Shown: positions 1-64,000 of the stretch, one piece after another
Layout: each line of letters begins with the position of its first letter
How positions within the stretch are numbered: position 1 is the stretch's first letter
Made by a program: the position numbers and the translations under genes
Notes under the pieces: generated by a model
The model's input: the letters and a program-made list of their open reading frames with translations, nothing else
Told to the model about the DNA's origin: nothing
The model's database searches: none
DNA from: Actinomadura hallensis
GTDB lineage: Bacteria; Actinomycetota; Actinomycetes; Streptosporangiales; Streptosporangiaceae
Assembly (NCBI RefSeq): GCF_006716765.1
Contig: NZ_VFPO01000001.1
Span: 4,464,001 to 4,528,000, forward strand
Reading direction: 5' to 3'
DNA: 64,000 bases

Positions 1-239
1 TGGTCGACGCCGCCGGACCGCCACGGCAGCCGCACCGCCTGGCTCTTGATCGTGATGCCGCGCTCGCGCTCGATGTCCATGCGGTCGAGGTACTGCGCGC
101 GCATCTGGCGCTCCTCGACGACACCTGTCAGCTGCAGCATCCGGTCCGCGAGGGTCGACTTGCCATGGTCGATGTGCGCGATGATGCAGAAGTTGCGGAT
201 GATCGCGGGATCGGTCTTGTCAGGCTCGGGCGCTGCCAC
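1..239 (-). CDS. lepA: Elongation factor 4 (LepA), N-terminal part
   Basis: Only the first 79 codons are in the window; the gene runs off the left edge. LepA is a cytoplasmic ribosome-bound GTPase that remodels stalled or mistranslocated ribosomes. The visible part holds the GTPase G1 loop AHIDHGKST (about residues 21-29) and the switch region [14 protein letters not shown], which match LepA rather than EF-G. The start is taken as GTG at 239-237 because an in-frame TGA lies seven codons upstream and no other start codon falls between. It is divergent from rpsT across 243 bases, the arrangement usual in actinobacteria. Identification is near certain; the exact start is fairly sure. Confidence 0.95.
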
Positions 240-482
240 CGGGGTCCGTTCGCAAACTCACTGGATGGACAAGGACAATGTGCACCTCCCATGGTCCCAT
301 GCCGGGCCCGATGCTCGGTGCACGGCCCGGTTTGGGGCGGGCCCCCGCGATTGGTAAGCTGTGCGACTGCGTGTGGCGTAGCGTCGTGCCCCGGGGGCAC
401 CGTCCCGCCCCCGTTCAGACCTTTCGTCAGAGCCTGCCGGAGCGCAGGCGAGGATCGCGACCAAAGCTGAGGCACTACAGAC
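240..482. promoter_or_regulatory. lepA/rpsT divergent intergenic region
   Basis: This 243-base gap must hold the promoters of lepA (leftward) and rpsT (rightward). I see TAGCGT at 379-384, which fits an actinobacterial -10 (TAnnnT) for rpsT, but no convincing -35 partner. No gene-like reading frame stands out. Confidence 0.35.
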
Positions 483-752
483 GTGGCTAACATCAAGTCC
501 CAGATCAAGCGCAACCGGCAGAACGAGAAGGCCCGCCTGCGGAACAAGGCCGTCAAGTCCGAGCTCAAGACGCTGATCCGCAAGTTCCGCGAGGCCGCCG
601 AGGCCGGCAACGTCGAGGAGGCCCTGGCCGCCCAGCGGATCGCCGCCCGCAAGCTCGACAAGGCCGTCAGCAAGGGCGTCATCCACAAGAACCAGGCCGC
701 CAACCGCAAGTCGGCGATCGCCAAGCGCGCCGCCGCGCTGCAGAGCAAGTAG
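483..752 (+). CDS. rpsT: 30S ribosomal protein S20
   Basis: An 89-residue basic protein, the usual length for S20, that binds 16S rRNA early in 30S assembly. The N-terminus [21 protein letters not shown] and the Ala/Lys-rich helices are characteristic. The start is GTG at 483; the Shine-Dalgarno sequence upstream is weak (a TGAGG-like stretch about ten bases before). The gene stands alone, followed at once by a strong stem-loop. In many actinobacteria rpsT lies next to holA; here about 2.4 kb of other genes separates them. Confidence 0.97.
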
Positions 753-765
753 GACGCGCACGCAC

Positions 766-789
766 GGGGCCGGTCACCGCGCCGGCCCC
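766..789 (+). terminator. rpsT terminator
   Basis: Perfect 8-bp inverted repeat GGGGCCGG (766-773) and CCGGCCCC (782-789) with an 8-base loop, 13 bases after the rpsT stop. There is no T-run, as is common in actinomycetes. It ends six bases before the kptA start. Confidence 0.75.
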
Positions 790-794
790 GACGC

Positions 795-1337
795 ATGCCC
801 ATGGACGAGCGGCGCGCGGTGAGGATCTCCAAGTACCTCGCCCTGCACCTGCGCCACCGCCCCGAGCGGATCGGCCTCGTCCTCGACCGCGGAGGCTGGG
901 CCGGCGTCGCCGAACTGCTCGCCGCCTGCGCCCGCCACGGGTTCCCGATCACCCGCGCCGAACTCGAGCACGTCGTCGCGGTCGACGGCAAGAAGCGGTA
1001 CGTCCTCGACGGCGACCGGATCCGCGCCGTCCAGGGCCACTCGATACCGGTCGACCTGGACCTTCCTCCCGTCCCGCCGCCGGACCTCCTCTACCACGGC
1101 ACCGTCCGCCGCTCCGTGGAGCCGATCCTGCGCGACGGGCTCCTGCCCATGGGACGCCACGCCGTCCACCTGTCCCCCGACCGCGAGACGGCACGGCGGG
1201 TCGGCGCGCGGCGCGGCGAACCCGTCGTCCTCGTCGTGGAGGCCGGGCGGATGGCCGCCGACGGGCACGAGTTCCGCGTCAGCGAGAACGGCGTGTGGCT
1301 GACCGGCCGCGTCCCGCCGGAATATCTTCGCGGATGA
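795..1337 (+). CDS. kptA: RNA 2'-phosphotransferase (Tpt1/KptA family)
   Basis: A 180-residue protein of the KptA/Tpt1 family, which uses NAD+ to remove a 2'-phosphate from RNA, giving ADP-ribose 1'',2''-cyclic phosphate. In eukaryotes it completes tRNA splicing; the bacterial role is unsettled. The N-terminal signature SKYLALHLRHRPERIGL carries the first catalytic Arg (about R20). VQGHS holds the catalytic His (about H82) and LYHGT begins the NAD-binding half. The start could be ATG 795 or ATG 801 (two residues shorter). Its 3' end overlaps the convergent HAD-like gene by 59 bases. Family assignment is secure. Confidence 0.9.
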   Translation: MPMDERRAVRISKYLALHLRHRPERIGLVLDRGGWAGVAELLAACARHGFPITRAELEHVVAVDGKKRYVLDGDRIRAVQGHSIPVDLDLPPVPPPDLLYHGTVRRSVEPILRDGLLPMGRHAVHLSPDRETARRVGARRGEPVVLVVEAGRMAADGHEFRVSENGVWLTGRVPPEYLRG

Positions 1338-1806
1338 CCTCGGCGGCCGCCCAGTCCGGGACGTGCCGCACCCACTCCGGCCCGCCCGCCGGGCCGAACA
1401 GGTACAGGTGGGGGACGATCCCCCGGATCGCGCGGTGCACGTCCAGCCGGTCGTCGATCATGTGGGTGATGCCGAGCTCCCGGCAGTGGACCGCCTTCTC
1501 CGCCCGCTCGTAGCAGAACCGGACGTTGCCCCTGGGCAGGCCCGTCCGCGCGTAGAAGTCGTGGTGGTCGAGCCAGGCCAGCGTCCGCTCCCGCACGCGG
1601 TCACCGCACTTCGAGATGATCCAGGCGCGGCCCCCGAACGCCTCGATCAGCCCGGGCAGCACCTCGTACACGCCCGCGGTCGCCGGTGAGGCGAGCGCCT
1701 CCTCGAAGGTCCCGTCGAGGAACGCCGTGTCGTCGCAGCCCGGCGCGAGCGGCCCCCCGTGGATGACGCGGCCGAAGTCGACGCCGAGCCGAGGTTCGAT
1801 GTCCAT
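1279..1806 (-). CDS. HAD-superfamily-like protein, possibly inactive
   Basis: 175 residues with the layout of a small HAD phosphatase. The N-terminal strand is GVDFGRVIHGG. ISK (about residues 64-66) is the motif II position, an AEKAVHC lysine fits motif III, and THMIDDRLD carries the motif IV acid pair. In active HAD phosphatases motif I is DxDGT/V with two aspartates; here the second is replaced (DFGRV), so phosphatase activity is doubtful. The C-terminal tail overlaps kptA by 59 bases on the opposite strand and is Arg-rich, so its last 20 residues may be only tolerated read-through. The gene is divergent from the LysR regulator with 69 bases between. Substrate unknown. Confidence 0.7.
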   Translation of the reverse strand: MDIEPRLGVDFGRVIHGGPLAPGCDDTAFLDGTFEEALASPATAGVYEVLPGLIEAFGGRAWIISKCGDRVRERTLAWLDHHDFYARTGLPRGNVRFCYERAEKAVHCRELGITHMIDDRLDVHRAIRGIVPHLYLFGPAGGPEWVRHVPDWAAAEVIREDIPAGRGRSATRRSR

Positions 1807-1861
1807 GCCACCACTGTCGGCCCGCCGCCCCTAAAACAGAACTATCGATCAGCGCGGAAAC

Positions 1862-1867
1862 TATAGT
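1862..1867 (+). promoter_or_regulatory. Candidate -10 for a leaderless LysR transcript
   Basis: TATAGT lies eight bases before the ATG at 1876, which would place transcription start at or within two bases of the start codon. It is also part of the palindrome ACTATAGT, and ATAG-N7-CTAT spans the start, so self-repression by the LysR protein is possible. No good -35 is seen. Confidence 0.4.
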
Positions 1868-1875
1868 CTGCGGCT

Positions 1876-2796
1876 ATGGAGCTGGGCCGCCTGTCCACCG
1901 ACGCCCTCGCCTCCTTCGCCGTCTTCGCCGACCACCTCAGCTTCACCCGCGCGGCCGAGGAACTCCACATCTCCCAGCCCGCCCTCCACGTCAAGGTGCG
2001 GAAGCTCTCCGAGATCCTCGGCGTCCCCCTCTACACCAGGCACGGCCGCCGCCTCGCCCTCACCCCCGCCGGCGAACGCGTCGCACGCTTCGCCCGCGAC
2101 CTCGACGCCCGCGTGTCCGCGTTCCTCTCCGACGTCCGCGGCGCCGCGCCCGCCCGCGTCCCGGCCCTCGCCGCCGGCGAAGGCGCCTACCTCTACCTCC
2201 TCGGCGGCGTCGTCCGCCCCGGCATCCGCCTCATCAACGGCGACCGCGCCCGGACCCTCGCCGCCGTCCGCACCGGCCGCGCCGACCTCGGCGTCTCCGT
2301 CCTGGACGTCATGCCCACCGATCTGGAGGCCGTTCTCCTGGCCGCCTACCCGCAGGTCCTGGTCATGCCGGCCGACCACCCCCTGGCCGGCGAGCCGGAC
2401 CTGACCCTTGCCGACCTCGCCGGCGCCTCCCTGGTCGCGCCCCCGCCCACCGGCCCGCATCGCGTGGCGCTGGAACGCGCCCTCCGCGCCGCCGCCGTCC
2501 CCTGGACGCTCGCCGTCGAGGCCGAGGGGTGGCCACTGGCCCTGCACTTCGTCTCCCTGGGCATCGGCCTGGCGGTCGTGAACGGCTGCGTAATTCCTCC
2601 CCCGGGTCTGGTCACCCGCGAGATCATTGACCTGCCCGCCGTGTCCTACCACGCGGTGCACCACCCGTCCCGCGCCGACGACCCCATGGTCACCGGCCTC
2701 CTGTCCGAGATACGCACAGCGCTGAGGAACGCACCATGCACGTCGAGACCACCGTCGACATCAACGCCGGCCCCGAGACCGTCTGGAAGCTCCTGA
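1876..2796 (+). CDS. LysR-family transcriptional regulator
   Basis: 306 residues. The N-terminal winged helix-turn-helix (about residues 8-67, with FTRAAEELHISQPALHVKVRKL) is classic LysR. The C-terminal two-lobed effector domain follows (about 90-275), ending near the REIIDLPAVSYHAV strand. It likely controls the SRPBCC gene it overlaps, or the divergent HAD-like gene. The last 20 residues (from about 287) lie inside the SRPBCC gene in another frame and are Ser/Pro/Thr-rich, unlike a LysR tail. Either the overlap is real or a small frameshift has extended the frame; I see no direct evidence of an error. Ligand unknown. Confidence 0.88.
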   Translation: MELGRLSTDALASFAVFADHLSFTRAAEELHISQPALHVKVRKLSEILGVPLYTRHGRRLALTPAGERVARFARDLDARVSAFLSDVRGAAPARVPALAAGEGAYLYLLGGVVRPGIRLINGDRARTLAAVRTGRADLGVSVLDVMPTDLEAVLLAAYPQVLVMPADHPLAGEPDLTLADLAGASLVAPPPTGPHRVALERALRAAAVPWTLAVEAEGWPLALHFVSLGIGLAVVNGCVIPPPGLVTREIIDLPAVSYHAVHHPSRADDPMVTGLLSEIRTALRNAPCTSRPPSTSTPAPRPSGSS

Positions 2797-3167
2797 CCGA
2801 CGTCGAACGCTGGCCCGACATGACCGCCTCGATCGACCGCGTCGAACTCCTGGACGGCCCCATCGCCCTCTCCGCGCGGGCCCGCGTCCACCAGCCGAAG
2901 CTGCCCGCCGCCGTCTGGACGGTCACCGAGTTCGACGAGAACCGGATCTTCACCTGGGAGTCCCGCGCCCCCGGCGTCACCACCGTCGCCGCCCACGAGA
3001 TCACCCCCGCGAACGGTACGACCCGGCTCCGCCTCACCCTCGACCAGAAGGGCCCCCTGGCCCCCGTGATCGCCCTCCTGACGGGCCGCCTGACCCGCCG
3101 CTACGTGACCATGGAGGCCACCGGCCTGAAGGCCAAGGCGGAAGCCGCGGCCCACCCCGACCGCTGA
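2736..3167 (+). CDS. SRPBCC (polyketide cyclase/START-like) protein
   Basis: A 143-residue single-domain protein of the SRPBCC fold, which forms a deep hydrophobic ligand pocket. The N-terminal pattern VETTVDINAGPETVWKLLTD, the WPDMTASIDRVELLDG strand and the C-terminal long helix with MEATGLKAKAE fit the family. Start is ATG 2736, preceded by TGAGGA as ribosome binding site. It overlaps the LysR gene by 61 bases, so the two are probably translationally linked. It ends in a palindrome shared with holA. Family members range from lipid carriers to cyclases and stress proteins, so function cannot be set. Confidence 0.82.
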   Translation: MHVETTVDINAGPETVWKLLTDVERWPDMTASIDRVELLDGPIALSARARVHQPKLPAAVWTVTEFDENRIFTWESRAPGVTTVAAHEITPANGTTRLRLTLDQKGPLAPVIALLTGRLTRRYVTMEATGLKAKAEAAAHPDR

Positions 3168-3181
3168 CCACCCCTGGTCAG
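3164..3181. terminator. Palindrome spanning both convergent stop codons
   Basis: CTGACCA (3164-3170), a CCCC loop, then TGGTCAG (3175-3181). The left arm contains the TGA stop of the SRPBCC gene and the right arm contains the complement of the TGA stop of holA. It could work as a small bidirectional terminator; at 7 bp the stem is modest. Confidence 0.45.
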
Positions 3182-4131
3182 TTGCGGGCGGCGACTATTT
3201 CGGCGACCGCCTTCTCCAGGGCGTAGGCGGGGTCGGCGGCGCCGCCCTTGACCTGCTCGTCGGCCTCGGCGACGGCGGTGATGGCGCGCGCGACCCCGTC
3301 GGCGGACCAGGCGCGCAGCTGCTTCTGCACGCGGTCGATCTTCCAGGGCGGCATTCCCAGCTCCTTCGCCAGCGCAGCGCCGCGGGCGCCGCGCGGGGCG
3401 CCGCCGACCTTCGCCAGGCCCCGGACGCCCTGGGCCAGGGCGCTGACGATCAGCACGGGCGCCACGCCGGTGGCGAGTGCCCAGCGGAGCTGCTCCAGCG
3501 CCTCGGCGAGCCGGCCCTCGATCGCGGTGTCCGCCACCGTGAAGCCGCTGACCTCGGCGCGGCCCCGGTAGTACCGCGCGACCGCGGCGTCGTCGACCTT
3601 GCCGCCGGTGTCGGCGACCAGCTGGCCGCAGGCGGCCGCGAGCTCCCGCAGGTCGGTGCCGACCGCGTCGATCAGCCCGCGCGCGCCGTCCGCCGAGATC
3701 TTCCCGCCCGCGCGGCGGATCTCGGACCGGACGAAGTCGACCCGCTCCCCCATCTTGGTGATCTTCGGGCAGGAGATCTTGCGGGCCTTGAGCTTCGTCA
3801 GGCCGTCCACCAGCGCCTTGCCCTTGGCGCCGCCGTGGTGGACGGCGACGAGCACCACGTCGTCCGCGGGCGACTTGGCGTAGGCGAGGACCTCGGCCGT
3901 CAGGTCCTTCCCCAGGTCCTGCGCGGCCCGGACCACGAGCACCTTGCCGCCGCCGAACAGGGAGGGCGACGTCAGCTCCGAGATCCGCCCGGGTTCCAGG
4001 CCGCCCGGCACCAGGTCGATCACCTCGGCCTCCGGGTCGTCCGCCCGCACGGAGGCGACGACGTCGCCGATCGCCCGCTCCACGAGCAGCTCTTCGTCCC
4101 CGACGATCAGGATGATGGGCTCAACCGACAC
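3178..4131 (-). CDS. holA: DNA polymerase III delta subunit
   Basis: About 317 residues, normal for HolA, the clamp-loader subunit that opens the beta sliding clamp. The protein begins VSVEPIILIVGDEELLVERAI, the family's GxEELL-type N-terminal signature, then an AAA-like domain I, a middle lid domain and the helical collar region near the end (ALAKELGMPPWKIDRVQKQL). I chose GTG at 4131-4129 because conserved sequence starts there; longer upstream extensions are proline/arginine-rich and unlike HolA. It lies downstream of comEA and comEC in the order usual for actinobacteria and firmicutes. It converges on the SRPBCC gene. Confidence 0.93.
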   Translation of the reverse strand: MSVEPIILIVGDEELLVERAIGDVVASVRADDPEAEVIDLVPGGLEPGRISELTSPSLFGGGKVLVVRAAQDLGKDLTAEVLAYAKSPADDVVLVAVHHGGAKGKALVDGLTKLKARKISCPKITKMGERVDFVRSEIRRAGGKISADGARGLIDAVGTDLRELAAACGQLVADTGGKVDDAAVARYYRGRAEVSGFTVADTAIEGRLAEALEQLRWALATGVAPVLIVSALAQGVRGLAKVGGAPRGARGAALAKELGMPPWKIDRVQKQLRAWSADGVARAITAVAEADEQVKGGAADPAYALEKAVAEIVAARN

Positions 4132-4290
4132 CCCAGCAGGATGCCACGCCCATCCCCCTGCCCGTGCCACCGCGCGGCGCCGCACCCGAAACGCCCATCA
4201 GCGGCCCTCGCGGGCACGGGCGGCCGGGGTGGCCGCGGGCGGCAGCGCGCGGGTGCAGCGCGCCCACGGGCCCGGCCGCGGCGGACGGTG

Positions 4291-6630
4291 TCAGCCGCGG
4301 GGGACGACTGCTATGCCGGTTCGGGTGCGGGTTATCGCTATGTCTCCTTCCCGGTCGGTCCGGTGGACGCGGGTGCCGAGGTCCTGGAGCAGCTTGAGGG
4401 TCGCCGGGGACGGGTGGCCGTAGTCGTTGTCCTCTCCGACCGAGATCAGGGAGACGGACGCGCGGGCGGCGGCGAGGAAAGCCCGGTCCTGGCTGCGGGC
4501 GCCGTGGTGCGGGACCTTGAGGACGTGGACATGAGGGACGGTCGTCGCCAGGGCGCGTTGTGCCTCCTCTTCTATGTCGCCGGCCAGCATCGCGCTGAAG
4601 CCCGGTCTGCGGGCGACGACGACCACGCTGGCGTTGTTGATCGCGGCCCCGTCGTCCCCGGGAGAGAGGGCGGGGCCCGGATGTGGGGACAGGACCGACA
4701 GCGTCAGGTCGCCTATGCGCCATTGCTGGCCCGCGTTGGCGTGCCGGATGGGGATGCCGGGGGCCAGGCGCGCTTCTCTGCCGGAGGTCCGGGAGGTCGT
4801 GAGGATCTCCTGGACGGCGCGGCCGTTCCTGACGCCGGACGTGCCGCCGACGTGGTCGGCGTGCGGGTGGGTCAGGATCAGCAACGGGACCTGCTCGACG
4901 TCGAGGCGGCGGAGGCATCGGTCGACCAGCGCGGGATCGGGGCCGGTGTCGACGACGACGGCCTGGCCGGGGGCGGTGGAGAGGGCGAGTGCGTCGCCTT
5001 GTCCCACGTCGCAGGCGACCAGCTGCCAGCCGGGAGGCGGCCAGCCCGGGGCCGTGGCTCGCATGATGACGACGGCCGCCAGGATTCCGGTCATCGCGGC
5101 GGCGGCGAGGACGCGGAGGCGGCGGCTGCGCAGGATCAGAAGCGCGGCCACGGCGGCGAGGAGGAGCGTCGTCGCGCCCAGCCCGCCGCCCCTCCACGGG
5201 ATCGTGGCGTAGGGCAGTGCGGCGGCGGTGCGGGCGACCCGGATGATCCAGCCGACGGCCAGGCCGGCGGGCCACACGATCGCCTGCGCCAGGGGCAGGG
5301 AGAACGGGGCGACGGCGGTCGCGAGCGCACCGAGGAGGGTGGCGGGCGCCACGGCGGGGGCGGCCAGCAGGTTCGCGAACACGGCGACGACTCCTATTTC
5401 GCCCGAGAGCATCACCAGGACCGGTGAGACGGCGACCTGGGCGGCGGCCGCGACGGCGAGGGCGTCGGCGAGGGGGCCGGGCAGCCGCCGGGCGAGCCGC
5501 TCCCGCCAGGGCGGCGCGAGGACCAGCAGGCCGGCGGTCGCCAGGACCGACAGCACGAACGCGTACGAGCGCGCCAGCGCCGGGTCGATCAGGACCAGGA
5601 TCAGCACGGCGGCGGCCAGGGCGGGGACGCCCTGGCGCTGCCGCCCGGTGACGAGGGCCAGCAGGCCGATGAGGCCCATGACCGTCGCCCGCAGGACGCT
5701 CGGCTCCGGGCGCGCGACCACGACGAACGCGAGGACCGCGAGGACGGCGACGGGCGGGGCGCGGCGGCGGCCGAGGCCGAGGAGGCGGCACAGGCCGAGG
5801 ACGGCCCCGATGACGATCGCGAGGTTCGCGCCGGACACGACCATCAGGTGGGTGAGCCCGGCGGCGCGGAAGTCCTCGGCCAGCCCCGGGTCGAGGCCCG
5901 AGGTGTCGCCGACGACCATACCGGGCAGGACCCCGCGCTGGTCGGGCGGGAGCCGCGCCACCGCCGCCCGCAGCCGCGCCCGGACGTGCTCGGCGGCGCG
6001 CTGCGTCCGGGACGGCGGCCCGAGGACGGCCGGCGGGCCGCGGACGATCACGACGGCGGCGAGGAGGTCCGCGCCTTCGGGGGTCACGAACCTGCCGTGG
6101 AGCCGTACCCGCTGGCTGGGCACCAGGCGGAGCCAGCCGGGATCGCTCGCGATCAGCAGCACGGGCACGCGGACCTCGGCACCGGGCACGGCCTCCGCCC
6201 TCGCCCGCAGGATGATCACCTGCCGGCCCCCGCCGGGTTTCGCCCGCGGATCCCCGGTGACGACCGCCTCGGCCGTCGCGAAGCCGCCGTTGCGGGCGAG
6301 GTCCCGCACCGGCCCGGTGCTGACGGCCGTCGCCCGCAACCCCACCCCGGCCGCGGACGCGGCGGCGCACACGAGCACGACCCCGACCAGCCTCCGCCGC
6401 CCCACCGCCCCGCGCCGTCCACCCGCCACCCCGGCCCCCACGGCGCCCGCGCTGAGTGGGGGCGGGGTTGGGTTGTGCGGAGTGGCGGGGGCTCTTGTCA
6501 GCAGGGGCAGGGCTGTCAGGAGGGTCACGGCCGCTACGGCGTGGACGGCGAGGGGCGGGAGGGCGATCGTGGTGGCGGCGGTCAGCCAGGTCGCCAGGGC
6601 CGGGAGGACCAGGCGCAGGTCGTGGGTCAT
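4291..6630 (-). CDS. comEC: ComEC/Rec2 family DNA-uptake channel protein
   Basis: About 779 residues, usual for ComEC, the inner-membrane channel that takes single-stranded DNA into the cell. The order is an N-terminal membrane segment pair, a DUF4131-like OB region (about 60-200), the competence membrane domain (about 240-500, with GLTHLMVVSGANLAI), and a C-terminal metallo-beta-lactamase-like domain with LTHPHADHVGG and HHGARSQ. The start ATG at 6630 overlaps the comEA stop (ATGA), so the two are translationally coupled. Many non-competent actinobacteria carry this pair, so present DNA uptake cannot be inferred. Confidence 0.93.
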   Translation of the reverse strand: MTHDLRLVLPALATWLTAATTIALPPLAVHAVAAVTLLTALPLLTRAPATPHNPTPPPLSAGAVGAGVAGGRRGAVGRRRLVGVVLVCAAASAAGVGLRATAVSTGPVRDLARNGGFATAEAVVTGDPRAKPGGGRQVIILRARAEAVPGAEVRVPVLLIASDPGWLRLVPSQRVRLHGRFVTPEGADLLAAVVIVRGPPAVLGPPSRTQRAAEHVRARLRAAVARLPPDQRGVLPGMVVGDTSGLDPGLAEDFRAAGLTHLMVVSGANLAIVIGAVLGLCRLLGLGRRRAPPVAVLAVLAFVVVARPEPSVLRATVMGLIGLLALVTGRQRQGVPALAAAVLILVLIDPALARSYAFVLSVLATAGLLVLAPPWRERLARRLPGPLADALAVAAAAQVAVSPVLVMLSGEIGVVAVFANLLAAPAVAPATLLGALATAVAPFSLPLAQAIVWPAGLAVGWIIRVARTAAALPYATIPWRGGGLGATTLLLAAVAALLILRSRRLRVLAAAAMTGILAAVVIMRATAPGWPPPGWQLVACDVGQGDALALSTAPGQAVVVDTGPDPALVDRCLRRLDVEQVPLLILTHPHADHVGGTSGVRNGRAVQEILTTSRTSGREARLAPGIPIRHANAGQQWRIGDLTLSVLSPHPGPALSPGDDGAAINNASVVVVARRPGFSAMLAGDIEEEAQRALATTVPHVHVLKVPHHGARSQDRAFLAAARASVSLISVGEDNDYGHPSPATLKLLQDLGTRVHRTDREGDIAITRTRTGIAVVPRG

Positions 6631-7316
6631 ACGCGGACCAGGGGTTTCAGGTCGGCGAAGCGGCGGGCGCCGATGCCGCTGACGTCCTGGAGCTGCTCCA
6701 CGGAGCGGAAACCGCCGTGTTCGGTGCGGTAGTCGATGATGCGCCGGGCCAGGACGGGCCCCACTCCGGGGAGGTCGTCGAGCTGTTCGAGGGTCGCGGT
6801 GTTCAGGTCCAGCGGGGTGCCGGGGGACGCCGACGCGCCGGGTGCCGCGGCCGGGGCGCCGGGCGGGGGCGTGGGGTGCGGGACGCCCACCGGGATCTGT
6901 TCGCCGTCCACCAGCTCGCGGGCGAGGTTCAGGGCGCCGGTGTCGCCGCCCTTGCGCACGCCTCCGGCCGCCTCGATCGCCTCGGCCACGCGGGAGCCGG
7001 AGGGGAGGGTGACCACGCCGGGCTTCTCGACCTTGCCGAAGACGTGGACCACCACCGGGGCGGACGCCGAGGCCGGCGGCGGCGAACTCCCCTGCGTGCC
7101 GGCCAGGGTGGCCTTGGCGGCGGGGGGCGGGACGGGGCGGGGGCGGGCGAGCCACAGGTAGCCGGCGGCCACCAGGGCGGCGACGACGCCGATCAGGACG
7201 AGGACGCGGACGCTCGAGCGTTCCGGCGAGGCGCGTAAGCGGGCGGACGGGGGCGTCTCCGGCGGGCGCAGGCGGCGCATCAGGGACTGCAGGCGGTCGT
7301 TGGCGTCGGACTTCAT
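6627..7316 (-). CDS. comEA: ComEA-like DNA-binding protein
   Basis: 229 residues. A cytoplasmic basic N-terminus is followed by one membrane helix (about residues 36-56), a Pro/Ala-rich linker and an SLBB domain (about 85-140, VVVHVFGKVEKPGVVTLP). A second Pro-rich linker leads to a C-terminal double helix-hairpin-helix domain (about 168-229, with LDLNTATLEQLDDLPGVGPV) that binds double-stranded DNA. This is the domain order of ComEA, the receptor handing DNA to ComEC. Its stop codon overlaps the comEC start by four bases. Confidence 0.93.
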   Translation of the reverse strand: MKSDANDRLQSLMRRLRPPETPPSARLRASPERSSVRVLVLIGVVAALVAAGYLWLARPRPVPPPAAKATLAGTQGSSPPPASASAPVVVHVFGKVEKPGVVTLPSGSRVAEAIEAAGGVRKGGDTGALNLARELVDGEQIPVGVPHPTPPPGAPAAAPGASASPGTPLDLNTATLEQLDDLPGVGPVLARRIIDYRTEHGGFRSVEQLQDVSGIGARRFADLKPLVRV

Positions 7317-7377
7317 GCCGCCCGACGTTAGGTCGCGTGCCCCGGCGGCCGTGAGCGGCCCGAAGATTGTGGATAAC

Positions 7378-8223
7378 TCAGCTGAGGGGCGCCACGACCA
7401 CGCCCAGCATGCCGGGCCCGACGTGGGCGCCTATCACCGGGCCCACTTCGCCGACGTAGGTGTCCTGGACGTTCGGGATGCGGTCGCGGAGGCGCGCGGC
7501 GAGCGATTCGGCGCGCCCCGCGGCGGCGAGGTGCTGGACGCCCAGGTCGACGCGCCGCTCTCCGGCCTCGGTGACGGCGAGCTCTTCGAGGCGGGCGAGC
7601 GCCCGCGAGGAGGTGCGGACCTTCTCCAGGGGCGCGAGCCGTCCCTCACGGAGTTCGAGGAGGGGTTTCACCATCAGCGCGGAGCCGAGGAGGGTCGCCG
7701 CGGCGCCGATGCGTCCGCCGCGGCGGAGGTGTTCGAGCGTGTCGACGTAGATCAGGGAGCGGGTCAGGGCGGCCCGGCGGGCGGCGGCGTCCGCGACCTG
7801 TTCGGCGGTCCCGCCCGACCGTGCGGCGGCGGCCGCGGTGAGGGCCGCGAAACCGAGGCCCATCCCGACGGTTCCGCTGTCGACGACCCTGACCGGTATG
7901 GGAGCGGCGCCGGCGGCGAGACGGGCCGCCTCCACCGTCCCTGACATGGCGGCGGAGAGGTGGACGGAGACGACCTCGCGGGCGCCGGAGCCGGCGGCGG
8001 CCCGGTAGGCCTCCGCGAAGCGTTCGGGGGCCGGGCGGGACGTGGTGACGGGCTGCCATTCCTTCAGCGCCCGGGCGGCCTCGGCCGTGGTGATGTCGTT
8101 CTCGTCCCGCGTGGCGCCGCCCACGGCGATCTGCAGCGGCACGATGATCAGGCCGTGCCGTTCCGCGAGCCCGGGCGCGAGGTAGGCGGTGGAATCGGTG
8201 ACGACCGCGACCGCGCTGCCCAT
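7378..8223 (-). CDS. DegV family fatty-acid-binding protein
   Basis: 281 residues, normal for DegV/FakB-type proteins. The start VAVVTDSTAYL is the fatty-acid-carboxylate contact strand typical of the family, TSRPAPERF matches the conserved TSQPSP motif, and SGTVEAARLAA follows in the expected place. DegV proteins bind a single fatty acid; in firmicutes FakB presents it to the FakA kinase. No fakA-like gene is visible here. It lies 21 bases downstream of the hutI-like gene and 61 upstream of comEA, all leftward, so it may share their transcript. Confidence 0.9.
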   Translation of the reverse strand: MGSAVAVVTDSTAYLAPGLAERHGLIIVPLQIAVGGATRDENDITTAEAARALKEWQPVTTSRPAPERFAEAYRAAAGSGAREVVSVHLSAAMSGTVEAARLAAGAAPIPVRVVDSGTVGMGLGFAALTAAAAARSGGTAEQVADAAARRAALTRSLIYVDTLEHLRRGGRIGAAATLLGSALMVKPLLELREGRLAPLEKVRTSSRALARLEELAVTEAGERRVDLGVQHLAAAGRAESLAARLRDRIPNVQDTYVGEVGPVIGAHVGPGMLGVVVAPLS

Positions 8224-8244
8224 GGTCAGGACGTTACCGGCACG

Positions 8245-9459
8245 TCACGGCTGGACGGGGACTCCGCCGCGCCAGATCCGCAGCGCGCGCAGGCCGAACG
8301 CCCAGGCGAAGGCGCCCTCGTGGTCGGCGTCCCACAGGACGATGTCGGCGAGCATGCCGGGCGCCAGGGAGCCGCGGTCGCCGACGCGCAGCGCGGCCGC
8401 CCCGCCGAGGGTGGCGGCGCGCAGGGCCTCGGTGACGCTGAGCCCGAACATGGCGACCGCCAGCCCGATGACGAGGGGCATGGACGTGATGCCGCACTGG
8501 CCGGGGTTGTGGTCGGTGCCGAGCGCGACGGTGACGCCGCGCTCGAGCATCTGCCGGACGGGCGCCGGGGGGCGGTCGCTGTTGAGGGCGCTGCCGGGGC
8601 AGACGGTGGCGGTGACGCCGGCGTGGGCGAGCGCCTTGATGTCGTCGTCGTTGGCCTGGGTGAGCAGGTCGGCGGACGCGCAGCCGACCTCGGCGGCGAC
8701 CTGGGCGGCGCCGATGCGCTCGTTGGCGCAGGCGTGCATGCGGGTCTTCAGCCCGGCGCGCTTGCCGGTGAGCAGGAGGGCGCGGGCCTCCTCGGCGGTG
8801 AAGTGCCCCTCGTCGCAGTAGACGTCGATGGAGTCGGCGCCCGCGACGGCGGCGTCCCCGGCCCACAGCCGGACGGCCTCGATGTAGTCGCGGCGGCGGC
8901 CGAAGAACTCCGGCGGCAGGATGTGCGCGGCGAGGAACGTGGCGTGGATGCGCGGCATGGACGGCTCGCCCTCCAGCGACCGCAGCATCCGGATGTCGGC
9001 GAGCTCGCCGTCGCGGGTGAGGTGGTAGCCGGTCTTGGCCTCGACGGTGGTGGTCCCGGCGAGGATCCACTGGCGGAGCCGTTCGCGGACGCCGTTGCAG
9101 AGCGTCCAGGGGTCGGTGCCCCGGGTGACGGTGACGGTGGAGTTGACGCCGCCTCCCGCCGCGGCGATCGCGGAGTGGGACGAGCCGCTGGTGCGCATCG
9201 CAAGCTCGGCCCAGCGGTTGCCCGCGTAGACGGGGTGGGAGTGCGCGTCGATGAGCCCGGGCGTGACGAGGCCGCCGCCGAGGTTCTCGACGTGGTCGAC
9301 GTCGACGATGTCGTCGATGACGCCGGGGACGCGCTGCGGGAGGTCGGAGGCGGGCCCCGCCCAGACGATGCGGTCGTCGTGGATGAGGACGGCGGCGTTG
9401 CTGCAGACGTCGGTGCCCGTCCAGAGCCTGCCGATGTTCGTCAACAGCCGTACGGTCAT
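8245..9459 (-). CDS. hutI: Imidazolonepropionase-family amidohydrolase (HutI-like)
   Basis: 404 residues, the usual HutI length. HutI hydrolyses imidazolone-5-propionate to N-formimino-L-glutamate in histidine degradation. Matching motifs are DAHSHPVYAGNRWAEL (metal-binding HxH), EAKTGYHLTRDGEL (compare EIKSGYGL), HATFLAAHILPPEFF and ALGTDHNPGQCG. The segment that reads HADE in typical HutI is HACANE here, so a changed substrate is possible. No other hut gene is in the window. A 218-base leader with a perfect hairpin separates it from the candidate promoter at 9684-9713. The family is sure, the exact reaction less so. Confidence 0.8.
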   Translation of the reverse strand: MTVRLLTNIGRLWTGTDVCSNAAVLIHDDRIVWAGPASDLPQRVPGVIDDIVDVDHVENLGGGLVTPGLIDAHSHPVYAGNRWAELAMRTSGSSHSAIAAAGGGVNSTVTVTRGTDPWTLCNGVRERLRQWILAGTTTVEAKTGYHLTRDGELADIRMLRSLEGEPSMPRIHATFLAAHILPPEFFGRRRDYIEAVRLWAGDAAVAGADSIDVYCDEGHFTAEEARALLLTGKRAGLKTRMHACANERIGAAQVAAEVGCASADLLTQANDDDIKALAHAGVTATVCPGSALNSDRPPAPVRQMLERGVTVALGTDHNPGQCGITSMPLVIGLAVAMFGLSVTEALRAATLGGAAALRVGDRGSLAPGMLADIVLWDADHEGAFAWAFGLRALRIWRGGVPVQP

Positions 9460-9632
9460 GGCGTCACCGGCCAGGGCGCGGCCGTGCGCGTCTCAGCGCG
9501 GTGCGGGACGCCGGGGGGCGGTGCCGTGGGGCGGCTGCTCTCGCTCCGGTGTTCGGACCTGCCATGGATTGGGCCACCTGCTCTCGATCCGAAACGCCGA
9601 CCGGGTGCCGGCGGTCCACCCTCGGTGAATCG

Positions 9633-9650
9633 GGTGGCCGGGCGGCCACC
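9633..9650 (-). promoter_or_regulatory. Hairpin in the hutI leader
   Basis: GGTGGCC (9633-9639) and GGCCACC (9644-9650) form a perfect 7-bp stem with a 4-base loop, between the candidate promoter and the hutI start. It could be an attenuator or a protein site. No known riboswitch was recognised. Confidence 0.4.
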
Positions 9651-9683
9651 ACTGGCAACGGGACCGGAGATATCGGTTTCGTC

Positions 9684-9713
9684 ACGGTAGTGCACAGAAG
9701 GCCCGTCCGACAA
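9684..9713 (-). promoter_or_regulatory. Candidate hutI promoter
   Basis: Reading leftward, TTGTCG (9713-9708), an 18-base spacer and TACCGT (9689-9684) fit the actinobacterial housekeeping pattern TTGaCn-N17/18-TAnnnT. The start of transcription would be near 9677. Confidence 0.5.
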
Positions 9714-9893
9714 CCTCTGATCGCAGCGCATCGACAGCCATCACCCCGCCCCTAGCTCTACCGACCGTACGGATTTCAACAGCACCGTCAAGCAGATTGG
9801 AGAAGCTGTCACCGTTCGGGAACCGCGGGAACCACGGGGGCGGCTTCCAGGCGCACCCGAACAGGATCGCCCACCGCCCGAAACCCGCCCGAA
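9714..9893. other. Non-coding spacer upstream of hutI promoter
   Basis: With 9460-9713 this completes a gene-free stretch between hutI and hflX. I see no supported reading frame here; a repeated GCCCGAAACCC motif (9876-9897) directly precedes the hflX terminator. Confidence 0.4.
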
Positions 9894-9894
9894 A

Positions 9895-9923
9895 CCCGCC
9901 CGTTCCTTCGCGGTACGGGCGGG
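9895..9923 (-). terminator. hflX terminator
   Basis: Perfect 9-bp inverted repeat CCCGCCCGT (9895-9903) and ACGGGCGGG (9915-9923), loop 11 bases, just 15 bases beyond the hflX stop and followed on the leftward strand by TTTC. A strong intrinsic terminator. Confidence 0.8.
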
Positions 9924-9937
9924 CTTCGACGAAATCG

Positions 9938-11392
9938 TCAGGCCGACGGAACGGCGACCTCGTAGGCCGAGAGCTCCCCGGCCAGGCTGGACGGGACCCT
10001 GGCGTGGAGCATGGTGCCCTCCGCCAGGTGCTCCTGCTTGAGGACCTCGCCGCGCTCGTGCACCTGCGCGACCAGGTCGCCCCGGTCGTAGGGCACCAGG
10101 GCGCGGACCTCGCTCTCCAGGCCCGGCAGGTCCGCCTCGATGGCCGCGCGGAGCTCCTCGATGCCGTACCCGGTGCGGGCGGACACGACGACGCTGTGCG
10201 GCTCGCGGCGCCGGAGCCGGGCGATCGTGAGGTCGTCGGCGGCGTCGGCCTTGTTGATGACGACGATCTCGGGGATCCCGTCGGCGCCGATCTCGCGCAG
10301 CACCTCGCGGACGGCGTCGATCTGCGCCTCGGGGTCGGCGTCGGAGCCGTCCACGACGTGCAGGATCAGCCCGGCGTCGGTGACCTCCTCCAGCGTCGAG
10401 CGGAACGCCTCGACGAGCTGGTGGGGCAGGTGCCGGACGAAGCCGACGGTGTCGGCGAGCGTGTACACGCGGCCGCCGGGCGTCACGGCGCGCCGGACGG
10501 TCGGGTCGAGGGTGGCGAACAGGGCGTCCTCCACCAGCACCCCGGCGCCGGTGAGCCGGTTGAGCAGCGACGACTTGCCGGCGTTGGTGTACCCGGCGAT
10601 CGCGACGGCGGGCACGGAGTGGCGGCGCCGCTCGCCGCGCTTGGTGTCGCGCGCCCGGGCCATCTCGGCGAGCTGCCGGCGCAGCTTGGCCATCCGGGCG
10701 CGGATCCGCCGCCGGTCCAGCTCGATCTTGGTCTCACCGGGGCCGCGGCCGCCGATCCCGATGCCGCCGGCGGCGCGCCCGCCGACCTGCCGGGACAGGT
10801 TGCCGCCCCAGCCGCGCAGCCGCGGCAGCAGGTACTCGAGCTGCGCGAGCTCCACCTGCGCCTTGCCCTCGCGGCTCTTGGCGTGCTGGGCGAAGATGTC
10901 GAGGATCAGCGCGGTCCGGTCGATGACCTTGACCTGGACGGTCTCCTCCAGGTGCCGCAGCTGGCTCGGCGTCAGCTCGCCGTCGCAGATGACGGTGTCG
11001 GCGCCGGTCGCGATGACGATGTCGCGCAGCTCCGCGGCCTTGCCGGAGCCGATGTAGGTGGCCGGGTCGGGACGGGAGCGGCGCTGGATGAGCCCCTCGA
11101 GCACCTGGGAGCCGGCGGTCTCGGCGAGGAGCGCCAGCTCGCGCAGGGAGTTCTCGGCCATCTCGGCCGTTCCCTCGGTCCAGACGCCCACGAGGACGAC
11201 GCGCTCCAGCCGGAGGGCGCGGTACTCGACCTCGGTGATGTCGGTCAGCTCGGTGGAGAGGCCGGCGACACGGCGCAGGGCCCGCCGGTCCTCCAGGTCC
11301 AGTTCGCCGGTCATGGTTTCCCGTTCGTCGGCGTCCCGGACGTCGAACTCGTTCGGATTGCGGGTCTGGTCTGCAGAGAAAGACTGAGTCAT
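9938..11392 (-). CDS. hflX: GTPase HflX
   Basis: About 484 residues. HflX is a ribosome-associated GTPase that splits stalled or stress-inactivated 70S ribosomes. The N-terminal HflX domain (LVGVWTEGTAEMAENSLREL) is followed by the family linker (GGRGPGETKIELDRRRIR) and a GTPase domain with P-loop GYTNAGKSSLLN, DTVGFVRHLPH and NKAD. I chose ATG 11392, which has GAGGAC seven bases upstream; longer starts add an unlike Arg-rich stretch. It faces away from aceB over 310 bases and ends in a strong terminator. Confidence 0.95.
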   Translation of the reverse strand: MTQSFSADQTRNPNEFDVRDADERETMTGELDLEDRRALRRVAGLSTELTDITEVEYRALRLERVVLVGVWTEGTAEMAENSLRELALLAETAGSQVLEGLIQRRSRPDPATYIGSGKAAELRDIVIATGADTVICDGELTPSQLRHLEETVQVKVIDRTALILDIFAQHAKSREGKAQVELAQLEYLLPRLRGWGGNLSRQVGGRAAGGIGIGGRGPGETKIELDRRRIRARMAKLRRQLAEMARARDTKRGERRRHSVPAVAIAGYTNAGKSSLLNRLTGAGVLVEDALFATLDPTVRRAVTPGGRVYTLADTVGFVRHLPHQLVEAFRSTLEEVTDAGLILHVVDGSDADPEAQIDAVREVLREIGADGIPEIVVINKADAADDLTIARLRRREPHSVVVSARTGYGIEELRAAIEADLPGLESEVRALVPYDRGDLVAQVHERGEVLKQEHLAEGTMLHARVPSSLAGELSAYEVAVPSA

Positions 11393-11626
11393 ATGTCCTC
11401 GGTAGAACGCCGCGGAGCGGCCGTGTCTTCCCGGCGATCGTCTCACGCGGGGTCCGCGGCGGTCACGTGCTTATCGCTCTGGATTGAGGCAGGCGCGTAC
11501 GGGGAGGTGTGGGGAAACCGCGTAGGCGAAGCCATGCGAAGGGCATACCCACTTCGGCCGGGTCCGCTCCTGCCGGCCCGCCGGCCGGGCGCGCTCCGAC
11601 CGGCGCGCCCCGACCCCCGGCCCGCT

Positions 11627-11656
11627 TTGACCGGGCTCGCCGCCGCCAAGTACCGT
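11627..11656 (+). promoter_or_regulatory. Candidate aceB promoter
   Basis: TTGACC (11627-11632), an 18-base spacer and TACCGT (11651-11656) match the vegetative actinobacterial promoter. It gives a leader of about 40 bases containing GAAAGGG (11689-11695) as ribosome binding site. The rest of the 310-base gap 11393-11702 should hold the hflX promoter; I could not place it. Confidence 0.55.
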
Positions 11657-11702
11657 CTCCACATAACAGAACTAGAATTTCGCTAGACGAAAGGGCAGCG
11701 CG

Positions 11703-13310
11703 ATGGCTGGACTGGAAGGCGTCGAGGTCACCGGACCCCTCGGCGAGCGGTACGAGGAGATCCTGACCCCCGAGGCGCTCGGCCTGCTCGCCGCCCTCCA
11801 GCGCGAGCTCGGCGCGCGCCGCAAGGAGCTCCTCGAGGCGCGGGCCGAGCGTCAGCGCAGGCTCTCCGAGGGCGAGACGCTCGACTTCCTCCCCGAGACC
11901 CGGTCCGTCCGGGAGGACGACTCCTGGCGGGTCGCCGAGCCCGCTCCCGGCCTGGTCGACCGCCGCGTCGAGATCACCGGCCCGACCGACCGGAAGATGA
12001 CCATCAACGCGCTCAACTCGGGCGCCAAGGTGTGGCTGGCCGACTTCGAGGACGCCAACACGCCGCTGTGGAACAACATGATCGAGGGGCAGCTCAACCT
12101 GCGGGACGCCCTCGACCGCACCATCGACTTCACCGACCCCAAGACCGGCAAGTCGTACGCGCTCAAGGAGGACGGCGAGCTCGCGACCATCGTCGTCCGG
12201 CCGCGCGGCTGGCACCTGGACGAGAAGCACCTCCTCGTCGACGGCGAGCCCATGTCGGGCTCCCTGTTCGACTTCGGGCTCTACTTCTTCCACTGTGCCC
12301 AGCGCCAGCTCGACAAGGGCAAGGGCCCGTACTTCTACCTGCCGAAGATGGAGAGCCACCTCGAGGCGCGGCTCTGGAACGACGCGTTCAACCTCGCGCA
12401 GGACCGCCTGGGCGTCCCGCGCGGCACCATCCGCGCGACCGTGCTGATCGAGACGATCCCGGCCGCGTTCGAGATGGAGGAGATCCTCTACGAGCTGCGC
12501 GAGCACTCCGCGGGCCTGAACGCCGGCCGCTGGGACTACCTCTTCTCGGTGATCAAGAAGTTCCGGGAGCGCGGCGCGGAGTTCGTCCTGCCCGAGCGCA
12601 ACGCCATCACGATGACCGCCCCGTTCATGCGGGCCTACACCGAGCTGCTCGTCCGGACGTGCCACAAGCGCGGCGCGCACGCGATCGGCGGCATGGCGGC
12701 CTTCATCCCGTCGCGCCGCGACGAGGAGGTCAACAAGATCGCCCTGGAGAAGGTCCGGGCCGACAAGACCCGCGAGTCCAACGACGGGTTCGACGGCTCC
12801 TGGGTCGCCCACCCCGACCTCGTCCCCGTCTGCCGGGAGGTCTTCGACAGCGTCCTCGGCGACCGGCCGAACCAGCTGCACCGGCTCCGCGAGGACGTCA
12901 ACGTGACGGCCGCCGACCTGCTCAACATCAAGGACACCCCGGGTGAGATCACCGAGGCGGGCCTGCGCAACAACATCGACGTGGCGCTGCGCTACCTCGC
13001 CACCTGGCTGGACGGCGCCGGGGCCGTCGCGATCCACAACCTGATGGAGGACGCCGCGACCGCCGAGATCTCGCGCTCGCAGGTGTGGCAGTGGATCTAC
13101 AACGGCGTCTCCACCTCCGACGGCCGGAAGATCACCAAGGAGTGGGTCGAGGAGCTGCTGGACGAGGAGCTCGCGAAGATCCGCGCCGACCTGGGCGACG
13201 CCTACAACGAGCCCCGCTACAACCAGGCCGTGGAGCTCTTCAAGAAGGTCACGCTCGCCGACGAGTACGCCGAGTTCCTGACCATCCCCGCCTACCAGCA
13301 GTTCCCGTGA
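11703..13310 (+). CDS. aceB: Malate synthase A
   Basis: 535 residues, typical for the AceB isoform. It condenses glyoxylate with acetyl-CoA to give malate and CoA in the cytoplasm. Family signatures are [37 protein letters not shown] and the block [23 protein letters not shown]; the catalytic aspartate is expected near [11 protein letters not shown]. The start ATG is well spaced from GAAAGGG. No isocitrate lyase is next to it; instead glcDEF follows, so glyoxylate here probably comes from glycolate. A degenerate 13-14 base repeat runs through its stop codon. Confidence 0.95.
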
Positions 13311-13341
13311 TCCGGTTCCCGTAGGCCGTTCCCCCTGGGCC
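13301..13341 (+). repeat. Degenerate tandem repeat across the aceB stop
   Basis: Three units: GTTCCCGTGATCCG, GTTCCCGTAGGCC and GTTCCCCCTGGGCC. The first contains the aceB TGA. See the other stop-associated repeats at 18252, 26291 and 43219. Confidence 0.6.
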
Positions 13342-13493
13342 GTGGTCACGGGCCGCCCGTATCATCCGGCGGGCCGGGACCGGAAAAGGGAGAACGGGCA
13401 GACGCCGGGGGGCGGACGGTCATGGGCCGGGCGGCCGCGGGCCGCCCGGCCCGTCCTTGCGGCGGGTCCGCCGGCGGGAGGATGGTGGAGAGG

Positions 13494-14942
13494 ATGGAAC
13501 CGCGACTCACGGCGCTCAGGCCCCGCCTGGAGGCGATCCTCGGGGCGGACGGCGTCATCACCGACCCGGTGCGGCTGCGCACCTACGAGTGCGACGGGCT
13601 GACCAACCACCGCGCGACGCCCGGGATCGTCGTGCTGCCCGGCGACGCCGAGCAGGTGGCCGCGGTCGTGCGCGAGTGCGCGGCGGCCGGGGTCCCGTAC
13701 GTGGCGCGGGGTTCGGGGACGGGCCTGTCCGGCGGGGCGCTCCCCCGCGTGGACGGCGTCCTCATCGTCACCTCCCGCATGCGGCGCATTCTGGAGATCG
13801 ACATTCCCGGCCGGCGGGCCGTGGTGGAGCCCGGCGTGATCAACCTGGACGTCACCAAGGCGGTCCTGCCGGACGGGTACTACTTCGCGCCCGACCCGTC
13901 CAGCCAGCAGATCTGCTCGGTGGGCGGGAACGTCGCCGAGAACTCCGGCGGCGCGCACTGCCTGAAGTACGGCTTCACCGCGCACCACGTGCTGGCCTGC
14001 GAGGTGGTGACTCCGGACGGCGAGCTGGTCGAGCTGTCGGCGGACGCGCCCGGCTACGACCTGCTGGGGGTGTTCGTCGGGGCGGAGGGCACGCTCGGCA
14101 TCGCCACCAAGATCACCGTGCGGCTGACGCGGGTGCCCGAGACGGTGCAGACGCTGCTGGCGGCGTTCGACTCGATCGAGGCGGGCGGCGCCGCGGTGTC
14201 GGCGATCATCGGCGCGGGCGTCGTCCCGGCGGCGATCGAGATGATGGACGCGCTGTCGATCGAGGCCGCCGAGGCCGCGGTGCGCTGCGAGTACCCGCCG
14301 GGCGCCGGCGCGGTGCTGATCGTGGAGCTGGACGGCCCGGAGCCCGAGGTCGCCGCCCAGTTCGCCGAGGTGCGCCGGATGTGCCGGGACGCGGGCGCGT
14401 TCGAGATCCGCGTGGCGGCCGACGACGACGAGCGCGCGCTGATCTGGAAGGGCCGCAAGTCCGCGTTCGCCGCGGTCGGGCGGATCAGCCCCGCCTACAT
14501 CGTCCAGGACGGCGTCATCCCGCGCACGGCGCTGCCGCAGGTCCTGGCCCGCATCGACGCGCTGTCGGCGGAGTCGGGCGTGCGGGTCGCGAACGTGTTC
14601 CACGCGGGCGACGGCAACCTGCATCCGCTGGTGCTCTTCGACGACGCGGAGGCGGGCGCGGAGAAGCGCGCGGAGGAGGTGTCGGGCGCGATCCTCGACC
14701 TCTGCATCGAGCACGGAGGGTCCATCACGGGCGAGCACGGCGTGGGCGTGGACAAGTCCCGGTACATGCCGCGGATGTTCACCGACACGGACCTCGACAC
14801 CATGCAGATGGTGCGCTGCGGCTTCGACCCCGGGGGGCTGTGCAACCCCGGCAAGGTGTTCCCCACGCCCCGCCTGTGCGGCGAGGTGCCCGGTGTCCGC
14901 AAGGGCCCCCACCCCTACGAGGGAAAGGCGGACCTCTTCTGA
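13494..14942 (+). CDS. glcD: Glycolate oxidase, FAD subunit GlcD
   Basis: About 482 residues. GlcD is the flavin subunit of glycolate dehydrogenase, oxidising glycolate to glyoxylate and passing electrons to GlcF. It has an FAD_binding_4 domain (about 40-180, with VPYVARGSGTGLSGGALP and DPSSQQICSVGGNVAENSGG) and an FAD-oxidase C-terminal domain with NVFHAGDGNLHPLVLFD and GGSITGEHGVGVDK. Starts at ATG 13494, ATG 13482 or GTG 13485 are possible. A GGGAGG at 13476-13481 is too close to 13482, so 13494 or 13485 is preferred. It overlaps glcE by one base. D-lactate dehydrogenase is a related alternative, less likely given glcEF. Confidence 0.92.
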   Translation: MEPRLTALRPRLEAILGADGVITDPVRLRTYECDGLTNHRATPGIVVLPGDAEQVAAVVRECAAAGVPYVARGSGTGLSGGALPRVDGVLIVTSRMRRILEIDIPGRRAVVEPGVINLDVTKAVLPDGYYFAPDPSSQQICSVGGNVAENSGGAHCLKYGFTAHHVLACEVVTPDGELVELSADAPGYDLLGVFVGAEGTLGIATKITVRLTRVPETVQTLLAAFDSIEAGGAAVSAIIGAGVVPAAIEMMDALSIEAAEAAVRCEYPPGAGAVLIVELDGPEPEVAAQFAEVRRMCRDAGAFEIRVAADDDERALIWKGRKSAFAAVGRISPAYIVQDGVIPRTALPQVLARIDALSAESGVRVANVFHAGDGNLHPLVLFDDAEAGAEKRAEEVSGAILDLCIEHGGSITGEHGVGVDKSRYMPRMFTDTDLDTMQMVRCGFDPGGLCNPGKVFPTPRLCGEVPGVRKGPHPYEGKADLF

Positions 14943-16138
14943 TGCAGCCACTCGACGCCTTGGCGAAGGTCTGCGGAGACGTGCGGCCGGGTGAGCCGGC
15001 GGAGGGCGTGCTGGGCGTCGAGCCCGCGATCGTCGCCGCGCCGAAGAACGTGGCCGAGGCCGCCGACGTCATGCGCGTGGCCGCCGAGCAGGGCCTGGCC
15101 GTCGTCCCGCGCGGGGCCGAGACCCGCCTGGACTGGGGGACGCCTCCGCGGCGGTGCGATCTGCTCGTCGACACCCACCGGCTGGACGGTCTCATCGAGC
15201 ACGCCGCAGGCGACCTGGTGGCGAAGGCGGAGGCCGGGATGCCGATGGAGAGGCTCGCCGAGCGGCTCGCCGAGCACGGCCAGCGCCTCGCCCTGGACGT
15301 CCCCCTGCCGGGTTCCACGGTCGGCGGGACGATCGCGACGGGCGCGTCGGGTCCGCTCAGGACCCTGTACGGGACGCCGCGCGACCTGATCATCGGGCTC
15401 ACGATCGTCCGGGCGGACGGCCGGATCGCGCGTTCGGGCGGCAAGGTCGTCAAGAACGTCGCCGGGTACGACCTGGGGCGTCTCTTCTGCGGTTCGTACG
15501 GGACCCTCGGGCTCATCGTCGAGGCCGCGTTCCGGCTGCACCCCGTCCCGGCGGCCACCGCGTACGTGACGTGTCCCGTTGACGGTCCCGAGGAGGCGCA
15601 TGACGCCGTCCAGGACGTCATCCACTCCCTTGTGGCGCCCAGTGCGGTCGAGTACATCAGCCCGGGGGTGGTCTCAGTCCTGCTGGAGGGCGTTCCGGAA
15701 GGCGTCGCCGCGCGCGCCGGGCGGACCGCAGACCTGCTCGGCGACAAGGCCGAGATCTCCGAGACCGCGCCCGACGGCTGGGGACGCTATCCGGACGGCA
15801 CCGCCCTCATCGACGTCGCGGCTCCGCCGACCGCCCTCCGCGACCTCCTCGCCCTGCTCGGGCCGGACGCCGCCGCCACGTGGAGCGCGAGCGGCCACGG
15901 CCACGTGGGCCTGCCCGCCGGGTCGTCCCCGGACGAGGTGCGCGATCTTCTTGCCCGCCTGAGGGACCTGTTGGGCGGGTACCGTGGGCATGCCGTCGTC
16001 CGCTACGCCCCCGAGGAGGTCCGGGAGGGCGTCGACGTGTGGGGCCCCGTACCGGGGCTCGCGCTGATGAGGCGCGTGAAGGACCAGTTCGACCCGGAGC
16101 ATCGGCTGTCCCCCGGCCGGTTCGTTGGAGGCATCTGA
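14942..16138 (+). CDS. glcE: Glycolate oxidase, FAD-binding subunit GlcE
   Basis: 398 residues. It has an FAD_binding_4 domain with VVPRGAETRLDWG, LPGSTVGGTIATGASGP and GGKVVKNVAGYDLGRLFCGSYG-type sequence, all characteristic of GlcE. The protein is similar to GlcD but shorter and lacks the oxidase C-terminal signature. ATG 14942 overlaps the glcD stop (TGATG), and its own stop overlaps glcF the same way. The three products must therefore be made together as the membrane-associated glycolate dehydrogenase complex. Confidence 0.92.
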   Translation: MQPLDALAKVCGDVRPGEPAEGVLGVEPAIVAAPKNVAEAADVMRVAAEQGLAVVPRGAETRLDWGTPPRRCDLLVDTHRLDGLIEHAAGDLVAKAEAGMPMERLAERLAEHGQRLALDVPLPGSTVGGTIATGASGPLRTLYGTPRDLIIGLTIVRADGRIARSGGKVVKNVAGYDLGRLFCGSYGTLGLIVEAAFRLHPVPAATAYVTCPVDGPEEAHDAVQDVIHSLVAPSAVEYISPGVVSVLLEGVPEGVAARAGRTADLLGDKAEISETAPDGWGRYPDGTALIDVAAPPTALRDLLALLGPDAAATWSASGHGHVGLPAGSSPDEVRDLLARLRDLLGGYRGHAVVRYAPEEVREGVDVWGPVPGLALMRRVKDQFDPEHRLSPGRFVGGI

Positions 16139-17424
16139 TGAGCGCCCAGGACGACCTGCCGAAGCTGCTCGGCGACTGCGTGCACTGCGGCTTCTGCCTC
16201 CCGACGTGCCCGACCTACGTGCTGTGGGGCCAGGAGATGGACTCGCCCAGAGGCCGCATCCACCTCATGCAGCAGCACGTGGACGGGGAGCCGCTCAGCG
16301 GCCAGATGGTCGAGCACTTCGACGCGTGCCTCGGCTGCATGGCCTGCGTGACGTCCTGCCCGTCCGGCGTGCAGTACGACCGGCTCATCGAGCTGACCAG
16401 GGCCGAGGTCGAACGCGAGCACGAGCGGCCGCTCAAGGAGCGGGTCATGCGGGAACTGGTCTTCCGGCTGTTCCCCTACAGGCGCCGGCTGCGCGCCCTG
16501 CGCGGCCCCCTGCGCCTGTACCAGAAGTCGGGGCTGGAGCGGCTCGTCCGGCGCAGCGGCGTCCTGGAGCGCGTGTCGCCGTCGGTCGCGGCGATGGAAC
16601 GGCTCGCGCCGCCCCTCGGCAGGGCGCCGAGGCTGCCGGAACGCGTCGCCGCCCGCGGCGCGCGCCGCGCCACCGTCGCGATGCTGACCGGGTGCGTGCA
16701 GGGCGAGTTCTTCCCCGGCGTCAACGCCGCCACCGCCCGCGTCCTGGCCCTCGAAGGGTGCGACGTGCTCATCCCCAGGGCGCAGGGCTGCTGCGGAGCG
16801 CTGTCCCTGCACTCCGGCCGCGAGGAGGAGGCCCGCGCCTTCGCCCGCCGGACGATCGAGACGTTCGAGTCCGCCGACGTCATCGTGGTCAACGCCGCGG
16901 GCTGCGGGTCGGCGATGAAGGAGTACCGCGCCCTGCTCGCGGACGAGCCCGCCTGGGCGCGGCGGGCCGACGCGCTGTCGGCCAGGACCCGGGACCTCGC
17001 CGAGTTCCTCGTGGAACTCGGGCCCCGCGCGGAACGCAGGCCGCTTCCGGTCACGGCCGCCTACCACGACGCGTGCCATCTCTCCCACGCTCAGGGCGTG
17101 CGCGGCCAGCCCCGCGCGCTGCTGGCCGGAATCCCCGAGCTCGTCGTCCGGGAGATCGCCGAACCCGACATCTGCTGCGGTTCCGCCGGAACCTATAACC
17201 TCTTCCAGCCCGAGGCCGCCGGCGAACTCGGCGACCGCAAGGCGGTGAACGTGGACGCCACGGGAGCCGAACTACTGGTGGCGGCCAACCCCGGCTGCTC
17301 GATGCAGATCGCCACAGCGCTGCGCCGCCGCGGCGCCGGCATCGCGATCGCGCACACCGCGCAGGTGCTGGACGCCTCCCTCCGGGGACTCGGCCGCGAC
17401 GCCGTCGTCGCGCGCCGTTCGTAA
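16138..17424 (+). CDS. glcF: Glycolate oxidase, iron-sulfur subunit GlcF
   Basis: 428 residues. There are two [4Fe-4S] motifs near the N-terminus, CVHCGFCLPTCPTY and CLGCMACVTSCPSG. Two CCG domains follow, with RAQGCCGALSLHSGRE and PDICCGSAGTYNLF, which in the heterodisulfide-reductase-like family bind further cofactors. GlcF carries electrons from the flavin subunits to the membrane quinone pool. ATG 16138 overlaps the glcE TGA. It is the last gene of the glcDEF operon; the next gene begins 110 bases later with its own likely promoter. Confidence 0.93.
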   Translation: MSAQDDLPKLLGDCVHCGFCLPTCPTYVLWGQEMDSPRGRIHLMQQHVDGEPLSGQMVEHFDACLGCMACVTSCPSGVQYDRLIELTRAEVEREHERPLKERVMRELVFRLFPYRRRLRALRGPLRLYQKSGLERLVRRSGVLERVSPSVAAMERLAPPLGRAPRLPERVAARGARRATVAMLTGCVQGEFFPGVNAATARVLALEGCDVLIPRAQGCCGALSLHSGREEEARAFARRTIETFESADVIVVNAAGCGSAMKEYRALLADEPAWARRADALSARTRDLAEFLVELGPRAERRPLPVTAAYHDACHLSHAQGVRGQPRALLAGIPELVVREIAEPDICCGSAGTYNLFQPEAAGELGDRKAVNVDATGAELLVAANPGCSMQIATALRRRGAGIAIAHTAQVLDASLRGLGRDAVVARRS

Positions 17425-17534
17425 CCCCCTGACCCGGCAGTCCGCCGTTTCGGGCGTCGGGTATCGTGGCCGTCTGCTTGAGACGGGACGCGCTAACTGA
17501 GCCCCGGACTGGGCCCTAGGGAGCACGCACAGCC

Positions 17535-18254
17535 ATGTCCTACGACCGCCAGCCGTACCGAACGCACCGCCGGAGAAGGAAGGCCAGGGCCGGGAGGCTC
17601 GGACTGGCCGGGGCCCTCACCGGGGCCGTGGGGATCGCGGCCGTGGCCGCCGCGATCGTGGTCATCAGGCCGAGCGGCGACTCCGGGGAGGAGCCCGCCC
17701 GCCCGTCGCTGACGGGGCAGGGAAGCACCGTCGCGAAGGAGCCGTCGGTGCCCGCGCCGCGGACCGGCCCGCCGATCAACTTCACCACCCCGGAGGGCTA
17801 CGGCTACAGCCTCGCCGCCGTCAAGGCCGGGACGGGCCCGCGGCCGCTCGGCCCCACCAAGGCGCCGCCGTCGGGGACGACGTACGCGTACGCCGACTAC
17901 GTCCTCACCAACAACCAGCGGCGGCCCGTGCTCCTGGACTACCCGGCCGACCTGTTCATGCCGAAGGCTCAGGTCCCGTCGTCCGCCCAGGCCCGGTGCA
18001 TGCCGCAGGTGGGCATCCCCGACGACATGTGCACGCTCCCCAACAACAGCAGGATCAGGGCCAGGGTGGACGGTTCGGAGCCGCCCGTCGACGAGGACGG
18101 CACCATGATGATCCCGGCGGGCGCCTCCTACGTGGTGCGGATCGCCTCGGAGCTTCCCGTCAAGGAGGGCGTCTCCGCGGACGACCTGCGGCTGTTCGTG
18201 TGGAACGCCCGGTACACCAGCGACCGCAAGGGCATCGAGCTGGCGTTCCCCTGA
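17535..18254 (+). CDS. Membrane-anchored extracellular protein, unknown
   Basis: 239 residues. The N-terminus is cytoplasmic and very basic (RTHRRRRKARAGRLG), followed by one membrane helix (about residues 25-45). A Ser/Pro-rich linker leads to an extracellular beta-rich domain from about 75 on. Two cysteines (RCMPQ and DMCTL, about 156 and 167) could form a disulfide. The region YADYVLTNNQRRPVLLDYPADLFM resembles DUF4352-like lipoprotein domains in outline only. GGGAGC upstream supports ATG 17535. TATCGT at 17462-17467 may be its -10. I do not recognise the family. Confidence 0.7.
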   Translation: MSYDRQPYRTHRRRRKARAGRLGLAGALTGAVGIAAVAAAIVVIRPSGDSGEEPARPSLTGQGSTVAKEPSVPAPRTGPPINFTTPEGYGYSLAAVKAGTGPRPLGPTKAPPSGTTYAYADYVLTNNQRRPVLLDYPADLFMPKAQVPSSAQARCMPQVGIPDDMCTLPNNSRIRARVDGSEPPVDEDGTMMIPAGASYVVRIASELPVKEGVSADDLRLFVWNARYTSDRKGIELAFP

Positions 18255-18315
18255 CCGGCCCTCCCATTGACGGCCCTGCCCATTGACGGCTCCGCCCGCT
18301 GACCGGCGCTCGGCC
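18252..18315. repeat. 16-bp tandem repeat, four copies, at a stop codon
   Basis: Four consecutive 16-base units: TGACCGGCCCTCCCAT, TGACGGCCCTGCCCAT, TGACGGCTCCGCCCGC and TGACCGGCGCTCGGCC. The first begins with the stop codon of the preceding gene. Because 16 is not a multiple of three, the TGA recurs in each reading frame. Confidence 0.75.
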
Positions 18316-18341
18316 GGCCGCCCCCCGGCTCTGGCGGGATC

Positions 18342-20018
18342 CTAGGGCAGGCGTGTGAAACCAATGTCCTGGTAGTCGGGCTGGAGGAAGCCGCAGGCTC
18401 CCAGATTGGCCAGGTTCGCGCGCGTGGCGACGAGCTGGGGACGCTGGTACAGCGGCAACACCGACGCCTGGCGCCAGATCAGCCGGTCGGCCGTGTTGAC
18501 GAGGGCGCGAACCCGCTCCGGGTCGGACTCCGCGAGCGCGCCGTCCAGTGCCTCGTCGATGGCCTCGCTGCCGATGCGCGAGTAGTTCTGCTGGACGCGG
18601 CCGCCGCGCGGCCGCGCGAAGACCGACCTCATCGTCGACACCGGATAGGGCGTCCCCAGCCAGGAGAAGGGGATGATGTCGAACCTGCCGGGCGTCACGT
18701 AGCGGGGGAACACGTCGTCGGCCGGGACCGGCTCGATGTCCACCCGGACGCCGATCCGTTCGAGCAGCGCCCGCGCGAGCTCCCCTTCGCGTTTGCCGAT
18801 CGGGACCCCGGAGGGGACGACGAAGCGCAGCGCGAGCGTCCGCCCGTCCTTGACGCGGTACCTGCCGCGGAGCCGCCAGCCCGCCTCGTCGAGGAGGCGC
18901 CCGGCGCGGTCCGGGTCGTGCACGCCGAACTCTCCGGAGTTGTCCTCGTAGCCGTCCTGGGCGGCGACGTAGAAGTGGTTGCCCAGCGTCCGCACCGGCA
19001 CCCCGAGGCCGGACAGGTCGGAGCGGGCGATGGCGCGCCGGTCGATACCGAGCATGACGGCCCGCCGCACCCGCACGTCGGACAGCGCCGGCGACGCGGC
19101 GTTCAGCGTGAAGTGCCGCCAGTCCGGCCCGGACGCCCGGCGCACGGTCGCTCCGCGCACCCCCTGGACGCGCCGCAGCACGCCCGCGTCGAGCCCGACG
19201 TCCATCAGGTCGATCTCGTGGTTGGCGAACGCTCCGGGCGTCGCCGCCGGGTCCATCGCGCGGTGGACGATGCGGTCGAGCTTCGCGGGCGGCCCCCACC
19301 AGGAGGGATCACGGACGAGGGTGACGGTCTTGCCCGCCCGGTCGATCTCCTGGACGGCGAACGGCCCGGCCGTGACGGGCAGGCGGTTCCGCCAGCCGTC
19401 GTTGAACTCGCGCGGCGTGGAGTAGGCGGAGGCCGGGTACAGCGGGCTGAACAGGGCGCGCCAGTCCGCGTACGTCCCGTCGAAGACGACCCTGACCTCG
19501 TGGTCGCCGTCGCCTCGCTCGACACGGGTGATCCGGCGGTAGCCGGTGACGGACGAGACCTCGAAGCGCGGGTCCCGTCCCGAGAGCGCCCGAGCCTGCG
19601 CGGCGAAGTCGGCGTGACCGATGGGCCGGCCGTCCGACCATCTCGCGCGCGGATTGAGCCGGTAGGTGACGGTCTGCCCGTGCGCGGTGCGCTCGACCGT
19701 GGCCGACCGCAGGTACTCCGGCACCGGATGCGGCACGGCGTTCTCGTCGGCGCGCATGAGGTGGGGCAGGACGCCTTGGACGACCCGTCCGACCGCCCCG
19801 GTGGCGCCGTTGACATGGTGGAAGTTCCACTGAGACGGGAACTCCGGCAGCGGCCAGCGCAGCGTCCCGCCGTTTTCGACGCGGTCGCGCGGGACGGGGT
19901 TGACGTCGGAGGCGGGCAGCGGACCCGGCGGCCCGCCGGCGGCTTCGCCCGAACCGTCGCAGCCCGCCCCGCTCAGCGACGCGACCGCCAGGAGGGCCGC
20001 ACCGGCCGTCCGGGTCAC
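18342..20018 (-). CDS. ABC transporter substrate-binding lipoprotein, peptide/nickel family
   Basis: About 558 residues of the SBP_bac_5 (DppA/OppA) family, the extracellular receptor of a peptide-type importer. A signal peptide ends in the lipobox LSGAGC (Cys about residue 20). The mature protein has the family blocks GGTLRWPLPEFP, LVRDPSWWGPPAKLDRIVHR and RAVMLGIDRRAIA. The start is GTG 20018, four-base overlap (GTGA) with the ATPase gene and GGGGAGGA upstream; a longer start would disrupt the signal peptide. Placing the receptor last in the operon is less common. The solute is unknown; TGYRRITRVERG-type loops do not identify it. Confidence 0.88.
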   Translation of the reverse strand: MTRTAGAALLAVASLSGAGCDGSGEAAGGPPGPLPASDVNPVPRDRVENGGTLRWPLPEFPSQWNFHHVNGATGAVGRVVQGVLPHLMRADENAVPHPVPEYLRSATVERTAHGQTVTYRLNPRARWSDGRPIGHADFAAQARALSGRDPRFEVSSVTGYRRITRVERGDGDHEVRVVFDGTYADWRALFSPLYPASAYSTPREFNDGWRNRLPVTAGPFAVQEIDRAGKTVTLVRDPSWWGPPAKLDRIVHRAMDPAATPGAFANHEIDLMDVGLDAGVLRRVQGVRGATVRRASGPDWRHFTLNAASPALSDVRVRRAVMLGIDRRAIARSDLSGLGVPVRTLGNHFYVAAQDGYEDNSGEFGVHDPDRAGRLLDEAGWRLRGRYRVKDGRTLALRFVVPSGVPIGKREGELARALLERIGVRVDIEPVPADDVFPRYVTPGRFDIIPFSWLGTPYPVSTMRSVFARPRGGRVQQNYSRIGSEAIDEALDGALAESDPERVRALVNTADRLIWRQASVLPLYQRPQLVATRANLANLGACGFLQPDYQDIGFTRLP

Positions 20019-21832
20019 CGTCCTCCCCGGGCCGCGACCAGGGGGAAGTGGCAGGCGACCGAATGGGCGGCGGTTTCCTCCGTCCGCGCTGGACGGGGCA
20101 AGGGGTCGTCGTTCTCGCACAGGGCTCCCTCGAAGGCGGTCAACGTGGCGTAGCGCGGGCAACGGGAACGGAACCGGCACCCGGCAGGCAAGGAGGCGGG
20201 GTCAGGCGGCTCTCCCCGCAGGACGACTCGATCGCGCCGCCGTTCAAGGCGCGGGTCGGCCGGCGGAACCGCGTCCAGCAGCGCGCGCGTGTACGGATGG
20301 GCGGGCTCGCCGTACACGCTCCCTACGGGACCGCTTTCGACGATGCGGCCCGCGTACATGACGGCGACCCGGTCGGCCAGATGCTGGACGACGCCCAGGT
20401 CATGGGTGACGAACAGGCACGCCATACCGAATCGGTCGCGTAAGCGTCTCAACAGGGCCAGGATTTCGGCTCGCACGGGAACGTCCAGGGCTGTGACGGG
20501 CTCGTCCAAGAGGAGCAGCCGTGGCTCCAGAGCCAGCGCTCTGGCAATGCCCACGCGTTGCCTCTGCCCGCCCGAAAGGCCATGTGGGTAACGCCGAGCC
20601 AGGTCAGGCTCCAGGCCCACCGACTCCATCAGTTCCCTGACACGGTTCCTGGACTTCGCTCTAGGCACACCGTGTGCGGTCAGCGGCTCGGCGAGGACGT
20701 CGGCCACCCGCATCCGCGGGTTCAGTGCGGCGAACGGGTCCTGGAACACCATCTGGACCTCGCGCCGGAGGGCCTTGCGGTCACCGGCTCCCAGCGAAGC
20801 CGTGTCCCGGCCGCAGACGCAGACACGTCCGCCCTGCGGGCGCGACAGCCGCAGGATCTCCATCAGGACGGTGGTCTTGCCGCACCCCGACTCCCCGACC
20901 AGCGCCAAGGTCTCGCCCTCCCGGACGGCGAACCCGACACCGTCCACGGCTCGCACCACACCCGCCCGGCGCAGACCCAACGGCCCCCTGTGAGAGACGT
21001 AGTGGCGGACGAGCCCGTCCACCTCCAGCACCACAGGTCGCGAAGGCGACCGCGACGGACGCCCCTCACCGGCCGGGGACACCGGCCGCAGCAGCCGCCC
21101 GGCGTGCGGCGTGCCGGGACGACGGAACACCTGCTCCACCGGACCCGACTCCACGGAGCGGCCCGCGTGCATCACCATGACGCGGTCGGCGAACCCGGCC
21201 ACGACGCCCGGATCGTGCGTGATCAGCACGATCGCGGCGCCGGCGGCCTCCCCGGCGGCCCGCAGCACGTCCAGGACCCGCGCCCGGACGGTCGCGTCGA
21301 GGGCGGTGACCGGCTCGTCCGCGACGATGACCGCCGGGTCGTGGGCGACCGCCATGGCGATCATCACGCGCTGCCGCATGCCGCCGGAGAGCTCGTGCGG
21401 GTACGCGCGGCCGTGCCGCGCGGCGATCCCGACCCGGCCGAGCAGCTCCGCGGCCCGCACCCGCGCCGCCGCCCGCGAGACCCGCGAGTGGACCCGGACG
21501 CCCTCGGCCACCTGGTCGCCGACCGTGCGGACGGGGTTGAGGGACGACAGCGGGTCCTGGAACACCATGGCCAGGTCCTTGCCGCGCACCCGCGACAGCT
21601 CGGCGTCCGTCCTGCCGAGCAGTTCCTCCCCGCGCAGCCGCACCGAGCCCGTGACACGGGCGCCGTCCGGCAGGAGTCCCATCACGGCGAGCGCGAGCGC
21701 GGTCTTGCCCGCCCCCGACTCCCCGACGACGCCGAGCACCTCGCCCGCCCCGGCCGTGAGGCACGCCCCGCGCACGGCGCGCACGCCGGACGCGTACCGA
21801 ACCGTGAGATCCGTGACCCGCAGAACGCTCAA
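20015..21832 (-). CDS. Fused dual ATP-binding protein of peptide ABC importer (DppD-DppF type)
   Basis: About 605 residues with two complete ABC ATPase domains. The first has Walker A GESGAGKTALA, signature LSGGMRQRV and Walker B VIVADEPVTALD. The second has GESGCGKTTVL, LSGGQRQRV and LLLLDEPVTALD. The C-terminal extension RFRSRCPRYA holds the cysteines typical of the oligopeptide ATPase tail. The likely start is TTG 21832, whose TTGA overlaps the stop of the permease gene. It powers import through the two permeases upstream. Confidence 0.9.
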   Translation of the reverse strand: MSVLRVTDLTVRYASGVRAVRGACLTAGAGEVLGVVGESGAGKTALALAVMGLLPDGARVTGSVRLRGEELLGRTDAELSRVRGKDLAMVFQDPLSSLNPVRTVGDQVAEGVRVHSRVSRAAARVRAAELLGRVGIAARHGRAYPHELSGGMRQRVMIAMAVAHDPAVIVADEPVTALDATVRARVLDVLRAAGEAAGAAIVLITHDPGVVAGFADRVMVMHAGRSVESGPVEQVFRRPGTPHAGRLLRPVSPAGEGRPSRSPSRPVVLEVDGLVRHYVSHRGPLGLRRAGVVRAVDGVGFAVREGETLALVGESGCGKTTVLMEILRLSRPQGGRVCVCGRDTASLGAGDRKALRREVQMVFQDPFAALNPRMRVADVLAEPLTAHGVPRAKSRNRVRELMESVGLEPDLARRYPHGLSGGQRQRVGIARALALEPRLLLLDEPVTALDVPVRAEILALLRRLRDRFGMACLFVTHDLGVVQHLADRVAVMYAGRIVESGPVGSVYGEPAHPYTRALLDAVPPADPRLERRRDRVVLRGEPPDPASLPAGCRFRSRCPRYATLTAFEGALCENDDPLPRPARTEETAAHSVACHFPLVAARGGR

Positions 21833-22659
21833 CGACCGTCCCCGGCGGGGTCGAGGGCGTCCCGCAGGCCGTCTCCCAGGAGGTTCACCGCGAGGACGAC
21901 GAGGACGAGCAGCCCGGCGGCGAACCCGAACGGCCACGGGTGGGCGGCGGCGGTGGCCTGGCCGTCCGCGATCAGCGTGCCGAGCGACACCTCCGGCGGC
22001 CGCACGCCGAACCCGAGGTAGGACAGGCCGCTCTCGGCGACGATCGCGACGCCGGCGTTCAGGCTCGCGTCCACGGCCAGCAGCGACGCCAGCTGCGGCA
22101 GCACATGCCGGGCGAGGACGCGCGGCGCGCCCACCCCGCAGAACCGCGCGGCCAGCACGTGCTCGCGCCGCCGCAGCGAGATCGTCACGGCCCGCACCGC
22201 CCGCGCCGTGACCATCCACATGAGGGCGGCCAGCACCGCCATGAGGACCGGCAGGCCGCCCGGCAGCCGCGGCGAGAGCACCGCGACGACGAGCAGGGAC
22301 GGCAGGGCGAGCAGCAGGTCGGCGCCCCACATCAGGACGCGGTCGGCCCGGCCGCCCGCGTAGCCCGCCACGGCGCCGACGACGGCGGCGAGCCCGGTGG
22401 CGGCCACGGCGACGACCGCGCCGATGAGCATCGACCTGCGCGCCCCGTGCAGGGTGAGGGCGAAGACGTCGCGTCCGCTCTGGGTCGTGCCGAGCCAGTG
22501 CCGCGCGGACGGCCCCTGCTGGAAGGCCGCGAAGTCCGTGTCGTCCCAGGCGGACGGCGACACGAGCGGCCCGGCGGCGACCAGGCCGGCCAGGAGGGCG
22601 AGCAGGACCAGGCCCGCGGCGGCACGGCGGCCGCCGAACGCCGCGCGCGGGGCGGTCAC
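21829..22659 (-). CDS. ABC importer permease, DppC type
   Basis: About 276 residues with six predicted membrane helices. The short periplasmic N-terminal segment with HWLGTTQSGRDVFALTLHG is the hallmark of DppC/OppC proteins. The EAA loop AARFCGVGAPRVLARHVLPQ contacts the ATPase. Start GTG 22659 overlaps the stop of the DppB-type gene (GTGA), with GGAG upstream. It forms the channel with the DppB-type partner. Confidence 0.9.
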   Translation of the reverse strand: MTAPRAAFGGRRAAAGLVLLALLAGLVAAGPLVSPSAWDDTDFAAFQQGPSARHWLGTTQSGRDVFALTLHGARRSMLIGAVVAVAATGLAAVVGAVAGYAGGRADRVLMWGADLLLALPSLLVVAVLSPRLPGGLPVLMAVLAALMWMVTARAVRAVTISLRRREHVLAARFCGVGAPRVLARHVLPQLASLLAVDASLNAGVAIVAESGLSYLGFGVRPPEVSLGTLIADGQATAAAHPWPFGFAAGLLVLVVLAVNLLGDGLRDALDPAGDGR

Positions 22660-23639
22660 GGCGCGCTCCGCACGCGCGGGTCGAGGACGCCGTGCAGGAC
22701 GTCGGCGGCCGCCCCGGCGAGCAGCATCCCGCCCGCGGCGGCGCAGCCGATCGCCGCGACCGCGTTCACGTCGCCGCGGGCCACCGAGCCGGTCAGCCAC
22801 TCCCCCATCCCGTGCCATCCGAACGCCTTCTCGGTGAACACGCCGCCGACGACCAGCAGGCCCGACGCGTACGGGAGGTAGGCCGCCATCGGGACGAGCG
22901 CCGTGGGCAGCCCGTGCCGCAGGAGCGCGCTGCGCCGCCGCAGCCCCTTGGCCCGCGCGGTCCGCACGTGGCCCGCGTGCAGGACGTCCAGCATCAGGCC
23001 GCGCTGGTACCGGCAGAAGACGGCGAGCTGGGCGAGCGCGACCGCCGCCGTGGGCAGGAGCAGGTGCCGGACCCGGTCGGCGAGCCCGGCCGCGCCGCCG
23101 GGCGCCCCGGGCGTGGACTCGCCCGCCCAGACGAAGAGGCGCGCGCCCGCCAGCTCGTTGACCTCTCCCGCGAGCAACTGCAGGACGATGGCCAGGACGA
23201 ACACGGGGACCGCCAGCAGCACGCAGGACCCGAGGGTGACGATCCGGTCGGCCGCGCGCCCGTGCCGGACCGCCGCCCAGGCGCCCAGCAGGACGCCGAG
23301 CACGCAGCCCAGGGCGGCTCCGGGGAGCATCAGCCGCAGGCTCGCGCCGAGCCTTCGCCGCAGCTCGGGGCCGACCGGCTCGCCGTCCCACGTGCGGCCG
23401 AGGTCGCCGCGCAGGACGCCACCGGCCCAGGTGAGGTACCGGTCGGCCAGGGGCGTCCGGTCGTTGAGGTTGAGCGCGGTGAGCCGGGCGTCGACGACCG
23501 CCTCGGGCGGAGGCGACGCGCGGCCTTCGTAGCCGGCGCGGGGGTCGAGCGCGACGGCGGCGAGCAGGTAGGCGGCGCTCATCGCCAGCGCGGCCAGCAC
23601 CACGTGTCTCGCCAGCCTGCGCAGCAGGAACGCCGCCAT
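22656..23639 (-). CDS. ABC importer permease, DppB type
   Basis: About 327 residues. The N-terminal membrane helix LLRRLARHVVLAALAMSAAYL, a large extracytoplasmic loop (about 30-95, with DLGRTWDGEPV) and the EAA loop RTARAKGLRRRSALLRHGLP are typical of DppB/OppB. ATG 23639 follows an excellent GGAGGTGG. First gene of the four-gene importer operon; its promoter should lie just upstream within 23640-23700. Confidence 0.9.
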   Translation of the reverse strand: MAAFLLRRLARHVVLAALAMSAAYLLAAVALDPRAGYEGRASPPPEAVVDARLTALNLNDRTPLADRYLTWAGGVLRGDLGRTWDGEPVGPELRRRLGASLRLMLPGAALGCVLGVLLGAWAAVRHGRAADRIVTLGSCVLLAVPVFVLAIVLQLLAGEVNELAGARLFVWAGESTPGAPGGAAGLADRVRHLLLPTAAVALAQLAVFCRYQRGLMLDVLHAGHVRTARAKGLRRRSALLRHGLPTALVPMAAYLPYASGLLVVGGVFTEKAFGWHGMGEWLTGSVARGDVNAVAAIGCAAAGGMLLAGAAADVLHGVLDPRVRSAP

Positions 23640-24316
23640 ACCACCTCCGAACCGCCCCAACGGCGCTCACCCGGCATGAGCACAGAATGCTATCGAGCGA
23701 TCACGCACGGCGTCCGGAAAAGCGGAAACCCGGAGCCGCGCCGGTCTCAGCCGGATGTCCGTCCTCGCGGGGCGCGGGGCGCCGGCGGGCGCCGTGCACC
23801 GCCGCTAAAGAACGAGAACGGGATCGTCAGGGCGTTGATGTCCACGGAGATGGGGAACATGCGGTCGTTCCTCGCCGAGGTCGCGGACAGCCGTCCCGGA
23901 CGCGGGGGCCGAGCATGGTGACCAGGCGGTCCTGACAGGACCGCTCCCCGCACGGCCCGCCCGTCGCGCAGGCGGCCCGCCTCCGGGTCCCGGCCGCTGC
24001 GGCGCCGGCGGCGATCCGAACCCGCCCCTGTGAAGGGCTCAGAACCGCCGCCCGCACCGCGGTGCCGGATCCGGCGGGCGGTGCGGCGGGCGGTGTCCGA
24101 TCTCCGTCCGACCTCTTCCGCCGGGAGACCGCGACCTGCACCTTTTTGTGCGATTCGCCGGATTCTGCGGTTACCATCACGGCACGCGCCACCACGCCGT
24201 GCCGGGGGACAGTGTCGGCGGGAGGAGGTCCCGGTGTCCTGAGGCGGACGCCCCGGCGACTGCAGGACAGGGGGCAGGACGCTTTAACATTCCATTACTT
24301 TCTGTCTGGGGTGGGC
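23640..24316. other. Long intergenic region before the sensor kinase
   Basis: 677 bases between the divergent importer operon and the kinase. It must hold both promoters. TAACAT at 24287-24292 could be a kinase -10 with no clear -35. A 27-codon plus-strand ORF (23838-23921) and a 37-codon minus-strand ORF (23860-23747) overlap here; neither is recognisable. No terminator or RNA gene was seen. Confidence 0.4.
23747..23860 (-). CDS. Possible small ORF, 37 aa, unknown
   Basis: Starts MFPISVDINALTIPFSFF, a short hydrophobic stretch, then an Arg/Pro-rich tail. GAGGAA at 23868-23873 lies seven bases before the ATG, a good ribosome binding site. Third codon positions are nearly all G or C in the first half, but the opposite strand shows the same, so coding is uncertain. 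Confidence 0.25.
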   Translation of the reverse strand: MFPISVDINALTIPFSFFSGGARRPPAPRAPRGRTSG

Positions 24317-26296
24317 ATGGTCGAGTCGGCAAGGCGGCGGGCCGGGACGCGGCGCCGCGGGGCGGGGCGCTTCGCGGCCGCCGTCGCGTTCTGCGCCGTC
24401 CTCCTGGTCGCCGCGTCGCTCGCCGTCGGGGCCTTCCTGCCCTCCGACCTGCGCATGGTCTGGTGGCATCCGGAGATCCTCGTCGCCACCGCCTGGACGC
24501 CGGTCGCCGCCGTCCTGCTGCGGCACCGGCCGCGGCTGACCGTCGGCTGGCTGATGCTCGGGGCCGGTTTCACCGCCGCCGTGTACGTGCTGACCCTCAA
24601 CCTCGCCCCGTGGGCCGAGCTCCACGACCGGCCCGGAGCGGGGTTCCTCGGCTGGCTCAGCACCTGGCTGTGGGCCGTTGACACCTACGTCCTGACGCTC
24701 GTCTTCCCGCTGCTCTTCCCGGACGGGCGGCTGGTGTCGCGGTGGTTCAGGCCCGTGCTGGCCCTCGCCCTCCTCGTCCCCGTGATCGTCTGCGTCCACC
24801 TGACGATCGACCCGGACGTGCGCGAGTGGCACAACGGCGTCTCGGTCTACCCGTTCGGCGGGATCCCGGTGGCGATCACCGTGATCATCCTCGGCACCCT
24901 GGCGGCGGCCCTGTGCTCGATCGTCGTGCGGTTCGTCAAGTCGCCGCCCGACGTCCGGCGGCAGATCGCCTGGGTCGTCTACCCCGGCCTGGTCGCCATC
25001 GCGGTCGTCTACGCGGGCGAGAACACGATGATCGGGGACCCGGTCCGCAACCTCACGATCGTCGCGGTGCCCGTCTGCATCGCCATCGCGATCACCCGCT
25101 ACCGCCTCTACGATATCGACCTGGTGATCAGCCGCACTCTGGTCTACGCGGGCCTCCTGGCCCTCATCACGGGCCTGTACTTCGCGTTCGTCGGCGCGGC
25201 GAGCCTGCTCGCCCACGACGAGGGGACCCTCTCCGGGCTCGCCGCCGCGATCCTCGCGGGCGCCGTGTTCGAGCCCGTCCGGCGCCGGCTCCAGCGCACG
25301 GTGGACGGGTTCATCCACGGCGAGCGCGACCCGTACCGGATCGCCGACCGCCTCAACCGGCGGCTCCAGACCGCCGCCGACCCGAACGCCGCGCTCGCCG
25401 TGGCCGCCGAGGTGGCGCGCTCCGCGCTGCACGCCACCGGCGTCACGATCGAGGTGCTGGACCGCGACGGCCGCACGATCTCCGCGGAGGACGGCGTCCT
25501 CGGCGACCGGCCGCAGCTCATCCCGCTGGTCTGGCACGGGGAGCCGGTGGGCCGGCTGCTGTTCGGCGTCACCCGGTCGCCGGACGCGCGGCTGTCGGGC
25601 GTCCTCGCCCGCAACCTGGCGGAGCTGGCGAACGCGGTCCGGCTCGCCGCGGACGTCCAGCGGTCCCGGGAGCACATCCTGCGCACCCGCGAGGAGGAGC
25701 GGCGGCGGCTGCGGCGCGACCTGCACGACGGGCTCGGCCCGACGCTGGCCAGCCTCGCGATGACGATCGACGCCGCGCGGATCACCCTGAAGACCGACCC
25801 CGAGGCGGTGGACGCGCTGCTGGAGGAGCTCCGGACCACGATGGGCAGCACCATCGGCGACATCCGGGAGCTCGTGTACGGGCTGCGGCCGCCCGCGCTG
25901 GACGACCTGGGATTGGAGGGCGCGATCCAGGCGCTCGGCGGGGTCGTCGCGTCGGACGACGGCCCGAAGGTGGACGTGCAGGTGGAGGGCGACCTGAACG
26001 GCCTGCCCGCCGCCGCCGAGGTCGCCGCGTACCGGATCGTGCAGGAGGCCCTCACCAACGTGCACCGGCACGCGAAGGCCGAGTCGGCGGTGGTCAAGCT
26101 GCATCTGAACGGCGACCTGTACGTTACCGTCAACGACGACGGCGTGGGGCTGCCCCCTCAGGTGCGCTCCGGGATCGGCATGTCGTCGATGCGGGAGCGG
26201 GCCGCCGAGCTGGGCGGTTCCTGCACCGTCGGCCCCGGCCCCAAGGGCGGGACGCTGGTCCGGGCCAAGCTGCCCGTCAACGGCGTCGGCCACTGA
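24317..26296 (+). CDS. NarL-family sensor histidine kinase, orphan
   Basis: About 659 residues. The N-terminal half has seven or so membrane helices (about 15-270), without a large extracellular domain. A GAF-like segment (about 325-450) leads to a HisKA_3 dimerisation domain with the phosphoacceptor in RRDLHDGLGPTLA (His about residue 470). An HATPase_c domain follows (about 560-650, TNVHRHAKAES, NDDGVGLPP and SGIGMSSMRERAAELGG). The fold is that of NarL/DegS-type kinases, which normally pair with a LuxR-type response regulator. No regulator is next to it. ATG 24317 was chosen because upstream sequence is unlike the family; GTG 24311 is possible. Confidence 0.88.
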   Translation: MVESARRRAGTRRRGAGRFAAAVAFCAVLLVAASLAVGAFLPSDLRMVWWHPEILVATAWTPVAAVLLRHRPRLTVGWLMLGAGFTAAVYVLTLNLAPWAELHDRPGAGFLGWLSTWLWAVDTYVLTLVFPLLFPDGRLVSRWFRPVLALALLVPVIVCVHLTIDPDVREWHNGVSVYPFGGIPVAITVIILGTLAAALCSIVVRFVKSPPDVRRQIAWVVYPGLVAIAVVYAGENTMIGDPVRNLTIVAVPVCIAIAITRYRLYDIDLVISRTLVYAGLLALITGLYFAFVGAASLLAHDEGTLSGLAAAILAGAVFEPVRRRLQRTVDGFIHGERDPYRIADRLNRRLQTAADPNAALAVAAEVARSALHATGVTIEVLDRDGRTISAEDGVLGDRPQLIPLVWHGEPVGRLLFGVTRSPDARLSGVLARNLAELANAVRLAADVQRSREHILRTREEERRRLRRDLHDGLGPTLASLAMTIDAARITLKTDPEAVDALLEELRTTMGSTIGDIRELVYGLRPPALDDLGLEGAIQALGGVVASDDGPKVDVQVEGDLNGLPAAAEVAAYRIVQEALTNVHRHAKAESAVVKLHLNGDLYVTVNDDGVGLPPQVRSGIGMSSMRERAAELGGSCTVGPGPKGGTLVRAKLPVNGVGH

Positions 26297-26314
26297 CACC
26301 GGCACTGACACCGG
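26291..26314. repeat. 12-bp tandem duplication at the kinase stop
   Basis: CACTGACACCGG occurs twice in a row (26291-26302, 26303-26314); the first copy contains the kinase TGA. Confidence 0.6.
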
Positions 26315-26415
26315 CCCGCACCGGGGCTCCGGCCGTTCGACGGCCGTTCGATCGGGATCTCCGCGCGGGCCCTGTTCCGCGCGCCGGCCCCACCGGGGTC
26401 TCGCTCACCCGGTGG

Positions 26416-26461
26416 GAGGGCCGGTGACCGCCCCCCGCCAAGAAGGTCGCCACCGGCCCTC
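26416..26461. terminator. Bidirectional terminator between kinase and dapF
   Basis: Perfect 11-bp inverted repeat GAGGGCCGGTG (26416-26426) and CACCGGCCCTC (26451-26461), loop 24 bases, in the 334-base gap between the convergent kinase and dapF. The rest of the gap (26297-26630) has no supported gene; GCACCGGGGCTCC occurs twice in it (about 26319 and 26474). Confidence 0.65.
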
Positions 26462-26630
26462 AGGCTCCGCACGGCACCGGGGCTCCCATCCCGGTCCGTA
26501 CGGGCCATTCACCAGAGGGTGTGCATGAACGAAGTTATGCGGCGGAAGGTCCCGTTGGTGAGGGACACCTGTCCCGTTCGGGCCGGGACGTGGGCGGACG
26601 CGGTCGCGCCGCTGGTCGCGAGGGGTGCCC

Positions 26631-27479
26631 CTAGATCCATCCGGGGCGGGTCTCGCCTTCGGCGACCAGGACGGCCGGACCTGTCAGCCTGCTGGTCCCG
26701 TCCTCGAACGCGACCGTCACGCGGCCGCCGGGAACGTCCACGGTCCACTCCGACGGGCCGCCGCCCGTCTCGCCCGCGCTGCGTGCGGCGACCGCGGCGG
26801 CCGCGACCGTCCCCGTCCCGCAGGAGCGGGTCTCGCCGGAGCCGCGCTCGTACACCCGCATCTCCAGGTGCCGCTCCCCGACCGTGCGGAAGAACTCGAC
26901 GTTGACGCCGTCGGGGAAGACGCCGGGGTCGAATCCGGGCGGCCGCGACAGGTCCAGCGCCGCGACCGGGCCGTCCACGCGGCACGCCAGGTGCGGGTTG
27001 CCCACGGAGACGCGCTCGCCCCGGTACACCGTCCCCGCCACGGTGGCCTCGGCGGGGCCGAGGAGGTCCGCCGGGCCCATGTCGACGCTCACGTCGCCGG
27101 ACGCGCCGAGCGCGACGCGCCGCAGCCCCGCCCGGGTCGCCACGTTCCACTCCCCGGGCGCGGCGAGGCCGGCGTCGACCAGGTAGCGGGCGAAGACGCG
27201 GATGCCGTTGCCGCACATCTCGGCGATGCCGCCGTCGGCGTTGCGGTAGTCCATGAACCATTCGGCGTCCGCCGCGTCGCCGAGGCCCGCTTCGTTCAGC
27301 GCGGGCGCGACACGGCCCGCGGCCTTCGTGCGGACGACCCGGAGGACGCCGTCGCCGCCGATCCCGGCGCGCCGGTCGCAGAGCCTCACCACCGCCTCCG
27401 GAGTGAGGTCCAGGACGCCGTCGGGATCGGGCAGGATCACGAAGTCGTTCTCTGTGCCATGGCCCTTGACAAACCGCAT
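26631..27479 (-). CDS. dapF: Diaminopimelate epimerase
   Basis: 282 residues. DapF interconverts LL- and meso-diaminopimelate, giving the cell-wall and lysine precursor. Features are the N-terminal KGHGTENDFVILPD, a conserved RNADGGIAEMCGNGIRVFARY carrying the first catalytic cysteine, and ETRSCGTGTVAAA carrying the second. Both cysteines are present. It lies 23 bases downstream of miaA on the same strand, as in other actinobacteria. Confidence 0.96.
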   Translation of the reverse strand: MRFVKGHGTENDFVILPDPDGVLDLTPEAVVRLCDRRAGIGGDGVLRVVRTKAAGRVAPALNEAGLGDAADAEWFMDYRNADGGIAEMCGNGIRVFARYLVDAGLAAPGEWNVATRAGLRRVALGASGDVSVDMGPADLLGPAEATVAGTVYRGERVSVGNPHLACRVDGPVAALDLSRPPGFDPGVFPDGVNVEFFRTVGERHLEMRVYERGSGETRSCGTGTVAAAAVAARSAGETGGGPSEWTVDVPGGRVTVAFEDGTSRLTGPAVLVAEGETRPGWI

Positions 27480-27502
27480 CGTCCGATCCTATTGCGTCCG
27501 CG

Positions 27503-28474
27503 CTACCGGACGTGCGGGGCGGCGGCGCCCGTCAGTTCCAGCGCCCGGCCGGCGAGGTCCGGGGCGTCGTAGGGGATCCAGCGGACGCGCGGGTCCCGGC
27601 GGAACCACGACTCCTGCCTGCGGGCGAACCGCCGGGTGGCCCGGATGGTCTCCTCCTTGGCCTGCTCCTCCGTCCACTCGCCCGACAGGAACCGCAGCAC
27701 CTGCGCGTAGCCGAGGGCGCGCCCGGCGGTCAGGCCGTCGCGGAGGCCGGCGCGCTCCAGCTCGCGGACCTCGTCGACGAGCCCCGCCTCCCACATGCGC
27801 TCCACGCGCAGGGCTATGCGCTCGTCCAGTTCCGCGCGGGGGACGCTCAGCCCTATCTGCACGACCGAGCCGTAGCGGTACCGGTGCTCGGGCAGGGTGG
27901 CGGTGAACGGCCGGCCGGTTATCTCGATCACCTCGAGGGCCCGGACGATGCGGCGGCCGTTGCTCGGCAGGATCGCCTCGGCGGCGACGGGGTCGACCGC
28001 GCGCAGCCGCTCGTGCAGCGCGGCGGGGCCGGCCTGCGCCAGTTCCCCCTCCAGCCGCGCCCGGACCGCGGGGTCGGTCCCCGGGAAGTCCATGTGGTCG
28101 AGGGCCGCCCGCACGTACAGGCCGGAACCGCCGACGAGCACCGGAACCCGGCCCCGCGCCCGGATCCCGGCGATCGCCTCGGCGCTGAGCCGCTGGTACT
28201 CGGCGACGCTCGCGGTCTCGGTGACGTCCCAGACGTCCAGCAGGTGGTGGGGGACGCCGCGCATCTCCTCCCGGGTGAGCTTGGCGGTCCCGATGTCCAT
28301 GCCGCGGTAGAGCTGCATCGAGTCGGCGTTCACCGCCTCCCCGCCCAGCCTGAGGGCCAGTTCGACGGCGAGGTCGGACTTTCCGGCGGCGGTCGCGCCG
28401 ACGACCGCGACCACGTCGGGAACGGAGGGACGCGGCGCCGGGGACGCGGTGCCGGGCGCATTCTGTGAGGTCAC
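27503..28474 (-). CDS. miaA: tRNA dimethylallyltransferase
   Basis: About 323 residues. MiaA adds a dimethylallyl group to N6 of A37 in tRNAs reading UNN codons, the substrate later modified by MiaB. It has the P-loop VVGATAAGKSDLAVELA, NADSMQLYRGMDIGTAK, HHLLDV and SNGRRIVRALEVIE. I place the start at GTG 28474. CACAAT lies seven bases upstream and no ribosome binding site is seen, which fits leaderless translation. In-frame sequence further upstream exists but is unlike the family. Confidence 0.92.
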   Translation of the reverse strand: MTSQNAPGTASPAPRPSVPDVVAVVGATAAGKSDLAVELALRLGGEAVNADSMQLYRGMDIGTAKLTREEMRGVPHHLLDVWDVTETASVAEYQRLSAEAIAGIRARGRVPVLVGGSGLYVRAALDHMDFPGTDPAVRARLEGELAQAGPAALHERLRAVDPVAAEAILPSNGRRIVRALEVIEITGRPFTATLPEHRYRYGSVVQIGLSVPRAELDERIALRVERMWEAGLVDEVRELERAGLRDGLTAGRALGYAQVLRFLSGEWTEEQAKEETIRATRRFARRQESWFRRDPRVRWIPYDAPDLAGRALELTGAAAPHVR

Positions 28475-28481
28475 GGGCTTA

Positions 28482-28487
28482 ATTGTG
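28482..28487 (-). promoter_or_regulatory. Candidate -10 for leaderless miaA
   Basis: Reading leftward, CACAAT ends seven bases before GTG 28474. This spacing puts transcription start at the start codon. No strong -35 is visible. Confidence 0.35.
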
Positions 28488-28574
28488 GCAATAGAACGGG
28501 TATGGGCGGACTGTACGGGCCCCGCGGAACGCGGGACGCCACCGGCAAGACGAGGGATCCGGGGGGGATCGCCA

Positions 28575-28826
28575 ATGTCCATCGTCGACAAGGTGAAGCA
28601 GATGCTCGGCCAGCACCCCGACAAGGCCCGCCAGGGGGTGGAACGGGCCGGGGACATGATCGACGAGCGCACCGGCGACAGGCACGCCGACAACGTCGAC
28701 CGGGTCCAGGAGAAGGCCTCCGACTACATCGACCGCGGCGACGGAACGCGCGGAGCGGAGCACGGGGAGCACCGTGGGGAGCACCACGGCGGAGACGACT
28801 CGCCGGGCGGCGCTCAGCGGCCATGA
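28575..28826 (+). CDS. MT0933-like antitoxin family small protein
   Basis: 83 residues, acidic and helical: MSIVDKVKQMLGQHPDKARQ, then GDMIDERTGDRHADNVDRVQEKASDYID and a His/Gly-rich tail. This matches the short Rv0909/MT0933-type antitoxin family in its DKxGDxxDxxTG core. Known members are paired with a toxin gene; none is adjacent here. ATG 28575 follows a G-rich stretch serving as ribosome binding site. Its 3' end overlaps the convergent dioxygenase gene by 13 bases. A toxin-free stress role is equally possible. Confidence 0.72.
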   Translation: MSIVDKVKQMLGQHPDKARQGVERAGDMIDERTGDRHADNVDRVQEKASDYIDRGDGTRGAEHGEHRGEHHGGDDSPGGAQRP

Positions 28827-29566
28827 CGCGTACGTGACCACGCCGCGACGAGGTAGCCGACCCCGTACGGCGCCTCGTCGGCGAGGAGGACGGCGTCGAA
28901 GCCTCCCTCCCCGGTCGTTTCGGCGGTCGTCCCACCGGCCGTCCCGGCGGTCGCCGCGGCGGCCAGCACCTGCCAGGCCGCGCGCCCGGCGACCTGGAGC
29001 TCCCGGGACAGCTCCGGATCCAGGGCGGCCAGGGCGGACGCGTCGGCGCACTCGAGAGCGCGCGCCACGGCCTCGTCATAGGGGGCGGCGCGCTCGTCCA
29101 GATACCCCGGAGCCTTCTCCGAGCGGCACGCCGTGCCGTCCCCCATCACCAGGAGCGCGACCCGGGCGGCCGACCCCGCGAGCCGCCTGCCCAGCGCCGC
29201 GCACTCCTCCTGCGGGGCGTCGAACGCGACCGCCTCGTACCGGTCGGGCGCACCGGCGCCCGCCCGCTCCAGCAGCCACCGCCCGATGCCGAGGGACAGC
29301 GGCAGCGGCTCGGCGTCCGCGCAGGGTTCGCCCGGGACCGTCCAGGGCAGCCCGTACGGCCGCAGCGTCGCGTACGCGTCCGGCCCGTAGGAGCGGGTCT
29401 CCGGGGCGCCGCCCACGACGATCAGCGCGTCCGCCGCGGAGCCGGTGAGGCGGCCGACGGCGTCGTCGCACGCGGCGCGCAGCCCGTCGAGCTCCGGCGC
29501 CGCCTCCCCCGCCGCCTCGGGCACGAGGATGGGCGGATGCGGGCACACCGCCGCCGATACGAGCAC
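28814..29566 (-). CDS. Class III extradiol dioxygenase-like protein (LigB fold)
   Basis: 250 residues. The N-terminus VSAAVCPHPPILVPEAAG carries the HPP motif of the LigB-like family. LIVVGGAPETRSYGP and LLVMGDGTACRSEKAPGYLDERAAP follow in the expected places. Homologues sit between miaB and miaA in many actinobacteria and are annotated only by fold. True dioxygenases bind Fe(II) by two His and a Glu; I can place one His with confidence, so activity is open. Start GTG 29566 has GGGAGG five bases upstream. It is downstream of miaB by 82 bases on the same strand. Confidence 0.8.
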   Translation of the reverse strand: MLVSAAVCPHPPILVPEAAGEAAPELDGLRAACDDAVGRLTGSAADALIVVGGAPETRSYGPDAYATLRPYGLPWTVPGEPCADAEPLPLSLGIGRWLLERAGAGAPDRYEAVAFDAPQEECAALGRRLAGSAARVALLVMGDGTACRSEKAPGYLDERAAPYDEAVARALECADASALAALDPELSRELQVAGRAAWQVLAAAATAGTAGGTTAETTGEGGFDAVLLADEAPYGVGYLVAAWSRTRHGR

Positions 29567-29648
29567 ACTGCCTCCCTGCCGCCGCCCCCGCGTCCGCCGC
29601 TGGGCACAACGTCACCCCCGGGGGGACCTCCAGGGGATCAACCCCCGA

Positions 29649-31202
29649 TCATGCCCCAGTCCGGGGGGCGGCGGAGCAGCCGTGCGCGGGCGTGTCGGCG
29701 TCCGCCGGGCGCCCGATCGACGGCATTCCGAGCGAAACGCCCTTCTGGCCGCCCGTCCCGCCCTGGCGGGCCTCCCACGCGTCGCCCGCGCGCGTCCGCC
29801 GGATGCCGAGGACGGGCTTGTCCGCGACGAGATGGTGCGGCGCGGCGTAGGTGACCTCCACGGTGACCATGTCGCCGGGGCGGACGGGCTCGTCCGGCGC
29901 CGTGAAGTGCACGAGCCGGTTGTCGGGCGCGCGGCCCGACAGGCGCCGGGTCTCCTCGTCCTTGCGGCCCTCCCCCTCGGACACGAGGACCTCCACGGTC
30001 CGGCCGAGCTGCTTGCGGTTCTCCTCCCAGGAGATCTGCTCCTGGAGGGCGACCAGCCGCTCGTACCGCTCCTGGACGACCTCCTTCGGGATCTGGCCGT
30101 CCATGGTCGCGGCCGGGGTGCCGGGACGCTTGGAGTACTGGAACGTGAACGCCGACGCGAACCGCGCCTCCCGCACCACGTGCAGGGTCTCCTCGAAGTC
30201 GGCCTCGGTCTCGCCCGGGAACCCCACGATGATGTCGGTGGTGATCGCCGCGTCCGGGATCGCGGCCCGGACCTTCTCGATGATGCCGAGGTAGCGCTCC
30301 TGCCGGTACGAGCGGCGCATCGCGCGCAGCACCGCGTCCGACCCGGCCTGCAGCGGCATGTGCAGCGACGGCATCACGTTCGGCGTCTCGGCCATCGCGG
30401 CGATGACGTCGTCGGTGAAGTCCTTAGGGTGCGGCGAGGTGAACCGGACCCGCTCCAGCCCCTCCACGGCGCCGCAGGCCCGCAGCAGGCCCGCGAACGC
30501 GGACTGCCCGCCCGCCGTCATCGCGCGGACCTCGTCCGGCGCGGCGGCGAGCGCGCCGAAGCCCGAGCCGTAGGCGTTGACGTTCTGGCCGAGGAGGGTG
30601 ACCTCCAGGACGCCCTCGGCGACCAGCGCCTCGATCTCGGCGAGGATCTCCCCGGGGCGGCGGTCCCTCTCCTTGCCGCGCAGCGAGGGGACGATGCAGA
30701 ACGTGCAGGTGTTGTTGCAGCCCACGGAGATCGACACCCACGCGGCGTAGGGCGACTCGCGGCGCGTCGGCAGCGTCGAGGGGAAGGTCACCAGCGACTC
30801 TTCGATCTCGACCTGCGCCTCCCGCTGGACGCGCGCACGCTCCAGCAGCGCGGGGAGCGACCCGATGTTGTGGGTGCCGAACACGACGTCCACCCAAGGG
30901 GCGCGCTTGACGATGGCGTCGCGGTCCTTCTGCGCGAGGCACCCGCCCACGGCGATCTGCATGCCGGGATGAGCGTCCTTGACCGGCCGCAGATGGCCCA
31001 GGTTGCCGTAGAGCCGGTTGTCGGCGTTCTCCCGCACCGCGCAGGTGTTGAACACCACCACGTCGGGCTCCGCGTCGCCGGCCCGCACGTACCCGGCCTC
31101 CTCCAGGAGGCCCGACAGCCGCTCGGAGTCGTGGACGTTCATCTGGCACCCGTAAGTACGGATCTCGTACGTGCGGGGAGCCGCATTCGTAGGCGCATTC
31201 AT
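29649..31202 (-). CDS. miaB: tRNA-2-methylthio-N6-dimethylallyladenosine synthase
   Basis: About 517 residues. MiaB is a radical-SAM enzyme that methylthiolates i6A37 in tRNA. The UPF0004 domain has its three cluster cysteines in TYGCQMN, NTCAVRE and GGCLAQKD. The radical-SAM motif is [20 protein letters not shown]-terminal TRAM domain follows (about 385-450). The tail beyond about 460 is longer than usual and low in complexity. ATG 31202 is chosen over an in-frame TTG at 31214. It works with miaA, encoded further down the same strand. Confidence 0.95.
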
Positions 31203-31366
31203 GTCGGTTACCAAGGGTACGGGGCTTTACGCGATTTCACCGAACGGGTCACCGCGACGCGGGCGACCCTCGATGATCACTCTCCGCCACGGCGCACCCC
31301 GTTCAACATGGGGATTCGTGATCGTATCGGTACCGCGCGGCAACTTTCAGCGCGGCGAGCGTGACG

Positions 31367-31372
31367 TAAAGT
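31367..31372 (+). promoter_or_regulatory. Candidate -10 for leaderless gluA
   Basis: TAAAGT ends eight bases before ATG 31381, with TTTCAG (31345-31350) 16 bases upstream as possible -35. The spacing suggests a leaderless or nearly leaderless transcript; no clear ribosome binding site precedes the ATG. Confidence 0.45.
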
Positions 31373-31380
31373 CCGGGCGC

Positions 31381-32196
31381 ATGACGGACAGCGAAGACGG
31401 GCCCGGCCTCACCGAGGGCGGGCCGGAGGACCCGGCCCCCGAGCGGGCCGCGGAGGGCGGCCGGCCCCTCGTCGTGGTCGAGAACGTCAACAAGCACTTC
31501 GGGGAGCTGCACGTCCTCAAGGACATCAATCTGACCGTGAACTCCGGCGAGGTCGTCGTCGTCATCGGCCCCTCGGGCGGGGGCAAGTCGACCCTGTGCC
31601 GGTCGATCAACAGGCTGGAGCCGATCGACAGCGGGAAGATCCTGGTGGACGGCAAGGAACTGCCCAAGGAGGGCAAGGAGCTGGCGAAGCTCCGCGCCGA
31701 CGTGGGGATGGTGTTCCAGTCGTTCAACCTCTTCGCCCACAAGACGATCCTGGAGAACGTCACGCTCGGGCCGATCAAGGTCCGCAAGCAGGGCAGGCAG
31801 GAGTCCGAGAAGCACGCGATGGAGCTGCTGGAGCGGGTCGGGATCGCGGACCAGGCGCAGAAGTACCCCGCCCAGCTGTCCGGCGGCCAGCAGCAGCGCG
31901 CCGCGATCGCGCGCTCGCTCGCGATGCGGCCCAAGGTGATGCTCTTCGACGAGCCGACCTCCGCCCTCGACCCCGAGATGGTCAACGAGGTCCTCGACGT
32001 CATGACCGGCCTGGCCCGCGAGGGCATGACGATGATCGTCGTGACGCACGAGATGGGCTTCGCCCGCCGGGCGGCGCAGAAGGTCGTCTTCATGGCCGAC
32101 GGCCAGATCGTGGAGGAGAACACGCCCGAGGAGTTCTTCACCAACGCCCGCACCGACCGCGCGAAGGACTTCCTTTCCAAGATTCTCACGCACTGA
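31381..32196 (+). CDS. gluA: Amino-acid ABC importer ATP-binding protein, GluA type
   Basis: 271 residues. ATPase of a polar amino-acid (glutamate-type) importer. It has Walker [12 protein letters not shown]-loop FQSFNLFAH, signature LSGGQQQR, Walker [13 protein letters not shown] and H-loop VTHEMGF, the set of GlnQ/GluA proteins. The first 30 or so residues are an acidic Pro/Glu-rich extension not in most relatives, so translation might start later, but no other good start is seen before the conserved LVVVENV. Followed by the receptor and two permeases on the same strand. Confidence 0.92.
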
Positions 32197-32304
32197 TCCC
32201 GATTTTCACCGCCACGTCCATCGAATCGAACCGTTCGGTCCGCAGAGGATGAGAATGGCCCACGAGCCATGGGGCTCCCGCAGAGAGCAGAGGTAGGACG
32301 AGAA

Positions 32305-33174
32305 ATGCGAGTACGTCGTTTCGGCGCCCTCATCGGGGCGGGCATCGCATTGTCGCTGGCGCTCGCCGCGTGCGGCAGCGACACCGAGAAGACCGAGGCC
32401 ACGACGGTCCTGCAGAAGGCCCAGAACGAGAAGAAGCTGACCATCGGCATCAAGTTCGACCAGCCGGCGCTGGGCCTGAAGAAGCCCGACGGCACCTTCG
32501 AGGGCTTCGACGTCGACGTCGCCAAGTACATCGCCAAGGAAATGGGCGTCCCCGAGGACGGCATCACGTTCAAGGAGACGACCTCGGCGAACCGCGAGTC
32601 GTTCATCGGCGGCGGGCAGGTCGACCTGGTGGTCGCCACCTACTCCATCACCGAGGGGCGCAAGGAGCAGGTGACGTTCGGCGGCCCGTACTACGTGGCC
32701 CACCAGGACACGATGGTCAACGCCGACAACAACGACATCAAGAAGACCGCGGACCTCAAGGGCAAGCGGCTGTGCAAGGCGGCCGGGTCCAACTCCTTCC
32801 GCCGCATCACCGACCCGCCGCCGGACGGCCAGCTCGACATCGACGGCGTCACCCTCGTGGACGCCCAGAGCTACTCCGAGTGCGTGAGCAAGCTGAAGTC
32901 GGGCGCGCTGGACGCGGTCAGCACCGACGACCTCATCCTCGCCGGGTTCGCCAACCAGCAGCCGGGCTCCTTCAAGGTCATCAACGACCCCTTCACCGAC
33001 GAGAAGTACGGCGTCGGCATGAAGAAGGGCGACACCGAGACCTGCGAGGCCGTCAACAAGGCCATCACCAAGATGTACTCCGACGGCACCGCCGGCCAGT
33101 ACCTCGAGAAGCACTTCGCCGGCACGGGGCTGAAGCTCGTCAAGACCGTCCCGGAGATGGAGGGCTGCGCCTGA
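32305..33174 (+). CDS. gluB: Glutamate-type substrate-binding lipoprotein, GluB
   Basis: 289 residues. A signal peptide ends in lipobox LALAAC. The mature SBP_bac_3 domain has KKLTIGIKFDQPALG, FEGFDVDVAKYIAKEMG and DLVVATYSITEGR, typical of GluB/GlnH. Start ATG 32305 follows AGGTAGGACGAG. A three-residue dyad KRLCKAAGSNSF with a second cysteine in SYSEC may form a disulfide. It should bind a polar amino acid, most likely glutamate or aspartate, outside the membrane. Confidence 0.92.
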   Translation: MRVRRFGALIGAGIALSLALAACGSDTEKTEATTVLQKAQNEKKLTIGIKFDQPALGLKKPDGTFEGFDVDVAKYIAKEMGVPEDGITFKETTSANRESFIGGGQVDLVVATYSITEGRKEQVTFGGPYYVAHQDTMVNADNNDIKKTADLKGKRLCKAAGSNSFRRITDPPPDGQLDIDGVTLVDAQSYSECVSKLKSGALDAVSTDDLILAGFANQQPGSFKVINDPFTDEKYGVGMKKGDTETCEAVNKAITKMYSDGTAGQYLEKHFAGTGLKLVKTVPEMEGCA

Positions 33175-33207
33175 CACGGGCGCCCCGCCTGATCCGCCGG
33201 CCCGATC

Positions 33208-33239
33208 CCCCGGCCCGGCCCGGTCCGCCCGGGCCGGGG
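33208..33239 (+). terminator. Stem-loop between gluB and gluC
   Basis: Perfect 10-bp inverted repeat CCCCGGCCCG (33208-33217) and CGGGCCGGGG (33230-33239), loop 12 bases, in the 177-base gap. Likely a partial terminator or 3' stabiliser that leaves the receptor mRNA in excess over permease mRNA. Confidence 0.6.
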
Positions 33240-33351
33240 CAGGTCGGCCGTGCCGATCCGCCGTGCCGGTGCGTCCCCGTGAGGGCACGTTCCCCCCGGG
33301 GACGCACCTGCGTGGCCCGACTCCCTTGGAACGCCATGGAACAGATGAGCA

Positions 33352-34035
33352 ATGTTTGACCTGACCCCGCTCTTCGAGAACTCCGGGGAGCTCCTCCAGG
33401 GATTCTGGGCGACCCTGCGCCTGGCCGCCGCCGCCGCGGTGCTCTCCCTGATCATCGGCACGGTCATGGTGAGCTTCCGCGTCGCGCCGGTCCCGGTCAT
33501 GCGCAGGTTCGGCACGGGCTACGTCAACATCATGCGGAACACGCCGCTGACGCTGGTCCTCCTGATGTGCAGCCTGGGCCTCAACGACATCCTGTCCCTG
33601 AAGTTCTCCAGCGTCTCCTCGACGACCTACTACTGGTGGGCGGTCTTCGGGCTGTCCGCCTACACCGGGGCGTTCGTCTGCGAGACCCTGCGTTCGGGGA
33701 TCAACACCATCCCGCTCGGGCAGGCCGAGGCCGCCCGCTCGATCGGGCTCACGTTCAACCAGTCGCTCCGGCTGATCATCCTGCCGCAGGCGTTCCGCTC
33801 GATCATCGCCCCGATGGGCAGCGTGCTCATCGCGATGATCAAGAACACGACGGTGGCGGCCGCGGCCAGTTACGGCGAGGTCGCGCTGGTGACGAAGACG
33901 ATCGTCGACAAGCCGACCTTCTCCGAAGGGGTGATCCCGCTGTTCCTCGGCGTGGCGCTCGGCTTCCTCGTGCTGACGCTGCCGACCGGATACTTCTTCG
34001 GCTGGCTGGCCAAGCGAATGGCGGTGGCCCGGTGA
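33352..34035 (+). CDS. gluC: Amino-acid ABC importer permease, GluC type
   Basis: 227 residues, five predicted membrane helices, HisM/GluC family. The N-terminal motif LLQGFWATLRLAAAAAVLSLI and the EAA loop QAEAARSIGLTFNQSLRLIILPQAFR are typical. It is first of the two coupled permease genes; its stop overlaps gluD (GTGA). The AGATGAGCAATG context offers a weak ribosome binding site. Confidence 0.92.
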   Translation: MFDLTPLFENSGELLQGFWATLRLAAAAAVLSLIIGTVMVSFRVAPVPVMRRFGTGYVNIMRNTPLTLVLLMCSLGLNDILSLKFSSVSSTTYYWWAVFGLSAYTGAFVCETLRSGINTIPLGQAEAARSIGLTFNQSLRLIILPQAFRSIIAPMGSVLIAMIKNTTVAAAASYGEVALVTKTIVDKPTFSEGVIPLFLGVALGFLVLTLPTGYFFGWLAKRMAVAR

Positions 34036-35027
34036 GCAACGAGTCCAGCGTCCTCTTCGACATCCCGGGTCCGCGGGCGCGGGCGCGCAACAGGATCCTG
34101 TCCGTCGCCGTCACGGTCGTGCTCCTCGCGATCTTCGGCGGCCTGGTCTGGCGGCTCTACGACAAGGGCCAGTTCGAGAAGCACCTGTGGACGCCGTTCA
34201 CCGAGTGGACGGTGTGGCGGCACCTGCTCCTGCCCGGCCTGCTGAACACGCTGAAGGCCGCGGTGGTCGCGACCGTGCTGGCGCTGCTGTTCGGCGCCGT
34301 GTTCGGCCTGGCCCGGCTCTCGGACCACTGGTGGATCCGCGTGCCCGCCGGCGCCGTCGTCGAGTTCTTCCGCGGCATCCCGCTGCTGATCCTGATCTTC
34401 CTGGCGTTCTTCGTCCCGAACAAGATCAGCCCGGCGGTCGCCGAGTCGCAGTTCGGGCAGCTGCAGCGGATGTCGGTGGACTACTTCTTCTTCATCTTCG
34501 GGGTGGAGATCAACGCCGGCGTCGTCACCGTGCCCGCCTTCGCCGCGGTCGTGTTCGGCCTGGTGATGTACAACGGCTCGGTCCTGGCCGAGATCGTGCG
34601 CGCGGGCGTCCGGTCGGTCCCCAAGGGGCAGGCGGAGGCGGCCTACTCCATCGGGCTGCGTAAGAACGGCGTCATGCGGCTGGTCCTGCTCCCGCAGGCC
34701 GTCACCGCGATGATGCCCGCGATCGTCAGCCAGATCGTCGTCCTGCTCAAGGACACCGCGCTGGGGTTCATCATCGCCTACGGCGAGTTCCTCCAGGCCG
34801 GCTTCAAGCAGGTCCCCGCCAACTACAGCAACAACGTCCTGCAGGCGGGGATCGTCGTCGCGATCATCTACATCGCGATGAACATGTCGCTGAGCCGCCT
34901 CGCGGAATGGCTGGAGCGCCGCAGCCGCCGCAGCCGCAAGACGTCGGCGACGACCATGGGCACCTCCGGGCCGCCCCCGGCGCCGGGGATGACGCGCCAG
35001 GCGGCGGGCGAGGCCGGGGCCGCCTGA
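34032..35027 (+). CDS. gluD: Amino-acid ABC importer permease, GluD type
   Basis: 331 residues. A longer N-terminus with one extra helix, then the LLPGLLNTLKAAVVATVLALL start of the permease domain. The EAA loop reads QAEAAYSIGLRKNGVMRLVLLPQA. A basic C-terminal tail (ERRSRRSRK) is followed by a Pro/Ala-rich end, as in corynebacterial GluD. GTG 34032 overlaps the gluC stop. With gluC it forms the heterodimeric channel. Confidence 0.92.
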   Translation: MSNESSVLFDIPGPRARARNRILSVAVTVVLLAIFGGLVWRLYDKGQFEKHLWTPFTEWTVWRHLLLPGLLNTLKAAVVATVLALLFGAVFGLARLSDHWWIRVPAGAVVEFFRGIPLLILIFLAFFVPNKISPAVAESQFGQLQRMSVDYFFFIFGVEINAGVVTVPAFAAVVFGLVMYNGSVLAEIVRAGVRSVPKGQAEAAYSIGLRKNGVMRLVLLPQAVTAMMPAIVSQIVVLLKDTALGFIIAYGEFLQAGFKQVPANYSNNVLQAGIVVAIIYIAMNMSLSRLAEWLERRSRRSRKTSATTMGTSGPPPAPGMTRQAAGEAGAA

Positions 35028-35063
35028 GGCCGCCCCCAACGCCCGCCCTGCCCGTCCGGCCGT

Positions 35064-35098
35064 GGAGGGCGCCGGCCGCTCCGGCGGCGGCGCCCTCC
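35064..35098 (+). terminator. gluABCD terminator
   Basis: Perfect 11-bp inverted repeat GGAGGGCGCCG (35064-35074) and CGGCGCCCTCC (35088-35098), loop 13 bases, 36 bases after the gluD stop. Confidence 0.75.
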
Positions 35099-35222
35099 GC
35101 CGTGTCCAGGGGGTCCTCCGCCGTGTCGCACGAGAGTGGCCTGGTGGTCGGCTTGTATCTTTCCGAAGTCAAACGGCCCGTCATCACCCCAACACGTCCC
35201 TCTATGCGGGACGATTCCTGGT

Positions 35223-37247
35223 ATGACCGCTCGTGCGACCCTTCCCTATGGCTCATGGCCATCACCCATCTCCGCGGCCGATGTCGCCCGCGCCCGGCTC
35301 CGTCTCAGCTTCCCCACCGTCATGGGCAGCGACGTGTGGTGGCAGGAGACCAGGCCCGAGGAGGGCGGGCGTACCACGGTCGTCCATCTCAAAGGCGGTC
35401 ACCGCACCGAGCTGCTGCAGGCGCCCTGGGACGCCCGCACCCGCGTCCACGAGTACGGCGGGCGCTCCTACCTTCCGGTGCGCACCGCCTCCGGCTGGTC
35501 CCTGGTCTTCTCCAACTACGACGACCAGCGCCTGCACCGGCTCGACGAGGGTGACCCGAAGCCGTACCCGCTGACCCCCGAGCCGGCCGTGCCGGCGGGG
35601 CTGCGCTACGCCGACTTCGTCCTGTCCCCCGACGGCACGGAGATCTGGTGCGTCTGCGAGGGCCACATCGCCCCGCCCGACCTGAACCCCGAAGACCCCG
35701 AGACCCCCGGGGAACTCGCCGCCGACGACGCCCCGGGCATCAGGCGGGCCATCGTCGCCGTCCCCCTCGACGGCAGCGCCGCCGACGACGCCGGCGCGAT
35801 CCGCGAGCTCGTCACCGGCGCCGACTTCTACGCCTCCCCCGCACCGTCCCCGGGCGGCGGGCACCTGGCGTGGGTCCAGTGGAACCACCCGCGCATGCCG
35901 TGGGACGGCACCGAGGTCCGCGTGGCGGCCCTCGAGGACGGCGCCACCGTCGCGCCCCGCACCGTCAAGGGCGGCCTCAAGGAGTCGGCGCTCGCGCCGC
36001 TGTGGCGCGACGAGGAGTCCCTCTACGTCATCTCCGACTGGCCCGGCTGGTGGAACATCTACCAGGTCGGCCTGCACGGCGAGTCCCCGCAGGCCCTCTA
36101 CCCGGCCGAGGAGGAGTTCGCCGGCCCGCTCTGGCAGCTCGGCGGCATGCCGTACGCGCAGCTCGGCGACGGGCGCCTCGCCGTCCTGCACGGGGAGGGC
36201 GACATGCGCCTCGGCGTCTACGACCCGGAGACGCTCGAGCTCACCGACCTCGAGGTCCCCTACGCGGACTGGCAGACGCAGCTGTCCGCGGACGGCACGA
36301 CGATCGTCGGCATCGCCGGCGGACCCGACCTGCCGAAGTCGGTCGTGCGGGTCGACACCACCACCGGCCGCGTCGAGGGGCTGCGCCGCGAGCTGGCCGA
36401 GCTGCCCGACGTCGCCTACCTGTCCAAGCCGCGCGCCGAGCGCCTGGAGGGCCCGTTCGGGCGTCCCGTCCACGCCTACGTCTTCCCCCCGGCCAACCCC
36501 GCCGCCGTGGCGCCGGAGGGCGAGCTGCCCCCGTACGTGGTGTTCGTGCACGGCGGCCCGACCGGGCACGTCTCCTCGACCCTCGACCTCGAGCGCGCGT
36601 TCTTCACCAGCCGCGGCATCGGCGTCATCGACGTCAACTACGGCGGCTCGACCGGCTACGGCCGCGCCTACCGCGAGCGGCTGCGCCGCCAGTGGGGCGT
36701 CGTCGACGTCGAGGACGCCATCGCCGCGGCGCAGGCCCTCGTCGACGGCGGCATCGCCGACCCGGAGCGGCTCGCCATCCGCGGGGGCTCCGCGGGCGGC
36801 TGGACGACGCTCGCCACCGTCACCCGGACGGACCTGTTCAAGGCCGCCACGTCCTACTTCGGGATCAGCGACCTGCAGAGCTTCGCCGAGGCCACGCACG
36901 ACTTCGAGTCCCACTACCTGTTCGGGCTGATCGGCCCGCTGCCGGGCTTCGAGCGCGCCTACGAGGAGCGTTCACCGCTCAGCAGGGCCGAGGAGACCGC
37001 GTGCCCCGTCCTGCTCCTGCAGGGCCTCAACGACCCGGTCGTGCCGCCCGACCAGTCGGAGCGCTTCGCCCTCGCGCTGTCCGGCAAGAAGATCCCGCAC
37101 GCCTACCTCACGTTCGAGGGCGAGTCGCACGGCTTCCGCCGCGCCGACACGGTGATCCGCTGCCTGGAGGCCGAGCTGGCGTTCTACGGCCGGACGCTGG
37201 GGTTCGAGCCCCGCAACGTCGAGCCGATCGAACTGACGACCGGCTGA
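35223..37247 (+). CDS. S9 family prolyl oligopeptidase-like peptidase
   Basis: About 674 residues, cytoplasmic (no signal peptide). The N-terminal seven-bladed propeller region (about 30-410, with repeated SPDG and WWNIYQV elements) gates a C-terminal alpha/beta-hydrolase domain. The catalytic serine is in RGGSAGGW (about S523), the Asp in GLNDPVVP (about D604) and the His in ESHGF (about H636), all present. It cleaves short peptides, probably as acyl-aminoacyl- or dipeptidyl-peptidase-like enzyme. ATG 35223 is chosen; an in-frame extension to 35136 is possible. It stands alone between two strong terminators. Confidence 0.9.
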   Translation: MTARATLPYGSWPSPISAADVARARLRLSFPTVMGSDVWWQETRPEEGGRTTVVHLKGGHRTELLQAPWDARTRVHEYGGRSYLPVRTASGWSLVFSNYDDQRLHRLDEGDPKPYPLTPEPAVPAGLRYADFVLSPDGTEIWCVCEGHIAPPDLNPEDPETPGELAADDAPGIRRAIVAVPLDGSAADDAGAIRELVTGADFYASPAPSPGGGHLAWVQWNHPRMPWDGTEVRVAALEDGATVAPRTVKGGLKESALAPLWRDEESLYVISDWPGWWNIYQVGLHGESPQALYPAEEEFAGPLWQLGGMPYAQLGDGRLAVLHGEGDMRLGVYDPETLELTDLEVPYADWQTQLSADGTTIVGIAGGPDLPKSVVRVDTTTGRVEGLRRELAELPDVAYLSKPRAERLEGPFGRPVHAYVFPPANPAAVAPEGELPPYVVFVHGGPTGHVSSTLDLERAFFTSRGIGVIDVNYGGSTGYGRAYRERLRRQWGVVDVEDAIAAAQALVDGGIADPERLAIRGGSAGGWTTLATVTRTDLFKAATSYFGISDLQSFAEATHDFESHYLFGLIGPLPGFERAYEERSPLSRAEETACPVLLLQGLNDPVVPPDQSERFALALSGKKIPHAYLTFEGESHGFRRADTVIRCLEAELAFYGRTLGFEPRNVEPIELTTG

Positions 37248-37253
37248 CGTCCC

Positions 37254-37284
37254 GCCCGTCCGCCCGCCGCGCCGGCGGACGGGC
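37254..37284. terminator. Bidirectional terminator between S9 peptidase and rny
   Basis: Perfect 11-bp inverted repeat GCCCGTCCGCC (37254-37264) and GGCGGACGGGC (37274-37284), loop 9 bases, in the 67-base gap between convergent genes. Confidence 0.8.
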
Positions 37285-37314
37285 ACGCCCCCGCGGCCGC
37301 GCGCCGCGCGCCGG

Positions 37315-38886
37315 TCACCGGGCGAACTCGGTGGCGCGGGACTCGCGGACCACGGTGACGCGGATCTGACCCGGGTACGTCAGCTCGTCCTCGACCTGCT
37401 TGGCGATGTCGCGGGCGATGACCTGCGCCTGGATGTCGTCGACGGCGTCGGGCTTGACCATCACCCGGATCTCGCGGCCGGCCTGCATCGCGAAGACCTT
37501 CTCGACGCCCGGGTGCTTCTCGCGGGCGATCTCCTCCAGCCGCTCCAGGCGCTTGACGTACGCCTCCAGCGACTCCCTGCGCGCCCCCGGGCGGCTGCCG
37601 CTGATGGCGTCGGCGGCCTGCGTGATGACCGCCTCGACGGTCCTGACCTCGACCTCGTTGTGGTGCGCCTCGATGGCGTGCACGACGTCCTCGTCCTCGC
37701 CGTACCGGCGGGCGATCTCCGCGCCGATCAGCGCGTGGCTGCCCTCGACCTCGTGGGTCAGCGCCTTGCCGATGTCGTGCAGCAGCGTGCCCCGCTTGGC
37801 GACGTCCACCGGGAGCCGCAGCTCGCTCGCCATGATCCCCGCGAGGTGCGCGGACTCGATCAGGTGCTTCAGGACGTTCTGCCCGTAGGACGTGCGGTAC
37901 CGCAGCTGGCCGAGCAGCGCGATCAGCTCCGGATGCATGTCGGCGATGCCGACCTCCACCAGCGCGTCCTCGCCGGCCCGCACGCACAGCTGCTCCACGT
38001 CGCGCTTGCTGCGCTCGTAGACCTCCTCGATGCGCTGCGGGTGGATCCGCCCGTCGAGGACGAGCTTCTCCAGCGTCAGCCGCCCGACCTCGCGCCGCAC
38101 GGGGTCGAAGCAGCTCAGCAGGACCGCCTCCGGCGTGTCGTCGATGATCAGGTTGACGCCGGTGGTGCTCTCGAACGCGCGGATGTTGCGGCCCTCGCGG
38201 CCGATGATGCGGCCCTTCATCTCGTCGCTCGGCAGGTGCAGGACCGACACGACCGACTCGGCCGTCTGCTCGCTGGCGACCCGCTGGATCGCCAGCGTGA
38301 CGATCTTGCGGGCGCGCTTCTCGCCCTCGGCCCGCGCCGCGTTCTCGATCTCGCGGGTGATCGGGATGGCCTCGCGCTTGGCCTGGTTCTCGATGGAGGC
38401 GACCAGCTCCGCCTTGGCCTGCGCGGCGGTGAGCCCCGCCGCCCGCTCGAGCACCTTGCGGCGCTCCTCGGCGACGCCGTCGAGCTCCCGCTCGCGCACT
38501 TCCAGCGCCCGCTTGGTTTCGGTGAGCCGCCCCTGCCACTCCTCCAGGCGCCGGACCTCCCCGTCGAGGCGCTGCTCCCGCTCGGCGAGCCGCGCCTCCC
38601 GGCGCTCCAGGTCCTCCCGGAGGGAGCGGAGATCCTCGCGGAGGGCCCGGCCCTCCTCCTCGGCCTCCGCCCGCGCGGCGGACGCGATGCGCTGCGCGTC
38701 CCGCTCCGCCCTCTCCAGGACCTCCTCGGCCTCACGCTGGGCCTTGGCGCGGATCTGGTCGGCCTCGCCCTGGGCACGGGCGATCTCCGCGGCCGCCTTG
38801 CCCGGCGTTCCCGGCCGCCACAGAACGACGATCACGAGAGCGACCAGGGCCACCAGCAGCGCTGCACCCAGCAGGACGCTCTCCAT
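37315..38886 (-). CDS. rny: Ribonuclease Y
   Basis: 523 residues. RNase Y is a membrane-anchored endoribonuclease that starts mRNA decay. There is an N-terminal membrane helix (about residues 4-25), a long charged coiled coil (about 30-190), a KH domain with GRIIGREGRNIRAFE, and an HD domain with TLLHDIGKALTHE carrying the metal-binding HD pair. AGGAAGG lies ten bases before ATG 38886. It precedes no gene on its strand and meets the S9 peptidase at a shared terminator. Confidence 0.96.
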   Translation of the reverse strand: MESVLLGAALLVALVALVIVVLWRPGTPGKAAAEIARAQGEADQIRAKAQREAEEVLERAERDAQRIASAARAEAEEEGRALREDLRSLREDLERREARLAEREQRLDGEVRRLEEWQGRLTETKRALEVRERELDGVAEERRKVLERAAGLTAAQAKAELVASIENQAKREAIPITREIENAARAEGEKRARKIVTLAIQRVASEQTAESVVSVLHLPSDEMKGRIIGREGRNIRAFESTTGVNLIIDDTPEAVLLSCFDPVRREVGRLTLEKLVLDGRIHPQRIEEVYERSKRDVEQLCVRAGEDALVEVGIADMHPELIALLGQLRYRTSYGQNVLKHLIESAHLAGIMASELRLPVDVAKRGTLLHDIGKALTHEVEGSHALIGAEIARRYGEDEDVVHAIEAHHNEVEVRTVEAVITQAADAISGSRPGARRESLEAYVKRLERLEEIAREKHPGVEKVFAMQAGREIRVMVKPDAVDDIQAQVIARDIAKQVEDELTYPGQIRVTVVRESRATEFAR

Positions 38887-39170
38887 GAGGTAGATCCTTC
38901 CTCGCCGCGGGCCCGTCTGGAGTCCGGACCCTGCCTAGCGAGGATTTACTCGCGCCCGTGCGGACGGCCGGACGCACGACACCGCCGGGCAGCGCGCGAC
39001 GCACCGCCGGCGACTCGGCCGTATCCGGTCGACGAACGTGTCCTTTATGCCTCTCAGCTGCTGGAACGTGCTCGGTCGTATGGCAATCCGCGAGACGCGG
39101 AGTAACTCCTCACTGCCGTAACGGTAAGCGGCCACGAGGTAATGAGCAAGCAAACGCGGCCCCGGGCGGG

Positions 39171-39713
39171 TCAGTCCGGAGGGTCGGGGATGAGTTCGGG
39201 GTCGGCGCCCTCCTCGGTCAGGGCCTCCCTGACCACGCGGTATGCGAGGCCGGGCGGGTAGCCCTTCCGCGCGAGCATGCCGACGAGCCGCCGCATGCGC
39301 CTGGCCGGGTCGGCGCCCCTGGTGGACGGGAGCCTGCGGGCCACGAGGGCGCGGGCGGTCTCCTCCTCCTGGGCGGGGTCGAGCGTCTCGACGGCGTCGT
39401 TGACCGTCTCGTCGGCGACGCCGCGGCGGCGCAGCTCGTGGGCGAGGGCCCGCCGGGCGAGGCCGCGCCCGGCGTGGCGGGACTGGACCCACGCCTGCGC
39501 GAACGCCTCGTCGTCGATGAGGCCCACGTCGGTGAACCGCCCGAGCACCGCTTCGGCGGTCTCGTCCGGGATGCCCTTGCGCCGCAGTGCGTCCGCGAGT
39601 TCCGCGCGGGTACGGGGCGACGCGGACAGCATCCGCAGGCAGATCTCCCGCGCGGCCCCCTCGGGATCCGCAGCGGCCTGCTTCCGCCGGCCCTTCCGCG
39701 CCGGCTCAGTCAT
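39171..39713 (-). CDS. recX: RecA regulatory protein RecX
   Basis: About 180 residues. RecX binds RecA filaments and limits their activity. Three RecX helical repeats are visible: AREICLRMLSASPRTRAELADALRRKGI, FTDVGLIDDEAFAQAWVQSRH and GLARRALAHELRRRGVADE. ATG 39713 overlaps the end of the small upstream ORF by eight bases (ATGACTGA). It belongs to the recA operon but is separated from recA by that small ORF instead of following it directly. Confidence 0.93.
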   Translation of the reverse strand: MTEPARKGRRKQAAADPEGAAREICLRMLSASPRTRAELADALRRKGIPDETAEAVLGRFTDVGLIDDEAFAQAWVQSRHAGRGLARRALAHELRRRGVADETVNDAVETLDPAQEEETARALVARRLPSTRGADPARRMRRLVGMLARKGYPPGLAYRVVREALTEEGADPELIPDPPD

Positions 39714-39894
39714 CCGGGCCCCCGCGCCCCGGCTCGGCGGGAAGCGGCCCGCGGCCGCAACCGCCCGCGGCGGGGGCCGTGGGAGCGGCGGCGCCGTTGG
39801 GGAAGGTCCGCACACCGGTCGCGCGGTGCCGGATCGGGCGCCGCCGCCCTGCATAGAGGATCATCGCCCACGTGCCGTCAGGAGTCACCCTCAT
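39706..39894 (-). CDS. Unnamed 62-aa ORF between recA and recX
   Basis: MRVTPDGTWAMILYAGRRRP is followed by a basic stretch and a Gly/Pro-rich tail. It begins 14 bases after the recA stop with GGAG nine bases upstream and overlaps the recX start by eight bases, so ribosomes could pass from recA through it to recX. I do not recognise the family. The Trp/Met/Tyr-containing N-terminal third looks more like a folded segment than the tail does. It may be a real small protein or simply a coupling ORF. Confidence 0.5.
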   Translation of the reverse strand: MRVTPDGTWAMILYAGRRRPIRHRATGVRTFPNGAAAPTAPAAGGCGRGPLPAEPGRGGPDD

Positions 39895-39908
39895 CGCGGG
39901 ATTCTCCG

Positions 39909-42110
39909 TCAGGAATCGCCGGGCTTGGCCTTGGCCGTCCTCCTGCCGGCGGGCTTGGCGGGCTCGGGGGACGCGGCGGCGTCGGGCGCGGCCGGGGCGG
40001 CGGGCTCGGCCTCGCGGTCGACCTTCGGGCCGATGCCGAGCTTCTCCTTGATCTTCTTCTCGATCCCGTCGGCCAGGTCGGGGTTGGCCTTGAGGAAGTT
40101 GCGGGCGTTCTCCTTGCCCTGGCCGAGCTGGTCGCCGTCGTAGGTGTACCAGGCGCCGGACTTGCGGACGAAGCCGTGCTCCACGCCGAGGTCGATCAGG
40201 CCGCCCTCGCGGCTGATGCCCTGGCCGTAGAGCAGGTCGAAGTCGGCGACGCGGAACGGCGGGGCCATCTTGTTCTTGACGACCTTGACCCGGACCCGGT
40301 TGCCGACGGGCTCGGTGCCGTCCTTGAGGGTCTCGATGCGGCGGACGTCCAGCCGGACGGAGGCGTAGAACTTCAGCGCCCGGCCGCCGGTGGTCGTCTC
40401 GGGGCTGTTGTGGACCATCACACCGTCGACGAAGTAGTTGTGCGACCCCTCGACCTCGATGTCGAACTTCTTCATCGAGCGGGTCTTCGGCTTGACATGC
40501 ACGTCGATGATCCGGCTGGGCACCAACCTGGGCTCCGGGTCGGCGAACTGCGGCTCGACCGTGCACTGGCCTCGGAAGCGCGGCAGCAGCTTGTGCTCCA
40601 TCGACTCGGGCACGTAAGGAGCGATGAGCTCCTGGAACTTCACCGAAGCCGCGGTCGTGAACTGGATGACGCTGACGGCCCGCGCACCCCTCGTCGTGAG
40701 CTTCACGTCCAGCCCGTGGGTGTCGCGGAGGTACTCCACGACTCGGGCCCGCGAGCCCGGGCTGAAGGCTTCCACACAGATCTCGATGCGGCCCGTACCT
40801 CCCTCGGTGCGCTTCTGGACCCCCTTGGACCGAACGGTGAAGCAGCCGTCGTCCATGTACCAGACGGCCAGGGCGAGCGGGCCGAGGGCCTTCAGGTAAT
40901 CCCAGGTGAGGTGCTTCTTCCCGTCCCCGAAGTAGACGACCTGCCGAAGCTCGTCCAGTTCCGGCAGCGGGCTGAAGTCCGCGAACACCGCCCCCTTGGC
41001 ATTGGTCGTGCGGCTGTGCCCGATATTGCCCAGCAGGGATGTCTTCCAGTCGAGGTACGCCTCCTGGTCGGCGCCGTGCCCCAGGCGGAAGCGCACACCC
41101 GTGCGGCCGCGGCGGTTCGGTGACAGGTGCCCGTCGCCCATCACCGAGCCGAGCACCACCTGCCACTGCTGCTCGCTGAGACGGTGGGTCTCCATGAGCA
41201 TGACCCGGTCTCCCGCGACCAGCTCGCCGGCCTCCCTGTAGCCGCCCGGCGTGCGGATGAGGTGATTCTCGGTCGCGGCGAACTGCGCCCGGCCGTTACC
41301 GCCCGACTTCGCCACGGTGAACTGGAGGAAGTGGTCGGCGGTGCCGTTGTCGAACCAGTTGACGATGCGCTTGGGGACGATCCTGTCCTGCTCCGGGTCG
41401 TAGGACAGTACCTCGACGTCCATCCTCTGGTTGACGATCTTGCCGATCTTCTCCTGCGACCCGTCCGCGAGCGTCACCCGGGTGCCGTAACTCATGCACC
41501 CGAACATCACGCCGACCTTCTCGCGGAGCTGGTTGATGAAGATCGCGGTCGTCTTGGTGGAGTTGATCGCGCCGGTGAGCTTGCGCAGGGCCTGCGACAT
41601 GAGGCGGGCCTGGAGGCCGACGTGGCTGTCGCCCATCTCGCCCTCGATCTCCGCGCGGGGGACGAGCGCGGCGACGGAGTCGATCACCACGATGTCGATC
41701 GCGCCGGAGCGGATCAGCATGTCGGTGATCTCCAGGGCCTGCTCGCCGGTGTCGGGCTGGGAGACCAGCAGGGCGTCGATGTCGACGCCGAGCTTGGACG
41801 CGTACTCGGGGTCGAGGGCGTGCTCGGCGTCCACGAACGCGGCGATGCCGCCCTTCTTCTGGACGTTGGCCACGGCGTGGAGCGCGATGGAGGTCTTGCC
41901 GGAGCCCTCGGGGCCGTACACCTCCACGACGCGGCCGCGGGGCAGGCCGCCGATGCCGAGCGCGATGTCGAGGGAGATCGCCCCGGTGGGGATCACCTCG
42001 ACCGGCGCCCGCGCCTCCTCGCCCATCCGCATGACCGAACCCTTGCCGAACTGCCGCTCGATCTGGGCGAGGGCGGTTTCGAGAGCCTTCTCCCGGTCGT
42101 TCGCTGCCAT
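39909..42110 (-). CDS. recA: Recombinase RecA, interrupted by an intein
   Basis: 733 residues before splicing, 369 after removal of the 364-residue intein (normal for RecA). RecA forms filaments on single-stranded DNA, drives strand exchange and triggers LexA self-cleavage. The Walker [41 protein letters not shown] and the L1/L2 regions are intact in the exteins. The C-terminal tail is Ala/Pro-rich and acidic to basic, as in other actinobacteria. ATG 42110 is preceded by AAGGACACC. It heads an operon with the 62-aa ORF and recX. Confidence 0.97.
40407..41498 (-). other. RecA intein with LAGLIDADG homing endonuclease
   Basis: 364 residues within RecA, from Cys205 to Asn568 of the precursor, in frame. 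Splicing residues are present: Cys1 in [15 protein letters not shown], a block-B TxxH-type ATENHLIRT, the penultimate His and last Asn in GVMVHN, and Ser as first C-extein residue (SPETTTGG). Two endonuclease motifs, [11 protein letters not shown] and LAVWYMDDG, keep their acidic residues, so homing activity may persist. The insertion point follows EKVGVMFG, in the second DNA-binding loop, the site I recall for the M. leprae RecA intein. Confidence 0.95.
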
Positions 42111-42171
42111 GTGAGGTGTCCTTCTCGTCGTGACTGTCGGCTCTCGGCCGCTGACTGCGATGTCGAGGGCG

Positions 42172-42194
42172 ACGTTACGGCGGGCCTCTGACAG
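42172..42194 (-). promoter_or_regulatory. recA promoter, PafBC/RecA-NDp type
   Basis: Reading leftward: CTGTCAGAGGC, six bases, TAACGT. This matches the LexA-independent motif of mycobacterial recA (TTGTCAGTGGC-N6-TAnnnT), recognised by the PafBC activator, with exact spacing. Transcription would start near 42165, giving a leader of about 55 bases. Confidence 0.7.
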
Positions 42195-42248
42195 TTCGCG
42201 AGACCCGGGCGCGATTGTGGACGACGCCGCGTGTGCCCGCACAGCTTA

Positions 42249-42264
42249 CCGAACATCCGTTCGA
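42249..42264. promoter_or_regulatory. SOS box (LexA operator)
   Basis: CCGAACATCCGTTCGA; on the recA strand TCGAAC-GGAT-GTTCGG, 11 of 12 positions of the actinobacterial consensus TCGAAC-N4-GTTCGA. It lies about 140 bases upstream of recA and 92 upstream of the divergent ATP-grasp gene. TAAGCT (42248-42243 leftward) next to it could be the -10 of a LexA-controlled recA promoter. Confidence 0.85.
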
Positions 42265-42355
42265 TCATCGTCCGGTTCGGCGATTCGGGCGGAATCTCCG
42301 TGCGCTCCGCGGTCCGGACCCCGTACGCTGGCGCCGTCCACGGAGGGTTCCAATC

Positions 42356-43225
42356 ATGACGCTGACCGTCCTCTTCTGCGTCGATCCGCTCCACCCTCGG
42401 CGCGTTGACCCGCACTTCTCCCGCGAGGCCGCTGCCGTGCGCGACCACTACGGCGAGATCGCCCTGCTCGATCACGACGCCCTGCAGCGCGGCGACGTGG
42501 ACGACGCCGTCCGGGCGGTGCCCGCCGGCCTGGGCCCGGTCTGGTACCGCGGATGGATGCTCACCGGAGACGAGTACGCCGCGGTCTTCGCCGCCCTGAA
42601 GCGGCGGGGGACGGTGCTGCTCACGCATCCGGACGACTACAGGCGCGCGCACGAGCTGCCGGGCTGGCACGACACGTTCGCCGGGCTGACCCCGCCCAGC
42701 GTGTGGCGGCCTCTCCGCCCGGGCCAGGACCCGGGCGACCTCAGCGAGCTGGCGGAGCTGGTCCGGCCGCTGCGCGGCGGCCCGGGCGTGGTGAAGGACT
42801 ATGTGAAGTCGTGCAAGCACGAGTGGGAGGAGGCGTGCTTCGTCCCCGACGTCAAGAACCTCGGGCAGCTCCATGACGTCGCCTCCAAGATGGTCGCGCT
42901 GCGCGACGACCACCTGGCCGGCGGTCTCGTCGTGCGCGAGTTCGAGGAGTACGACACCGAGGGCGAGGCCCGCGTGTGGTGGGTGGACGGAGAACCCGCG
43001 CTGGTGGGGCCGCACCCTGACAGCCCCGGGGTGGAGCTCGACCCCGACCTGGACGCGGTCGCCCCGGCGGTGCGCACCCTGGGCTGCCGGTTCATCACGA
43101 CCGACCTTGCACGGCGGACGGACGGCGTGTGGCGCGTCGTCGAGGTCGGCGACGGCCAGGTCAGCGACCTGCCGGCGTCGGTCGACGCGATGGATCTCTA
43201 CGCACATCTCCCCGTACCGGACTGA
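42356..43225 (+). CDS. ATP-grasp domain protein
   Basis: 289 residues. An N-terminal flexible region is followed by an ATP-grasp-like fold (about 130-285). Typical elements are VVKDYVKSCKHEW (ATP-binding lysine), GGLVVREFEEY and the terminal VWRVVEVGDGQVSDLP with metal-binding acidic residues. It resembles the R2K-type ATP-grasp proteins of unknown substrate. ATG 42356 has GGAGGG nine bases upstream. It is divergent from recA and shares the region with the SOS box, so it could be damage-inducible. A tandem repeat overlaps its stop. Confidence 0.78.
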   Translation: MTLTVLFCVDPLHPRRVDPHFSREAAAVRDHYGEIALLDHDALQRGDVDDAVRAVPAGLGPVWYRGWMLTGDEYAAVFAALKRRGTVLLTHPDDYRRAHELPGWHDTFAGLTPPSVWRPLRPGQDPGDLSELAELVRPLRGGPGVVKDYVKSCKHEWEEACFVPDVKNLGQLHDVASKMVALRDDHLAGGLVVREFEEYDTEGEARVWWVDGEPALVGPHPDSPGVELDPDLDAVAPAVRTLGCRFITTDLARRTDGVWRVVEVGDGQVSDLPASVDAMDLYAHLPVPD

Positions 43226-43250
43226 CAGGCACCAGGACTGACGGGCACTT
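43219..43250. repeat. 16-bp tandem duplication at the ATP-grasp stop
   Basis: GGACTGACAGGCACCA followed by GGACTGACGGGCACTT; the first copy contains the TGA at 43223-43225. Confidence 0.6.
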
Positions 43251-43294
43251 CGACCGGCAGGCCCCTGTACGGCCCTATGCGGCCGCCTGGACGG

Positions 43295-43489
43295 CTATTG
43301 GAGCCGCGAGGGGACGTCGAAGGTGTCGACGACCGCCTGCCAGACCTTCTTGGCGGGCTCGCCGTCGGCGAGGGCCTGCTCGATGGTGCGGCCGTCCAGC
43401 TCGGCCATGACGTAGTCCTTGGCCACGCTCTGGGCGTAGCTCTCGCCGAACTGCTGGTTCATCCGATCCCAGAAAACTGTGAGCCGCAC
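43295..43489 (-). CDS. DUF3046 protein
   Basis: 64 residues: MRLTVFWDRMNQQFGESYAQ, then SVAKDYVMAELDGRTIEQAL and VWQAVVDTFDVPSRLQ. This is the DUF3046 family, small actinobacterial proteins usually found next to recA and recX (for example Rv2738c in Mycobacterium tuberculosis). Function is unknown. Here it converges on the ATP-grasp gene and sits on the recA strand, 1.2 kb upstream of recA. Confidence 0.9.
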   Translation of the reverse strand: MRLTVFWDRMNQQFGESYAQSVAKDYVMAELDGRTIEQALADGEPAKKVWQAVVDTFDVPSRLQ

Positions 43490-43554
43490 CCTGTAACGCT
43501 ACCCGACGCGTCGCGCCGCCCGATGCCGGAAAGGGACGGCGCCGTCCGGACGGG

Positions 43555-44820
43555 TCAGCGGTCCAGGGACTCCGAGATCTCGTCCGGGACCTCTGCGCGG
43601 ACCCCTTGGCGGTACTGCCTGTGCAGCCCGGTGAGGTAACGCTCGACCCCCTCGATGACGCGCGCCGTCCGGTAGGAGGGAAAGACGTCGAATCCGTGCT
43701 GGGCGCCCTGCATCTCGGCATAGACGACGGGTGCGGCGGAGACCGCCCGGAGCCGCTCGACGAACCGGCGCGCCTCCGCGGCGGGGATGAGCGAGTCGCG
43801 GCTCCCGTGGATGACGAAGAAGGGCGGCGCGTCCTCACGGACGTAGGTGACGGGCGAGGCCTCGGCGTACACGTCCTTGTTCTCGGCGAACGGCTTCTTG
43901 ACGACCATGCGCTCCATGAGGCGCGTGGACCCCATGGGGCGCGGCCACGGCCCTGCCTCGAAGAGGTTGTAGACGCCGTAGAACGGGACCGCGCCACGGA
44001 CGGTGGTGTCGACGTCCTCGAAGCCGGGCTGGAACTTCGGCGCGTTCGCGGTCAGCGCCACCAGCGCCGCGAGATGCCCGCCCGCCGAACCGCCCGTCAC
44101 GCACAGGAAGTCGGGGTCGGCGCCGTACTCCTCTGCGTGCTCCCTGTACCAGGCGATGAAGCGCTTGAGGTCGATCAGGTGGTCGGGCCAGGTGGCGCGG
44201 GGGCTGAGCCGGTAGTTGACGTTGAAGCCCGCCCATCCTTGGAGGGCCATGTGGTTCAGCAGCGGCAGCCCCTGCTCCCGCTTGTCCCCGATCACCCACG
44301 CCCCGCCGTGGATCTGCATGAGCCCTGGGAGCAGTCCGCCGTCAGGGGGGTCGCCGGAGGGGCGGAAGACGTCCAGCTTCAGCCGGAGCCCGCCGTCCTC
44401 GTGATAGACGACGTTGCGGTCGACGCGGACGCCCCTGCGCGGGATCAGGCACAGCGGCGGGACGATCAGGTGGAGCAGCGGGTACCGGGGGGCGCCTTCG
44501 GGGTCCAAGTCGAGTGGCGCGCCGCTGTCGCGAAGCGTGACGACCGTACGGCGGGACGCCGCGAGGGTGGCGGCGACGCCCGCCATGCCGAGGATCGCCA
44601 GGACGAACCCCGTCCGGCCTGCCCAGCCCTCCAGTCCGCCGGACATCGCCGTCAGCCCGGTGGCGGCCGCCCAGGTGACCAGGACGTGCGGCGCCATCTC
44701 GATCGTGAGCCAGCCGATGAAGAAGCTCGGCGCGAGCAGGACGGCGCCGCGCCGGGGCGCGTGCGCGTTGGCGGCGACCAGGGCGAACAGGATGCCGAGG
44801 CCGAGCATCAGGTAGGGCAT
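43555..44820 (-). CDS. Membrane-anchored HSL-type esterase
   Basis: About 421 residues. The N-terminus has three or four membrane helices (about 1-100), then an alpha/beta-hydrolase of the hormone-sensitive-lipase class. The oxyanion motif is QIHGGAWVIGD, the nucleophile is in VTGGSAGGHLAALVAL, the Asp is in IHGSRDSLIPAAEA and the His in GAQHGFDVFPSYR. The layout resembles mycobacterial LipO/LipN-like esterases that act at the membrane. ATG 44820 has GGGAG upstream. It is divergent from lhr, with a palindrome between. Confidence 0.82.
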   Translation of the reverse strand: MPYLMLGLGILFALVAANAHAPRRGAVLLAPSFFIGWLTIEMAPHVLVTWAAATGLTAMSGGLEGWAGRTGFVLAILGMAGVAATLAASRRTVVTLRDSGAPLDLDPEGAPRYPLLHLIVPPLCLIPRRGVRVDRNVVYHEDGGLRLKLDVFRPSGDPPDGGLLPGLMQIHGGAWVIGDKREQGLPLLNHMALQGWAGFNVNYRLSPRATWPDHLIDLKRFIAWYREHAEEYGADPDFLCVTGGSAGGHLAALVALTANAPKFQPGFEDVDTTVRGAVPFYGVYNLFEAGPWPRPMGSTRLMERMVVKKPFAENKDVYAEASPVTYVREDAPPFFVIHGSRDSLIPAAEARRFVERLRAVSAAPVVYAEMQGAQHGFDVFPSYRTARVIEGVERYLTGLHRQYRQGVRAEVPDEISESLDR

Positions 44821-44861
44821 CGCGACTCCCGGGGCGAGCGTCCTGAGCCTCAACCATGCCC

Positions 44862-44882
44862 TTACAAGCGCTTGCTTACAAT
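44862..44882. promoter_or_regulatory. lhr promoter region with CAAGCGCTTG palindrome
   Basis: CAAGCGCTTG (44865-44874) is a perfect 10-bp palindrome of the TetR-operator kind. It lies just upstream of TACAAT (44877-44882), a good -10 for lhr with a leader of about 50 bases. TTACAA is also repeated (44862 and 44876). A repressor bound here would block lhr and perhaps the divergent esterase. Confidence 0.5.
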
Positions 44883-44938
44883 GTGACGCGCACCACGTCC
44901 TGGCCCGAACTGTCGGACGCACGAGGCAGTATGGCGGC

Positions 44939-49609
<4,671 letters not shown>

Positions 49610-49750
49610 CCCGGCGCCCGGCGCAGCGCCACGGGAACAGCACCGCGCTGACGCCGGCCTGCACCGCGAGGGTCTCGGGCAGCGCGATGCCCGGTCTCGT
49701 GCGCCGCTCCACCAGGGTCGCGGCCGCGGGCGGTTCCGCGGGGTGAGGCG

Positions 49751-52114
49751 TCAGCGGCGGCGGCGCCTGAACATGGAGATCAGGCCGCGCAGCGCCCGCT
49801 CGTCCAGGGAGCCGAAGGGGTTGTCGTGGACGAGGTACGTCCACGTCGCCGACGGCCGCTTGACCCCGGCGGAGTCCAGGTCGATGCCGTCCTCGGTGGC
49901 GGTGAGCGCCTCGAACGCGGCGACGGCGCGCTTCCGGGCGTCCGCGAGGAGCCGCTTGCCGGCCGGGACGGCCTCCCGGTTGAACTCCATCAGCGGATCG
50001 AGGCCGCGGCCCAGGGACCGCAGGTGGATGCCCTCGCGCAGGTCGGCGAGGAACGCGAGGTGCTCGGCCCAGCACCGGTCGAGCTGGTAGAGGACGACCT
50101 GGCGCGCCGCGGCCGCCACCGCCTCCGGGCCCGCGATCTCGGTGAGCTCGGCGTGCCGTTCGGGCGCGTCGGCCGCCATGGCCCGGTCGGCGGCGTCGCC
50201 GTGCAGCACCGCGTCGCGCTCGGCCAGCAGCTCGCGGCGCTGCAGGCCGATCAGCTGGTTGTAGCGCCAGGTGTTGCGGTGCAGTTCGAGGGCGACGCCT
50301 TCGGCGACGCGCTGGGCGTGCCCCACGATCCAGTGCGCGCCCTTGTCGGTGATGAGCCCGTCCTCGTCGGCGGCGGCCTTCGTCTTCTCGTCGGGCGCGT
50401 AGCGGGTGACGAGATCGTCCTGGAGGCTGGTGAAGAACACCGAGGCGCCGGGGTCGCCCTGGCGGCCGGCGCGGCCGCGGAGCTGGTCGTCGAGGCGGCT
50501 GCTGTGGTAGCGGCCGGTCCCGATGACCAGGAGGCCGCCCGCCGCCGCGACCCGGTCGTGGTCGCCTCCCCGGGCCTCGGCGGCCGCGGTGCCGGGCGCC
50601 GCGGTACCGGACGCCGCGGTGCCGCCGGAGTCCCGGGCGGGGCTGCCGCCGAGGCGGATGTCGGTGCCGCGCCCGGCCATCTGGGTGGAGACGGTGATCG
50701 CGCCGTACGCGCCCGCCTCGGCGATGATCGCGGCCTCCTCGGCGTCGTTCTTGGCGTTGAGCACGACCGGGTCGAGGCCGGCGCGGCGCAGGCGGCGCGC
50801 CAGCCGCTCGGACTCGGCGACGTCGCCGGTGCCGACCAGCACCGGGCGGCCGGCGGCGTGCGCGGCGGAGATCTCCTCGACGAGCGCGACCTCCTTGTCG
50901 GCGGCGGTCGCGTAGAGGCGGTCGGGCCGGTCCTCGCGGACGCACGGCCGGTTCGGCGGGATCACCGCGATCTGCAGCGAGTAGAACTCGGTGAGCTGCT
51001 CGGCGACGGCCATCGCCGTGCCGGTCATGCCGCACCGGACCGGGTAGCGCCCGACCAGCTCCTGGACGGTGATCGAGTCGAGGATCTCGCCGCTGGGCGA
51101 GGCCTCCAGCGCCTCCTTCGCCTCGACCGCGGCCTGCAGGCCGTCCGGCCAGCGCTGCAGCAGCGCCACCCGCCCCCGCGACTCGCTGATCAGCTTCACC
51201 GCGCCGTCGCGGACGATGTAGTCCACGTCGCGGTGCAGCAGGACCTCGGCGTGCAGCGCCACGTTCACCGCGGTGAGGGTGCGCAGGTTCTCGGGCGCGT
51301 ACAGGTCGACGCCGAGGACGCGCTCCACCTCCTGGGCGCCCGCCGCGGTGAGCTGGACGTTGCGCGCCTCCTCGTCGGTGGAGTAGTGCAGGCCGGGCCG
51401 CAGCCGCCGGACGAGGTCGGCGTACCGGGGCTCGGCGGAGTCGAGGTCGGCGGCGCCCGCGAGGACGAGCGGGACCATCGCCTCGTCCACCAGCACCGAG
51501 TCGGCCTCGTCGATCAGCGCGACGGAGGGCTCAGGCTGCACGAGGTCCTCCGGGGAGGTGGCGAGCCGGTCCCGCAGCAGGTCGAACCCGATCTCGCTGA
51601 CCGGCGCGTACGTCACGTCCGCCCGGTACGCCTCGCGCCGCTCGCCGGGCGTGGAGGACTGCCCGATCCAGCCGGTCGTCACGCCCATCAGCCGGTACAG
51701 CGGGCCCATCCACTCGGCGTCGCGGCGCGCGAGGTAGTCGTTGACCGACATCACGTGCACCCGGTGCCCGCGCAGCGCGTACCCGGCGGCGGCCAGGGCT
51801 CCGGCGAGGGTCTTGCCCTCACCGGTCGCCATCTCCGCGACGTGCCCGGACAGCAGGGCCAGCGTCCCGACGAGCTGCACGTCGTAGGGCCGCTCCCCGA
51901 GCGCCCGGCGGGCGGCCTCGCGCCCGAGCGCGCACAGTTCCGCGAGGTCCTCCTCCTCGCGGAGGACGGCCACGGCGGCGGTCAGCTCCTCGTCCGTCAG
52001 CTTCCGGACGCGGGACTCGCGCCGCCCCGCCTCCTCCACCACGGCGCGGAAGGGCGCGAGGTCGACGCTGCCCGGCTTCTGCACGAGCCGCCGCAGGCGG
52101 TCACGCAGCGCCAT
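49751..52114 (-). CDS. secA2: Accessory preprotein translocase ATPase SecA2
   Basis: About 787 residues, shorter than SecA1 and lacking its C-terminal zinc-binding tail, as expected for SecA2. It has Walker A MATGEGKTLAGALAA, Walker B VALIDEADSVLVDEA, and helicase motifs VSTQMAGRGTDIRLGG and QLRGRAGRQGDPG. An Ala/Gly/Thr-rich insert (DSGGTAASGTAAPGT) sits between the last two. SecA2 exports a subset of proteins through SecYEG. ATG 52114 is preferred to TTG 52132. No dedicated SecY2-type partner is nearby. It converges on lhr. Confidence 0.9.
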   Translation of the reverse strand: MALRDRLRRLVQKPGSVDLAPFRAVVEEAGRRESRVRKLTDEELTAAVAVLREEEDLAELCALGREAARRALGERPYDVQLVGTLALLSGHVAEMATGEGKTLAGALAAAGYALRGHRVHVMSVNDYLARRDAEWMGPLYRLMGVTTGWIGQSSTPGERREAYRADVTYAPVSEIGFDLLRDRLATSPEDLVQPEPSVALIDEADSVLVDEAMVPLVLAGAADLDSAEPRYADLVRRLRPGLHYSTDEEARNVQLTAAGAQEVERVLGVDLYAPENLRTLTAVNVALHAEVLLHRDVDYIVRDGAVKLISESRGRVALLQRWPDGLQAAVEAKEALEASPSGEILDSITVQELVGRYPVRCGMTGTAMAVAEQLTEFYSLQIAVIPPNRPCVREDRPDRLYATAADKEVALVEEISAAHAAGRPVLVGTGDVAESERLARRLRRAGLDPVVLNAKNDAEEAAIIAEAGAYGAITVSTQMAGRGTDIRLGGSPARDSGGTAASGTAAPGTAAAEARGGDHDRVAAAGGLLVIGTGRYHSSRLDDQLRGRAGRQGDPGASVFFTSLQDDLVTRYAPDEKTKAAADEDGLITDKGAHWIVGHAQRVAEGVALELHRNTWRYNQLIGLQRRELLAERDAVLHGDAADRAMAADAPERHAELTEIAGPEAVAAAARQVVLYQLDRCWAEHLAFLADLREGIHLRSLGRGLDPLMEFNREAVPAGKRLLADARKRAVAAFEALTATEDGIDLDSAGVKRPSATWTYLVHDNPFGSLDERALRGLISMFRRRRR

Positions 52115-52353
52115 GGCGCTGCCCAGGTCCAAGGGTCACGGGTTCTCTCCCACGGGCGGGTACGGCAATGCGTTCCCCACAATGATCCCAGGGCCGGGGC
52201 CCTGACCGTCACGGTGTGCTCTCCGCTGTTGGTCTGACCCCGATTTCATTCCTCCGACGGATTCGCGGGCCCCCTCGCGTCTGGGAACATGGACGCATCA
52301 CGGGGTTTGCGGTGGCAAGGGGAGACAGAGCCACCGCGGAACGGGGTTCTCGC

Positions 52354-52485
52354 ATGACACCTACGGCACGCAAGGCCGCCGCGGACCGGCGCAGGCGCCA
52401 GGTCATCAGCAGGACGCTCCTCGACCGCGCGCTGCGCGATCCGCGGCGCGGCCAGGAGCGGACCGTCGCGGCGGCCGCCAAGTAA
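52354..52485 (+). CDS. Small basic ORF, 43 aa, unknown
   Basis: MTPTARKAAADRRRRQVISR then a short acidic/basic helix and AAAAK tail. Third codon positions are almost all G or C, and a very strong terminator follows 42 bases after the stop, so it is probably expressed. The ribosome binding site is weak (GGGG ten bases upstream). It could be a nucleic-acid-binding or ribosome-associated peptide by charge alone. No family is recognised. Confidence 0.5.
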   Translation: MTPTARKAAADRRRRQVISRTLLDRALRDPRRGQERTVAAAAK

Positions 52486-52526
52486 CGGCCGCCGAGCGGC
52501 GACGGAAGCACGAGACCGGAAACGCC

Positions 52527-52562
52527 GGAAGGGCGCCTCCGCCGACGCGGAGGCGCCCTTCC
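52527..52562. terminator. Very strong 16-bp stem terminator
   Basis: Perfect 16-bp inverted repeat: left arm 52527-52542 (GGAAGGGCGCCTCCGC), loop CGAC, right arm 52547-52562. It lies between the small basic ORF and the convergent ROK gene and can serve both. Confidence 0.88.
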
Positions 52563-52570
52563 GCGTTCCC

Positions 52571-52610
52571 GGGACCTCGCCGTCCGGGACCTCGCCGTCC
52601 GGGACATCGG
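52571..52610. repeat. 15-bp tandem repeat, 2.7 copies
   Basis: GGGACCTCGCCGTCC at 52571-52585 and 52586-52600, then the partial copy GGGACATCGG. It sits just beyond the strong terminator, in non-coding sequence before the ROK stop. Confidence 0.6.
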
Positions 52611-52657
52611 CCGGCTCGACGGGCGTCGCGCACCGGCAGCGGACGCGCCGGCACGTT

Positions 52658-53884
52658 CTACGGCGTCCCCGAGGCCGAGAAGACGTCGTCGCGGGCCCGC
52701 TGGAGCGCCGCGTGCAGCGCGCCGCGCAGGACCGGGTTGCCCTCGACGCCCGTCACCGCCACGGCGGGACGCGTCGGGCTGATACGTCCGACGATCTCCT
52801 CGATGCGGGTCGCGAGGGGCAGCCCGCCCGCGCGGCCGAGGCTGCCCGACAGCACGACGAGGCCGGGGTCGAGGATGATGTTGACCGACGTCACGCCGTA
52901 GGAGATGCGGCGGGCCAGCTCGTCGAGGAAGGCGCCGCCGCGGTCCTCGTCGGCGGCGGCCGCGCGGACGCAGTCGATCGCGGTCGGCTCGGCGATCCCG
53001 TGCTCGTGGGCGAGGGCGCGGACCCCGTCCGCGCCGACCAGGGCGCCGTAGCCGCCGGCGAGGGTCGGGATGCCCCACGACGTCGACTCGGTGACGCCCT
53101 CGTCGGCGGGGCCGCGCCGGGCCGCGCCGAAGGGCAGCGGCGCCCCGGGGACCGGCAGGTAGCCGATCTCGCCGGCGCCGCCGGACCGGCCGCGGTGCAG
53201 CCGGCCGCCCAGCATCACCGACATGCCCATGCCGCGGTCGAGCCACATGAGGGCGAAGTCGTCGGAGCCCTGCGCGGCGCCGTACGCGCGCTCGGCGATG
53301 GCGGCGAGGTTGACGTCGTTCTCTATCGTCACCGGACGCCGCAGGTCGGTGCGCAGCGCGGCGAGGACGCCCTCGTGCCAGGCGGGCAGGTCGAACGAGA
53401 ACTGGACGTCGCCGGACGCCGGATCGACCACGCCCGGGGTGCCGATCACGAAGGAGTGCAGCTTCGACAACGCCACCTTCGCCGAGCGGCACGCCTTGGC
53501 GACGGCGCTGTGCACCGTCTTCACCGGGTCGTCGGCGCCGTTCGGGTCCACGGTGACCTGGGCGGCGACGGCGCCGGTGATGTCGGCGACCCCGGCGGTG
53601 ACGCCGTCCGGCCCGACCTCCAGGCCCGCGACGTAGGCGCTGGACGGGACGACGGCGTACAGCGCGGCGTTCGGCCCGCGTCCCCCCGCCTGCGACCCCA
53701 CGACCTCGACCAGCCCGCGGTCCTCCAGCCGGGACAGCAGCTGGGACGCGGTGACCTTGGACAACCCGGTGCGCTCGCCGATCTGCGCGCGGGTCAGCGG
53801 GCCCTGCGCGACGAGCAGGTCCAGCGCCGCGCGGTCGTTGAGCTCACGCAGCAGCCTCGGCGTTCCCGGGCGCTTGGCGGCCAT
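52658..53884 (-). CDS. ROK-family transcriptional regulator
   Basis: 408 residues. A MarR-like winged helix at the N-terminus (about 10-70, TRAQIGERTGLSKVTASQLLSRL) precedes a ROK sugar-kinase-like domain (about 80-400) with VGPDGVTAGVADITG, IGTPGVVDPASG and RSGGAGEIGYLPV. The zinc-binding cysteine motif common in ROK proteins (CxCGxxGC) is absent, so it is a regulator without the usual metal site. It is divergent from the amino-sugar transport cluster and most likely represses it until a sugar ligand binds. Confidence 0.9.
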   Translation of the reverse strand: MAAKRPGTPRLLRELNDRAALDLLVAQGPLTRAQIGERTGLSKVTASQLLSRLEDRGLVEVVGSQAGGRGPNAALYAVVPSSAYVAGLEVGPDGVTAGVADITGAVAAQVTVDPNGADDPVKTVHSAVAKACRSAKVALSKLHSFVIGTPGVVDPASGDVQFSFDLPAWHEGVLAALRTDLRRPVTIENDVNLAAIAERAYGAAQGSDDFALMWLDRGMGMSVMLGGRLHRGRSGGAGEIGYLPVPGAPLPFGAARRGPADEGVTESTSWGIPTLAGGYGALVGADGVRALAHEHGIAEPTAIDCVRAAAADEDRGGAFLDELARRISYGVTSVNIILDPGLVVLSGSLGRAGGLPLATRIEEIVGRISPTRPAVAVTGVEGNPVLRGALHAALQRARDDVFSASGTP

Positions 53885-53925
53885 TCGGTGCCCCCTCGAA
53901 GTCTCAATCCGCTAACGAGCAGTTT

Positions 53926-53950
53926 TGTTTAGGAAAGTTTCTTGTTAGTT
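53926..53950. promoter_or_regulatory. Candidate ROK operator
   Basis: GTTTAGGAAAGTTTCTTGTTAG holds the dyad GAAA-G-TTTC inside an AT-rich island that contrasts with the surrounding GC. Similar TTAGGAAA-type sites precede ROK-controlled genes in actinomycetes. It lies about 40 bases before the ROK start and 190 before the solute-binding gene. Confidence 0.55.
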
Positions 53951-54138
53951 TACGCCCAGGCGCCGACCGGTCCGTACCCCGGGCAGGGGGCGCTCGCAGA
54001 GCGCCGACTGGCGAGCAGGGCGCCCGCGTGCGATGCGAACGCGAGAGGGGCATGGCTGGGACCTTAGAGGGTCCGCGCCCCGCCCACTCGCACCGCAGGC
54101 CACAAGGCCACGTGACGCGATGCCGGAAAGGATTCCGC

Positions 54139-55404
54139 ATGAAGTACATCAAGGTGGCGGCCGCGGCGGCCGCGATCGTCCTGGCGGCCGCGGCCTGCGG
54201 CGGCGGAGACGGCGACGAGGCGGGCGGCGAGTCCCCCGCGAAGCTCAAGGTCTGGATGATGGGCGACGGAACGCCGGAGCAGACGGAGTTCCTCGACGCC
54301 GTCGAGGCCGACTTCAAGGCCGAGCATCCCGAGACCGACGTCGAGATCAAGTACGTGCCCTGGCCACAGGTCGCCACCACCTTCCAGAGGGCGGCCGCCG
54401 GCGGCGAGGGCCCCGACGTGACCGAGCTGGGCAACACCGACGTCCAGTCCCACATCGCCCAGGGCAACCTCGCCGACATCACCGAGGAGTTCAAGGGCTG
54501 GGAGGACGGCAAGACCCTCAACAAGACCGCTCTCGGCAACGACCAGGCGGACGGCAAGACCTACGCGGTGCCGTGGTACGGCGGCGTGCGGGGCGTCTGG
54601 TACCGCACCGACTGGTTCGAGGAACTGAACATCGAGACGCCGAAGACCTGGGCGGAGCTGACCGCCGCGGCGAAGAAGATCCAGGAGGCCAAGAAGGTCC
54701 CCGGCATCGGCGTTCCCAGCGACCAGACCAACGCGCTGCTCAGCTTCATCTGGGGCAACCAGGGCGCCGTGGCCGTCCAGGACGGCGACGGCTGGAAGGG
54801 GCAGCTCGACCAGCCGCAGGCCGTCGAGGCGGTCGAGTACTACGCCGGGCTCGTCTCCAAGGAGAAGGTCGCCCCCGAGAAGTACATCGGCAAGAACGAG
54901 CTGGAGGGCCCGCAGCGCGACTTCGCACTCGGCAAGCTCGGCATGTACATCGACGGGAGCTGGGCGCTCAAGGAGATGAAGAAGATCTCCGACAAGGACG
55001 CCGACAAGTGGGGCGTCTTCCCGATCCCCAGCAAGAACGGCGGCAACGCCCCGGTCATGGCGGGAGGCTCCGACCTCGCCGTCTGGGCGGACACCAAGGC
55101 CAAGGCAGCGGCGTTCGACTACATCACGATCCTGAACAACGCCAAGCACGCCAAGGCCTGGGCCGACTACAGCGGCTTCTCGTCCATGCGCTCGGACGTG
55201 AAGTTCTCCGACCCGAAGCTCGCGGTCTTCACCGAGATCGCCGCCAACACCCAGTTCCCGCCGATCAGCGCGGGCTGGGGCGAGTTCGAGCAGGCCAAGA
55301 AGGTGCTGCCGAACGCGGTCAAGGCGATCATGCAGGGCGCGCCGGCGGCGGAGGAGATGAAGAAGGCGAACGAGCAGGCCAACACGCTGCTCAACGCCTC
55401 CTAG
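54139..55404 (+). CDS. Sugar ABC importer substrate-binding lipoprotein
   Basis: 421 residues of the SBP_bac_1 family. A signal peptide ends in lipobox LAAAAC. The mature protein begins KLKVWMMGDGTPEQTEFLDAVEADF, with the usual WYRTDWFEELNIETPKTWAEL and FALGKLGMYIDGSW blocks of maltose/chito-oligosaccharide receptors. GGAAAGGA precedes ATG 54139. Partners are two permeases and a GH3 hexosaminidase, which points to N-acetylglucosamine-containing sugars. Specificity is inferred from context only. Confidence 0.9.
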   Translation: MKYIKVAAAAAAIVLAAAACGGGDGDEAGGESPAKLKVWMMGDGTPEQTEFLDAVEADFKAEHPETDVEIKYVPWPQVATTFQRAAAGGEGPDVTELGNTDVQSHIAQGNLADITEEFKGWEDGKTLNKTALGNDQADGKTYAVPWYGGVRGVWYRTDWFEELNIETPKTWAELTAAAKKIQEAKKVPGIGVPSDQTNALLSFIWGNQGAVAVQDGDGWKGQLDQPQAVEAVEYYAGLVSKEKVAPEKYIGKNELEGPQRDFALGKLGMYIDGSWALKEMKKISDKDADKWGVFPIPSKNGGNAPVMAGGSDLAVWADTKAKAAAFDYITILNNAKHAKAWADYSGFSSMRSDVKFSDPKLAVFTEIAANTQFPPISAGWGEFEQAKKVLPNAVKAIMQGAPAAEEMKKANEQANTLLNAS

Positions 55405-55441
55405 ACCGCCGTCCCGTGTCCCTCGCCTGATGGGAACGTCC

Positions 55442-56413
55442 ATGCTCGACACCGCACCCGCGGTGCGGCGGCCGCCCGGCCGGAGATCCTCCGGCCGGGC
55501 GCGCCCCCGCCGCAGGCCGCACCTCGGCCCCTACCTGCTGATCGCGCCCACCGTCGCCGTGATCGCCGTCCTGATGTTCTGGCCGATGATCCAGATCGGG
55601 ATCATGTCGTTCCAGAAGGTCGGCAACCGCCAGCTGCGCGGCGAGCCCGCCGAGCAGGTGGGCACGGAGAACTTCGAGAAGATCCTCGGGGACCCGTTCT
55701 TCTGGCAGACCGTCAAGCACACCGTGCTGTTCGCCGTCGTCGCGGTGAGCCTCACCCTCGTCGTCGGGACGCTGGTCGGGCTCCTGCTCAACAAGCTGGG
55801 CAAGCGGATGTCGGCCTTCGTCGCCGGCGGCGTGATGATCGCCTGGGCGACCCCGCCGGTCACCGCCGCGATCATCTTCTCCTGGCTGTTCGGCTCGACC
55901 GGCGGCCTGGTCAACTGGGCCCTCGACCTGCTGCCCGACGCCCTCGTCGGCGGCGGCTGGAGCGACCACAACTGGTTCGCGACGCCGCTGTCCACCTACA
56001 CCGTCCTCACCGTGTGCGTCGTGTGGCAGGCGTGCCCGTTCATCGCCGTGTCGGTCCTGGCGGGGCTGAAGAGCATCCCGGGCGAGCTGTACGAGGCGGC
56101 CCGGGTGGACGGTTCGGGCCCGTGGCGGACGTTCTGGAGCATCACCTACCCGATGCTCAAGCCGATCTTCCTGGTGCTGCTCGTCATGTCGATCATCTGG
56201 GACTTCAAGGTCTTCACCCAGCTGTTCATCATGTCCGGGATGGCGAACCGCGACGCGTTCAACCTGTCGCTCTACGCCTACTCCGAGGCGTTCGGCTCGC
56301 TGAACCCGAAGCTCGGCATGGGATCGGCGATCGCGCTCGTCCTGACGATGATCCTGCTCGTGGTGACCGCCCTCTACGTGCGCGTCATGGTCCGGCAGGG
56401 GGAGACCGAATGA
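55442..56413 (+). CDS. Sugar ABC importer permease, MalF type
   Basis: About 323 residues, six membrane helices. The Arg-rich N-terminus precedes PYLLIAPTVAVIAVLMFWP; the EAA loop is ELYEAARVDGSGPWRTFWSITYPMLKP. Starts ATG 55442 or ATG 55430 are possible; GGGAAC before 55442 favours it slightly. Its stop overlaps the next permease (ATGA). There is no ATPase gene in the cluster; a shared MsiK-type ATPase elsewhere is expected. Confidence 0.9.
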   Translation: MLDTAPAVRRPPGRRSSGRARPRRRPHLGPYLLIAPTVAVIAVLMFWPMIQIGIMSFQKVGNRQLRGEPAEQVGTENFEKILGDPFFWQTVKHTVLFAVVAVSLTLVVGTLVGLLLNKLGKRMSAFVAGGVMIAWATPPVTAAIIFSWLFGSTGGLVNWALDLLPDALVGGGWSDHNWFATPLSTYTVLTVCVVWQACPFIAVSVLAGLKSIPGELYEAARVDGSGPWRTFWSITYPMLKPIFLVLLVMSIIWDFKVFTQLFIMSGMANRDAFNLSLYAYSEAFGSLNPKLGMGSAIALVLTMILLVVTALYVRVMVRQGETE

Positions 56414-57273
56414 GGCTCATGACCGTCGGGCGGCCGGGCCGCGTCGTCCGGAAGATCATCCTGAACGGGACGGGGCTGCTGGTCTTCGCCGTCGCGGTCT
56501 TCCCCGTCTTCTGGATGGCCTCGACCGCGTTCAAGCCCAACACCGAGATCTTCAGCACGACGCCGAAGCCGCTGCCGCTCGACCCGACGCTGGAGCACTT
56601 CGACTTCGTGCTGAACGGCCGCATCGCCGAGGTCTCCTTCTGGGAGTACTTCCGCAACAGCGCGCTGCTCGCCGTCGTCACCGTCCTGGTGTCGAGCCTG
56701 CTCGCGCTGACGGCCGCGACCGCCGTGGCCCGCTTCCGGTTCCGGTTCCGCACCACCTTCCTGATCATGCTGATCGTGGTGCAGATGGTGCCGCTGGAGG
56801 CGCTGGTCATCCCGCTGTTCCTGGACCTGAAGTCGCTGAACCTGCTCAACAGCCTCGGCGGGCTCGCGCTCGTCTACATCGGCTTCGCCGTGCCGTTCGC
56901 GATCTGGATGCTGCGCGGATTCGTCGCCGCGGTGCCGCGCGAACTGGAGGAGGCCGCCGCCATCGACGGCGCCGGGCCGGTCCGGACGTTCTTCACCGTC
57001 CTGCTCCCGCTCGTCGCGCCCGGACTCGTCGCGACCAGCATCTTCTCCTTCATCACCGCCTGGAACGAGTTCATCTTCGCCTACACGTTCCTGAACGACC
57101 AGGACAAGTACACCCTGCCGATCATGCTGCAGTTCTTCTTCGGCCGCAGCGGCAACGCCTGGGGGCCCATCATGGCAGCGTCCACGCTGCTCACCATTCC
57201 CGTCATCGCCTTCTTCCTGCTCGTCCAGCGCCGCATGGTGTCCGGCCTCACCGCCGGGGCGGTGAAGGGGTGA
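56410..57273 (+). CDS. Sugar ABC importer permease, MalG type
   Basis: 287 residues, six membrane helices. VFPVFWMASTAFKPNTEIF near the N-terminus and the EAA loop ELEEAAAIDGAGPVRTFFTVLLPLVAPG are typical of MalG/LacG. It overlaps both neighbours by four bases (ATGA before, GTGA after), so the permease pair and the hydrolase are made together. Confidence 0.92.
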   Translation: MRLMTVGRPGRVVRKIILNGTGLLVFAVAVFPVFWMASTAFKPNTEIFSTTPKPLPLDPTLEHFDFVLNGRIAEVSFWEYFRNSALLAVVTVLVSSLLALTAATAVARFRFRFRTTFLIMLIVVQMVPLEALVIPLFLDLKSLNLLNSLGGLALVYIGFAVPFAIWMLRGFVAAVPRELEEAAAIDGAGPVRTFFTVLLPLVAPGLVATSIFSFITAWNEFIFAYTFLNDQDKYTLPIMLQFFFGRSGNAWGPIMAASTLLTIPVIAFFLLVQRRMVSGLTAGAVKG

Positions 57274-58727
57274 CGACCGACGACATCGCGACCGCATCGG
57301 ACATCGCCCGGCTGGCGCGCGGGACGCTGCTCCCGTCGTTCCCCGGCGCGACCGCGCCCCGCTGGCTGCTGGACGAGCTGGAGGCCGGCCTCGCCGGCGT
57401 CACGCTGTTCGCCCTCACCGGCAACGTCCCGAGCCCGGAGTCCCTCGCCGCGCTCACCGCGCAGCTGCGCAAGGCGGGCGACCCGTTCGTGGCGATCGAC
57501 GAGGAGGGCGGCGACGTCACCCGCCTCGGCGGCCACCGCTCGGGCAGCCCCTACCCCGGCAACGCCGCGCTCGGCGCCGTCGACGACACGGAGCTGACCC
57601 GGCGGATCTACCGGTCGATGGGCGCCGAGCTGGCGGAGGTGGGCGTCAACGTCAACTTCGCGCCGTCGGTGGACGTCAACACCGCCGACGACAACCCCGT
57701 GATCGGCACCCGCTCGTTCGGCTCCGACCCCGGCCTCGTCGCGCGGCACGCCGCCGCGGCGGTCGCCGGGACGCAGGAGGCGGGCGTCGCGGCGTGCGCG
57801 AAGCACTTCCCGGGCCACGGCGCGACGGTGGAGGACTCCCACCTGATGGTCCCGCTGGTCGACGCCGACCTCGACCTGCTGGAGCGCCGCGAGCTGGTCC
57901 CGTTCCGCGCCGCGATCGAGGCCGGCACCCGCGCGGTGATGACCGGGCATCTGAACCTGCCCGCGATCACCCGCGGGACGCCCGCCACGCTGTCCCACGA
58001 CGCGATCACCGGGCTGCTGCGCGAACGGCTCGGCTACCGCGGGGTCATCGTGACCGACGCGCTCGACATGGAGGGCGCGAGCGGCGCGATCGGCATCCCG
58101 GAGGCGGCGGTCCGGGCGCTCGCCGCGGGCGCCGACCTGCTGTGCCTCGGCCCCAACGAGCACGCCGAGACCGTCCGGGCGGTCCTGGCGGCGATCACCG
58201 GGGCCGTCCGGGCCGGGCGGCTGTCGCCCGGCCGGCTGCGGGACGCCGCCGAGCGCACCGCCCGGCTCCGCGCGTGGCTCGCGGGCCCCTCCCCCGCCGC
58301 GGCCGACCGCGCCGCCGGGCTGGAGGCCGCCCGCCGCGCCGTCCGCGTGTCGGGGGCGCTGCCCGGCTGGGACGGGCCGCCGCTGGTCGTCGAGACGGAG
58401 GCCACGGGCAACATCGCGGTCGGGCCGACCCCGTGGGGCCTCGGCCCGTGGGCGCCGGACGCCGTGCGGACCGACGGGTCGGACGGCGCCGCCGCACGCG
58501 TGCTCAAGGAGGCCGCCGGGCGCGGCCTGGTGGTCGTGCTCCGCGACGCGCACCGGCACGCGAGCCAGCGCGCCCTGGCCACGGCGCTTCTGACGGCCCG
58601 CCCCGACACCGTCGTGGTGGAGATGGGCCTGCCCGTCTGGCGCCCCGGCTCGGCGGTCTACGTCGCCACCTACGGCGCCGCCGCGGCCAACGCCCAGGCG
58701 GCGGCCGAGATCCTGGGCCTGGCCTGA
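57270..58727 (+). CDS. GH3 beta-N-acetylhexosaminidase (NagZ-like)
   Basis: 485 residues without signal peptide, so cytoplasmic. The glycoside hydrolase family 3 domain (about 15-330) has AIDEEGGDVTRLGG, KHFPGHGATVEDSH (the NagZ acid/base His-Asp loop) and IVTDALDMEGAS with the catalytic nucleophile Asp. A C-terminal domain (about 350-485) follows, as in longer actinobacterial members. It should release N-acetylglucosamine from imported chito-oligosaccharides or muropeptide fragments. GTG 57270 overlaps the permease stop. Phosphorylase activity, known for some GH3 hexosaminidases, cannot be ruled out. Confidence 0.88.
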   Translation: MTTDDIATASDIARLARGTLLPSFPGATAPRWLLDELEAGLAGVTLFALTGNVPSPESLAALTAQLRKAGDPFVAIDEEGGDVTRLGGHRSGSPYPGNAALGAVDDTELTRRIYRSMGAELAEVGVNVNFAPSVDVNTADDNPVIGTRSFGSDPGLVARHAAAAVAGTQEAGVAACAKHFPGHGATVEDSHLMVPLVDADLDLLERRELVPFRAAIEAGTRAVMTGHLNLPAITRGTPATLSHDAITGLLRERLGYRGVIVTDALDMEGASGAIGIPEAAVRALAAGADLLCLGPNEHAETVRAVLAAITGAVRAGRLSPGRLRDAAERTARLRAWLAGPSPAAADRAAGLEAARRAVRVSGALPGWDGPPLVVETEATGNIAVGPTPWGLGPWAPDAVRTDGSDGAAARVLKEAAGRGLVVVLRDAHRHASQRALATALLTARPDTVVVEMGLPVWRPGSAVYVATYGAAAANAQAAAEILGLA

Positions 58728-58733
58728 ACGCTC

Positions 58734-58766
58734 CCCGAGGACCCTCCTCAAGGGACGCTCCTCGGG
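58734..58766 (+). terminator. Terminator of the amino-sugar operon
   Basis: CCCGAGGA (58734-58741) and TCCTCGGG (58759-58766), 8-bp perfect stem, 17-base loop, seven bases after the GH3 stop. Confidence 0.7.
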
Positions 58767-58830
58767 ACCGCGGGCGGGGCCGCCGGGCGCGCGGGACGGC
58801 GGCCCAACCCGAGTGGTCCGATCGACAAGG

Positions 58831-58836
58831 GATAAT
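58831..58836 (+). promoter_or_regulatory. Candidate -10 for leaderless Rrf2 gene
   Basis: GATAAT ends six bases before ATG 58843, so transcription would begin on the start codon. No ribosome binding site is present. No clear -35 is seen, so an activator or an extended element may be needed. Confidence 0.5.
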
Positions 58837-58842
58837 GCCCGT

Positions 58843-59307
58843 ATGCGATTGTCCGCCCGGGTTGACTACGCGCTGCGCGCCGCAGCCGAACTGGCGGTCG
58901 CCGGGAGCCGCCCGGTGACCGCCGTCCAGCTGGCCGAGGCGCAGCAGATACCGCCCAAATTCCTGGAGAACATCCTCGGCCAGCTGCGCCGGTCCGGACT
59001 CATCCGGAGCCAGCGGGGCCCCGAGGGCGGCTACTGGCTGGCGCGGCAGCCCGAGCAGATCTCCCTCGCCGACATCATCCGCGCCATCGACGGGCCCCTG
59101 CTCGGCGTCCGGGGCGAGCGCCCCGAGCACGTCGGGTACGAGGGCGCCGCGCGTCCCCTGCAGGAGGTGTGGATCGCGCTGCGCGCCAGCGAACGCTCGA
59201 TCCTCGAGCAGGTCAGGCTCTCGCACATAGCGTCGGGCGAGCTGCCCGAAGCCGTCCGCAAGCTCACCGAGGACCCGGCGGCCTGGGAAAGCCCCTCGTT
59301 GATATAG
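58843..59307 (+). CDS. Rrf2-family transcriptional regulator without cysteines
   Basis: About 154 residues. The N-terminus MRLSARVDYALRAAAELAVAG and the wing SQRGPEGGYWLARQPEQISLADIIRAIDGP are diagnostic of Rrf2 proteins. Members such as IscR, NsrR and RsrR sense Fe-S status, nitric oxide or redox through cysteines, but this protein contains no cysteine at all, so it cannot hold the usual cluster. It is four bases upstream of nei2 in the same direction, suggesting an operon. Effector unknown. Confidence 0.88.
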   Translation: MRLSARVDYALRAAAELAVAGSRPVTAVQLAEAQQIPPKFLENILGQLRRSGLIRSQRGPEGGYWLARQPEQISLADIIRAIDGPLLGVRGERPEHVGYEGAARPLQEVWIALRASERSILEQVRLSHIASGELPEAVRKLTEDPAAWESPSLI

Positions 59308-59311
59308 CCCG

Positions 59312-60094
59312 ATGCCGGAAGGCGACGTCGTCTGGCTGACCGCCCGGCGCCTGCACGAGGTGCTCGCCGGGCGGCGGCTGACGCGCTCGGACTTCCGCGT
59401 CCCCCGGTTCGCGACCGCCGACCTGCGCGGCCGGACGGTCCTCGGCGCGGTGTCGCGCGGCAAGCACCTCCTCGTCCGCGTGGAGGGCGGGCTGACCGTC
59501 CACACGCACCTGCTGATGGAGGGCCGCTGGCGGATCGGGCGCGCCGGTCCCCCGCCGCGCGACCACCGGGTGCGGCTCGTGCTGGCGAACTCCGAGTGGC
59601 AGGCCGCGGGCTACTCGCTGGGCCTGGTCGAGCTGCTGCGCACCGACGAGGAGGACAAGGCCGTCGGCCACCTCGGTCCCGACCTGCTCGACCCGGCGTG
59701 GGACGCGGGCATGGCCGCCGAGGCCGCCGCGCGGCTCGCCGAGGACCCCGGCCGGGCCGTCGGCGAGGCGCTGCTCGACCAGACGCGCCTCGCGGGCATC
59801 GGCAACGTCTACAAGGCCGAGATCCTGTTCCTGCGGGGTGTGAACCCGTGGACGGGCGTCGGGGACGTCCCCGACCTGAAAGGGCTGGTGGAGCTCGCTC
59901 ACCGGCTCCTGGACGCCAACAAGGAGCGGCCCGGCCACATCACCACGGGCGACCTGGGGCGGGGCCGCGAGCACTGGGTGTACGGGCGGGCGGGACGCCC
60001 CTGCCGGCGCTGCGGCACCCGGATCGAGCGCGCCGACCAGGGATCGCGGGCGGGCGAGCGCATCACCTTCTGGTGCCCGCACTGCCAGAGATGA
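59312..60094 (+). CDS. nei2: Endonuclease VIII-like DNA glycosylase Nei2
   Basis: 260 residues. Fpg/Nei family base-excision repair glycosylase/AP lyase that removes oxidised pyrimidines. MPEGDVVWLTARRLHEVL (catalytic Pro2-Glu3 after Met removal), VHTHLLMEGRW, the helix-two-turn-helix AGIGNVYKAEILFLRGVNPW, and a C-terminal zinc finger with CRRCG and CPHC. The MPEGD start and linkage to lhr in relatives favour the Nei2 subgroup. It is co-directional with the Rrf2 gene. Confidence 0.92.
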   Translation: MPEGDVVWLTARRLHEVLAGRRLTRSDFRVPRFATADLRGRTVLGAVSRGKHLLVRVEGGLTVHTHLLMEGRWRIGRAGPPPRDHRVRLVLANSEWQAAGYSLGLVELLRTDEEDKAVGHLGPDLLDPAWDAGMAAEAAARLAEDPGRAVGEALLDQTRLAGIGNVYKAEILFLRGVNPWTGVGDVPDLKGLVELAHRLLDANKERPGHITTGDLGRGREHWVYGRAGRPCRRCGTRIERADQGSRAGERITFWCPHCQR

Positions 60095-60117
60095 CCGGCC
60101 GGCCGGGCGGTCCCCGG

Positions 60118-60639
60118 TCAGCCGGCGGTCACCTTCCCGCCCGCAACGGTCAGGGCCGCCTGGGCGCCGCCTTCGGGGCAGTCCTCGCCGTTCGGGTACG
60201 TCGCCTCCGGCGTGACGCCCAGGTCCTGGGTGAGGATCGTCCGGCCCCCGGAGTCGAGTAGCGCGAACACGACCCGCACGGGCTGCTTCGGCAGTCCCTC
60301 CACCGGGGCGAAGCCGCCCTTCGACCCGTCGGGTGAGGCGGACGCGCTGCAGACCGCGTCCGGGTCGTCGCCCTCGCAGCCCATGGGGACGCTCACCGAC
60401 TGCGGCGCCAGGTCGAGCGAGACGTCACGGCACGTCCCGTCCCAGCAGACCCGCAGCGACGCGGACGCCGCGTCCGCCGCGTCGGAGGGCGCCACGGCGA
60501 CCCGCAGCCCGGACGGAGCGCCGATCTCCGTGCACACGCGTTCGCCCCCGGCCCCGGCCTGCCCGCAGGCGGCCAGTGCGGCCACCGCGGCGCCGATCAC
60601 CGCCCACCTCGACACCGATCCCGCCGGCAAAACGTTCAT
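60118..60639 (-). CDS. Small secreted lipoprotein, unknown
   Basis: About 173 residues. Signal peptide with lipobox LAAC (AVIGAAVAALAACG), then a mature domain with seven cysteines, several in pairs (VCWDGTC, GCEGDDPDAVC), suggesting disulfides. I do not recognise the family. ATG 60639 follows GGGGG with almost no spacing; upstream in-frame starts would bury the signal peptide, so this start is preferred. It converges on nei2 with 23 bases between. Confidence 0.72.
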   Translation of the reverse strand: MNVLPAGSVSRWAVIGAAVAALAACGQAGAGGERVCTEIGAPSGLRVAVAPSDAADAASASLRVCWDGTCRDVSLDLAPQSVSVPMGCEGDDPDAVCSASASPDGSKGGFAPVEGLPKQPVRVVFALLDSGGRTILTQDLGVTPEATYPNGEDCPEGGAQAALTVAGGKVTAG

Positions 60640-60718
60640 CCCCCGATACCACCACAACCCGGACGCCCGCACCCGGCGAACTCCAGGCCCGCCGGACACC
60701 GAGGGAGCGACATGCGAA

Positions 60719-60749
60719 AGCCCCGGGCCGCCTTGTGCCGGCCGGGGCT
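60719..60749 (-). terminator. dps terminator
   Basis: AGCCCCGG (60719-60726) and CCGGGGCT (60742-60749), perfect 8-bp stem with a 15-base loop. Leftward it is followed by TTTC. It lies 100 bases past the dps stop. Confidence 0.7.
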
Positions 60750-60848
60750 CTCGTCGGGCTCGGGATCGGCCGCGTGCGCCGGGCATCACGGCGGCGCGTC
60801 AGGCCGCTTCCGGGCCCTGACTGTCGGGCGCTCTCGGGTACGGGGACG

Positions 60849-61316
60849 TCAGGTCTGGGCCTGGAACATCCAGTGCTGCTTCTCCAGCTTGCTCGTGATG
60901 CTGATGAGCAGGTCCTGGGTGACCTGGTCCGGCTCGTCGGTCGCCTTGATGCGCTCGCGGAAGCGGCTGATCATCTGCGCGAGCAGGTCGGTGATCGCCG
61001 CGACGACCTTGTCGTCGTCGAGGTAGCCCGCCTCCAGCTGGGGCAGCTGCGTGCGGTCGGCGACCGTGCGGGCGCGGCCGTCCGGGTTCACCCCGACCGC
61101 CACGGCGCGCTCGGCCACGTCGTCCTGGCCGGCGCGCGCGATCGCGACGACCTCGTCCAGGTGCTCGTGGACGACCTTGAAGTTGCGTCCGGTCAGGTTC
61201 CAGTGGGCCTGCTTGGCCACCAGCGAAAGATCGATGAGGTCGATGAGAGCGCCCTGCAGGGCCTCCCCCACTACCTTGAGGTCCGAATCCGAGAGGGGGC
61301 TCTTGACCGCAGCCAT
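60849..61316 (-). CDS. dps: Dps-family ferritin-like protein
   Basis: 155 residues, the usual Dps length. The dodecamer stores iron and shields DNA from oxidative damage. The ferroxidase site lies at subunit interfaces: AKQAHWNLTGRNFKVVHEHLDE carries the His, His and Asp ligands, all present. No long basic DNA-binding tail is seen. GGAGCC upstream supports ATG 61316. A long inverted repeat lies 70-120 bases upstream. Confidence 0.92.
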   Translation of the reverse strand: MAAVKSPLSDSDLKVVGEALQGALIDLIDLSLVAKQAHWNLTGRNFKVVHEHLDEVVAIARAGQDDVAERAVAVGVNPDGRARTVADRTQLPQLEAGYLDDDKVVAAITDLLAQMISRFRERIKATDEPDQVTQDLLISITSKLEKQHWMFQAQT

Positions 61317-61383
61317 GTCCGGGGCTCCTTCCGCGTCGTTACGGCGTCTGTCCGTTACAACAGGGGAGCCTGCCCTGGAATGC

Positions 61384-61438
61384 CGCGTTCATGCGTGAAG
61401 CCGCACACACCCGCGGCCCGGGTCGGTGCATGAACGCG
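61384..61438. promoter_or_regulatory. 11-bp inverted repeat between clgR-like gene and dps
   Basis: CGCGTTCATGC (61384-61394) and GCATGAACGCG (61428-61438), perfect, with a 33-base loop. It could be the terminator of the clgR-like gene, a paired operator for dps, or both. Confidence 0.55.
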
Positions 61439-61449
61439 CAGGACGCGGA

Positions 61450-61803
61450 TCAGGCGGCGACCATGTCGGCGCGCAGCTCGCCGGCGATCTCTTCCGGGGT
61501 CTCGGGGATCTTGTCGGCGGGGATGCGCTCGTGCTCGGGCGCGCCCGCCATGACGGGCTCGTGCTGCAGCTCGGCCAGGGCCAGCTGGTCGGCGACGTCC
61601 CTCAGGACGTGCGACAACGGGACCCCCAGGGCCTTGCAGATCGACGACAGCAGCTCCGAGGACGCCTCCTTCTGTCCCCGTTCGACCTCGGACAGGTAGC
61701 CGAGTGACACCCGCGCGGCCGCGGACACCTCACGGAGGGTGCGTCCCTGGCGCAGCCGCAGCTGCCGCAGTACGTCACCGAGCAGCTGGCGAAGCAGGAC
61801 CAT
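61450..61803 (-). CDS. clgR: ClgR-like helix-turn-helix regulator
   Basis: 117 residues. The Xre-type helix-turn-helix (about 5-62) reads [40 protein letters not shown] and [17 protein letters not shown]. This and the C-terminal acidic tail match ClgR, the actinobacterial activator of clp protease genes. Position just after cinA and near pgsA agrees with mycobacteria. ATG 61803 follows GGGAGGGAGCGAG. A CGCTGGAAACG site at 61893-61903 vaguely resembles a ClgR box. Confidence 0.85.
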
Positions 61804-61914
61804 CGTCTCGCTCCCTCCCTCAGTTCGGACCATCTGCCGGTTCCACCGTACCCGGCTTGACGGTGAGCGTGGCAGACCGTTGATTTCGTGTTCGCTGGAA
61901 ACGTAACGCTGTAA

Positions 61915-63210
61915 TCAAGCCAGATCTTCCCGGTCTGCCCGAGCCTTCCCGCTCGCGTCCTCGACGTCAAGTCCCAGCAAAAGTCGTCTCAGCAGGTCAA
62001 GGGCGTGCACGACGGTCATCCGGCGGATCACCCCGCGGGACTCCGCCCCGGATCCCGGCACGGGGAGTTTCGGGCCGGCCACGACGGGCGGGCCTTCGGG
62101 ACCGGCCACGCCGACATAGACCGTTCCCACGGGACGGCCGTCCTGCGGCTCGGGCCCGGCCACACCGGTGGCGGCGATCCCGTACGTCGCGCCGAGGGCG
62201 TCCCGCACGCCCGCGGCCATCGCGGCGGCCACGTCCGGGTGCACGGCCCCGTGCTCCGCCAGCAGCTCTCCCGGGACGCCGAGCGCCCGGCGCTTCACCT
62301 CGGTGGCGTACGCCACGACGCCGCCCGCGAACGTCGCGGACGACCCCGGCATCCCGGTCAGCTCCGCGCCGATCAGGCCCCCGGTCAGCGACTCCGCGGT
62401 CGCGACCGTCGCGGAGCGCTCGGCAAGCAGCCGGTGGACGACGCGGTCGAGCGTCTCCTCGTCGGCGCCGTACACGGCCGGGCCCAGCAGTTCCCTCACC
62501 CGCGCCTCGACGCCCGCCAGCCGCTCCGCGGCGTCGTCGCCGGCCACCGAGATCCGGATCTTCACCTCGGCCGGGTCGGGCAGGTAGGCGAGCCGGACCC
62601 CGTCCATCGCCTCGACCTCCGCGAGGCGGGTCGCGACGACCGACTCCCACATGCCGGCGGTGCGCAGCGTGCGGCGCGCCACCGCGGGCAGCCCGGCGAT
62701 CGCGGCCAGCTCCGGCAGCACCACCTCGTCCATGATCGTGCGCATCTCGAACGGGACGCCGGGCAGCGCGTAGACGATCCCGCCGGGCAGCTCGACGCGC
62801 AGGCCGGGCGCCGAGCCGGCCGAGTTCCCGAGGATCCGGGCGCCCTCGGGGACGTCGGCCATGCGCAGCGCCATCGGCTGGAGCTCGCGCCCCGCCCTCG
62901 CGACCCGCTCGCGCAGCCGCCGCTCCAGCGACGGGTCCCGGCGGAGCGCGACCCCGGCCGCCTTGGCGAGCGCGTCCCTGGTGAGGTCGTCGTAGGTGGG
63001 GCCGAGCCCGCCGGTGGTGATGACGGCGTCGGCCCGCCCGAGCGCGGAGTTCACCGCCTCGACGATCACGTCCAGTTCGTCGCCGACGACCACGCTGCGG
63101 GTGACCTCCACCCCGTGGTCGGCGAGCCTGCGCCCGAGCCACGCCACGTTCCCGTTGACCGTGTCGCCGAGCAGCAGCTCGTCCCCGACGGTGAGCAGTT
63201 CGATCCGCAT
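61915..63210 (-). CDS. cinA: CinA: competence/damage-inducible protein, nicotinamide-nucleotide amidase
   Basis: About 431 residues. The N-terminal MoCF-like COG1058 domain (about 1-170) has IELLTVGDELLLGDTVN and VITTGGLGPTYDDLT. The C-terminal amidase domain (about 260-415) has TVATAESLTGGLIGAELT and GIAATGVAGPEPQDGRPVGTV. Such proteins recycle NMN, with ADP-ribose pyrophosphatase activity in the N-domain. GGGAACGCG precedes ATG 63210. It is followed leftward by the clgR-like gene and preceded by pgsA. Confidence 0.94.
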   Translation of the reverse strand: MRIELLTVGDELLLGDTVNGNVAWLGRRLADHGVEVTRSVVVGDELDVIVEAVNSALGRADAVITTGGLGPTYDDLTRDALAKAAGVALRRDPSLERRLRERVARAGRELQPMALRMADVPEGARILGNSAGSAPGLRVELPGGIVYALPGVPFEMRTIMDEVVLPELAAIAGLPAVARRTLRTAGMWESVVATRLAEVEAMDGVRLAYLPDPAEVKIRISVAGDDAAERLAGVEARVRELLGPAVYGADEETLDRVVHRLLAERSATVATAESLTGGLIGAELTGMPGSSATFAGGVVAYATEVKRRALGVPGELLAEHGAVHPDVAAAMAAGVRDALGATYGIAATGVAGPEPQDGRPVGTVYVGVAGPEGPPVVAGPKLPVPGSGAESRGVIRRMTVVHALDLLRRLLLGLDVEDASGKARADREDLA

Positions 63211-63757
63211 CGCGTTCCCATCTCGGCTCGTCCAGGGCTCCGCGGGACGCCGTTCGCGGCGCGCCCCGCCCGGGCGTCCCGAATCTACCGGCGGCGGTCC
63301 CGCGGGCGGACGGCCCGGGGCGGCGCCGCCGACGGGACCGGGCCCCCGCCGGTTGACGGGAGAAATCGACCGGAACAGGACGGGCGGTGCGCGAGCCGAT
63401 CGCACCGGTCCAAACCGCCCTCAGGGCCCTCCCCCCCGTTCGCTCGCCCGGGAAAGCGGCGGCCGCGCATTGCGTCCCTCCGCCGCTGCCGCGGCCTCCG
63501 CTGCGCGCTCACCGCGGGGCCGCCCGGGCGCGCATCGGCACCCCGGGCCGCGGAGCCCGCTTCCGCGGATGCGCGGAAGCGCAGGTCACGGTGTGAGTCA
63601 TCACTCATTCGCGGCGGTTCGTCGGCCGCGCGTCCGGGAGCGATAATTGACTATCGCGGCGCCGCGAAACGGGGCTGCGGGGCCACGACCGGGGTGGGCG
63701 TGGTCCCGCAGCCCATCCGGTTCACGACCGGCCGGGCCCCCTCGGGTGACCGGGCCC
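63211..63757. other. Intergenic region between pgsA and cinA
   Basis: 547 bases. It holds a perfect 9-bp hairpin GCTTCCGCG-gatg-CGCGGAAGC (63559-63580) and a short dyad TGAGT-N4-ACTCA (63594-63607). A leftward ORF from 63608 (MSDDSHRDLRFRASAEAG, 107 codons) spans these but is Arg/Gly/Pro-rich and unconvincing. The cinA promoter should lie here. Confidence 0.4.
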
Positions 63758-64000
63758 TCAGGACCCTTCAAGGGCCTCCGGCCGGCGGCCCGCCCGCCAC
63801 GCCCGGTAGACGTAGTCGAGGCCGGTGACGACCGTGACGACCAGCGCCGCGCCCATCGCGGCCCAGCGCAGGTAGTCCAGCGGGCCGGGCAGCAGGTACA
63901 GGCCGATCGCGACGACCTGCAGCATCGTCTTCAGCTTGCCGCCCTTGCTCGCCGGGATCACGCTGCGGCGGATCAGCACGAACCGCATCACCGTGATGCC
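63758..64000 (-). CDS. pgsA: CDP-diacylglycerol-glycerol-3-phosphate 3-phosphatidyltransferase, C-terminal part
   Basis: The last 80 codons, cut by the window edge. The segment MRFVLIRRSVIPASKGGKLKT and the two following membrane helices (VAIGLYLLPGPLDYLRW, GAALVVTVVTGLDYVYRAW) match the C-terminus of PgsA, which makes phosphatidylglycerol phosphate in the membrane. The catalytic CDP-alcohol motif lies outside the window. The pgsA-cinA-clgR order is common in actinobacteria. Confidence 0.88.
   Translation of the reverse strand, partial: GITVMRFVLIRRSVIPASKGGKLKTMLQVVAIGLYLLPGPLDYLRWAAMGAALVVTVVTGLDYVYRAWRAGRRPEALEGS

Follow-up and report, generated by a model that had tools for sequence, protein, structure and literature searches.

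A RecA intein of the Mycobacterium leprae type in Actinomadura hallensis, a probable homing element with a patchy distribution among actinomycetes

Introduction

The closest described systems to the element reported here are two mycobacterial inteins that interrupt the recombinase RecA: that of Mycobacterium leprae, which we take to be the RecA-b allele (PI-MleI), and that of M. tuberculosis (RecA-a, PI-MtuI), whose insertion site is presumably VKNK/C (a slash marks the point of insertion throughout). The M. leprae-type RecA intein has been treated in reviews on pathogenic mycobacteria (PMC8529194, PMC5874633). The M. leprae RecA precursor is described in one of these as unspliced in E. coli (PMC5874633), and splicing can therefore not be taken for granted in all hosts. 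The intein of P. horikoshii RadA likewise sits in a RecA-family recombinase and is reported to splice conditionally (PMC5790916), but its host is archaeal and its endonuclease has been lost; it is likened here by description only. More than 48% of actinobacterial genomes are reported to contain inteins (PMC5050341), and the occurrence of an intein in this phylum is therefore unsurprising.

Here, we describe an intein in the recA gene of Actinomadura hallensis, found within a stretch of 64,000 nucleotides (the window). The element is very probably a class 1, full-length RecA-b intein with a LAGLIDADG endonuclease, which excises itself from its host protein, homes into empty alleles, and is patchily distributed through gain and loss within genera. 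It is a genuine and ordinary member of a known intein family that is rare in its host genus. It resembles the M. leprae RecA intein in insertion site, length (364 versus 365 residues), LAGLIDADG layout, and sequence (67% identity to the intein of G710, a genome taken to be M. leprae TN), but differs in host order and in its place on the intein tree. With the M. tuberculosis RecA intein, it shares the host gene and the splicing domain, but not the insertion site. The nearest structures by sequence in the PDB are M. tuberculosis RecA intein constructs (2in0, E 1.6e-10, residues 1-105). The most similar intein of all, that of Actinomadura latina RecA, is 87% identical and occupies the same site in the same genus, yet the two host lineages are not sisters in a tree of neighbouring genes.

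Structure of the interrupted recA gene

RecA is encoded in two pieces around a 364-residue insert, all within one minus-strand reading frame (42242-39909). The parts are arranged as follows:

41499..42110, minus strand: RecA N-extein (PF00154), 204 aa, with its ATG at 42110 and ending in EKVGVMFG
40407..41498, minus strand: RecA-b (M. leprae-type) intein, 364 aa, with Cys1 at 41496-41498 and Asn364 at 40407-40409
40635..41165, minus strand: LAGLIDADG_2 homing endonuclease domain, intein residues 112-288, with acidic motif residues D122 and D216/D217
39909..40406, minus strand: RecA C-extein, from Ser+1 (AGC at 40404-40406) to the stop, 165 aa (coding 40406-39912)

The ATG at 42110 (MAANDREK...) is the most likely start of recA. 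The insert is in frame and without a stop; it begins with C1, ends with H363-N364, and is followed by Ser+1, and the joined exteins (204 + 165) give a RecA of 369 aa. Pfam matches RecA (PF00154) in two stretches (E 1.9e-134) and LAGLIDADG_2 (PF03161) across residues 112-288 (E 8.2e-40). The Pfam Intein_splicing match (E 1.6e-5) lies under its family cut-off, and the NCBIfam matches intein_Nterm (E 1.7e-11) and intein_Cterm (E 1.0e-4) both lie above theirs. The first-pass annotation had proposed, from the letters alone, an in-frame 364-residue intein with Cys1, a terminal His-Asn, Ser+1, and two LAGLIDADG motifs, flanked by exteins that join to a 369-residue RecA, and this description is borne out in every part.

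The residues of a class 1 intein are present (C1, T76 and H79 of the block B T..H pair, H363, N364, and Ser+1), as are two LAGLIDADG motifs with their acidic residues D122 and D216/D217 and the PF03161 match. The VMFG/SPETTTGG site, together with full-length homology to inteins found there, identifies the RecA-b allele. A chance origin of these features is excluded. Because recA is uninterrupted in 59 of 62 congeners, the exact boundaries of the insert are visible: it lies between VMFG and SPETTTGG, a point that aligns to MFG/NPETTTGG of E. coli RecA. We take this stretch to be the DNA-binding loop L2, and would accordingly expect little or no DNA binding by the unspliced precursor.

Both activities of the intein look maintained, as judged from its invariant residues and low dN/dS. 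Across 153 distinct inteins of at least 340 aa that could be extracted by script (loci where the pattern failed were excluded), C1, T76, H79, D346, H363, and N364 are identical throughout. D216 is likewise an aspartate in 153/153 and D122 in 146/153, while D192, which aligns with Asp193 of the M. leprae type, is an aspartate in 109/153 and a gap in 29. Purifying selection is indicated by a dN/dS of 0.12 over the entire intein when the window is compared with A. latina, with values of 0.13 in the splicing parts and 0.12 in the endonuclease. An AlphaFold2 model of the intein, built from 47 sequences, has a mean pLDDT of 92.6 and shows beta strands at the two termini (residues 7-105 and 322-363), with helices and strands mixed in between.

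We infer from these features that the intein would be translated within RecA, in the presumed loop L2, and that its excision would use Cys1, Asn364, and Ser+1 and yield a RecA of 369 aa. Its endonuclease would cut intein-free recA alleles at the same place, after which the element would be copied into the empty allele by gene conversion; purifying selection, patchiness, and the codons flanking the insertion speak for such cutting indirectly. The outcome is an element of patchy occurrence that comes and goes within genera.

Mini-inteins of 166-170 aa without an endonuclease occupy the same RecA site in three genomes (loci L205, L206, and L207 in G438, G341, and G538), all belonging to one family (f22) of the phylum sample. 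The endonuclease can thus be lost at the VMFG site.

The recA neighbourhood and conditional splicing

Three further features surround recA:

42249..42264, minus strand: SOS-box-like palindrome TCGAACGGATGTTCGG, about 140 nt upstream of the recA ATG
39171..39713, minus strand: recX, downstream of recA, with three RecX Pfam domains above cut-off
37315..38886, minus strand: RNase Y gene (rny), downstream of recA

The exact pattern GAACN4GTTC occurs once in the window, at 42251-42262. Since 0.58 copies are expected by chance and 46 of 100 shuffles had one, it is the position before recA, not the occurrence, that argues for an SOS-like box. The 16-base box, a putative LexA site, has one mismatch to the SOS consensus and is the best of seven matches with up to three mismatches (3.65 expected).

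An insertion that aligns to the stretch of E. coli RecA taken to be loop L2, combined with an SOS-like box upstream, brings to mind conditional splicing, in which the insert keeps RecA inactive until it is released by DNA damage, single-stranded DNA, or redox conditions, and so tunes the SOS response. There are precedents: single-stranded DNA speeds splicing of the P. horikoshii RadA intein (PMC5790916), and splicing of M. leprae RecA is reported to depend on the host (PMC5874633). However, the 59 of 62 congeneric recA genes that have no intein imply no host need for it, and in the portion of the literature available to us, the only work found on recA intein splicing with the SOS response concerned a BCG recA mutant. 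We regard conditional splicing as improbable for this locus; a role as a brake on the SOS response, as the first-pass annotation suggested, is possible by analogy. Since closely related carriers and non-carriers of the intein can be paired in this genus, it is good material for testing whether splicing has an effect on RecA supply.

Distribution among actinomycetes

A scan of genome contigs returned 106 relatives, and the best 80 of these all belong to Actinomycetota. These 80 range from Micromonospora, Streptomyces, Nocardiopsis, Rhodococcus, and Nocardia to Acidimicrobiia; the closest is the A. latina intein (L003/G166) at 87% identity, and residues 1-364 are covered in 78 of the 80, at 58-87% identity. 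Within the genus, the intein is present in 3 of 65 genomes (the window species, A. latina or G166, and G181); recA was located in 62 of the 65, with 59 copies uninterrupted and three carrying the intein. At the family level, 33 of 150 genomes matched at E<=1e-10. One of them (G001, 30% identity) was rejected as a RecA-b carrier because its recA site is empty, giving 32/150, and 29 of these 32 were read at the recA site. A phylum sample gave matches in 45 of 396 genomes at E<=0.001, some of them weak or in other genes.

A further genus, that of G601, has the intein in 57 of 297 genomes. It is taken to be Mycobacterium because one member, G710, is taken to be M. leprae TN. The G710 intein is 365 aa long, lies at the same site, and is 67% identical to the window intein, so the likeness to the M. 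leprae element that the first-pass annotation had pointed out holds. The M. leprae-type RecA intein is, in short, a widespread element of many actinomycetes, and its presence in any single species says little about need.

Intein carriers within the genus

The three intein carriers do not form a clade in the genus, as shown by topology tests on two trees. In a recA tree of 62 congeners and four additional genomes (G140, among the latter, failed to stay outside), the window species belongs to a four-species clade with G193, G195, and G168, all with empty sites (support 100/99, starred). This clade persists when the 60 nt flanking the insertion on either side are left out (98/96, starred). A. latina and G181 are placed away from it, and a single clade of all three carriers is rejected (AU p 0.0003, recA minus 60 nt on each side). 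A clade of the window species and A. latina is not rejected by recA alone (AU p 0.095), but is rejected by an independent tree of recX and rny (AU p 0.0003). That tree was built with 19 of 21 genomes, G152 and G160 having yielded too little sequence; G193 is absent because its contig ends just past recA. It places the window species with G195 and G168 (100/99, starred) and A. latina with G175 and G110 (95/98, starred).

The G181 intein is of a 368-aa subtype, unlike the 364-aa subtype of the window, and groups with inteins from Haloechinothrix alba, a Mycobacterium bin, Nocardiopsis, and a Streptosporangiaceae bin (99, starred; two of the four are metagenome bins). Its GC3 is 0.766, and the four-fold divergence of recX and rny between G181 and its empty sister G176 is 0.10. 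On the strength of this grouping, its GC3, and its very close empty sisters, the G181 intein is best read as a recent arrival.

Codons flanking the insertion site

Only 5 of 987 extein sites in G181 differ from all four of its empty sisters (G176, G177, G201, and G205), and three of these five lie at -1, 0, and +1 of the insertion. Within the genus, the codon for Ser+1 is AGY in all three intein alleles and in 4 of 59 empty alleles. In the family sample of 150 genomes, it is AGY in 29/29 intein alleles read, the window included (all but L109 of the 30 loci retrieved; G072 and G107 lie outside these 30). Among empty sites, which were found by pattern and taken as empty recA, with eight genomes undecided, 29 are AGY and 81 TCN (29/110). 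The link between AGY and the intein has a Fisher p of 4e-14, uncorrected for kinship, and by hand count the intein allele is AGY in 7/7 genera that have both a read intein allele and a congener with a TCN empty site. AGY is not needed, since TCN follows the intein in 36 of the 38 alleles read from three named relatives and the presumed Mycobacterium genus (39 tried, intein alleles only).

The link may be a footprint of co-conversion or a preference for certain targets. The principle of co-conversion has been described before, for a residue next to an invading intein in haloarchaeal MCM (PMC10643990). A bolder and rather doubtful reading is that homing leaves a footprint of a few bases (GGR/AGY, the codons for Gly -1 and Ser +1), and that intein-free species with GGR/AGY, such as the three sisters of the window species, are ghosts of lost inteins. 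If true, gain and loss could be dated across actinomycetes from empty sites alone, and flank codons are in any case a possible test of how much DNA travels with an intein. The ghost reading is not upheld as a result: it is suggestive in the clade of the window species, yet empty sites with AGY also turn up often in genera of the family where the sample revealed no intein (21/86, versus 8/24 in intein-holding genera; hand count).

Age of the intein

Four-fold divergence between the window species and A. latina is 0.10-0.15 in the exteins, 0.42 in the intein, and 0.33-0.35 in recX and rny. Across close pairs, the intein is at least twice as diverged as the exteins in 28/52 and at most 1.5 times in 19/52, with the window and A. 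latina ranked second. An excess of this kind was considered as proof of independent gain, but this argument is withdrawn, as the neighbouring recX and rny are almost as diverged (the intein is 1.2-1.3 times as diverged as they are). Given the divergence of these neighbours, it is the recA exteins that are unusually slow at synonymous sites (GC3 0.98-0.99), and the intein of this pair dates from about the time of the species split.

For the window species and A. latina, the data favour neither vertical descent with many losses nor separate gains. Under descent, their common ancestor had the intein, most congeners lost it, and the GGR/AGY flank in G193, G195, and G168 is a leftover; we consider this a serious possibility, if somewhat short of an even chance. 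An intein divergence close to that of recX and rny is what would be expected without recent transfer, and the two inteins are sisters (96, starred). Of the four empty sites in the genus that read AGY, three are those of the three sisters of the window species, and the GC3 of the window intein (0.926) is near that of the recX frame (0.921), below rny (0.975) and the exteins, with the G181 intein at 0.766. Set against this, descent needs up to eleven losses where two gains would do (counted by eye on the recA tree), the near relatives of A. latina (G160, G175, and G110) have TCN flanks, and AGY empty sites in the family are not clearly commoner in intein-holding genera (8/24 versus 21/86, as above).

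In six Micromonospora and Verrucosispora loci (L009, L012, L013, L017, L028, and L076), the intein is less diverged at four-fold sites than recX and rny in 15/15 pairs, with ratios of 0.29-0.83 (79-89 flank sites per pair). These values hint at intein exchange among the six.

Relation to mycobacterial inteins

The first-pass annotation had weighed long persistence against transfer between actinomycete orders, in a host that it took not to be a mycobacterium. The host is indeed of another genus, that of A. latina. Persistence is supported in part, by the spread of the intein across Actinomycetota, and so is mobility, by its patchiness and by carriers that are not a clade. Direct exchange with mycobacteria is not seen in the intein tree, which was built from 81 rows by a quick method with SH-aLRT as its sole support measure, and where the eight named Mycobacteriales inteins of the 364/365-aa type form a starred group of their own with G710 (99); one more Mycobacteriales intein, L071, is of the 368-aa subtype. 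The window intein pairs with A. latina (96, starred) within a set of 22 rows (95, starred) that comprises 17 named Streptosporangiales, four Streptomyces, and the window.

A recent transfer between mycobacteria and Actinomadura would account for the shared site, shared family, and 67% identity to the G710 intein. It is nevertheless a most improbable explanation, given the separate mycobacterial group, the pairing with A. latina, and identities that reach 73% at most in the presumed Mycobacterium genus, as compared with 87% for the A. latina intein.

Comparison with an extein tree (80 rows) was rough, because ten of its rows are unreliable, as they include a portion of another intein (L013, L020, L023, L030, L033, L039, L056, L054, L062, and L068). 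Order labels change 15 times on the intein tree and 14 times on the extein tree, where the least possible is 13; agreement with the orders is thus nearly as good for inteins as for exteins. The four Streptomyces inteins nested among Streptosporangiales may represent one transfer between orders in the subtype of the window, and mixing of orders is clearer in the 368-aa subtype found in G181.

Possible vectors and other inteins

A search at E<=1e-5 of 50,697 records from phages and 72,556 from plasmids yielded no match that reached 60% identity, and a phage or plasmid vector was set aside at that level. Below 60% identity, 34 phage and 113 plasmid records matched. Acinetobacter accounts for 111 of the 113 plasmid records; the 19 among the matches listed (H22-H40) are mostly of about 110 kb and carry a distant intein of about 23% identity, in several cases under a gene annotated as RecA. 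Viral contigs contributed three loci at 25-39% identity. One of the three (L245:1694-3982) encodes a phage RecA-like protein that is interrupted at the same site by an intein with about 40% identity to that of the window; it is a possible phage reservoir.

RecA can also hold further inteins. Some loci of the relatives have inteins at the VKNK/C site, and seemingly three inteins interrupt one RecA in two genomes (L201/L209 in G579 and L204/L208 in G602), at the P-loop (GK/C, partly seen), VMFG/C, and VKNK/C. Of 156 distinct VMFG-intein alleles, at least 17 also have a P-loop intein and seven a VKNK intein. The P-loop of the window RecA, in the N-extein (41499-42110), reads GPEGSGKTS, as in congener G195, and that of E. 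coli reads GPESSGKTT; this variant might affect the P-loop intein site. The host genome itself has a second intein of 376 aa (L116, G000:C1:4794850-4798122, locus nt 1501-2628), which lies in the Walker A motif of an SNF2 helicase (GLGK/C...HN/T) and contains a LAGLIDADG_3 domain.

Follow-up and report, generated by a model that had tools for sequence, protein, structure and literature searches.

A full-length, probably still mobile RecA intein in Actinomadura hallensis and a codon mark at its insertion site

The 64,000-nucleotide stretch of the Actinomadura hallensis genome analysed here (the window) carries on its reverse strand a recA gene interrupted in frame by an intein. By the PF00154 model it is the single recA of the 6.70 Mb, one-contig genome, and the PF00154 match falls into two pieces flanking the insert. 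One frame encodes a 733-residue RecA precursor, in which a 364-residue intein sits at the L2-loop site FG/SPET (the slash marks the insertion point). The joined exteins form a 369-residue RecA. The features are as follows, in window coordinates.

39909..42110, (-) strand: recA precursor gene, 733 codons plus stop
41499..42110, (-) strand: N-extein, 204 codons, C-terminal end ...GVMFG
41499..41501, (-) strand: Gly-1 codon GGG, left half of the proposed scar
40407..41498, (-) strand: class 1 intein, 364 codons, Cys1 ... His363 Asn364
41175..41498, (-) strand: Hint (splicing) domain, N-terminal part, residues 1-108, with C1 and block B T76/H79; TIGR01445; Mtu RecA intein fold
40611..41174, (-) strand: LAGLIDADG homing endonuclease domain, about residues 109-296; PF03161 at 112-288, I-SceI fold at 100-305
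41133..41135, (-) strand: Asp122, acidic residue of LAGLIDADG motif 1; conserved in 134 of 144 inteins
40848..40850, (-) strand: Asp217, acidic residue of LAGLIDADG motif 2 (YMDDG); conserved in 128 of 144 inteins
40407..40544, (-) strand: Hint (splicing) domain, C-terminal part, residues 319-364, ending in HN; TIGR01443
40404..40406, (-) strand: Ser+1 codon AGC, right half of the proposed scar
39909..40406, (-) strand: C-extein, 165 codons plus stop, first residue Ser+1
42251..42262, (-) strand: LexA-like box GAACGGATGTTC, 152 bases upstream of the recA ATG

The insert has the residues of a class 1 intein: Cys1, a block B T..H pair, a terminal His-Asn and Ser+1, in frame with both exteins. 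The intein end models of NCBIfam (TIGR01445 and TIGR01443) score above their cut-offs and Pfam Intein_splicing (PF14890) scores under its own. The structure model and fold comparison showed a Hint splicing fold. C1, T76, H79, H363 and N364 are each kept in 144 of 144 distinct inteins at FG/SPET, and none of 160 carrier loci has an internal stop. The junction reads ...FG and then S in every carrier locus displayed, with L064, L065, L110, L112, L194, L195 and L196 skipped. By homology, splicing would open with an N-S shift at Cys1, transfer to Ser+1 would follow, and cyclisation of Asn364, assisted by His363, would release the free intein and the 369-residue RecA. The RecA exteins contain no cysteine and the intein contains four, C1, C219, C241 and C312. 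The sequence-only reading of this stretch had described a RecA with a full-length intein bearing Cys1, the terminal His-Asn and Ser+1, and exteins joining to 369 residues. All of these are confirmed, and the endonuclease looks intact.

Pfam LAGLIDADG_2 (PF03161) spans intein residues 112-288. The structure model has an I-SceI-like fold with motif helices at residues 109-120 and 207-217, and with D122 and D217 present this bears out the two acid-bearing LAGLIDADG motifs recognised earlier. I-SceI itself is a free-standing intron enzyme with 19% identity to the window intein. The dN/dS of the endonuclease (residues 109-296) is 0.092, 0.122, 0.203 and 0.143 against genomes G244, G140, G139 and G079, about equal to that of the splicing parts; judged by its sequence, the domain is under purifying selection. 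Work on PI-MleI reportedly assigned the catalytic acids to D122 and D193 and dismissed D218; we take its D193 and D218 to be D192 and D217 of the window intein. The retention of D217 follows that of D122 (126 of 134 inteins with D122, 2 of 10 without), and D192, kept in 107 of 144 distinct inteins, is missing from 29 that retain both D122 and D217, counts in which the rows are related and hence not independent events. This pattern in the alignment suggests to us that catalysis rests with the pair D122 and D217. The pattern, in which D217 goes with D122 and D192 is often missing, bears on which acids catalyse. The intein is probably still mobile: by homology to I-SceI and PI-type enzymes, the LAGLIDADG domain would cut empty recA alleles, and repair of the cut allele would copy the intein in.

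Full-length matches of 60-100% identity were found in 50 of the 298 genomes sampled from the GTDB family; a family tally of 97 genomes includes short weak matches to other inteins. At E <= 1e-20, matches occur in 35 of 396 genomes of the phylum sample and 26 of 394 of the class sample, each count including the window genome and a few weak matches near 30%. The phylum matches uphold the earlier suggestion of long persistence of the allele in the phylum. A protein search scored 7999 candidates and found 4912 relatives at E <= 1e-3; many of these bear the name "intein-containing recombinase RecA". A relative is encoded in 387 stretches of the genome collection, and the best 80 of 387, which were fetched, come from Actinomadura, Acrocarpospora, Micromonospora, Nonomuraea, Nocardiopsis, Streptomyces and others, and also from Saccharomonospora, Rhodococcus, Mycolicibacter and Mycobacterium. 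Since relatives are widespread, already named at NCBI and inserted at the same junction in the carriers displayed, the FG/SPET intein is a known, catalogued actinobacterial kind, the "intein-containing recombinase RecA" of NCBI, and the window copy is one more member.

Inteins 100% identical to that of the window are P0003, P0004 (Actinomadura sp. MAG) and P0005 (Vulgatibacteraceae MAG). The next nearest are at 91% (Spirillospora/Actinomadura), 87% (Actinomadura latina) and 83% (Thermomonospora). The RecA inteins of A. latina (L113), Spirillospora sp. and Thermomonospora curvata occupy the same site, have the same length and show 83-91% identity, with no difference of substance from the window intein. 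The best named matches being Actinomadura/Spirillospora, the earlier impression that the host is not a mycobacterium was correct. The labels of P0005 and of L183 (Acidobacteria MAG) clash with actinobacterial RecA inteins and are probably binning or naming errors.

The insertion point had been likened to that of the M. leprae RecA intein, which has 365 residues and an endonuclease according to PMC8861304. The likeness holds for the mycobacterial RecA inteins fetched (PI-MleI type), which share the FG/SPET site, a length of about 364-365 residues, a LAGLIDADG endonuclease and the class 1 residues, with kinship along the full intein length. The named Mycobacteriaceae loci however have only 70-73% identity to the window intein and fall in a separate clade, and the Ser+1 codon is AGC in the window but TCN in the mycobacterial carriers listed.

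Other inteins were seen in RecA and its viral relatives. The Mtu RecA intein (PI-MtuI) lies at a different site, VVKNK/C, where L069, L091 and L094 have a separate intein. The RecA frames of L091 (G693; 1675 residues) and L094 (G716; 1414 residues) are each interrupted three times, by one intein in the P-loop (GSGK side), one at FG/S and one at VVKNK/C. RecA precursors of about 1100-1340 residues, with a second intein in the P-loop beside the one at FG/S, occur in L012, L019, L020, L023, L025, L026 and others. In the phage collection (49 records) and the plasmid collection (113) the best place of each record is below 60% identity. Viral UvsX/RecA-like recombinases (phrog_97) carry an intein at FG/SPE in L193 (1440-3488) and L063 (4194-6482), at just 39-41% identity, and on the strength of two of eight viral contig scans and of the two collections a phage vehicle for the window copy was rejected as too distant. 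The L193 viral contig further contains genes for a single-strand binding protein and for an SbcD-like nuclease subunit. On the L063 contig a helicase frame (932-3379) seems to hold an insert of its own beginning CFPAGTKIALADG. In L065 (4347-6440) a viral UvsX-like recombinase carries its intein after ...LHGDPT, 3 residues further downstream than the homologous site. Acinetobacter plasmid genes (matches H22-H40), some annotated recombinase RecA, contain a remote intein relative of about 23% identity.

Within the genus the intein is sparse. Among 65 genomes searched, 62 have a recA match and 3 of the 62 are split by the intein: the window genome (G000), G244 and G296. G204, G300 and G314 have no recA match and were counted neither as carriers nor as empty. 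Each of the three carriers is nested among empty relatives. In the rpoB tree G270, whose recA is empty, is the sister of G000 (support 99), G244 groups with the empty G198 and G282, and G296 stands apart; 7 changes of carriage are needed among 50 genomes, 12 of them carriers. A second rpoB copy, with about 90-92% identity to the rpoB of the window genome, is present in G270, G259, G241, G288 and other Actinomadura-like genomes. The G296 intein shares 70% identity with that of the window and falls in a different clade of 7 rows (SH-aLRT 100), while at the DNA level the recA exteins and rpoB of the two genomes are 94-98% identical (rpoB 93.7%). For G296, replacement or independent gain is thereby shown.

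In the intein tree (145 rows) the window intein is joined first by that of A. latina (SH-aLRT 94) and next by that of T. curvata (84, not starred), and the Micromonosporaceae inteins stand together (SH-aLRT 96). Intein and host trees agree roughly at family level, and intein and recA distances showed a weak positive correlation (Mantel r 0.22, p 0.023, 125 carriers). Between G000 and G244 the intein dS is 0.586, against 0.159 for rpoB and 0.06-0.13 for the recA exteins. Neighbouring frames, picked mechanically and some probably not genes, reach 0.56, with one poor frame at 0.98, and the splicing part alone gives 0.41. The intein dS is therefore barely above that of neighbouring frames and the splicing part lies within their range, so this pair is by itself no demonstration of transfer. 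In another genus, the pair G078-G024 has an intein dS of 0.019, lower than its rpoB dS of 0.065. Taken together, the comparisons support repeated gain, loss or replacement of the intein inside the genus.

We consider it very probable that this is a full-length class 1 FG/SPET intein, by homology able to home, that comes and goes within the genus. Most likely it is a selfish element, tolerated by the cell because splicing restores RecA. Recent transfer from another actinomycete order, mycobacteria for example, would account for the shared insertion site and the obvious kinship with mycobacterial and Micromonospora inteins, but is very unlikely. Among the matches listed, inteins of other families reach about 81% at most and those of Actinomadura/Spirillospora 87-100%, and the mycobacterial inteins form their own 26-row clade with those of Nocardiaceae and Gordoniaceae (SH-aLRT 100). 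A mycobacterial donor was rejected on the low identity, the separate clade and the nearer relatives in Actinomadura/Spirillospora and Thermomonospora; compared by sequence, the nearest source is other Actinomadura-like actinomycetes. The transfer between orders that the sequence-only reading offered as one possibility is unsupported for the window copy, the nearest inteins being from the same genus (87%) and Thermomonospora (83%). Gain, loss or replacement in the genus is not simple vertical descent. Long-standing vertical descent within the Actinomadura/Thermomonospora group, accompanied by many separate losses and no recent homing, is unlikely but carries some weight. Such descent would also give the grouping of the window intein with A. 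latina and T. curvata. The synonymous divergence of the intein in G000-G244 and G000-G140 is not below that of neighbouring genes, and in the empty relatives G270 and G273 the codons at the insertion site resemble those of carriers, as expected of former carriers. Against it stand the rarity of the intein in the genus, the G296 intein from another clade and the G078-G024 inteins, which are more alike than the rpoB genes. In addition, D122 and D217 are both kept in 37 of 46 family carriers, above expectation had homing ceased long ago.

It had also been proposed that splicing might brake the SOS response. The box GAACGGATGTTC presumably matches the actinobacterial SOS-box consensus, and a CGAACN4GTTCG-like box lies upstream in 81 of the 96 recA loci of the set. 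Actinobacterial LexA sites imply damage-induced recA, and the precursor would be induced likewise. The M. leprae RecA precursor is spliced in mycobacteria and not in E. coli, according to a review (PMC5874633), and splicing at this site could therefore depend on the host. A conditional switch that restrains RecA in the SOS response is nevertheless improbable: the exteins have no cysteine to form a trap with Cys1, and any switch is dispensable, since 59 of the 62 genus genomes in which recA was detected have no intein. With these relatives empty the idea was ranked low, and a regulatory role of the intein in the SOS response is at most a possibility.

The codons on either side of the intein carry a mark. 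All three genus carriers have GGG or GGA at Gly-1 and AGC at Ser+1, and Ser+1 is TCN in 47 of the 50 empty genus alleles read (codons were read in 50 of the 59 genus genomes whose recA match is unbroken). Rare bases, defined by a frequency below 10% among the other 52 genus genomes, occur within 20 bases of the carriers' junction at -1, +1 and +2 only; 47 other empty alleles carry on average 0.02 such bases in either flanking codon. Three empty genus alleles have AGY: G270 (GGA/AGT), G273 (GGG/AGC) and G224 (GGC/AGT). In G273 bases +1 to +96, counted from the insertion site, are identical to the window's. The recA of G273 (L237) also lacks 11 conserved RecA core residues, in frame, either an assembly error or an odd allele.

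Across the family, Ser+1 is AGY in 46 of 46 carriers read and in 41 of 188 empty alleles among the matches listed (Fisher p 7e-25 with these empties). Stratified by genus, 29 were observed against 19.25 expected (chi-square 28, p 1.2e-7, matches listed). The 46 carriers are 4 fewer than the 50 full-length family carriers, G134, G030, G040 and G154 being left out; G134, G030 and G040 (loci L095, L098 and L111) also have AGY. The search behind the alleles from outside the genus matched 150 of 200 genomes; 138 rows outside the genus were used among the matches listed, with two G053 rows left out. Gly-1 is other than GGC in 33 of 46 carriers against 42 of 188 empties, and 19 of 188 empty family alleles, G270 included, have GGR/AGY, both among the matches listed. 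The AGY at Ser+1 is not a general codon habit, since at the other N-extein serines carriers use AGY in 72 of 309 cases and empties in 104 of 320. Outside the family, in the class, AGY was found in 2 of 23 genomes with a readable empty site. All 144 distinct carriers divide into 88 AGY and 56 TCN, and many TCN carriers, mycobacterial loci included, sit elsewhere in the intein tree; the mark therefore belongs to an intein lineage and is not a requirement of the site. In a per-position test over 300 bases of the pooled family (80 empties, 46 carriers) the strongest association is at +1 and +2 (V 0.83), but V is 0.6-0.7 at many positions far from the junction. As genus confounds this pooled test, the within-genus tests were relied on. 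In independent pairs drawn from the rpoB tree, of which 47 of 50 rows were usable, AGY went with carriage in about 4, against it in 0 and was tied in 3, a result short of significance (p 0.125).

To turn TCN into AGY two bases must change while the protein stays as it was, and selection on splicing or on RecA function therefore does not favour the switch. The mark is most simply explained if the intein brings along the bases beside the cut: only a few bases around the cut would be co-copied (co-conversion). On this basis we propose, tentatively and at a little less than an even chance, that homing leaves a synonymous scar of about 3 bases (GGG or GGA at Gly-1, AGY at Ser+1) that outlives the intein, and that empty GGR/AGY alleles are former carriers. 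G270 and G273 may be such alleles. The 4:0:3 tree contrasts are too few to prove a co-conversion scar. AGY might instead mark alleles that the endonuclease can cut, a reading we find doubtful. Target preference also predicts the association of AGY with carriage, and AGY does occur in part of the empty alleles among the matches listed. The nearest rpoB relatives of G244 (G198 and G282) and of G296 (G276 and G256) are however TCN, so target preference needs a two-base serine switch before each invasion, and mycobacterial inteins at the same site coexist with TCN.

Among the literature matches listed no title names a synonymous codon mark of intein homing, an absence that is not proof. The haloarchaeal MCM-d intein offers a likeness. 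In homing its +1 residue is co-converted from Pro to Ser, as PMC10643990 describes it, so that co-conversion likewise alters the codon after the insertion site. There the change is required for splicing, whereas in the window the serine is kept and the codon class alone differs. If true, the codon scar would tell never-invaded from once-invaded alleles, a long-standing difficulty for models of the homing cycle, and gain and loss of the intein would become countable from the DNA of empty recA alleles.
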